From Chloroflexota bacterium (GTDB taxonomy: Bacteria; Chloroflexota; Anaerolineae; Promineifilales; Promineifilaceae), in NCBI GenBank assembly GCA_024223125.1, contig JAAEOP010001277.1, forward strand, positions 1-27,055: a stretch of DNA of 27,055 nt. The letters run 5' to 3'. Below, piece after piece: positions 1-27,055 of this stretch. Each line of letters opens with the position of its first letter. Position 1 is the first letter of the stretch. Position numbers and translations under genes: made by a program. Below the pieces are notes generated by a model. That model ran no database searches, was not told the origin of the DNA, and was given only the letters and a program-made list of their open reading frames with translations.

Positions 1-1
1 T

Positions 2-376
2 GCCGCTTCCCTGAGCATCACGCTGCCAACGGTGGAATATTACGATTTCCGCCACCCCAACGCCACCAACTTGATGCTGATTGCCGAGGCGCAGTATGGT
101 TCTGGCAGTGACTCATTTGATGTCAATCTCCCCGTCAGCCTGACTTATTATGAACGCAGTTGGTCTATAAATTGTCAACACTGGTGGGGTCAATACTATC
201 TAAATGATGTCCTTATCATACAAGTGGGATGTCCAGGGTCAAACAGTATTTGGGAAAATACTGAGGGGATTTTTACTCAGGTTGAATTGCCGCCAGATAT
301 TTATAATACGATCAGAATGGATTCTGGCGGTGGCAATGTTTTCGGCGGCCTTGCGCTTGTTTATATGGTGCCATGA
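2..376 (+). CDS. C-terminal part of a secreted or surface protein, cut by the window start
   Basis: The frame is open from the first bases of the window (codons from position 2), so the start lies outside; the GTG at 32 is only an internal candidate. About 124 residues are visible, rich in Tyr, Trp, Asn and Gly and poor in Lys, with two Cys (SINCQHWW and VGCPGS). This composition is typical of an extracytoplasmic beta-rich domain. I recognise no family. The stop overlaps the next start (ATGA at 373-376), so the two genes are probably translationally coupled and expressed together. Function unknown. Confidence 0.6.
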   Translation, partial: AASLSITLPTVEYYDFRHPNATNLMLIAEAQYGSGSDSFDVNLPVSLTYYERSWSINCQHWWGQYYLNDVLIIQVGCPGSNSIWENTEGIFTQVELPPDIYNTIRMDSGGGNVFGGLALVYMVP

Positions 377-1119
377 TGAAACTGCGCCTGTTTATTCCCA
401 TCATTTTGGTTATTTTCAGCGCCCTGGCGTTGGCTCGGCCGGGCAGCAGTTCCATGAACAATGATGTCATCGTCAATAATGCTGATTCTGTGTCTGGCAT
501 TTCCGTCACTTATTCGCAAGGTTTGGTAGATTCAACCGTTGGCTTTGGCCCTCATCTGGGGGTGCAATTTGCCAACTCTAACCACACCTATTTGTTCAGC
601 GCCGCTCCGGCCGCTTTGCAAACGCTTTTCGGCCAGGTTACAGACCGGGTCACATTTGAGTTTGCTAATTCTAGTCGGGAGGTTGGGTTAACGGCCGTGT
701 CGGCCGCACTCGATACCCTTTTTGACCAGGTAACAGATCGGGTTGTCTTTGAATTCGCCAATTCCAGCCGCAGTTACGCACTCAATTTTCCGGTGGCAAT
801 CATCAACGATACAACTTCCCCCCAAGTTACCAACATTTCAGTGACGCCAGTTGGTTCAGACATGGTAGAAATATCCTGGACTACCGATGAATTTGCCAAT
901 AGTCTGGTAAAGTTTGGCACATCGTCCGGTAATTATACAAAAACAATCTCAGATCCCCTTTATGTAAAAGTTCATCAAGTCACCCTGACAGGGATAAATG
1001 CTGGAACCACATATTACTACCGTGTCAGCGGCACAGATTTGAGTGGGAATGTGGTTCAGAGTGGAGAATTTAGTTTTACGGCCGAAACATCTATCTACTT
1101 ACCTGCGATTATGCGTTGA
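373..1119 (+). CDS. Secreted protein with a fibronectin-III-like domain and IYLPA C-terminal tail
   Basis: The 248-residue product starts with a signal peptide (residues 1-21, MMKLRLFIPI followed by a hydrophobic stretch to ALALA). Residues about 70-140 hold two near-identical copies of a segment ending VTDRV-x-FEFANSSR, a tandem duplication. Residues 148-238 look like a fibronectin type III or purple-acid-phosphatase N-terminal-like beta-sandwich (ISWTTDEFANSLVKFG, then HQVTLTGINAGTTYYYRV). The chain ends SIYLPAIMR, which matches the tail of the product ending at 6893. Tails of the YLP type are common on exported proteins of Chloroflexota and may be a sorting or anchoring signal (inference). 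The 4-bp overlap with the upstream gene suggests an operon. The binding partner cannot be told from sequence. Confidence 0.75.
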   Translation: MMKLRLFIPIILVIFSALALARPGSSSMNNDVIVNNADSVSGISVTYSQGLVDSTVGFGPHLGVQFANSNHTYLFSAAPAALQTLFGQVTDRVTFEFANSSREVGLTAVSAALDTLFDQVTDRVVFEFANSSRSYALNFPVAIINDTTSPQVTNISVTPVGSDMVEISWTTDEFANSLVKFGTSSGNYTKTISDPLYVKVHQVTLTGINAGTTYYYRVSGTDLSGNVVQSGEFSFTAETSIYLPAIMR

Positions 1120-1121
1120 GG

Positions 1122-1186
1122 ACGCGCTAAAGCGCGCACTACGAACCGGGTTTGTAGTGCGGGCTTCAGCCCGATTTAACGCGCTG
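1122..1186 (+). repeat. Left REP-like palindrome cluster of the RAYT element
   Basis: Three inverted repeats lie in tandem: a 6-bp stem CGCGCT/AGCGCG at 1123-1136, GCACTAC/GTAGTGC at 1137-1160, and CGGGCT/AGCCCG at 1160-1173. The same building blocks recur on the right side of the transposase gene (1801-1870). Short hairpins of this kind flanking a Y1 transposase are the usual arrangement of REP/RAYT elements. Confidence 0.75.
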
Positions 1187-1204
1187 AAACGCACACGACA
1201 AACT

Positions 1205-1801
1205 ATGTACGAATACCGCAAACTAACCCCTGAAGAACGTCAGAAATTGGTAGCAGAACGGCTGGCAAAAGGGTATCCACCCCATAAACCGCCTCATCCT
1301 TTACCCGACTATGATTATTATTTGCTGACGGCAACTTGCTTTGAACATGCTCATCGTATGAACACGGCCGTGCGCCGCCAGCAGCTTTTAGACCGCGTTT
1401 TTGAAGTCATGATACCGGCCGGTATAGAAATTCGGGCCTGGGTCGTCCTTCCCAACCATTATCATTTGCTGGTTTTACTCCTCCAGTTTTCGGCGCTACC
1501 CGAGTTGTTTCGTCTGATACACGGCCGTCTCTCTTTCATATGGAACGGTGAAGATAAGACCAGGGGGCGTCAGAATTGGTATCGCTTCACAGATCGGGCA
1601 ATCCGTTCCGAACGCCATTATCAAACCACCCTGAACTACATCCATTACAACCCAGTCAAACATGGGGTTGCGTCCTCACCGTATGATTGGACTGAAAGTA
1701 GCGTACATTGGTATCGAGAAAATTTTGGGCGTGATTGGCTGAGAGACATGTGGCAAACTCATCCCGTGCGCGACTACGGCAAAGGTTGGGATAACCTCTA
1801 G
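1205..1801 (+). mobile_element. REP-associated tyrosine transposase (RAYT, IS200/IS605-like Y1 family)
   Basis: The 198-residue protein (from the ATG at 1205; the frame is open further upstream into the repeat, which is unlikely to be coding) carries the HUH motif in LPNHYHLLV and the catalytic-Tyr helix in LNYIHYNPVKHG. These are the hallmarks of Y1 single-strand transposases, and the RAYT type is supported by the flanking hairpins. The N-terminal segment with KLTPEERQKLV and GYPPHKPPH is common in these proteins. The gene is intact and uninterrupted, so the enzyme may be active. It would cut and rejoin single-stranded REP hairpins. Its stop codon touches the right-hand palindrome, as expected for one mobile unit. 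Confidence 0.88.
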
Positions 1802-1870
1802 GTTCGTAGTGCGGGCTTCAGCCCGCACTACGAACCAAACGTACTAAAGTACGCACTACGAGCGGGTTTT
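1801..1870 (+). repeat. Right REP-like palindrome cluster of the RAYT element
   Basis: A near-perfect hairpin with 17-bp arms spans 1801-1836, with centre TC and outer arms GGTTCGTAGTGC / GCACTACGAACC. It is followed by CGTACT/AGTACG at 1840-1853 and by GCACTACGAGCGGGTTTT at 1853-1870. That last block matches GCACTACGAACCGGGTTT at the left end (1137-1153) with a few differences. The left and right copies thus define the element ends at about 1122 and 1870. The large hairpin may also terminate transcription of the transposase. Confidence 0.75.
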
Positions 1871-1872
1871 GT

Positions 1873-1878
1873 TAAAAT
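1873..1878 (+). promoter_or_regulatory. Possible -10 box of a leaderless recD2 promoter
   Basis: TAAAAT ends 6 bases before the recD2 ATG at 1885, and no Shine-Dalgarno sequence precedes that ATG. If this is the -10 box, the transcript would start at or next to the start codon (leaderless mRNA). No convincing -35 box is visible; the position falls in the end of the REP cluster. Confidence 0.35.
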
Positions 1879-1884
1879 GGGTGT

Positions 1885-4188
1885 ATGTCACAAGACCAAA
1901 TTAGCGGCTCTGTGGAGCGCATTACTTTTTATAACGAGGAAAACGGCTACAGCGTCATCCGTCTGAAGCCGGACAAGCGGGGAATGCTGCCGTTCAAGTA
2001 CGCTTCTGGGCGGGAGGCGCTTATTACGGTGGTGGGTAATCTGCCAGAAGTGCAGCCGGGAGAGTGGTTGAAGTTAACGGGCCGGTGGGCAAATCATGCC
2101 AAACACGGCCGTCAATTCCAGGCTGAATTTTGCGAACAATCATTACCCGCCAGTACCGAAGGCATCAAACGCTACCTCGGTTCGGGCATGATTCGGGGCA
2201 TTGGGCCAGTGATGGCTGAACGGATTGTCAACCAGTTTGGGGACGATACGTTGGACGTGATTGATGATGAACCGGAACGATTGCTGACTGTGTTAGGCAT
2301 CGGCCGTAAACGGGTGGGGCAAATCATGAAAGCGTGGGATGAACAGCGGGCGATTAAGGATGTGATGATCTTCTTGCAATCGCATGGCGTCTCTACCAAT
2401 CTAGCCACCAAAATCTACAAAATGTACGGCGACGACTCATTAGCCATCGTACAAAACACCCCCTATAAAATGGTGAAGGATATTTATGGGATCGGTTTTA
2501 AGACGGCCGATAAAATTGCCCAGGCGCTCGGTCTGGCGGTGGATGATCCCAGCCGCATTGAAGCTGGTATCGCTTACACCCTCAACCGGATGGCTGAAGA
2601 CGGTCATGTGTACATGCCGCAGGAGAAGTTGGAACCGGAAGCATCTGATATTTTAGGGGTGGGGGTGGAGAAAGTAACGGCCGTATTAGACACTCTGGAA
2701 ACGAGTGACTTTATCAAACGGGAGACGATTCAGTATTCAGTGTCCAGTAATCAGTCTTCAGTGGGCGGTAAAAAATCCGCAATCCCCAATCCCCAATCCA
2801 CAATCAGAGAGGAACGCGCCGTTTACCTGATGCCTTTTTACTACTCTGAAATTGGGGTGACGCAGCGTATACAGCGGATGATTGAACACCCGACCTCCCG
2901 GTTGTCAGTTATCAGTGATCAGTATTCAGTGGGCAGTTCAATCCCCAATCCCCAATCCTTCGGTTTTGCTCAGGACAGGTCTCCAATCTCCAACCTCCAA
3001 CTGGCTCCCCAGCAAATTCAAGCTATTAAAACGGCCGTCACCCACAAAGTCACCATTCTTACCGGCGGGCCGGGGACGGGTAAGACCACATCGCTTAGAG
3101 CGCTGCTTGATTTACTCGACAAACATGGCTTAACTTGCGCTTTGGCCTCGCCAACCGGGCGTGCGGCCAAACGGCTGGCCGAAGCGACCGGCCGTGAAGC
3201 CAAAACAGTACATCGTCTACTAGAATTCAATCCCGGCGAGGGGTTCGGCCGTCACGAACATAATCCCTTGAACGCCGACTTAATTGTGATTGACGAAGCG
3301 TCAATGCTGGACTTGGTTTTGACCAATAATCTGCTCAAGGCGATTGGGCCAGATAGCCATCTACTGCTGGTGGGGGATATTGACCAACTACCCAGTGTGG
3401 GCGCGGGAGATGTGTTGCGGGATTTGATAGATTCGGGGGTAACGGCCGTCATCCGACTACAAACTATTTTCCGCCAAGCGGCCGACTCACTCATCATCAG
3501 CAACGCTCATCGCATTAACCAAGGATTGATGCCCCAGACGACTGAAGAAGCTCGTGATTTCTTCATCTTCATTAAAGATGAACCAGCGCAAGCGGCCGAC
3601 CTGTTGGTAAACATCGTGCAAAAACGGCTGCCCTTAAAATTCCGGCTAGACCCGTTGGATGACATTCAAGTGTTGGCTCCCATGTACAACGGGGCGCTGG
3701 GGGTCAGCAATTTGAATCTGCTGCTGCAAACGGCTCTCAATCCACCCTCTAAGCGCAAACCAGAGCGCAAGCTGGGTGGCCGCATCTTCCGTGTAGGTGA
3801 TAAGGTGATGCAGACAATCAATAATTACGACAAGAATGTGTACAACGGGGACATCGGCCGTATTGCCGGTATGGATATTGTCATGCAGACGATGACGGTG
3901 AGCATTGATGGGATGCCCGTATTGTACGATTTTTTGGAGGTGGACGAACTTGTTCACGCCTTTGCCATCTCGGTGCATAAGAGCCAGGGAGCGGAGTACC
4001 CCTGTGTGGTTATGCCTGTCGCCACCCAGCATTACATGATGTTGCAGCGAAATTTGTTGTACACGGCCGTGACCCGCGCCAAAAAACTGGTCATCCTCGT
4101 CGGAACCCGCAAAGCAATCAACATTGCCGTTAAAAACAACAAAACCAGCCAACGCCACACTGCCCTGGACTGGCGATTACAACGATAG
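1885..4188 (+). CDS. recD2: RecD2-type 5'-3' DNA helicase (SF1)
   Basis: The 767-residue protein has the RecD2 plan: an N-terminal OB-like region, helix-hairpin-helix segments (GIGPVMAERIV at 105-115, LGIGRKRVGQI, GIGFKTADKIA at 202-212), then an SF1B helicase core. Visible motifs are Walker A GGPGTGKT (394-401), Walker B VIDEASMLD (468-476), motif III GDIDQLPSVGAGD, motif V VHKSQGAEYP and motif VI AVTRAKK. RecD2 unwinds DNA during repair and fork restart outside RecBCD. Unusual are two insertions with in-frame nucleotide repeats, at residues about 282-307 and 340-372, flanking EERAVYLMPFYYSE. They sit in the linker ahead of the ATPase core and should be tolerated. The length is near the family norm. 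Confidence 0.93.
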   Translation: MSQDQISGSVERITFYNEENGYSVIRLKPDKRGMLPFKYASGREALITVVGNLPEVQPGEWLKLTGRWANHAKHGRQFQAEFCEQSLPASTEGIKRYLGSGMIRGIGPVMAERIVNQFGDDTLDVIDDEPERLLTVLGIGRKRVGQIMKAWDEQRAIKDVMIFLQSHGVSTNLATKIYKMYGDDSLAIVQNTPYKMVKDIYGIGFKTADKIAQALGLAVDDPSRIEAGIAYTLNRMAEDGHVYMPQEKLEPEASDILGVGVEKVTAVLDTLETSDFIKRETIQYSVSSNQSSVGGKKSAIPNPQSTIREERAVYLMPFYYSEIGVTQRIQRMIEHPTSRLSVISDQYSVGSSIPNPQSFGFAQDRSPISNLQLAPQQIQAIKTAVTHKVTILTGGPGTGKTTSLRALLDLLDKHGLTCALASPTGRAAKRLAEATGREAKTVHRLLEFNPGEGFGRHEHNPLNADLIVIDEASMLDLVLTNNLLKAIGPDSHLLLVGDIDQLPSVGAGDVLRDLIDSGVTAVIRLQTIFRQAADSLIISNAHRINQGLMPQTTEEARDFFIFIKDEPAQAADLLVNIVQKRLPLKFRLDPLDDIQVLAPMYNGALGVSNLNLLLQTALNPPSKRKPERKLGGRIFRVGDKVMQTINNYDKNVYNGDIGRIAGMDIVMQTMTVSIDGMPVLYDFLEVDELVHAFAISVHKSQGAEYPCVVMPVATQHYMMLQRNLLYTAVTRAKKLVILVGTRKAINIAVKNNKTSQRHTALDWRLQR
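2731..2806 (+). repeat. In-frame heptad-repeat insertion 1 inside recD2
   Basis: The stretch consists of degenerate 7-base units CAGTNNN (CAGTATT, CAGTGTC, CAGTAAT, CAGTCTT, CAGTGGG) followed by AATCCCC-type heptads (CAATCCCCAATCCCCAATCC). It encodes low-complexity YSVSSNQSS and IPNPQS peptides unlike the rest of the enzyme. The same kinds of units occupy intergenic gaps elsewhere in the window. Confidence 0.7.
2902..3002 (+). repeat. In-frame heptad-repeat insertion 2 inside recD2
   Basis: CAGTNNN heptads (2905-2940), AATCCCC heptads (2940-2957), a CTTCGGTTTTGCTCAGGACAG block (2958-2978) and CTCCAAT/CTCCAAC heptads (2981-3002) are joined end to end. Together they encode about 33 residues of low complexity just before the conserved QQIQAIKTAV that leads into Walker A. 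Three repeat families inside one open frame point to insertion of intergenic-type repeat DNA. Confidence 0.7.
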
Positions 4189-4202
4189 GCACACATAACA
4201 CA

Positions 4203-5852
4203 ATGCCTCCAAAACCTGCCCCCAACCTCCGATTCAAAATAATTTTACCCTGGATATTACTCTTTCTATTTCTGAGTAGTTTACCGTATGCGGCCGCCTG
4301 GTTAGCCCCGCCAGAAGGCAAACAGTTTGTGGGTACATTTGTAAACCCGGATGATCTTTCCACTTATCTGGCAGCAATTCGCCAGGGGGGACAAGGGTAT
4401 TGGCTGTTTCATTTCCCCTTTTCACCGGAGCCGTGGCGGCCGCAGTTGATGTTGCTGCCTTATCTGCTTTTAGGTAAGGTGATGGCTGTGTTAGGCGGCC
4501 GTACACTTTTTTGGTTCCATACGTTTCGGCTCACGGCCGTACTCTTCTCTCTCTCCGCTATCCTACTCTGGGTTCGGACACTGTTTCCGGGACGGGCACG
4601 GCTGCAATTAACCGGCTGGTTCTTCATAGTGTTTGGGTCGGGCGTTGGCTGGCTGGTGGCCATTGTCGGACTGGGCAATCGTTGGGCCAATGCTCTGATC
4701 GACCTGGGCGGGCCAGAATGGTCTACCTTCATGGCTTTGTTTCACACCCCCCATTTTGCATTGGGGTTGGGGTTAGAGATTGTGTTGTTCACGGCCGTTA
4801 TCAAAATGAGTACCCTCCCCTATCCCGGCCGTTGGGTTGTGATTGCTATTGTTACCGCCATTGCTTCTGGTTTGACCTATGCTTATCACATTCCCGTCGC
4901 CGGGCTGGTGATTGGATTGTATCTGTTGGCGCTGGCCTGGCAGCAGCGGCGCATTCCCTGGCGGCTATGGGGATATGGGGCGCTCGTTTTGCTACCACAG
5001 ACTTTAATGCTACTCAATTATGCCATACTGGCTAACCGCGATCCTTATTTTGCCGCGTATGCCCGTAACGAACACGTTATCCCACCGCCGCCTGTATTGG
5101 GAGCGGTGATTGGTATTGGCTTTATTACTGTTTTAGCAGTGATTGGCTTACGACCGTGGCGACGTGACGGCCGTAATTCACTCATCCCTATCTGGGCGGC
5201 CGCAAATCTCATCGTGTTGTACCTGCCTATTATCCAGTTCAGCGGCCGTTTTGCATTGGGATTGATGGTTCCTTTGAGTACGCTGGCTGTATTAGGACTG
5301 GAAGCAGTTATATTACCCTGGTTGGCACAACGACCATTTTACACTCGCTTCTCCCAATGGACACCCACCCCCTATGCTTCTTTGCGCCGGCTCTTTTTAT
5401 TTCTGGTTGTACCCAGTACCATTATTTTGCCTTTTTTGCTCACGAAAACGGCCGTGACCACCCCCGATTTTCCCACCTACATCCCCACCAGTGAAACAAG
5501 CGCCGCCAATTGGTTAAGCCAAAACAGCAGCCCCGATGATCTCATTCTGGCTGCATACCCGATGGGCAACTACTTGCCGCGCTTGATTTTGGGCACCGTG
5601 TTTCTGGGGCAGCTTGACTTCACCACCGACCTGCCCGGCAAGCTGGCTCTGGTAGAGCAATTCTGGCAGCCAGATACATCATTGGCCTGGCGAGAAACGT
5701 TTATCCAGGAGTGGGGCATTGATTACATTTATGTGGGTCAATATGAAGCGGAATTAGGGGATACGGCCGTGTCCTTACCCGGCAGCATCATATATGAGCA
5801 AAATGATGTTATCATACGTCGTATCTCGCAGGGAAATGGGGTTGGAGATTGA
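4203..5852 (+). CDS. Polytopic membrane protein, GT-C glycosyltransferase-like
   Basis: The 549-residue protein begins with a hydrophobic segment (residues 11-32) and has roughly ten or more membrane segments up to about residue 425. A soluble C-terminal domain of about 120 residues follows, starting at TPDFPTYIPTSETSAANWLS. After the first segment comes GTFVNPDDLSTYLAAIRQG; an acidic pair in the first outside loop is what GT-C lipid-sugar-dependent glycosyltransferases have, so such a role is possible but not shown. It follows recD2 by 14 bases with no clear ribosome binding site. I do not recognise the exact family. Confidence 0.7.
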   Translation: MPPKPAPNLRFKIILPWILLFLFLSSLPYAAAWLAPPEGKQFVGTFVNPDDLSTYLAAIRQGGQGYWLFHFPFSPEPWRPQLMLLPYLLLGKVMAVLGGRTLFWFHTFRLTAVLFSLSAILLWVRTLFPGRARLQLTGWFFIVFGSGVGWLVAIVGLGNRWANALIDLGGPEWSTFMALFHTPHFALGLGLEIVLFTAVIKMSTLPYPGRWVVIAIVTAIASGLTYAYHIPVAGLVIGLYLLALAWQQRRIPWRLWGYGALVLLPQTLMLLNYAILANRDPYFAAYARNEHVIPPPPVLGAVIGIGFITVLAVIGLRPWRRDGRNSLIPIWAAANLIVLYLPIIQFSGRFALGLMVPLSTLAVLGLEAVILPWLAQRPFYTRFSQWTPTPYASLRRLFLFLVVPSTIILPFLLTKTAVTTPDFPTYIPTSETSAANWLSQNSSPDDLILAAYPMGNYLPRLILGTVFLGQLDFTTDLPGKLALVEQFWQPDTSLAWRETFIQEWGIDYIYVGQYEAELGDTAVSLPGSIIYEQNDVIIRRISQGNGVGD

Positions 5853-5876
5853 AAGATTGGAGATTAGCCAATCTCA
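5842..5876. repeat. GGAGATT-type heptad inverted repeat
   Basis: Tandem TTGGAGATT units are followed by the reverse complement CCAATCT, so the transcript could fold. It lies directly after the stop of the membrane protein gene and belongs to the family of intergenic heptad repeats in this window. Confidence 0.55.
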
Positions 5877-5880
5877 GTAG

Positions 5881-6893
5881 ATCCAAGATCCGTTTGATTA
5901 TTTCACTAATAGTTATGCTGGCGCCGGTATTGAAAATAGTGATGACGTCTGGTTGAATAATGTAACAGTCAGTAATAATACAACAATCAATTATCCAGGC
6001 TCTGCTATTAACAATAGAGGGACAATCTCGATTACAAATAGCACCGTCGCTAACAATACCCCGTTCGGTGTCTTTAGTTCATCTGGCAATACAATAATAT
6101 TTGTACTTTACGGGCGGCCGTTCAAGAAACAAACAACATAACAGGCACAGATTCAATCAGTCTACCGAACGGCCATTACACACTAACAACGGGTATGCTT
6201 GTCATTACTGATAGAGTCTCTATTCTTGGAGAAAATGCTGCTAATACCATCATTGATAGCAATGCGGCATCCCGTGTTGTTCATGTAGATACGGCGGCCG
6301 GACAAGTACACCTCAACAATGTGGCCGTCCAAAATGGCAGCAGTGGAGTATGCAACTGTACCTCCTACAGCATCATGGATCTTGATGATTCAATTATCCG
6401 CAATAATCACGCAGGCGGTGTCAAGAATCATGGAACAATGCAAATCTATGGCACTCTTATTCAAAGCAATACAAGACAATCCGCAGATTTCATCGGGTTA
6501 GACACCTTCACGTACACCATCACCGACACAGTTATCACCGACACGGCCGCGGTAACAGTCACTGTTCAACTTCATGCTGGCCCTACGGCCGTAGACGACC
6601 AAACTACCACTCAGGAAAACACGGCCGTCCTCATTGACGTGTTGACAAATGACATTGTGGGTGATTTGGGCGCTTTTACACTTGACAGTATAGGAACACC
6701 AGTGAGCGGCACGGCCGTCATCAACGGTACACAAATTCTTTACTCCTCCGCCCTTGATTTTATAGGCACAGATACGTTCGCCTACACTATCACCGACACC
6801 ATTTTAACAGACAGCGCTACCGTCACCGTCACCGTCGAGCCGGTGATTACAACTTATTGGATTTATCTACCGGCCGTGCTTAAAGAGAATTAG
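5881..6893 (+). pseudogene. Rearranged beta-helix / cadherin-like secreted protein, frame broken
   Basis: Two pieces of a beta-helix surface protein sit in different frames. Piece one (5881 to about 6110) follows an in-frame stop at 5878 and reads as Asn/Thr/Ser-rich helix rungs (INNRGTISITNSTVANNT). Piece two (frame of 6078-6893) starts without a usable initiation signal at CTLRAAVQETNNITG, the usual N-terminal signature of right-handed parallel beta-helix proteins. It continues through ILGENAANTIIDSNAASRVV, then jumps at about residue 100 into cadherin-like repeats (DFIGLDTFTYTITD, later DFIGTDTFAYTITD; VLTNDI). It ends WIYLPAVLKEN. No signal peptide remains. The order (helix end, helix start, then a truncated cadherin repeat) suggests deletions between repeats; a start at 6195 could still give a 232-residue product. 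Confidence 0.65.
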
Positions 6894-6896
6894 ATT

Positions 6897-7214
6897 CGAC
6901 GGCCGTTCGATAAGCATGGTTCACTTTGTCCAAAAGGCTACAACAGATGTCAGAAAGGAACGGATAAAACCAGTCTGCATGGTCCAACTTGTGCTGAGTT
7001 TGTCGAAGTATCCGCTGTTGCCACCCCTGCAACCTTTCCCTACACCCTGCGTAATAACCAGTGTAGCCTGCCAAAACCGGGTTGCATCATGGTGTACAAT
7101 AAAACCACCTCAACAAGAGGCTGTTTGTTGCATTAAAATAGATTTTTCCCGGAGATTGGAGAGCAAAGGTTTTCTAATCTCCAATCTCCTAAAACAAAGG
7201 AAGGAACACAACCA
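6897..7214. other. 318-bp gene-free stretch before the dynamin-like gene
   Basis: It begins with a copy of ACGGCCGT. At 6987-7010 it carries a block whose reverse complement starts CTTCGACAAACTCAGCAC, a type of dispersed intergenic repeat; a similar block lies in recD2 at 2958. At 7151-7189 is a short inverted repeat GGAGATTGGA / TCCAATCTCC. TAAAAT at 7135-7140 is a possible -10 box. No coding signal is convincing. Confidence 0.5.
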
Positions 7215-9878
7215 ATGGCAAAGAAAAAAACCGACAAATATGCTGAACTGCAAGCCGAATTGAACGCCCTGCCCCACATCAGCCCGGCTCAGGTAGAACA
7301 ATGGACTGCTTTGCAGCAAACCATTGACCACACCCGCGATTATCTCATTCGCGCCGTGCCCCAGGCCCAGCAAAGTATTGAGGAAGCGCAAAAGATTTTG
7401 GCCCAGCGCACCTACACGCTGGTCTTTTTTGGCGGTACGGGCGTGGGTAAAAGTACGCTTATTAATGCGTTATTGGGGCGTAATTTGCTGCCGACGGGGG
7501 CGGTCACGGCCGTCACCGGAACCATCGTCTACATAGAACAAGCCAAAGAAGGGGAAGCTGAATCCCTCGTCCTAAATTACTGGAGCAAAGATGAATTTGC
7601 CGACCGCGTGCGCCGCCTATGCCAGTTAGCCGAACTGTCTGGCTTCGATATCACCAACGCCGGCGAACGGGAACAAGCTCTCGACGATATCAAAGCCATT
7701 GCCGAAGAAGCAGAAGGCGCCGCCAAAACCGAACGGGATGAATACCTGGATATCCTGGTAGACTGCATCAACTCCTACGAAAATAATAAAGACCTCTTCA
7801 AAGCAGGTACGCCGCCGCCACAAAGCCTCATTTTGGATGATGAAGACTCGCTGCGCCACCTGCGCGAAGACGGCTTTAAAGGCAGCAACCAACGGCAAAT
7901 CCGTCTCATCAAATCAGCCACCTTCAAAATTCAACCCCGCACCGGACAGCCCAACCTGCTCATGAACGGCTATCTGCGCGTCGTGGATGTACCCGGTCTA
8001 GGCGCAGGCATGAAACTGCATGAAGCCATCACCCTGGAAGAGATGAAACGGGAAGACGCCATGATCGTTCTCGTGACGGACGCCGGCCGTCAGCGTGTGG
8101 ATGAGATGAAATCTTTATCGGCCGTAAATTGGATAAAAGAAAACCGGCTCTTCGGTCTTAGCGGGGGTGATTTAGATGAAGCCGCCTCCAAAATTTTCCT
8201 GGCTGTCAACGGGGCCAATGTGCGTCAGGCGTTTGACCGGCTCAACTCCGGCCTGCCCCAGGCTGAATTGGAAGTAAAAGAAGTGACCCGTTACGTGGCC
8301 CCCAACTATTGGGAACGGTACCGGGATCGCGGCCACAACCGCCCCTACTTCCTGGTGATGGCGCCGCCGGCCTTGTATGTGCAAGACCCGGAAAACGCAC
8401 CCAAAGAATTCTCCAGCGAAACGGAACGCATCATCAAAGTATTCAGCGATCAACTGGGGCAGATTGACGTCAGCGACCCGCTGGCCCCGGACAGTAAAGA
8501 AGCCCTGCTCAAACTAAGCGAAGTACCTTTATTGCGCGATAGTTTAATCGAGTTCATCAAATCAGAACGGGTACGCAGCCAACTACGCGAAGCGGCCACC
8601 CGTATTCGTAACTCTTTACAGGCATTGCGCTTCTACTATGAAAAGCAGTTGGCGCATCGAGGCGTACAGCCACCCTTTGCTACCAGTTGGGAACAATTGC
8701 AAGAACGTCGTTTTGAAAATGTACTCATCCGCCAACGAAAAGAACTGCCCCGTGCCTTCCACAATGCACTGCTGGAACTGAGTTCACGCAGTAACAGCGA
8801 TGAACGTTTCCGCAGTTTACTGCGCCCCACTCTCAACGGCATTAAGGGGTTGGTGCAGGATTCGGTGCAGCGAGAAGTAGATACGCTGCTGGAAAGTTAC
8901 GGCACAGAATATTGGGACGACCGCGATGTGACCTATGACAATCTCATTTGGGGAACCAGCGGTATTGAAATCCCCATCAAGCGTATTCTGTTCCAAGTGG
9001 AATTGATGATGCAGGATTCGGTGTCTCAGTTTATGCCGGAAGCGGCCGATGTGATTTCGGCCGAATTGCAGCGTACTCTGGAAGCGCATGAGATTTACAG
9101 TCGATTGGAACGAGCCAGCTACGACCGTGACTACGTTTACACCATTCCCAGTGTGGCCTCAGACGAGGCCCTCAATCTGGAAGGGGCTTACAATGCACTG
9201 ATCGGCCGTATCAGCCAAAACTTCCGCCATGTGTGCCAGCAAGCCACCATGTACGAACTGATGAAACCGGAACGGTCTGTCCATTATCGGTTGGAAGCGG
9301 GCGAACGGGAATTGGCTTTGAATACAAATGAACGGCTGTTGGATGTGGCTTTACACGGTGTCGATCAGGTGCGGGACGAGATGGCGGCCGCCGCTCCTGC
9401 TCTCGCTCCTTCAACTAACAGTGACAGCGCGGCTGCAGAACCGGAAGCGGCCGATGAAATAGCCATCAATATTCTGGACCAACCAGCCGCCCAGCCAGCC
9501 CCAGATTTTGACATCAGCTTCCTGGGCGAAGGCAGCGGCGAACCTGGCCCGGCCGACTTGGAAACGAGTTATGCCGATAAGCTAGACAACATTTCTGTAA
9601 AGGTAAACCGCGTCTTCGGCGACATTATTATGGACCTGTTCAGCGACGATGATCTACTGCCCCGTCTACGCCGCCTCTTCTGGCTGGAAGCGACCAAAGC
9701 GGAACGGGACTTTAACACCAACATCATCAAGCCGATGTTAAAAAACCATGACCGCAGCCTGCAAGACCCAGAACTGCGCCAGGCGATGGAAATTGACCTA
9801 GAGAATGTCTCTGACATGGAAGAGTTAATGCGGGTGTGGGAAGGATTGCACCGGCTGGAGATTTCAATTGCGGTTTAA
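7215..9878 (+). CDS. Dynamin-like large GTPase
   Basis: The 887-residue protein has a P-loop GGTGVGKS (73-80), a probable switch region with TAVTGT (98-103) and a G3 motif DVPG (258-261). The N/TKxD G4 motif is not clear; its place is taken by FLAVNGAN (328-335), so nucleotide specificity could differ. A long helical region follows, with an acidic and Ala/Pro-rich linker at about 725-770 and a helical C-terminal domain. No membrane segment is visible. Bacterial dynamin-like proteins act in membrane remodelling or stress protection; the sequence alone does not say which. A Shine-Dalgarno (AAGGAAGGA, 7197-7205) supports the start. It contains only one exact ACGGCCGT. It lies on the same strand as, but about 1 kb from, the ubiquitin-like cluster. 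Confidence 0.8.
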   Translation: MAKKKTDKYAELQAELNALPHISPAQVEQWTALQQTIDHTRDYLIRAVPQAQQSIEEAQKILAQRTYTLVFFGGTGVGKSTLINALLGRNLLPTGAVTAVTGTIVYIEQAKEGEAESLVLNYWSKDEFADRVRRLCQLAELSGFDITNAGEREQALDDIKAIAEEAEGAAKTERDEYLDILVDCINSYENNKDLFKAGTPPPQSLILDDEDSLRHLREDGFKGSNQRQIRLIKSATFKIQPRTGQPNLLMNGYLRVVDVPGLGAGMKLHEAITLEEMKREDAMIVLVTDAGRQRVDEMKSLSAVNWIKENRLFGLSGGDLDEAASKIFLAVNGANVRQAFDRLNSGLPQAELEVKEVTRYVAPNYWERYRDRGHNRPYFLVMAPPALYVQDPENAPKEFSSETERIIKVFSDQLGQIDVSDPLAPDSKEALLKLSEVPLLRDSLIEFIKSERVRSQLREAATRIRNSLQALRFYYEKQLAHRGVQPPFATSWEQLQERRFENVLIRQRKELPRAFHNALLELSSRSNSDERFRSLLRPTLNGIKGLVQDSVQREVDTLLESYGTEYWDDRDVTYDNLIWGTSGIEIPIKRILFQVELMMQDSVSQFMPEAADVISAELQRTLEAHEIYSRLERASYDRDYVYTIPSVASDEALNLEGAYNALIGRISQNFRHVCQQATMYELMKPERSVHYRLEAGERELALNTNERLLDVALHGVDQVRDEMAAAAPALAPSTNSDSAAAEPEAADEIAINILDQPAAQPAPDFDISFLGEGSGEPGPADLETSYADKLDNISVKVNRVFGDIIMDLFSDDDLLPRLRRLFWLEATKAERDFNTNIIKPMLKNHDRSLQDPELRQAMEIDLENVSDMEELMRVWEGLHRLEISIAV

Positions 9879-9889
9879 TTTTCCATAAG

Positions 9890-9927
9890 CCGAAGTCCGA
9901 AGTCCGAAATCGGACTTCGGACTTCGG
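9890..9927. repeat. Perfect 18-bp inverted repeat made of GTCCGAA heptads
   Basis: CCGAAGTCCGAAGTCCGA, a two-base centre AA, then its exact reverse complement. Each arm is itself a tandem of 7-base units. It sits between the dynamin-like gene and hicB and could form a strong hairpin, but no T-run follows, so it is not a standard terminator. Confidence 0.85.
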
Positions 9928-9959
9928 TTCCCAACTTATGAAAACCCTGGAGGAGTGTG

Positions 9960-10241
9960 ATGATCAAACCATTTGACATTGAATACACAGTTCACATCTG
10001 GCAAGAAGGCGGCCAGTTTGTCGCCCACGCAATGCCGCTCGATGTTATGAGTTCTGGGCAAAATCCGGGAGAAGCACGCGCGGCGTTAGATGAAGCCGTT
10101 CAATTATTTCTGGAAACAGCAACTGAAATAGGGACATTAGAAGATTTGTTGCTTGAAGTTGGCTATGAATTTTTTGAAGAAAAGTGGAATAGCCCAACTT
10201 GGGTGGCCACGGAACGACACTTTGCCACAGTAGGAGTCTAA
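9960..10241 (+). CDS. hicB: HicB-family antitoxin
   Basis: The 93-residue protein has the HicB N-terminal fold (YTVHIWQEGGQFVAHAMPLDV, then the ALDEAVQLFLETA helix) and lies 2 bases ahead of hicA. HicB binds and blocks HicA and usually represses the operon. No clear C-terminal DNA-binding domain follows, so repression may be weak or absent here. ATG 9960 is preferred over GTG 9957 because GGAGGAG at 9949-9955 gives better spacing. Antitoxin-first order is common for HicBA. Confidence 0.8.
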   Translation: MIKPFDIEYTVHIWQEGGQFVAHAMPLDVMSSGQNPGEARAALDEAVQLFLETATEIGTLEDLLLEVGYEFFEEKWNSPTWVATERHFATVGV

Positions 10242-10243
10242 AA

Positions 10244-10474
10244 ATGCCCCGGATTACCCCTGTTCACTGGAAAGTTCTGGAAAGGGTTTTCCTGAGCGCA
10301 GGATTTGAATTTATGCGTCAGAAAGGAAGTCATCGATCCTATACAAAACCAGGGATTTCTCGACCAGTTGTCTTTCCAACTTACAAGGAAGTGCCTGTTG
10401 CCATAATCAGGAATAATTTAAAAACAGCCGGAATTTCTCGCACAGAATATTTCAGGCTTCTTCAAGGTAAGTAA
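10244..10474 (+). CDS. hicA: HicA-family mRNA interferase toxin
   Basis: The 76-residue protein has the small dsRBD-like HicA fold with the conserved Gly-Ser-His (GSHRSY, His30) needed for RNA cleavage, and the C-terminal VPVAIIRNNLKTAGIS helix. HicA cleaves mRNA when free of HicB. The start at 10244 has AGGAG (10232-10236) inside the end of hicB, so the two are coupled. The frame is open upstream to 10199 but that would overlap hicB for no reason. Confidence 0.85.
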   Translation: MPRITPVHWKVLERVFLSAGFEFMRQKGSHRSYTKPGISRPVVFPTYKEVPVAIIRNNLKTAGISRTEYFRLLQGK

Positions 10475-10515
10475 TAACAAGATTTTTAATTCACATTTTT
10501 GAAGGGAGTCTTAAT

Positions 10516-10737
10516 ATGAACGAAGACGTATTTGGTAGTTTACTGGTCATATTTATGGCCGTTTGCATTACCATTCCGCTGTTTGCTTTGTACGTTTACA
10601 GCATCTTTTGGGCTTATAAGGACGCCAACCAACGCGGCAAATCAGGCTGGCTGGCGGCGTTATTAGTCTTCTTATTATCCTGGCCTGTCGGTTTGATTAT
10701 TTGGCTGCTGATTCGGCCGGAAGACAAAATTAAATAG
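10516..10737 (+). CDS. Small two-helix membrane protein
   Basis: The 73-residue protein has two hydrophobic helices (residues 8-31 and 44-65) joined by a hydrophilic loop YKDANQRGKSG, and a charged C-terminus. The layout resembles the PLDc_N-type small membrane proteins, but the match is by eye only. A ribosome binding site GAAGGGAG (10501-10508) precedes the ATG. It lies between hicA and the ubiquitin-like cluster; function unknown. Confidence 0.7.
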   Translation: MNEDVFGSLLVIFMAVCITIPLFALYVYSIFWAYKDANQRGKSGWLAALLVFLLSWPVGLIIWLLIRPEDKIK

Positions 10738-10753
10738 AGAAGTAGGAAATAAT

Positions 10754-10819
10754 GAATTGTGAATAATTAATAATGAATTGTGAAGTGAGGATTCATTCAC
10801 AATTCACCATTCACTATTC
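10754..10819. repeat. GAATTGTGAA-type inverted repeat between the small membrane gene and the 407-aa gene
   Basis: Two copies of AATGAATTGTGAA on the left are answered by ATTCACAATTCACCATTCA on the right. The region can fold into a long A/T-rich hairpin. It is upstream of the first gene of the ubiquitin-like cluster and could insulate it from hicBA. Confidence 0.6.
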
Positions 10820-10910
10820 TTTTACCAACGAAGTCTGGAAAAAGACATAGGTAATTAATAAACGGATGACGAAATACCGATTATGAGTTACGAACAATGG
10901 ATAACAAACT

Positions 10911-12134
10911 ATGGGGGAACAGGCATTAACCCTTATTAAACACAACCTGGATGACACCCATCTGGCTATTTTTGGCGGCCGTTTAACAGAATGGCTGATT
11001 GCTGACTTAAACCGAGATGGGGAAGACGCACCCGCCTTTACCGAATCGCGGGCCAAAGCGTTGCTGCGAGCGACCGGTTTTGTAGATGATCCTACGCTGC
11101 ATGATTTTGCTCGATTGGTAGAAAATGGGTCGGCCGTGCGCATCGCTCTATATGATTTATTGGACAGCAGTGGACTGGCAGACAATGATGAAATTCAAGC
11201 ATTAGCCGCTACAACTGGAGCTGCCAACGCAATCTCTAAGCCCCAAGCTCCAATCTCATGGCTATCTTTAACCATCGCCGCCCACGCCTGGAAAAGCGAG
11301 TATCCTCTGTACCAGCTAGACCCGGCCACGCCGCCAGGGGAACACAGCCCGGCGGGACAGCTTGTACGCCGCGCGGCCGCTTTTATTCGGCAACAAGTAC
11401 AGCGCAGCGCTACGGAACGGGACAAGTTGGGACGGAAGTTGGCTTATGAAGGGGGCACGGCCGTTTCCCATTCCCCCTCGTTAGAGCAACTACCAGATCA
11501 ACCTGACATGGCTCCCGTTCCGCCCCATTACCGCTCCCCAGTTCCGGTGAGCTACCCAGAATATGCGCGGGAAACGGTTACAGTGGCCGGAGATGAACCT
11601 GCACCTGCGCCGCAACCACCGTCGGTTACACGCACACCACCACTGACAATTACCGCAGAGGATATTGACCCGCCCGAACCGCCGCCAGTACGGATGCCGC
11701 CTTTGCAAATTACCCATGATCAAATTCCGCCAGCCGCGCCTCCACAAAGTCGAGTGGTTACGCCAAATTCAACGACCGGATCAGGTAGCAATTTTAATAC
11801 GGCCGTGCAGCGACGTTTTGGCGGCAAAGAACCAATGCGCTCCGTCAAACTGCGTATCGTTGTGCAGGAATATCATGAAGGGGCAGGGCTTTACGGTTTG
11901 CAAGTGCGTGTTAGCTGCCAGGGAATTAAAGCCCATGTCGCCGGAACCACAAACCGGGACGGTGTGTTTTTGTGCGAACTGCCGGTGCGGGTAAAGTCTG
12001 GCCTGACTTATGATGTGGATGTAACCTGGCCACGCGATCATGGGGCTGAAACAGAACGGAAATCTATCACTCTAAACGTAGATCGCACGGAGTTTACGCT
12101 GCCTTTCTTCTACCGGATGGCTCCCAAAACTTGA
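10911..12134 (+). CDS. Proline-rich protein of unknown family, first gene of the ubiquitin-like cluster
   Basis: The 407-residue protein has no signal peptide. Residues 1-180 are mostly helical. Residues 185-300 are a Pro-rich disordered linker holding two copies of a short motif, PLTITAEDI (244-252) and PLQITHDQI (264-272). Residues 310-404 look like a beta-sandwich of the carboxypeptidase-regulatory or transthyretin-like kind (VKLRIVVQEY, GLQVRVSCQGIKAHVAGTTNRDG). The same motif occurs in the CAP protein and the RING-like protein downstream. I do not recognise the family. A scaffold or a target of the conjugation pathway is an inference from position and motif. Residues 106-117 come from a CAATCTC-type repeat inside the coding region. 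Confidence 0.75.
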   Translation: MGEQALTLIKHNLDDTHLAIFGGRLTEWLIADLNRDGEDAPAFTESRAKALLRATGFVDDPTLHDFARLVENGSAVRIALYDLLDSSGLADNDEIQALAATTGAANAISKPQAPISWLSLTIAAHAWKSEYPLYQLDPATPPGEHSPAGQLVRRAAAFIRQQVQRSATERDKLGRKLAYEGGTAVSHSPSLEQLPDQPDMAPVPPHYRSPVPVSYPEYARETVTVAGDEPAPAPQPPSVTRTPPLTITAEDIDPPEPPPVRMPPLQITHDQIPPAAPPQSRVVTPNSTTGSGSNFNTAVQRRFGGKEPMRSVKLRIVVQEYHEGAGLYGLQVRVSCQGIKAHVAGTTNRDGVFLCELPVRVKSGLTYDVDVTWPRDHGAETERKSITLNVDRTEFTLPFFYRMAPKT

Positions 12135-12191
12135 GGAGATTGGAGATTGGGAGATTAAGAGATTGAATCTCCAATCTCTCAATCTCCAATC
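12135..12191. repeat. GGAGATT heptad inverted repeat
   Basis: Three GGAGATT-like units are followed by AATCTCCAATCTCTCAATCT. The whole gap between the 407-aa gene and the CAP gene is this structure. An open frame passes through it into the CAP gene, but the composition argues against it being coding. Confidence 0.75.
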
Positions 12192-12198
12192 ACATTTC

Positions 12199-12816
12199 AT
12201 GACGAACTGGCTCAAGCTGACAGATGCGGATATTGAAGGCGTCCAGCCGGAACGTTTAACCATTCACCCGGATGATTTGCCATCGGAACCAGCGCAAGTT
12301 GTACAAACGGCCGTCTTACAGATCACCCACCAAGATTTAATTGCCACAAATCATGCCATTCCATCACCTGATACCCAGCAATTAGCGCAGCTTATGTGGC
12401 AGCTTACTAATCAGGCCAGGCAAGCCCAACGGCTGCCACGCTTGTTGGGGACAGCCAATCTAAAGTGGCATCATGGGTTGGCACAGGTAGCCCGGCAGCA
12501 TTCCCAGGATATGCTGAACCGGCATTATGTAGAACATACAACGCCAGAAGGATTAACGGCCGTGCAGCGCATCCAACATTCTGGCATCAACTATATGGCT
12601 TGCGCTGAAAATATTGGTGTTGTCTATGGACCAAACAGCCATACCACCAGCGGTATTTATGATATTCATGATGCGTTTATGGAACAGCCACACGGCCGTG
12701 TTAACAACCATCGCAGCAATTTACTCAACCCATTGTGGACTCATGTAGGCATTGGCATCGCTTACAACATCAATGGCGCTTTATTTGCTACCCAAAACTT
12801 CATCTCTGCCATCTGA
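12199..12816 (+). CDS. CAP (SCP/PR-1) domain protein lacking a signal peptide
   Basis: The 205-residue protein has a C-terminal CAP domain (about 62-205) with the conserved residues His101 (QHSQDM), His113, Glu137 (AENIG), His171 (NNHRSNLL) and the HVGIGIA strand (182-188). CAP proteins are normally secreted. Here the first 55 residues have no signal peptide and no membrane segment. Instead they carry three motif copies: LKLTDADI (5-12), LTIHPDDL (20-27) and LQITHQDL (40-47). The start at 12199 follows the repeat; a longer frame would only translate that repeat. It sits between the 407-aa gene and the E1 gene on the same strand. I infer a cytoplasmic role tied to the ubiquitin-like pathway, unproven. 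Confidence 0.85.
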   Translation: MTNWLKLTDADIEGVQPERLTIHPDDLPSEPAQVVQTAVLQITHQDLIATNHAIPSPDTQQLAQLMWQLTNQARQAQRLPRLLGTANLKWHHGLAQVARQHSQDMLNRHYVEHTTPEGLTAVQRIQHSGINYMACAENIGVVYGPNSHTTSGIYDIHDAFMEQPHGRVNNHRSNLLNPLWTHVGIGIAYNINGALFATQNFISAI

Positions 12817-12871
12817 AACTTCTCACCTATAAGTGCGTACAAGACGGTGACAAACTTTAAGGACATTTAAT

Positions 12872-14071
12872 ATGACAGAAACGACAAACGAACAAATAGG
12901 TGAACCTATCGTCATTACCGACCCCGACGCCGACCGCTACCACACCTTTGGTTACATTAGCTGGTGGCAGCAAGAAGTGGTGCGTAACGCCACCATCCTC
13001 GTCGTCGGCGCCGGCGCTTTAGGCAACGAAGTCTTAAAAAACTTGGCTCTCATGGGCATTGGCAATTTGCTCATCGCTGACTTTGACACCATCGAAGACA
13101 GTAATCTCAGCCGCTCTGTCCTCTTTCGTGAAGGGGATCGGGGGCGGCGTAAAGTAGATGCGGCCGCCCAGCGCGTAAAGGAATTAAATCCAGACGTCAA
13201 TGTAAAAGCATGGCACGGCGACATCAATTTTGGGATGGGGTTGGGTGTTTTCCGGCATGTGGATGCCATCATCGGCTGCCTGGACAATCGGGAAGCCAGA
13301 CTCTCCATCAATCGCAACAGTTGGGCTATAAACCGCCCCTGGGTAGATGGCGCCATTCAAGAACTCATGGGCATTGTCCGCGTCTTTTGGCCCGGTCAGG
13401 GAGCCTGTTATGAATGTACGTTAACAGACCTGGATTACCAAATTATCAACCTGCGTTACTCTTGCCCCTTGCTGGCGCGGGAAAATATATTGCAGGGTAA
13501 AGTGCCCACCACCCCCACTAGCGCTTCAATCGTGGCTGCCTTTCAGACGCAAGAAGCTCTCAAACTCATTCATGATATGGAAGTGCAGCCCGGTAAAGCG
13601 ATAATGATCAACGGTCTAACCAATGACATCTATACAACTGAATATCCGGTAAAGAACGGGTGCATGAGCCACTCCATGTTGGAGCCGATTATTGAACTGT
13701 CGCAAGCGACAACGGCCGAAACCACCCTCACCGATCTCCTCGCCATTGCCCGCCAGGAATTGGGGGCTGAAACTGTGCTAGAATTTGACGGTGAGATTGT
13801 CACCACAATGGAGTGCCCCGACTGTAACGAAAGCGCTCCCATCTTCAAAAAGATGGCTCGTTTGTATGAACAGGAATCTATTTGTCCTAACTGCGGCCGT
13901 AAACGAGAAATGAACCTGACCCACCGCATTACCAGTGAAGAAGATTTCCTGGAACGCACCTTAACCCAAATGGATTTACCCCCTTTGTCCATTATTCGCG
14001 CCCGTAACGGCAGCGAACATGTTTATTATGAGCTAACTGGAGATAAAGAGGCTTTTCTAACATTTGAGTAA
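12872..14071 (+). CDS. E1-like ubiquitin-activating enzyme (ThiF/MoeB/UBA fold)
   Basis: The 399-residue protein adenylates the C-terminus of a ubiquitin-like protein. Visible are the nucleotide loop GAGALG (46-51), the DFDTIEDSNLSRS segment (70-82) with the acidic residue and Asn/Arg that bind ATP, and Asp137 in CLDNREAR. The region ACYECTLTDLDYQ to YSCPLLA (178-202) holds Cys179, Cys182 and Cys198; one of these, most likely Cys198, would take the thioester. A zinc ribbon (CPDC 315-318 and CPNC 338-341) follows. The last 45 residues (LPPLSIIRARNG, YYELTGD) may be a UFD-like module that docks E2. The next genes, a Ubl and an E2, make a conjugation role more likely than cofactor sulfuration. 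Confidence 0.9.
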   Translation: MTETTNEQIGEPIVITDPDADRYHTFGYISWWQQEVVRNATILVVGAGALGNEVLKNLALMGIGNLLIADFDTIEDSNLSRSVLFREGDRGRRKVDAAAQRVKELNPDVNVKAWHGDINFGMGLGVFRHVDAIIGCLDNREARLSINRNSWAINRPWVDGAIQELMGIVRVFWPGQGACYECTLTDLDYQIINLRYSCPLLARENILQGKVPTTPTSASIVAAFQTQEALKLIHDMEVQPGKAIMINGLTNDIYTTEYPVKNGCMSHSMLEPIIELSQATTAETTLTDLLAIARQELGAETVLEFDGEIVTTMECPDCNESAPIFKKMARLYEQESICPNCGRKREMNLTHRITSEEDFLERTLTQMDLPPLSIIRARNGSEHVYYELTGDKEAFLTFE

Positions 14072-14123
14072 ATGAGTAAATGGGTAATTACCCAATTACT
14101 TATTTACCCAATCACCCATTTAC
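14066..14123. repeat. GAGTAAAT-unit inverted repeat
   Basis: Tandem GAGTAAATG units starting at the E1 stop are followed by reverse complements (CCCAATTACTTATTTACCC, CCCATTTAC). The structure separates the E1 gene from the ubiquitin-like gene. Confidence 0.7.
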
Positions 14124-14144
14124 AACCAAAAATCTTGTTTATCG

Positions 14145-14152
14145 TATAAAAT
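14145..14152 (+). promoter_or_regulatory. Possible -10 box ahead of the ubiquitin-like gene
   Basis: TATAAAAT lies 42 bases before the ATG at 14194, right after the inverted repeat. No good -35 box is seen. An own promoter would suit a modifier that must be made in excess over its enzymes. Confidence 0.35.
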
Positions 14153-14193
14153 ATCGTTACTCTTTAGTACGAAAATTTATGGAGGCTAAAAAA

Positions 14194-14460
14194 ATGGCTA
14201 GCATCAAAGTAATTATTTATGATCCGACAGGGTCCAAGAAAACTCCGGTAGAACTTCCCGGAGACGTACCAATGCAGCGTCTGATTCCTGCATTGGTTAG
14301 CAAAATGGGTTTACCGACCAGTCAGGGCGCCAATCCCATTACCTACCGGCTAGACCATCGGTCATCCGGCAAACGTTTGGCTGATGATGAATCATTGTCT
14401 GACGCCGGCGTAACCGAAGACGATATTCTAAGCCTGTTCCCTGAAGTAACAGCCGGCTAA
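14194..14460 (+). CDS. Ubiquitin-like beta-grasp modifier (YukD-like), C-terminal Gly
   Basis: The 88-residue protein has the beta-grasp order: strand IKVIIYDP, turn, strand TPVELPG, helix MQRLIPALVSKMGLP (27-41), strand ITYRLDHRSSG (49-59), then LADDESLSDAGVTEDDILSLFPEV, the ubiquitin-like ending with an acidic loop before the last strand. It ends TAG with Gly88 free, so no processing is needed before activation. The start at 14194 has an excellent GGAGG (14182-14186). The frame is open upstream to 14080 but that part is repeat sequence. Direct placement between E1 and E2 genes marks it as their substrate. YukD-like proteins also serve type VII secretion, but no such genes are present. Confidence 0.88.
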   Translation: MASIKVIIYDPTGSKKTPVELPGDVPMQRLIPALVSKMGLPTSQGANPITYRLDHRSSGKRLADDESLSDAGVTEDDILSLFPEVTAG

Positions 14461-14463
14461 TTT

Positions 14464-14525
14464 CACTGTTCAGTTTGCAGTGTTCAGGGGGCAGTCATTA
14501 ATTGGTCTGCTTTCTGTTCACTGCC
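14464..14525. repeat. CAGTNNN heptad repeat with partial inverted arm
   Basis: Units CACTGTT, CAGTTTG, CAGTGTT, CAGGGGG, CAGTCAT are followed by CTGCTTTCTGTTCACTGCC, a partial reverse complement. It fills the gap between the Ubl gene and the E2 gene and is of the same type as the insertions in recD2. Confidence 0.65.
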
Positions 14526-14552
14526 GACCCCTTACTCTTAATTGAGGAAACG

Positions 14553-15083
14553 ATGGCCTTTGATATCCGTGAAACTAGATTGCGTAATGATTATGAACGA
14601 GTGCGTGGTCTAGTGAATCGTAGTGAATTTATACATATTTTAACGACGGACGGGAATCCGGTAGAAAAATATTTGATCCGCTTTACCTGTAAAGGCGTGG
14701 AAAAAATCAACTCTTCCCGCAAACCCATTTTGCGTGACAATCATGAAGTCAGTGTCTATTTGCACGCCGAATATCCACTGAAGCAGCCGCAGTTAAAATG
14801 GTTGACGCCAATATTCCACCCCAATATTCATGTAACAGGGGCGGTTTGTATTGGCGCCTGGTGGCCGGCCAAGACGTTAGATGAACTATTGCTAACTTTG
14901 GCTGAAATGGTTCAATACAAGAATTATGATCCCAAAGACCCCATGAACTCTAAAGCGGCCGCCTGGGCTTTGCGGAATAAACGACTCTTCCCTATTGATT
15001 CCCGTAATCTAAAAGGGCAATCATTAGAAGATTTGATCGTCCTCGGAGAGGAATCTGATGACTTCGGCATCAACATACTCTAA
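14553..15083 (+). CDS. E2-like ubiquitin-conjugating enzyme (UBC fold)
   Basis: The 176-residue protein shows a eukaryote-like UBC core: YPLKQPQLKWLTPIFHPNI, with His89-Pro90-Asn91, and catalytic Cys99 in GAVCIGAWWP. The Asn-to-Cys spacing is 8 residues, as in canonical E2s. After the active site come LDELLLTLAEMV and DPKDPMNSKAAAW, which mirrors the DP-DDPL-x-A segment of eukaryotic E2s. Asn91 would form the oxyanion hole. It would receive the ubiquitin-like protein from E1 and pass it to lysines with help from the RING-like proteins. The ATG at 14553 follows GAGGAAACG; an earlier start would translate repeat DNA. The gene overlaps the first JAB gene by 26 bases. Confidence 0.92.
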   Translation: MAFDIRETRLRNDYERVRGLVNRSEFIHILTTDGNPVEKYLIRFTCKGVEKINSSRKPILRDNHEVSVYLHAEYPLKQPQLKWLTPIFHPNIHVTGAVCIGAWWPAKTLDELLLTLAEMVQYKNYDPKDPMNSKAAAWALRNKRLFPIDSRNLKGQSLEDLIVLGEESDDFGINIL

Positions 15084-16308
15084 CAAAACCGAACGGCCGT
15101 CAGCCGAAACTCTCTCTCCCCCAACTTCACCCAGCCCAACGCCCGAAGAAGTGTTGAACTTACCGCAACGGCCGTCACCCCTGGAAGAAGAATCTTGTCT
15201 GCTGCATGGCAAACAGCCGGCCGCTGGACAGGTGGTAGTATTAAACAGCCAGATCGCCCTAGAATTGATAACCGCCCATAGCCAGAGCAACTTAGATGTC
15301 GAATTGGGCGGCGTTTTGTTGGGACATGCGTACCGTGAAGGGGATACCCTGGCGGTAGATGTGCTAGGCGCTCTCCCTGCTGTCAGCGATGATCATAGCC
15401 CAGTGCATTTTACCTTTACGGCCGATGCCTGGAGCCAGATTCACCGTGACCGCAGCGCCCAATACCCCCATCTGGAGATTGTGGGTTGGTTTCATACCCA
15501 TCCTGGTTTGAGTGTTTTCTATTCCAGTGATGATGTGGTGGTGCATTCGGCCGCTTTTACCCTACCCTGGCACATTGGTCTGGTGGTAGACCCTATTCGT
15601 CGTGAAGCGGCTTATTTCGGCTGGCTCCAGGGTGAAATCGCTCCCATCAACGGTTATTACGAATTGACCGATATACAGAAGCAGCCCATCACTAATTTGA
15701 AAGCTGTACGTACTTCTGTGTACGATGTACCAGAAGTAGAAATGTGGGAATCAGCCCATGCCAGCGCCCCTGTACTCGACCAAAGTAACACGGTCTATAT
15801 GCCGGCCAATCAACGGTTGATTTTAAACCCATCCTCCCAAAAATTGGGGCTAATAATTGGATCGTTAGCATTGGCGTTAGCTATATTTTTGCTACTCTTT
15901 TGGATCATCCCTCAAAATCGCCGCGCCACAGAGCTGGAAACGGTGCTGTTGACCCTGGCTGACAGTCAGATCAACCCCAATGCTCAATTGTGCCCAGACT
16001 CGCGCTTACGACTATTATCTCCGATGATGGGCACGGCTCTTCAGGTGGGGACTGAGTTCGATATTTTGGGTACGGCCGTTTATCCAGAAGCCGTTCGCTA
16101 TCGTGTGGAAACACGCCCTACCGGACAGGAACAATGGAAGGAATTGGGTTCACGAAAGCGAGGCGACCACTTATTAACACTGGCTACCTGGAATACAACT
16201 AACCATTCGCCGGGTAAGTATGATGTGCGATTAACGGCCGTAGACCGTAATAATATCCGGCTGCCCAACAGCCCACCCTGCCTCATCAATTTAGAATTAG
16301 TGCCATAA
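15058..16308 (+). CDS. Membrane-anchored JAB/JAMM isopeptidase
   Basis: The 416-residue protein has a Pro/Ser-rich N-terminus (1-45) and a JAB domain (about 57-200) with a complete JAMM metal site: Glu82 (VELGGVLLG), His146 and His148 in GWFHTHPG, Ser156 and Asp159. A membrane helix follows at 263-284. A C-terminal Ig-like domain (315-416) has Cys312 and Cys408, which could form a disulfide outside the cell. With the JAB domain in the cytoplasm it would remove the ubiquitin-like protein near the membrane. It overlaps the E2 gene by 26 bases and has its own GGAGAGG (15045-15051), so the pair is likely co-translated. Confidence 0.9.
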   Translation: MTSASTYSNKTERPSAETLSPPTSPSPTPEEVLNLPQRPSPLEEESCLLHGKQPAAGQVVVLNSQIALELITAHSQSNLDVELGGVLLGHAYREGDTLAVDVLGALPAVSDDHSPVHFTFTADAWSQIHRDRSAQYPHLEIVGWFHTHPGLSVFYSSDDVVVHSAAFTLPWHIGLVVDPIRREAAYFGWLQGEIAPINGYYELTDIQKQPITNLKAVRTSVYDVPEVEMWESAHASAPVLDQSNTVYMPANQRLILNPSSQKLGLIIGSLALALAIFLLLFWIIPQNRRATELETVLLTLADSQINPNAQLCPDSRLRLLSPMMGTALQVGTEFDILGTAVYPEAVRYRVETRPTGQEQWKELGSRKRGDHLLTLATWNTTNHSPGKYDVRLTAVDRNNIRLPNSPPCLINLELVP

Positions 16309-16319
16309 AAGGTTCTTTC

Positions 16320-17429
16320 ATGAGTACACAAACGACGCCAACATTTGTGGCTATTATCAGTTTAACCATGCCTGGGTCTGATGATCAATTTAGCGCCAAT
16401 GTGACGCTGCTGCCGCAAGATATGATTTCGGCCAACGGCCGTTACAAACAATTACAAGAATGTACCCTGGCAGATCTGCAAGCTTTTGCCGACGAACTCG
16501 AAGCGGATGTCTGGGAAACATATCAAGAAATCAAATTGTTAGAACTGGCTCAAAACGACCAGGTAGAGATGGAACTAACGATCCAAAATGCGACAACCGG
16601 CGACCTCGTCAAACCAGATGGCGCCTGGCTAAAAACAGTGGTGGTTACGCTTGACCAGCCAGAAGCAGAGGCCGTTACCGACGAAACAGAAGAGCCAGAT
16701 ACGGCCGCCGCAGAACCAGAACCCACACCAGCCGCTGAAACAGTCGAAGAAACTAAATCAGCAGAAATAGAAAATATACCAGAACCGGAACCAGATGAAG
16801 AGCCAGATATCATTGTTGCCGAATCAGAACTGGTGCATGAAGAGATTGAACTGGATAAAGCGCCAGACCCAGACACCCCCATCATTGCTCCCAGCCGGGC
16901 GCGGGTACGTATTGCTGGCAAACGTCGTCCCATCGGGGACCCCACCTGGGCCGCCGTAGATATTATGATCGAGGAACCGGCTTTACGGGCAGCTCAGGCA
17001 CACGCCCTGACCAGCATGAATCGGGAAGTGGCCGGAGTACTGGTTGGCCCGCCGCCTGAAAAACAACCCGACGGCCGTTACATCGTCCACATTCACGATA
17101 CCATCATTGCCAAACATACAGTTATGCATGGGGCCAGCGTCACCTACACACCCGAAAGCTGGCGCTATATGAATGATGTGCTGCGCGAACGGTATCCTGA
17201 CGACACGGCCGTAATGGTGGGCTGGTATCATACCCATCCCGGCTTTGGCATTTTTCTATCGGGGATGGATTTATTTATTCATCAGAACTTTTTTACCCAA
17301 ATCTGGCATGTAGCTATGGTGTTAGACCCCCGCGTCCGCAACAGTGGCTTTTTTAGTTGGAACCGGCATAAGAGCGAAGTACGGCCGTATGAATTTCCCT
17401 GGCCTACCTGGGCGTCAGGTTCCTGGTAG
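16320..17429 (+). CDS. Soluble JAB/JAMM isopeptidase with acidic linker
   Basis: The 369-residue protein has an N-terminal domain of unknown fold (1-112, beta-rich at first), a Glu/Pro-rich linker (113-190), and a JAB domain (about 210-360). The JAMM site is complete: Glu236 (REVAGVLVG), His304 and His306 in GWYHTHPG, Ser314 and Asp317. There is no membrane segment. It follows the first JAB gene by 11 bases and belongs to the same operon. The two JAB domains are clear paralogues in sequence but carry different accessory domains, suggesting cytosolic versus membrane work. VTLLPQDMI at 28-36 is a weak version of the shared motif. Confidence 0.9.
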   Translation: MSTQTTPTFVAIISLTMPGSDDQFSANVTLLPQDMISANGRYKQLQECTLADLQAFADELEADVWETYQEIKLLELAQNDQVEMELTIQNATTGDLVKPDGAWLKTVVVTLDQPEAEAVTDETEEPDTAAAEPEPTPAAETVEETKSAEIENIPEPEPDEEPDIIVAESELVHEEIELDKAPDPDTPIIAPSRARVRIAGKRRPIGDPTWAAVDIMIEEPALRAAQAHALTSMNREVAGVLVGPPPEKQPDGRYIVHIHDTIIAKHTVMHGASVTYTPESWRYMNDVLRERYPDDTAVMVGWYHTHPGFGIFLSGMDLFIHQNFFTQIWHVAMVLDPRVRNSGFFSWNRHKSEVRPYEFPWPTWASGSW

Positions 17430-17430
17430 A

Positions 17431-17517
17431 TGAGGGAGATTAGAGATCAGGCAATTGGAGATTGCAAATTCGTGTATAATGGCCTCAATCTCTAATAACC
17501 AATCTTCAATACTCTTT
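17431..17517. repeat. GGAGATT heptad inverted repeat with a promoter-like loop
   Basis: Left arm units GGAGATTAGAGAT and TTGGAGATTGCAA face right arm CAATCTCTAATAACCAATCTTCAAT. The spacer contains TATAAT (17475-17480). This fills the gap between the second JAB gene and the first RING-like gene. Confidence 0.65.
17475..17480 (+). promoter_or_regulatory. Consensus -10 box TATAAT before the RING-like gene
   Basis: TATAAT lies 45 bases before the ATG at 17526, in the loop of the heptad inverted repeat. No good -35 box at standard spacing (AATTGG region only). It could let the RING-like genes be expressed apart from the upstream operon. Confidence 0.4.
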
Positions 17518-17525
17518 TAATAACG

Positions 17526-17954
17526 ATGACCGAACAAGAATTACCACCCATTTCCATCAGCAATGATGATATTAAAGAAGCGAATCAGCTTAGTTTGCAT
17601 TGTCCTATTTGCGCCAATCCGGTAGAAAACAATGTAACCGAAGCCGATTTACAGCCGGTTGTGTGCCGTCAATGTGGTACGCTGTATCACAAAACCTGCT
17701 GGGAACTGGGCGCCGGAAAATGTGCCGTGCTGGGCTGCGATCATACTGAATACCGTTTGTATGGAACCCAAATGCGGCCGGTTTTACGAGTAGATTATCG
17801 AGATTTGCCGCAGTCAGGCGTCAACGGCCGTGTCCCCAGCCGCACGACCAGACAACTCAAACATGAACAACGCCGCCGGGTAGAACAAATGCGACAGCCT
17901 GGTCTGCTGCAACGTTTGTGGCAGTGGTTGTTGGATCAAATTAAGATTGGGTGA
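17526..17954 (+). CDS. RING-like zinc protein, soluble, E3 candidate
   Basis: The 142-residue protein has a binuclear treble-clef pattern: Cys26-x2-Cys29, Cys47-x2-Cys50, His55-x2-Cys58 (YHKTCW), Cys66-x4-Cys71, with His73 as an alternative last ligand. The CPIC, CRQCGTLYHKTCW layout matches the prokaryotic RING finger type predicted to work with bacterial E2s. Near the N-terminus is ISISNDDI (9-16), the motif shared with the CAP and 407-aa proteins. The C-terminus is basic and ends in an amphipathic helix LLQRLWQWLLDQIKIG. It would bring E2 and target together. Direct E3 activity is inferred from context, not shown by sequence. Confidence 0.82.
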   Translation: MTEQELPPISISNDDIKEANQLSLHCPICANPVENNVTEADLQPVVCRQCGTLYHKTCWELGAGKCAVLGCDHTEYRLYGTQMRPVLRVDYRDLPQSGVNGRVPSRTTRQLKHEQRRRVEQMRQPGLLQRLWQWLLDQIKIG

Positions 17955-18022
17955 TGAGTAACAAGTTGTAAGTCTGCAAGTGGCAAGTTTGCAAGTGACC
18001 TTATCATCCCATCACCTCACCC
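17955..18022. repeat. CAAGTTG-type heptad repeat
   Basis: CAAGTTG, TAAGTCTG, CAAGTGG, CAAGTTTG, CAAGTGAC units follow the stop of the first RING-like gene. The outer ends GGGTGATGAG (17948) and CATCACCTCACCC are partly complementary. Confidence 0.55.
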
Positions 18023-18024
18023 CT

Positions 18025-18447
18025 ATGCTAACCCCCGCAATCATTGATAAACAATCTCCTTTTTTGGGGGAAGAGTGTGCCCTTTGTAAAGACCCGTTTG
18101 CACCTGGTGAGGAGGTGGTCATTTGCCCGGAAGATGGCAGCTGCCACCATGCTCATTGTTGGGTCGCCAATGGGCATCAATGTGCCGCCTTTGGCTGTGC
18201 CGGCCACGGCCGTCTCTCTACCGAATCTCCCCACCCCTCGTCACCACAACGCACCGTCGTCACCCGGCCCAGCAGCAGCTTTGGCTACGGCCAAACCTGC
18301 CTCCTGTTAGCCATCGCCATCGCTATCATCTTCTTTTCCATCGGCTGTTTTGGCCTGTGGGCTATCGCCGACTATCTGATGCTCAATGTGTGGGATATGC
18401 CCTATCGTCCCCCCTTCTCCGGCATGATCCTTTTACTGACCGGCTAA
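18025..18447 (+). CDS. RING-like zinc protein with a membrane helix
   Basis: The 140-residue protein starts at the ATG at 18025; the frame continues upstream into repeat DNA. Its zinc pattern is Cys18-x2-Cys21, Cys34 and Cys40, His44-Cys45 (HHAHCW), Cys53-x4-Cys58 and His61 nearby, the same treble-clef type as the upstream protein. A Ser/Pro-rich linker (64-88) leads to a hydrophobic helix (about 91-117). It is thus a membrane-tethered counterpart of the soluble RING-like protein, just as one of the two JAB proteins is membrane-tethered. It is the last gene of the cluster; the next gene is convergent. Confidence 0.78.
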   Translation: MLTPAIIDKQSPFLGEECALCKDPFAPGEEVVICPEDGSCHHAHCWVANGHQCAAFGCAGHGRLSTESPHPSSPQRTVVTRPSSSFGYGQTCLLLAIAIAIIFFSIGCFGLWAIADYLMLNVWDMPYRPPFSGMILLLTG

Positions 18448-18521
18448 CTAATCTCGCACCCATTGCAGCCATTATGCAAACGATTCATTAGACATCTACT
18501 CTGTCCCCTCTCATTTCGTAA

Positions 18522-21191
18522 TCATTCACCCATAATTTCCACGTAACCAGCATCCCCATTTACACGCAGCCGTTGGCCTGTTTGAATGCGCGTTGTGGCT
18601 TCAGGCAAAGCCACAACGGCCGGAATGCCATACTCTCGCGCCACCACTGAGCCATGCGTCATCAGGCCACCCACTTCCATCACCAATCCGGCCGCGTTAA
18701 TAAAGAGCGGCGTCCAACCAGGATCAGTAAAGGGGGCTACCAAAATTTCGCCTGGCTGCAATATTTCTTGGGTGGGATCATGTATCACACGAGCGATCCC
18801 CTCAACTACGCCGGCCGAAACGGGGCTGCCCGCCAACGCTCCTTCAGGTATATCTCCTGGCAGCAGTTTGATAACCGGAATTTCCCCATCGCTGGTAATC
18901 AGGCGGGGCGGGGTCATTTTTTGGTAGCGGATCAGGTCAGCGCGTCTCTGGCAGATGCGCGCCCGTAAATCCACATCCACATCTGCAAACGCAGCTACCA
19001 ATTCCGGCAATTCCAGATACCAGACATCGCTCACTTCATCCAGCCGGTTTTGACCATGTAAGATGTTGCCGGCTTCCAATACGGCCGTGCGAACCAACCC
19101 AAACAGGCGCACCAACAAAAATTTGGGATGTTCCCGCACCGGCAACAGATTTCGGGCCACACGCACCAACCGCCGCACAACTTTAGCTCTAAGCGGTCCA
19201 GCTAGACCATGATGGGCTACGGCCGCTAATCGTTCCCCGGCCGCTTCCCCCGCCTCCTGTAACTGCTGATGATACTGCCGGTGTAAACCCGGTTCCGCCT
19301 GCCCCAAATTCCCGACCACCATCCGCAGCAGCGAACTGGGGTCATCCTGCCAACGAGGCCGACTGATGTCAATTTCCGAAGGGCCGCGCATTCCATACTG
19401 GGCTAAAAACTTCTGAAAGACAAGCCGGAATGGCGCATCTATAGGCAAAATATCCTCACCGGGGAGTGTGGCCTGGGTTTTTAGATGGGCTGTCAAAGTG
19501 GACGACGGCCGTGCTGCATCTGCCAGATCACCCACCGCCATATCCATTTCTGTGGTCACATTGCCAGACAGCCCGCGCAGCACGGCCGTTACATCTTGAG
19601 CGCTGTCCGTTTTCCGGGCAATACGGGATAACAATTGTTGGGCTATGATACCGGCGGCCAGGTATGGAGGGATTTTTATCGCTTCCTGAATGAATACATC
19701 GACCAGCATTTGTTGGGCAATTCGCAGACGGGCTGCACCGGGGGGTACGGCCATTAACAGCGCCTGCGACTCACCGATACAGCGATCAATATCCGCCAAC
19801 ACCCAGTCAGTGACACCTTCTGGTTTGCGCCACCACAAATTGGCAATAGCGTCGGTAAACAGAGGTAGCGTCCAGTGAGCCACATCCCGTGTGCGAGTGC
19901 GTATCTGGGGCGGGCGCTGCCAAAAAGAGTCCTGCTTCATCAACTGTTGAATCGTTTGAGCGCTGAGCGGATCGGCCACTGTCAGAATACGGGGTAAGAT
20001 GCGACGGGGCAGCGGCGAGTGCAGAGCGGGAGTCAGGTCGATGTACAAACGGCCGCCGGCCGACCCCAAATACGGATTCAAATTGTCCAATTCTTCCGGC
20101 TGACCAAAAGGGAAAACAGTACGCCAAATCGACAGGGCTAATGGTGGCATCGGGTCGGTCATTACCTGAGCATGACTAAAACTAAAATAAAGCCGCCAAG
20201 AGCCATCAACGGGCATCGGCTGGGGCACGGGGTAGAGACTGGTAATAGGGCGAGATTGTACAATGAAGAAACGGCCGCTTTCCAAACACCATTCAATATC
20301 TTGTGGACGACCGTAATGGTCTTCAATGCGGCTGCCTAATTGAGATAGTTCTTTAATTTGAGCAGAGGTCAGGGCAGATTGCGCTTGCTGTGCCAGAGGT
20401 GTTTCTTCCTGGGTTGTACCGCCGCTGGGTAACGGCCGTATTGCTATCTGCTTTTCCCCGATGTGCTGACTTATAATGCGGTCGTTTCGTTTGTCTATCT
20501 TATATAAGTCGGGGTTTACCAGACCGGCTACCAACGTTTCCCCCAAACCATAACTGGCATCAATAGAAGTGATGTGGCGCTGGCCGGTTATGGGGTCGGC
20601 CGTAAACAAAATACCGGACACATCGGGCTGCACCATTCGCTGCACCACTACTGACAGAGCCACATCACGATGGGAAAACTGGTTCTGCATTCGGTACAAA
20701 ATCGCCCGGTCGGTAAACAACGATACCCAGCAGTGGCGTATGCTGTCTAGCAAATCATCTGCGCCACACACATTCAAAAAAGTGTCTTGCTGACCGGCAA
20801 AAGAAGCATCGGGCAAATCTTCGGCCGTGGCGCTAGAACGCACGGCATAGCTATGTTCACCACCTGCTTCTTCCCAGGCGGTGACGATGGCTTGCTGTAC
20901 ATCTGTGGGGATGGGCACGGCCGTTAACGCCTGTCGCACCGTCTGACCTACTTGCTGTACGGCCGTTAAATCGGCCATGTCCAAACTGTCTAAACTGGCA
21001 TAAAGCAGCTCCATCTCTGGGTAATGAGTCAGGAATTGGTGAAAGGCGGCCGTCGTGATACAGAACCCGGCGGGGATGGGAAAACCGGCCTGGGTCATTT
21101 CCCCCAGGTTAGCTCCTTTACCGCCTACAATGGGCAAATCTGCGGCGTTGACGGCCGTAAAAGGTAAGGTATAACGGTGGCTTTTATTCAT
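18522..21191 (-). CDS. rph: Rifampin phosphotransferase-type PEP-synthase-like enzyme
   Basis: The 889-residue protein has the PEP-synthase ATP-binding domain (GGKGANLGEM 23-32; RSSATAEDLPDASFAGQQ 118-135; the ATP-grasp end near DIEWCLESGRFFIVQSRPI), a long middle domain, and a C-terminal swivelling phospho-His domain GGLMTHGSVVAREYGIPAVV with His846. The chain ends right after the His domain: the PEP/pyruvate-binding barrel of PEP synthase is missing, and the TH-x3-AREYG form of the motif is that of rifampin phosphotransferase. Such enzymes use ATP to phosphorylate rifamycins. The real substrate here could be another compound. Family name fairly sure, resistance role inferred. It is convergent with the ubiquitin-like cluster, and no clear terminator lies in the 74-bp gap. 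Confidence 0.8.
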   Translation of the reverse strand: MNKSHRYTLPFTAVNAADLPIVGGKGANLGEMTQAGFPIPAGFCITTAAFHQFLTHYPEMELLYASLDSLDMADLTAVQQVGQTVRQALTAVPIPTDVQQAIVTAWEEAGGEHSYAVRSSATAEDLPDASFAGQQDTFLNVCGADDLLDSIRHCWVSLFTDRAILYRMQNQFSHRDVALSVVVQRMVQPDVSGILFTADPITGQRHITSIDASYGLGETLVAGLVNPDLYKIDKRNDRIISQHIGEKQIAIRPLPSGGTTQEETPLAQQAQSALTSAQIKELSQLGSRIEDHYGRPQDIEWCLESGRFFIVQSRPITSLYPVPQPMPVDGSWRLYFSFSHAQVMTDPMPPLALSIWRTVFPFGQPEELDNLNPYLGSAGGRLYIDLTPALHSPLPRRILPRILTVADPLSAQTIQQLMKQDSFWQRPPQIRTRTRDVAHWTLPLFTDAIANLWWRKPEGVTDWVLADIDRCIGESQALLMAVPPGAARLRIAQQMLVDVFIQEAIKIPPYLAAGIIAQQLLSRIARKTDSAQDVTAVLRGLSGNVTTEMDMAVGDLADAARPSSTLTAHLKTQATLPGEDILPIDAPFRLVFQKFLAQYGMRGPSEIDISRPRWQDDPSSLLRMVVGNLGQAEPGLHRQYHQQLQEAGEAAGERLAAVAHHGLAGPLRAKVVRRLVRVARNLLPVREHPKFLLVRLFGLVRTAVLEAGNILHGQNRLDEVSDVWYLELPELVAAFADVDVDLRARICQRRADLIRYQKMTPPRLITSDGEIPVIKLLPGDIPEGALAGSPVSAGVVEGIARVIHDPTQEILQPGEILVAPFTDPGWTPLFINAAGLVMEVGGLMTHGSVVAREYGIPAVVALPEATTRIQTGQRLRVNGDAGYVEIMGE

Positions 21192-21245
21192 ATAAGCACA
21201 CTACTATATCACTCAGTTCATTCAATAGAAAAAACGTCGTCAAAG

Positions 21246-21274
21246 TTGACAGTCAAGCTGCAAACGGGTAGGAT
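21246..21274 (+). promoter_or_regulatory. Sigma-70-type promoter of the phosphoribosyltransferase gene
   Basis: TTGACA (21246-21251), 17-base spacer, TAGGAT (21269-21274). This is the best promoter in the window. The start of transcription would fall near 21281, at the left edge of an inverted repeat. Confidence 0.65.
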
Positions 21275-21283
21275 TGCGCGACG

Positions 21284-21309
21284 GGCATACACCGTTAACC
21301 GGGTATGCC
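21284..21309. promoter_or_regulatory. Inverted repeat GGCATAC / GTATGCC in the leader
   Basis: Seven-base arms (21284-21290 and 21303-21309) are separated by 12 bases and lie just downstream of the expected transcription start. It could be a repressor operator or an RNA hairpin ahead of the ribosome binding site. Confidence 0.45.
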
Positions 21310-21336
21310 TTCATTCTTGTTAAGAAGGAGAATTTC

Positions 21337-21840
21337 ATGCGTCGCGAAGTGTTAACGTGGTCCGACGTAGATAAGTTAATTGATTATTTAGCGCCCCAAA
21401 TTCATGGCCGTTATGACTCTATGGTTATTGTCACCCGTGGCGGCATTGTGCCCGGCGGCATGTTGGCCGAAGCGCTTAATATCACTTATATACTCACCGC
21501 TTCCGTGCGGTTTCCGGCCGACTTCCCTGGCTTACAAGCGCCAGGTCAGGAAAAATATGCTATCCCCGAATTCATTCAATTCCCCGATGAGAATGTATTG
21601 GATGGACGGCGTGTTTTAGTTGTAGATGATGTGTGGACAAAAGGGCGCAACATGGTAACGGTTGCTAATCGCATTGATGCGGCCGGCGGCGAACCCGATA
21701 CCTGCGTCCTACATTACAAACCAGCTTCCTCGTTATACCCTGGTCTTACGCCTACTTATTACGCGGCCGTTACAGACGCCTACATCATTTATCCCTGGGA
21801 ACTGGATCGCGGCCCAGAAGTCTTGGGGATGTGGAATTAA
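21337..21840 (+). CDS. Purine-type phosphoribosyltransferase
   Basis: The 167-residue protein has the type I PRTase fold. The PRPP loop VLVVDDVWTKGRNM (93-106) carries the two acidic residues, and MVIVTRGGIVPGGMLAEAL (29-47) is the usual N-terminal strand and helix. The loop and the small size fit the hypoxanthine/xanthine-guanine salvage group; the exact base is not readable. The start at 21337 has AAGGAG at 21325-21330; an upstream start at 21274 would lie within the promoter. It is divergent from the rph-like gene. Confidence 0.82.
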   Translation: MRREVLTWSDVDKLIDYLAPQIHGRYDSMVIVTRGGIVPGGMLAEALNITYILTASVRFPADFPGLQAPGQEKYAIPEFIQFPDENVLDGRRVLVVDDVWTKGRNMVTVANRIDAAGGEPDTCVLHYKPASSLYPGLTPTYYAAVTDAYIIYPWELDRGPEVLGMWN

Positions 21841-21902
21841 ATGACTTGCCGGCAGCATTTTCTGCTGTTATCATCCCCACTTCATTAACAGATATATACA
21901 TG

Positions 21903-22021
21903 AGACCGGTGATCATTGGGTCCCTGGCGGCGAAAGCCATCGAACCGTGTCAGGTCCGGAAGGAAGCAGCACTAAGATGAGTCTTTCGGGTGCCCAGGAT
22001 TACCTGGTGGTCACCGGTTCC
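21903..22021 (+). ncRNA. ffs: Signal recognition particle RNA (small bacterial type)
   Basis: The diagnostic SRP core is present: GTGTCAGGTCCGGAAGGAAG at 21947-21966, followed by CAGCACTAA, with the GGAA tetraloop and the asymmetric loop that binds Ffh. The ends pair: ACCGGTGA (21905-21912) with TCACCGGT (22012-22019). The RNA of about 115-119 nt forms the SRP with Ffh and targets membrane proteins. TATATA at 21893-21898 is at the right distance to be the -10 box. The exact ends are estimated from the pairing. Confidence 0.95.
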
Positions 22022-22033
22022 ATGTGTATATCA

Positions 22034-22129
22034 CGAGATTGGAGATTGTGAGATTAGCAAGCGTCAAACATCCGATTTCTTCGAGAAATCAGATGTTTAA
22101 TTATCTCCAATGACCAATCTCTTTTTTTG
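22034..22129 (+). terminator. Nested hairpin and T-run after the SRP RNA
   Basis: Outer arms GAGATTGGAGATT... and ...TCTCCAATGACCAATCTC enclose an inner hairpin AAACATC-x-GATTTC / GAAATC-x-GATGTTT (centre TCGA). The outer arm is followed by TTTTTTTG. The structure fits a Rho-independent terminator for the SRP RNA, built on a heptad-type inverted repeat. Confidence 0.55.
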
Positions 22130-22134
22130 TTCTT

Positions 22135-23550
22135 ATGCCCCAATCCCCAAAGACCCGTATCCTATTTTTTATGCTAATCCTGGTGGGATTAAGCAGCCTG
22201 CTTGCGGCCGGGTACTTATTGGCCCAAGAAGGGTACACCGTTTATGATGGGAATGAGACTCCCCAGGTTGTTTATGGAACTTATAAAACGGTTGGCGATG
22301 TCGTCGCCGCAGCCGGGTTGGAACTAAGACCGGAAGATGTTGTTGTGCCTGATCTGGAATCGGCAGCCGATGCGGACACGGCCGTTACCATCCATCGCGC
22401 CCAACCCATCACCCTCCGTACCGATGCCGGAACCCAAACCTACTTCACCCAACAGCGCACCATTGCCGCCTTTTTAGATGAAATCGGGGCGCTGCCACAA
22501 CGCACCGAGCAAATTTTTGCCGACGGCCGTAAAGTACCTTTTAATAAGATTGGCGCATGGCCACTGCCCATTGTGCTAGAAATCGGCCAATTTGTGACCG
22601 TCACCATTAAAGATGGCAGCCAGAAACAAACAATACACACGGCCGCCCAAACTGTGGGCGATGTTCTGCAAGAAATGGGCATTATTATTTATGCGGTCGA
22701 TAAAACAGAACCATCTTTGGGAACCTGGCTGGAACCGAATATGGTCATTCAAGTGCAGCGTTCATTTCCAGTCACAATTCAGGTAGACGGCCGTACCATC
22801 AGCAGCCGCACCGCTCACACCAACGCCCTAGACGTGTTGGCCGAAAACGGCATCGGCCTTGTGGGGTATGATTACATACTGTCTGGCCCCGACGCCCCCC
22901 TTCAAGCCGACAGCATCATCCAGGTCATCCGCGTCACCGAAGATTTTCGGCTGGAAGATGAACCTATCACCTACCAAACCATCTACCAGGCCAACGATCA
23001 GCTAGAGATTGACACAAAAGCTGTAGTAGGCAGCGGCGTTCCAGGTATTAAACGGCAGCGCATCCGCATTCGTTATGAAAATGGTCTACCCGTCAGCGAA
23101 ACAGTAGATGGGGAATGGGTAGCTCGAGAACCGGTCAATGAAATCATCGGCTACGGCACAAAAATTGTAGTGCGGACACTCAGTACACCCGAAGGTGTTT
23201 TGGAATATTGGCGGGTGGTGAAGATGCGGGTTACAGCTTATACACCATCCAGTTCTGGCAAACCGCCCGATCATCCGGGTTATGGCATTACTGCCAGCGG
23301 CTTACCGGCACAGCAAGGGGTAGTAGCCATTGATCGCAATGTCGTCCCCTGGAAATCGTGGGTGTATGTGCCCGGTTACGGCAAAGCGATTGCGGGGGAT
23401 ACGGGTGGCGGTGTACGCGGCCGTTGGATTGATCTGGCTTATGCTGACGACGAACTACAAGGCTGGTCTGGTTACATAGATGTGTACTATCTGACCCCCG
23501 TGCCCGCATCGGAAGATATTAATTTTTTGATACCGGACACTTTACCATAA
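22135..23550 (+). CDS. Cell-wall protein with DUF348, G5 and 3D domains (YabE-like)
   Basis: The 471-residue protein has an N-terminal membrane anchor or signal peptide (9-30). Several DUF348-like beta-grasp segments follow (from about YTVYDGNETPQVVYG; TIKDGSQKQTIHTAAQTVGDV; IQVDGRTISSRTAHTNALDV). Next is a G5-like segment (EPITYQTIYQANDQLEIDTK, ending GYGTKIVV). The C-terminal 3D domain (about 365-455) has AYTPSSSG, AIDRNVVPW and AGDTGGGVRGRWIDL. The 3D fold resembles MltA-type lytic transglycosylase cores, so peptidoglycan binding or cleavage is likely. Its stop overlaps the rsmA start by one base. yabE-like genes also sit near ksgA in Firmicutes, which supports the family call. The DUF348 fold is ubiquitin-like but unrelated in role to the conjugation cluster. 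Confidence 0.85.
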   Translation: MPQSPKTRILFFMLILVGLSSLLAAGYLLAQEGYTVYDGNETPQVVYGTYKTVGDVVAAAGLELRPEDVVVPDLESAADADTAVTIHRAQPITLRTDAGTQTYFTQQRTIAAFLDEIGALPQRTEQIFADGRKVPFNKIGAWPLPIVLEIGQFVTVTIKDGSQKQTIHTAAQTVGDVLQEMGIIIYAVDKTEPSLGTWLEPNMVIQVQRSFPVTIQVDGRTISSRTAHTNALDVLAENGIGLVGYDYILSGPDAPLQADSIIQVIRVTEDFRLEDEPITYQTIYQANDQLEIDTKAVVGSGVPGIKRQRIRIRYENGLPVSETVDGEWVAREPVNEIIGYGTKIVVRTLSTPEGVLEYWRVVKMRVTAYTPSSSGKPPDHPGYGITASGLPAQQGVVAIDRNVVPWKSWVYVPGYGKAIAGDTGGGVRGRWIDLAYADDELQGWSGYIDVYYLTPVPASEDINFLIPDTLP

Positions 23551-24371
23551 TGCACCCCAAACACATCCTCCAGCAATACAATCTGCAACCGAAGAAAAAT
23601 CTGGGACAAAACTTTTTGTTTGATGAAAATGTGTTGGCCCGGATTGTAGCAGCGGCCGATTTACAGCCTGAAGACGTGGTGTTGGAAATTGGGCCGGGAC
23701 TGGGGTCGCTAACTATACAATTAGTCCGAAAAGCACAGCAGGTAACGGCCGTTGAACTAGACGACCGCTTCCTCCCCATTTTGCAAACGACGTGTGCCGG
23801 GTTCAGAAATATCGAAATTATTCATGGGGATATTTTGGCGCAAGAGATGACCCGGTTGTTTACCCGGCCGTACAAAGTCGTCGCCAATGTACCCTACTAC
23901 ATCACCGGAGCAATTTTGCGCCATCTGCTGCAAGCGGCACACAAACCAACATTAATGGTGGTGACGGTACAAAAAGAGGTGGCGGCACGATTGACGGCAG
24001 TGCCCCCCAACATGTCTTTACTGACGGTTAGCGCCCAGGTTTACGGCCGTCCGCAAATGATTACGACACTCAAAGCAGGCGCTTTCTGGCCCCGTCCTAC
24101 TGTAGATTCGGCCGTGATACGGTTGGATTTGTATGGGGAAAGTGAACGGCCGTTAACCTTGGCCCAAGAAAAACCGTTTTTCCAGGTCGTCAAAGCCGGA
24201 TTCAGCCAGAAACGTAAACAACTCAAAAACAATCTACGCCAGTTAGGGTTGGGGAAAGATGAAGTGGCGGCCGTGTTGGAAGATGTGGGCATTGACGGCC
24301 GTCGGCGCGCCCAAACCCTCACCCTAGAAGAATGGCTCGCCCTCTACCGTCAGATATACTTGAGAAGGTAA
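23550..24371 (+). CDS. rsmA: 16S rRNA dimethyladenosine transferase RsmA (KsgA)
   Basis: The 273-residue protein methylates the two adjacent adenines at the 3' end of 16S rRNA using S-adenosylmethionine. Motifs are KKNLGQNFL (15-23), motif I EIGPGLG (46-52), the acidic VELDDRF (68-74), motif IV NVPYYIT (113-119) and the C-terminal FSQKRKQLKNNLRQLG. Usual bacterial RsmA proteins have NLPYNI or NIPYNI; here it is NVPYYI, still within the motif. Length is normal. ATG overlaps the upstream stop (TAATG), so translation is coupled to the DUF348 gene. Confidence 0.95.
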   Translation: MHPKHILQQYNLQPKKNLGQNFLFDENVLARIVAAADLQPEDVVLEIGPGLGSLTIQLVRKAQQVTAVELDDRFLPILQTTCAGFRNIEIIHGDILAQEMTRLFTRPYKVVANVPYYITGAILRHLLQAAHKPTLMVVTVQKEVAARLTAVPPNMSLLTVSAQVYGRPQMITTLKAGAFWPRPTVDSAVIRLDLYGESERPLTLAQEKPFFQVVKAGFSQKRKQLKNNLRQLGLGKDEVAAVLEDVGIDGRRRAQTLTLEEWLALYRQIYLRR

Positions 24372-24419
24372 AAAGGTAACGGTCATACCCTACCCTTTCA
24401 CGCTACAATACCTACATGA

Positions 24420-24467
24420 AGTCGAGGGCATTAGCCGATCGAGACAAAACTCGGCTAAAGCCCGACT
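24420..24467. repeat. REP-like hairpin between convergent rsmA and lipoprotein genes
   Basis: AGTCG..GGC.TTAGCCGA on the left pairs with CTCGGCTAAAGCCCGACT on the right with small bulges. The GGCTAAAGCCC core resembles the hairpins around the RAYT gene at 1122-1870. It may act as a two-way terminator, though no T-run follows. Confidence 0.5.
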
Positions 24468-24478
24468 CCAATGCAAAC

Positions 24479-26647
24479 TTATTCGCCGCCTTCTGGCAGC
24501 GGCACAAAACCAAAGATGGTTTGAGGCCATTTATCGGTGACGACGAGGAAACCTATATCGTCCAAGCGGACGATGCCTTCCAGGTTACGTAAGCCGCCAG
24601 ACAAGAGTTCCAGTTGGATAGGGGGTGCATCAGTCAGAGTAACGCCGTCGGCGCTGTATTGGAACTGCACCAGACGCTCGACGCCATCGCTACCGACGTG
24701 GGTAGGGCCTTCACCATATACATCAGCCAAAGGATCGCTGTCAGTAAGAATGTCGCGGTCGCCGGGGAACATGTAGTTGATGGCCCAGAAACGGCCGTCT
24801 GCGTCAAGGGCTGTGGCATCAGTAACGCGGTACTCAATGTTGGGGAAAGGGATGGCTCCCGTTTCAGCTAGATTGGCATCGAAAGTATGCGCCATTGGTG
24901 CTTCGTTGACACCCGCGCCATTGGCCTCGTAAAGGGTAATAAAGCTGTTGTCGCCAGTGACGATAAGTGTTTCTTCAGAGAAGTTGCTGATACCGGTGGG
25001 TGAATCTACTCTGGTCATGGTTGAGGTATCTACCGTCAATTCACTCAGGTCAGAAGCTATCGTACCCTTAACCACGTAAGCAAAAACCTCATCGTCATTT
25101 TCAACTTCAATAGTAATGTAGGCGTCGTCGCCGATGAAGTCAATGGCCTCGTAACCTTCAAAACCGTCAATGCTGTCTTGCAGACCATCAGCGCTAAAAG
25201 GGATGGGTGTGGGTGTAAGGGGATCGCTGCCATCGCCACTGATATAGGCTTCTAGTTGCTCCTTGGGGATGGCATAGATGAAGCCGTCACCCTCCTCAAC
25301 GTTGAAGTTTGGATATTGGGGCAGCATGATGAGGTGATCGCCATACCAGGCCATGCCAGAAAATTCAACATTGCGGTCGGCCGTATCACCTTCAAGAGGA
25401 ATGATATTAAGAGCCGTTTCATCAGGGGCGCTGCCATCGGTGCCGGCGCGGGCAGAGAAGGGAACGAAACCCAGCGTGGTGCGGGGCCATTTATCGGTAG
25501 CGATGAGCAATCCGCGATTGTCCAAACGGACGAGACCTTCCCAGTTACGCAGTCCATCGGGCAAGAGATATATTTGGGTGGGCGGCGCGTTTACCAGGCT
25601 GATGCCATCGGCGCTATATTGCAGTTCGATGAGACGTTCAACGCCATCATTGCCCAGGTGGGTAGCTCCTTCGCCCCATGTGTCTACAATAGGATCGCTG
25701 TCGGTGGCTAAATCCGAGTCGCCAGGGAAAAAGTAGTTAATGGTCCAGAAACGACCGTTGCTGTCCAGTTCAGTGGCGTCGGTAAGACGATACTCAATAT
25801 TTACCAGGGGGACGGTCCCTGTTTTAGCCAGACTCGTGTCAAAAACATGACCTATCGGGGCAGTAGTAACGCCGGCGCCATTGGCTTCATATAATGTGAC
25901 GAGCGAATCGCCGGCAACAAAAAGGGTCTCTTCAGACATATTACCCACGTCGGCCTGAGCGTCAATGCGGGTCATGGCGTCGGTGTCAATGGCTAGTTCG
26001 CCCAACTCAGGGTCCATCGCGCCGCTGACAAGATAACCGAACATACCGTCATCGGTTTCAACTTCGATAGTGAGGTAAGCCTGATCATCAATGAAGGCGA
26101 TAGCTTCGTAGCCTTCAAAACCTTCGATGCTGTCTTGTAAGCCTGGGGCGCTAAAGGGGATAGGTGTAGCTTCCAGAGGGCCGTTGCTATCGTCAAAGAG
26201 GTAAGCGTTGATGTCGTCTGCATGGATGGCGTAGATAAAGCCATCGCTATCTTCAACATTGAAGTTGGGATATTGGGGCAGGATGATGAGGTAATCATCA
26301 TACCAGGCCATGCCGGAAATTTCGGCGTTGCGGTCATCAAGGGGGGCAGCTAAGGGGAGGGTAGTGACGGCCGTTTCGGGGGCAATGATTAATTCGGCCG
26401 GCATCTCCACGATGCGGGTGACCTCTACTTCTACTTCCACCTCCACTGGTTCAGCTTCTACTTCTACAATACGGGTGACTTCTACTGGTACTGCGGCTTC
26501 CACCTCTACAATGCGAGTAACTTCTACCGGTTCGGCTTCTACCTCTATGATACGGGTGACTTCTACGATTTCTGGTTCCTGAGCAGAACAGGCGGCGAAT
26601 AAGATAGCTAGGATAATAATGAATATACTTTTCGGCCACGTTTTCAT
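24479..26647 (-). CDS. Lipoprotein with two tandem homologous domains
   Basis: The 722-residue protein has a lipoprotein signal peptide with lipobox LFAAC (Cys20). A spacer of repeated EVTRIVEVEAEPV units (26-82) follows, a type common in Chloroflexota lipoproteins. Two copies of a domain of about 300 residues come next (about 98-397 and 416-717). Each has ISGMAWY/FSGMAWY, LPQYPNFNVE, DGFIYAI, GFEGYEAI, SEETL, TLYEANGAGV, TDAT-x-LD, NY-FPGD, LRN-EG-VRLD and ATDKWP. The layout suggests two beta-propeller or esterase-like-phytase-type domains (guess). The copies are very similar, so the duplication is fairly recent. AGGAGA (26654-26659, minus) precedes the ATG. Confidence 0.8.
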   Translation of the reverse strand: MKTWPKSIFIIILAILFAACSAQEPEIVEVTRIIEVEAEPVEVTRIVEVEAAVPVEVTRIVEVEAEPVEVEVEVEVTRIVEMPAELIIAPETAVTTLPLAAPLDDRNAEISGMAWYDDYLIILPQYPNFNVEDSDGFIYAIHADDINAYLFDDSNGPLEATPIPFSAPGLQDSIEGFEGYEAIAFIDDQAYLTIEVETDDGMFGYLVSGAMDPELGELAIDTDAMTRIDAQADVGNMSEETLFVAGDSLVTLYEANGAGVTTAPIGHVFDTSLAKTGTVPLVNIEYRLTDATELDSNGRFWTINYFFPGDSDLATDSDPIVDTWGEGATHLGNDGVERLIELQYSADGISLVNAPPTQIYLLPDGLRNWEGLVRLDNRGLLIATDKWPRTTLGFVPFSARAGTDGSAPDETALNIIPLEGDTADRNVEFSGMAWYGDHLIMLPQYPNFNVEEGDGFIYAIPKEQLEAYISGDGSDPLTPTPIPFSADGLQDSIDGFEGYEAIDFIGDDAYITIEVENDDEVFAYVVKGTIASDLSELTVDTSTMTRVDSPTGISNFSEETLIVTGDNSFITLYEANGAGVNEAPMAHTFDANLAETGAIPFPNIEYRVTDATALDADGRFWAINYMFPGDRDILTDSDPLADVYGEGPTHVGSDGVERLVQFQYSADGVTLTDAPPIQLELLSGGLRNLEGIVRLDDIGFLVVTDKWPQTIFGFVPLPEGGE
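26396..26572. repeat. Tandem coding repeat for EVTRIVEVE spacer
   Basis: Four to five degenerate copies of a roughly 40-base unit encode the acidic/Val spacer behind the lipobox. It is a protein repeat, not a CRISPR array: there are no unique spacers and the frame is kept throughout. Confidence 0.6.
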
Positions 26648-26757
26648 TTAAAATCTCCTATATTGATGTGTGGGGTGGTTTGGCAAATCGCTGGCAAATT
26701 ACCAATCCGTCCCACAAAATAACCCTCAAATAATGTGCATAAAGCGCTAGATATTCA

Positions 26758-26852
26758 ACCTTATCGGAAATAAGAAATCAGACAGGATTTACGGGATTAT
26801 TTCATCCTGTTAATCTTGTTAATCCTGTCAAAAAAGTTGTTTCCGATAAGGT
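26758..26852. repeat. Long inverted repeat with AATCCTGT tandem units
   Basis: The outer arms ACCTTATCGGAAA (26758-26770) and its reverse complement TTTCCGATAAGGT (26840-26852) enclose GACAGGATTTACGGGATTA and CCTGTTAATCTTGTTAATCC. It is a dispersed intergenic repeat type built from short tandem units. Confidence 0.7.
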
Positions 26853-26881
26853 CTAGTATCATAAGTGTTAACTTAAGCGAA

Positions 26882-26945
26882 GACCTCGCAGGTTTTAACG
26901 CAAAACCTCAGAGGGGCGTAGATCATTTTGGAAACCTGCAAGGTC
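26882..26945. repeat. GACCTCGCAGGTTT inverted repeat
   Basis: The left arm GACCTCGCAGGTTT and right arm AAACCTGCAAGGTC pair at 13 of 14 positions. Between them is a shorter pair around AGGTTTT / AAAACCT. No gene is nearby on the right. Confidence 0.65.
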
Positions 26946-27055
26946 ATAAAGATGGCAGGAGGCATTGTGTACAAATTAACGATAATTGCTCAAAATCTTC
27001 CTACTCTTCCAATATATTGTTCAAGGACATTTTTATTTTTTCAAAAATCCTGCAA

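Follow-up and report, generated by a model that had tools for sequence, protein, structure and literature searches.

A Chloroflexota locus encoding homologues of all parts of a cascade for attaching and removing a ubiquitin-like protein, with predicted membrane-anchored components

Results

The window analysed here is a stretch of 27,055 nucleotides from a Chloroflexota bacterium (contig JAAEOP010001277.1). At positions 10911-18447 it carries nine open reading frames on the + strand, which by ORF list and Pfam encode an E1, a ubiquitin-like protein (Ubl), an E2, two JAB proteins, two Prok-RING proteins, a CAP-domain protein and a protein that we call p407. A preliminary description had placed nine same-strand genes in this interval, and all nine were found there. 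One operon holds a ThiF-type E1, a UBC-type E2, a YukD-type Ubl, JAB and Prok-RING, the set of a predicted E1-E2-RING-JAB-YukD cluster, and the catalytic residues (E2 cysteine and HPN, JAMM, RING ligands, C-terminal glycine) are intact.

The E1 (12872-14071, +; ThiF, 5.9e-51) has a predicted active cysteine, Cys198, in the motif RYSCP (codon 13463-13465). Across relatives, SCP is found in 38 of 40 E1 proteins and G.GALGN in 36 of 40; the misses are fragments plus the E1 of locus L039, which is complete yet carries neither pattern. The Ubl (14194-14460, +; YukD, 1.2e-10) ends in PEVTAG. The mechanical reading frame comprises 126 codons' worth of protein (14080-14460), whereas the conserved protein is the 88-aa form starting at 14194, just as the preliminary description had it. 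It is the best-conserved protein of the locus, with a mean pairwise identity of 91.9% (15 loci), and T86-A87-G88 is invariant in 24/24 aligned sequences. TAG lies at or near the end of the Ubl in 53/53 loci, being freed exactly by the stop codon in 49 and followed by short tails in 4. The terminus carries a single glycine. For the E2 (14553-15083, +; UQ_con, 2.9e-14) a start at 14553 is likely, as in relatives, rather than at 14502. It has HPN at residues 89-91 and a predicted catalytic Cys99 (codon 14847-14849), which is invariant in ten of ten aligned rows, one of them from Armatimonadota; the HPN..Cys motif is kept in 46/46 related loci. The E2 profile matches solved UBC proteins, best of all Ubc1 (1.6e-12).

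Some YukD proteins are unconjugated, and besides YukD the Ubl gives weak matches to EccD families (Pfam, NCBIfam). One could therefore imagine that it serves secretion or sulfur transfer in the manner of EsaB/EccD or ThiS/MoaD, with the E2 and the RINGs serving something else. We regard this as very improbable: the invariant TAG and its release by the stop codon argue against it, as do the retained catalytic cysteine and HPN and the presence of E1, E2 and JAB1 as neighbours in all testable close loci. Furthermore, among those window proteins that were scanned, a part of its ORFs, none besides the Ubl matched a type VII secretion family.

JAB1 (15058-16308, +; Prok-JAB, 3.2e-9) has the JAMM residues E82, H146, H148 and D159, a predicted transmembrane (TM) helix at 266-284 and a further domain past it. 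Its JAMM site is intact in 45/45 loci, and the helix is predicted in 42 of 45, the other three being cut by contig ends. JAB2 (16320-17429, +; JAB, 8.2e-9) consists of an N-terminal part, an acidic linker and a C-terminal JAMM domain (E236, H304, H306, D317), which was recovered in 34/39 loci; four of the five misses are contig-end cuts and one (L030) is a short frame. No TM helix was predicted in JAB2, either here or in any of 35 loci. All TM calls given here rest on a hydropathy window rather than on a dedicated predictor; the helices of JAB1 and of RING2 (below) are strongly hydrophobic.

RING1 (17526-17954, +; 1.3e-7) and RING2 (17980-18447, +; 1.8e-8) both match Prok-RING_1 above its curated cut-off. 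The zinc ligand pattern of RING1 (C26 C29 C47 C50 H55 C58 C66 C71; 17601-17738) is of the C4HC3 kind and occurs in 33/33 loci, as does CP[IM]C; eukaryotic RINGs are known to contact E2s, and this motif is compatible with such a contact. Among the 50 PDB matches listed for the predicted structure of RING1, 45 are RING or U-box proteins by title. The model thus resembles eukaryotic E3 RINGs, weakly (best E 0.021, probability 0.98; no fold match in the PDB structure search at E 0.001 or better), and a search of the RING1 profile against solved sequences returned no RING and nothing meaningful. The family match together with these weak RING/U-box rows points to a RING fold for RING1, though not every Prok-RING domain has to be an E3. 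RING2 has the ligands C33 C36 C49 D52 H56/57 C60 C68 C73 and a predicted TM helix at 108-126 (18301-18357); pattern and helix are both present in 24/24 loci, the fourth ligand position being Asp in 23 and Cys in one. In 9 of 30 loci RING2 was not recognised downstream of RING1.

p407 (10911-12134, +), which has no Pfam match, comprises a helical N-terminal part (1-176), a disordered linker with two short motifs and a C-terminal beta-sandwich (307-406) of the transthyretin/CnaB-like kind, this last stretch being the only one that the fold search really tested. It is missing before the E1 in 10/32 loci. The CAP-domain protein (12163-12816, +, with a possible ATG start at 12199; CAP, 4.8e-14) is an optional part, its gene preceding the E1 in 14 of 37 loci.

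Upstream, the unit likely includes a further gene that the preliminary description left out, for a dynamin-like GTPase of 887 aa (7215-9878, +; Dynamin_N, 3.6e-13); the nine-gene parts list given there was otherwise sound, save that the membrane helices were missed as well. In the Chloroflexota family the locus usually lies near such a GTPase, which adjoins p407 in 18 of the 19 loci with room for it. Between the two genes, the window has a hicB-hicA pair (9957-10474, +; HicA_toxin, 1.2e-11; the hicB-like ORF matches nothing in Pfam) that is seen again in a single one, L055, of the 93 loci scanned and is probably an insertion, outside the conjugation system. A 73-aa protein with two TM helices predicted by hydropathy (10516-10737, +) is an occasional member: in 4 loci a related protein is encoded between the GTPase and p407.

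Among 298 genomes of the class, long GTPase matches (E 0) fall in the same 17 genomes as the close-type E2, and three further genomes have weak matches at 28-31%. We do not take this 17-for-17 co-occurrence as proof of a functional link, because all 17 genomes belong to one family and kinship would produce it. Within 52 genomes of that family, 42 have both GTPase and E2, 5 have the E2 with no GTPase found and 5 the GTPase only, counts in which some GTPase matches are fragments; genome completeness was not given, and the absences may be assembly gaps. In 14 genomes picked for having no GTPase at the locus, it was found elsewhere in 10 and not in 4. Of the five family genomes in which it was not found, three, G011, G334 and G335 (by coordinates loci L043, L042 and L044), are also without RING2, and L043 is without p407 as well.

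A comparison of gene neighbourhoods, proposed in the preliminary description, revealed that the genes stay together. In 46 related loci there is hardly any deviation from the core order E1-Ubl-E2-JAB1-JAB2-RING1, and this conservation places the gene set beyond chance. Neighbouring pairs are kept in 38/38 cases for E1-Ubl, 41/41 for Ubl-E2, 38/38 for E2-JAB1, 33/33 for JAB1-JAB2, 29/30 for JAB2-RING1 and 21/30 for RING1-RING2.

Whether such a locus belongs to anti-phage defence must be asked, since some of the bacterial operons known to combine E1, E2, Ubl and JAB are defence systems. A defence role like that of Bil, Bub or CBASS, in which the Ubl is put on phage or host proteins upon infection, could draw on several PADLOC matches: the E1 against E1-E2 models (1.2e-18) and BilD (1e-6), the JABs against JAB models (7e-7 and 1.6e-5) and the GTPase against LeoBC (1.2e-10) and LeoA (4.3e-9). 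The NCBIfam model 6A-MBL cap2_3 is also hit by the E1 (3.5e-11) and by JAB1 (2.2e-5), with scores that fall far short of its cut-off. Moreover, a toxin-antitoxin pair is close by, and the chromosomal place of the window differs from that of its relatives, because its outer neighbours (recD-, PEP-utiliser-, PRT-, G5- and rsmA-like) are absent from all 53 loci. However, the E2 is single-copy in 47/52 family genomes, all 17 close-type matches in the class sample lie inside that one family, no phage match and a single, distant plasmid match (32% identity) were found for the E2, and the relatives share flanking genes (F1 in 12 loci, F2 and F3 in 11 each). PADLOC gave nothing for the Ubl, the E2 or either RING, and none of the proteins scanned was a CD-NTase. 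Single-copy occurrence and the near lack of phage and plasmid matches bring the distribution of the E2 closer to that of core biology than to that of an accessory defence system. We thus set aside the reading as an accessory region, at which the preliminary description had hinted, or as a defence island, on phyletic pattern and relatives' flanks and despite the unshared outer flanks of the window itself, and consider a defence function quite unlikely.

Distant variants bear on the membrane. In a second type, for which 18 loci are given, Ubl and E2 are fused with an intact TAG in between in 13 of 14 readable ORFs, the 14th starting near a contig edge. The RING of this type has 3-4 predicted TM helices in the four loci scanned; G041, a second-type genome with an E2 match, has no Prok-RING_1 match at 1e-5. 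In Armatimonadota, 1-3 TM helices are predicted in all six RINGs and one in 3/5 JABs. This recurrence of predicted membrane-anchored RINGs argues against a cytoplasmic housekeeping cascade that mainly feeds a general protease and in which membrane anchoring is incidental. Family-wide presence and the ubiquitin-like conservation of the Ubl would suit such a cascade, but proteasome/HslV (PF00227, 1e-8) was found in only 3/298 class genomes and in none of the 31 with an E2 match, a comparison made in relatives. Degradation as the main purpose therefore strikes us as unlikely.

Finally, short motifs recur in otherwise unrelated proteins of the locus. The pattern [ILVM].[IVL][TSH].[DENQ][DENQ][ILV], which was framed once the window and the alignments of p407 and RING1 had been viewed, is present in p407 (22/25), CAP (13/15) and RING1 (28/33), versus 13/280 neighbouring proteins, 2/39 for JAB2 and none in the other six families. 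A second pattern, [DE][DE][LIFV].[IV].[LIFYV], is found in the E2 (39/46, mostly as DD.GINI) and the GTPase (11/21), versus 19/280 neighbours. An unbiased scan of 18 operons against shuffles, at two settings of which one uses a reduced alphabet, did not single out the window, whose observed level was reached by 24/40 and 25/25 shuffles. It did favour some distant relatives: Crinalium (L.WRD and LNWR; 0/40, reduced alphabet 5/25), L048 (DDL.I; 1/40, reduced 2/25) and L049 (2/40; reduced-alphabet pattern DDDI.I.I, 0/25). Low counts came also with other patterns, in L010 and L016 (1/40 each), L014 (2/40) and L045, L050 and L051 (1-2 of 25), and in L047 (0/40 and 0/25), where Ubl and E2 fusion have the Ubl domain in common. 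An alignment-based scan of the window's group ranked I[ST].[DE][DE]I first (four protein classes at 60% of orthologues), a number of classes also reached by 7/25 column shuffles. Operon-specific shared motifs are thus supported in distant relatives and not significant in the window, where the shared motif is no more than suggestive. For the second type, a basic version did not convince, the count of [KR][IVL][KR][LIV] exceeding every shuffle only in L047.

Discussion

The locus encodes homologues of all parts of a Ubl conjugation and removal cascade, and we think it probable that they act as one at the cytoplasmic membrane. The full E1-E2-RING-JAB-Ubl pathway read from this DNA earlier is upheld as far as can be read from the protein families, the conservation of catalytic residues, the synteny and the RING-type model of RING1; conjugation as such, its substrates and the link to the GTPase we infer. 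The E1 would adenylate Gly88 of the Ubl and then carry the Ubl on Cys198, from where it would move to Cys99 of the E2. The charged E2 may then be bound by RING1, as a soluble protein, and by RING2, anchored in the membrane, and these may steer the Ubl to lysines of membrane or membrane-near proteins, and membrane-anchored JAB1 and soluble JAB2 would remove it again. In species with a tailed or E2-fused Ubl, a JAB might also mature it. More speculatively, the dynamin-like GTPase and p407 could act on the same membrane, in which case tagging would govern the turnover of envelope proteins or the remodelling of the membrane.

A bolder version, which we rate as rather unlikely, is that a constitutive membrane ubiquitin system of anchored RINGs and JAB marks sites or proteins for the dynamin-like GTPase, and that the parts meet via operon-specific short tags on otherwise unrelated proteins. 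If true, bacteria would have an equivalent of the membrane remodelling that ubiquitin directs.

In bacteria, most of what is known about ubiquitin-like conjugation comes from defence operons. That the present set is family-wide and shows no sign of mobility, that its RINGs are predicted to be anchored and that its modifier is as conserved as ubiquitin together suggest an ordinary cellular function, and the locus offers a defined protein set for testing E3-directed membrane tagging in bacteria. In a limited search of the open literature, we found it predicted and not demonstrated that a bacterium conjugates with an E1, E2 and RING of its own; the abstract of a paper on a Simkania RING ligase (PMC12591485) sets that enzyme against the host's ubiquitin system.

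In the archaeal operon of Caldiarchaeum subterraneum, a gene for a small RING stands together with those for Ub, E1 and E2; an Rpn11/JAMM gene lies next to it, and the protease trims the pro-ubiquitin (James 2017, PMC5654768). Once trimmed, that Ub has a Gly-Gly end, and the RING is of the C3H2C3 kind, whereas the predicted cascade of the present locus has a TAG end, a C4HC3 RING and, in most species, a tail-less Ubl. Bub operons are likewise ubiquitination-like, with an unproven defence role, and many are linked to CapW, CapH/CapP or CapK/CapS (PMC13373217); the word RING is absent from the main text of that source, while the set described here is family-wide and includes RINGs. With Bil and type II CBASS the locus has the E1, E2, Ubl and JAB functions in common. 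It differs from them in its RING proteins and in having E1 and E2 as separate proteins rather than as the fusion Cap2 that accompanies a CD-NTase in type II CBASS; only the E1 and the JABs of the nine genes match PADLOC models clearly (CAP gives one match at 0.046). The match to a Bil model is that of the E1 to BilD. The eukaryotic MARCH/RING-CH membrane ligases combine a C4HC3 RING with TM helices and act on membrane proteins, a likeness of arrangement only, as the gene sets are unrelated.

Closest are the bacterial E1-E2-RING-JAB-YukD clusters with Prok-RING_1 that were reportedly predicted by Burroughs, Iyer and Aravind in 2011. The gene kinds are the same, as is the RING family (PF14446), whose Pfam text already mentions TM helices in bacterial versions. 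Compared with these clusters as reported, the present locus has two JABs, two RINGs, p407, CAP and a dynamin-like GTPase, and relatives of the second type have Ubl-E2 fusions. The kind of cluster was thus predicted earlier, and what appears to be new here is the extended architecture, the family-wide presence, the TAG-keeping Ubl-E2 fusions and the operon-specific motifs.

Results

The preliminary description had placed nine plus-strand genes at 10911-18447 (p407, a 407-aa protein at 10911..12134, then CAP, E1, Ubl, E2, JAB1, JAB2, RING1 and RING2); all nine are present as described in an ORF check, and Pfam agrees with the naming of eight. The Ubl is best taken as 88 aa with its start at 14194 and the E2 as starting at 14553, in both cases where the relatives start. 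The E2 and JAB1 reading frames overlap by 26 bases, so the two are probably translated together.

An E2 search of species-level genomes yielded 53 loci, 46 of them close (62-89% identity) and seven distant (39-45%; five in other Chloroflexota, two in Armatimonadota). It had been considered that the genes might not be kept together in relatives, but their order is near-invariant in the close loci (each pair scored only where the sequence runs on for 1.5 kb or more): E1-Ubl 38/38, Ubl-E2 41/41, E2-JAB1 38/38, JAB1-JAB2 33/33, JAB2-RING1 29/30 and RING1-RING2 21/30. CAP precedes E1 in 14 of 37 loci. Since a dynamin-like GTPase precedes p407 in 18 of the 19 loci where p407 has upstream room, and p407 itself stands before E1 in 22 of the 32 loci long enough to show it, we place the predicted start of the window's unit most likely at 7215, the start of the GTPase gene (7215..9878); hicBA and a small protein with two helices lie between that gene and p407. 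The hicBA pair (9957-10474) sits between GTPase and p407, an arrangement found identically in the related locus L055.

Further out, a 252-aa ORF at 1043-1801, unmatched in Pfam at 0.001, resembles by eye a Y1 transposase of the REP type, and the protein encoded at 22135-23550 has G5 and 3D domains along with three stretches of DUF348 (G5-linked ubiquitin-like); its gene lies beside one that is rsmA-like by eye.

The active sites are retained. The E2 motif HPN..G.VC is found in 46/46 close loci, and the JAMM metal-site residues in 45/45 JAB1 and 34/39 JAB2 proteins, the five exceptions being four proteins truncated by a contig end and one short frame. The RING1 zinc ligands are kept in 33/33 and the RING2 ligand pattern in 24/24, the fourth RING2 ligand being Asp in 23 and Cys in L032. 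The E1 of L039 is complete, yet lacks both E1 patterns. The Ubl terminates exactly at Thr-Ala-Gly (TAG) in 49 of 53 loci, with tails of 1-5 residues in four, and TAG is invariant even in relatives only 36-43% identical elsewhere in the Ubl. Ubls with 1-5 residues beyond TAG were noted in L022, L027, L034, L046 and L091; these would require trimming before conjugation. Where all eight proteins compared are nearly complete (15 loci), conservation is highest in the Ubl (91.9% mean pairwise identity), followed by E1 and GTPase (78%), E2 (77%), RING1 (61%), JAB2 (56%), p407 (55%) and JAB1 (50%); the values for RING2 and CAP are 53% (13 of the 15 loci) and 59% (nine).

An E2 without the UBC fold had also been envisaged; among PDB entries the E2 profile picks out UBC proteins of eukaryotes, the best at 1.6e-12. 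The RING1 model (pLDDT 79) recovers RING or U-box structures by title in 45 of the 50 PDB matches listed, mostly eukaryotic E3 RINGs (RING1B, TRIM69, XIAP, Cbl, cIAP2 and Rad18 among others), and these matches are weak (best E 0.021, none listed below 0.001). The p407 model combines an N-terminal helical part with a C-terminal transthyretin/CnaB-like sandwich; no Pfam domain was found among the best 120 of its 594 relatives.

By a simple hydropathy scan, 24/24 RING2 and 42/45 JAB1 proteins contain a strongly hydrophobic helix (the other three JAB1 are cut short), and RING1 (0/33) and JAB2 (0/35) contain none. Among the distant loci scanned (L050-L053 and Armatimonadota, the RING-like protein of L047 being left out), RINGs carry one to three helices in all six Armatimonadota cases and three or four in L050-L053; a helix is also present in three of the five Armatimonadota JABs, followed in one of them by a LysM domain. 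As anchoring on the RING side recurs in distant loci, it would place the predicted cascade at the membrane.

Besides the close type, a second Chloroflexota type (L047, L050-L053, L081-L085, L087-L089) has an in-frame N-terminal Ubl domain on its E2, with TAG kept just ahead of the E2 in 13 of 14 readable ORFs (18 loci given), and carries a separate Ubl as well. The L050 E1 bears an N-terminal GntR helix-turn-helix, and FHA-family and VWA genes come next in several second-type loci. The Armatimonadota operons (L048:10001-18618, L049:3375-12643) hold two E2s, three RINGs that all bear TM helices, JABs, one of which has LysM, a membrane FHA protein and, separating E2 from Ubl, a trypsin-like protease. 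Plasmid pCRI9333.03 of the cyanobacterium Crinalium epipsammum PCC 9333 (L109:7254-14329) encodes E1, two Ubl-like genes, E2 and a JAB with TM; Pfam found no RING among the seven proteins scanned.

Short motifs may be common to otherwise unrelated proteins encoded in one operon. In the Crinalium operon L.WRD occurs in 4/7 protein classes (0/40 shuffles; 5/25 with a reduced alphabet), and the Armatimonadota motif DDL.I gave 1/40 and 2/25 shuffles in L048 and 2/40 and 0/25 in L049. The window-group candidate [LI].IT.DD[IL] is conserved across p407, CAP and RING1: [LI].I[TSH].[DE][DEQ][IL] or a close form stands twice in p407 (11643-11726), twice in CAP (12256-12339) and once in RING1 (17550-17573), kept in relatives, and it failed unbiased scans as not significant. 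That such motifs reflect a common docking partner is offered as an idea only.

In a class-wide sample the E2 profile matches 31 of 298 genomes, 17 with the close type, all in one family, in which the E2 is matched exactly once in 47 of 52 genomes; four more genomes of the order hold the close type in none and the second type in one. Record titles in the close group include Promineifilum sp. and Ardenticatenaceae bacterium, and NCBI taxonomy sets Promineifilum and Leptofilum within Promineifilaceae. Of the 298 genomes, the 17 with the close-type E2 are also those with long GTPase matches (weak ones occur in three others), and the GTPase is found in 47/52 family genomes, a co-occurrence that kinship alone could explain. 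A proteasome-type protein is present in 3/298 genomes, none carrying the E2. Prok-RING_1, the Pfam family of both RINGs, is present in 26 of 400 genomes sampled across the phylum and gave no match at 1e-5 in the second-type genome G041. Searching 50,697 phage records with the E2 gave nothing, and 72,556 plasmid records gave a single place, at 32% identity. Flanking genes recur across species: upstream of the GTPase, 12 loci have a GNAT gene, and downstream there are two families in 11 loci each, judged by eye to be an M32-type carboxypeptidase and a CBS/CorC-type protein; the window's own outer neighbours (recD-, PEP-utiliser-, PRT-, G5- and rsmA-like) had no match in the 53 loci.

Discussion

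The ubiquitin-like cascade is real and conserved, and probably functional. The preliminary description was right about the conserved cascade genes, and the architecture of the locus is larger than stated there and oriented towards the membrane. The cascade belongs to a previously predicted kind, such bacterial clusters reportedly having been foreseen by Burroughs in 2011.

In PADLOC the E1 matches E1-E2 models (1.2e-18) and BilD (1e-6), both JABs match JAB models and the GTPase matches LeoBC (1.2e-10) and LeoA (4.3e-9); no match was obtained for Ubl, E2, the RINGs or p407. These family resemblances keep an anti-phage system of the Bil, Bub or CBASS sort as a live, if improbable, alternative. 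Bub operons are presented as putative immunity in PMC13373217, and prokaryotic C4HC3 RINGs are described in PMC11354881. James 2017 (PMC5654768) reports the reconstitution of an E1/E2/RING cascade from an archaeon and notes that bacteria have E2/E3 homologues and, in some cases, complete operons, and Grau-Bove 2014 (PMC4327156) reports the complete toolkit as absent from the bacterial genomes analysed there. In the literature searched, which left most subscription journals outside, we recognised no report of native bacterial conjugation with a RING.

The high conservation of the Ubl recalls the slow evolution of ubiquitin. The second-type Ubl-E2 fusion, retaining its internal TAG, resembles ubiquitin precursors and suggests possible cleavage by the JAB.
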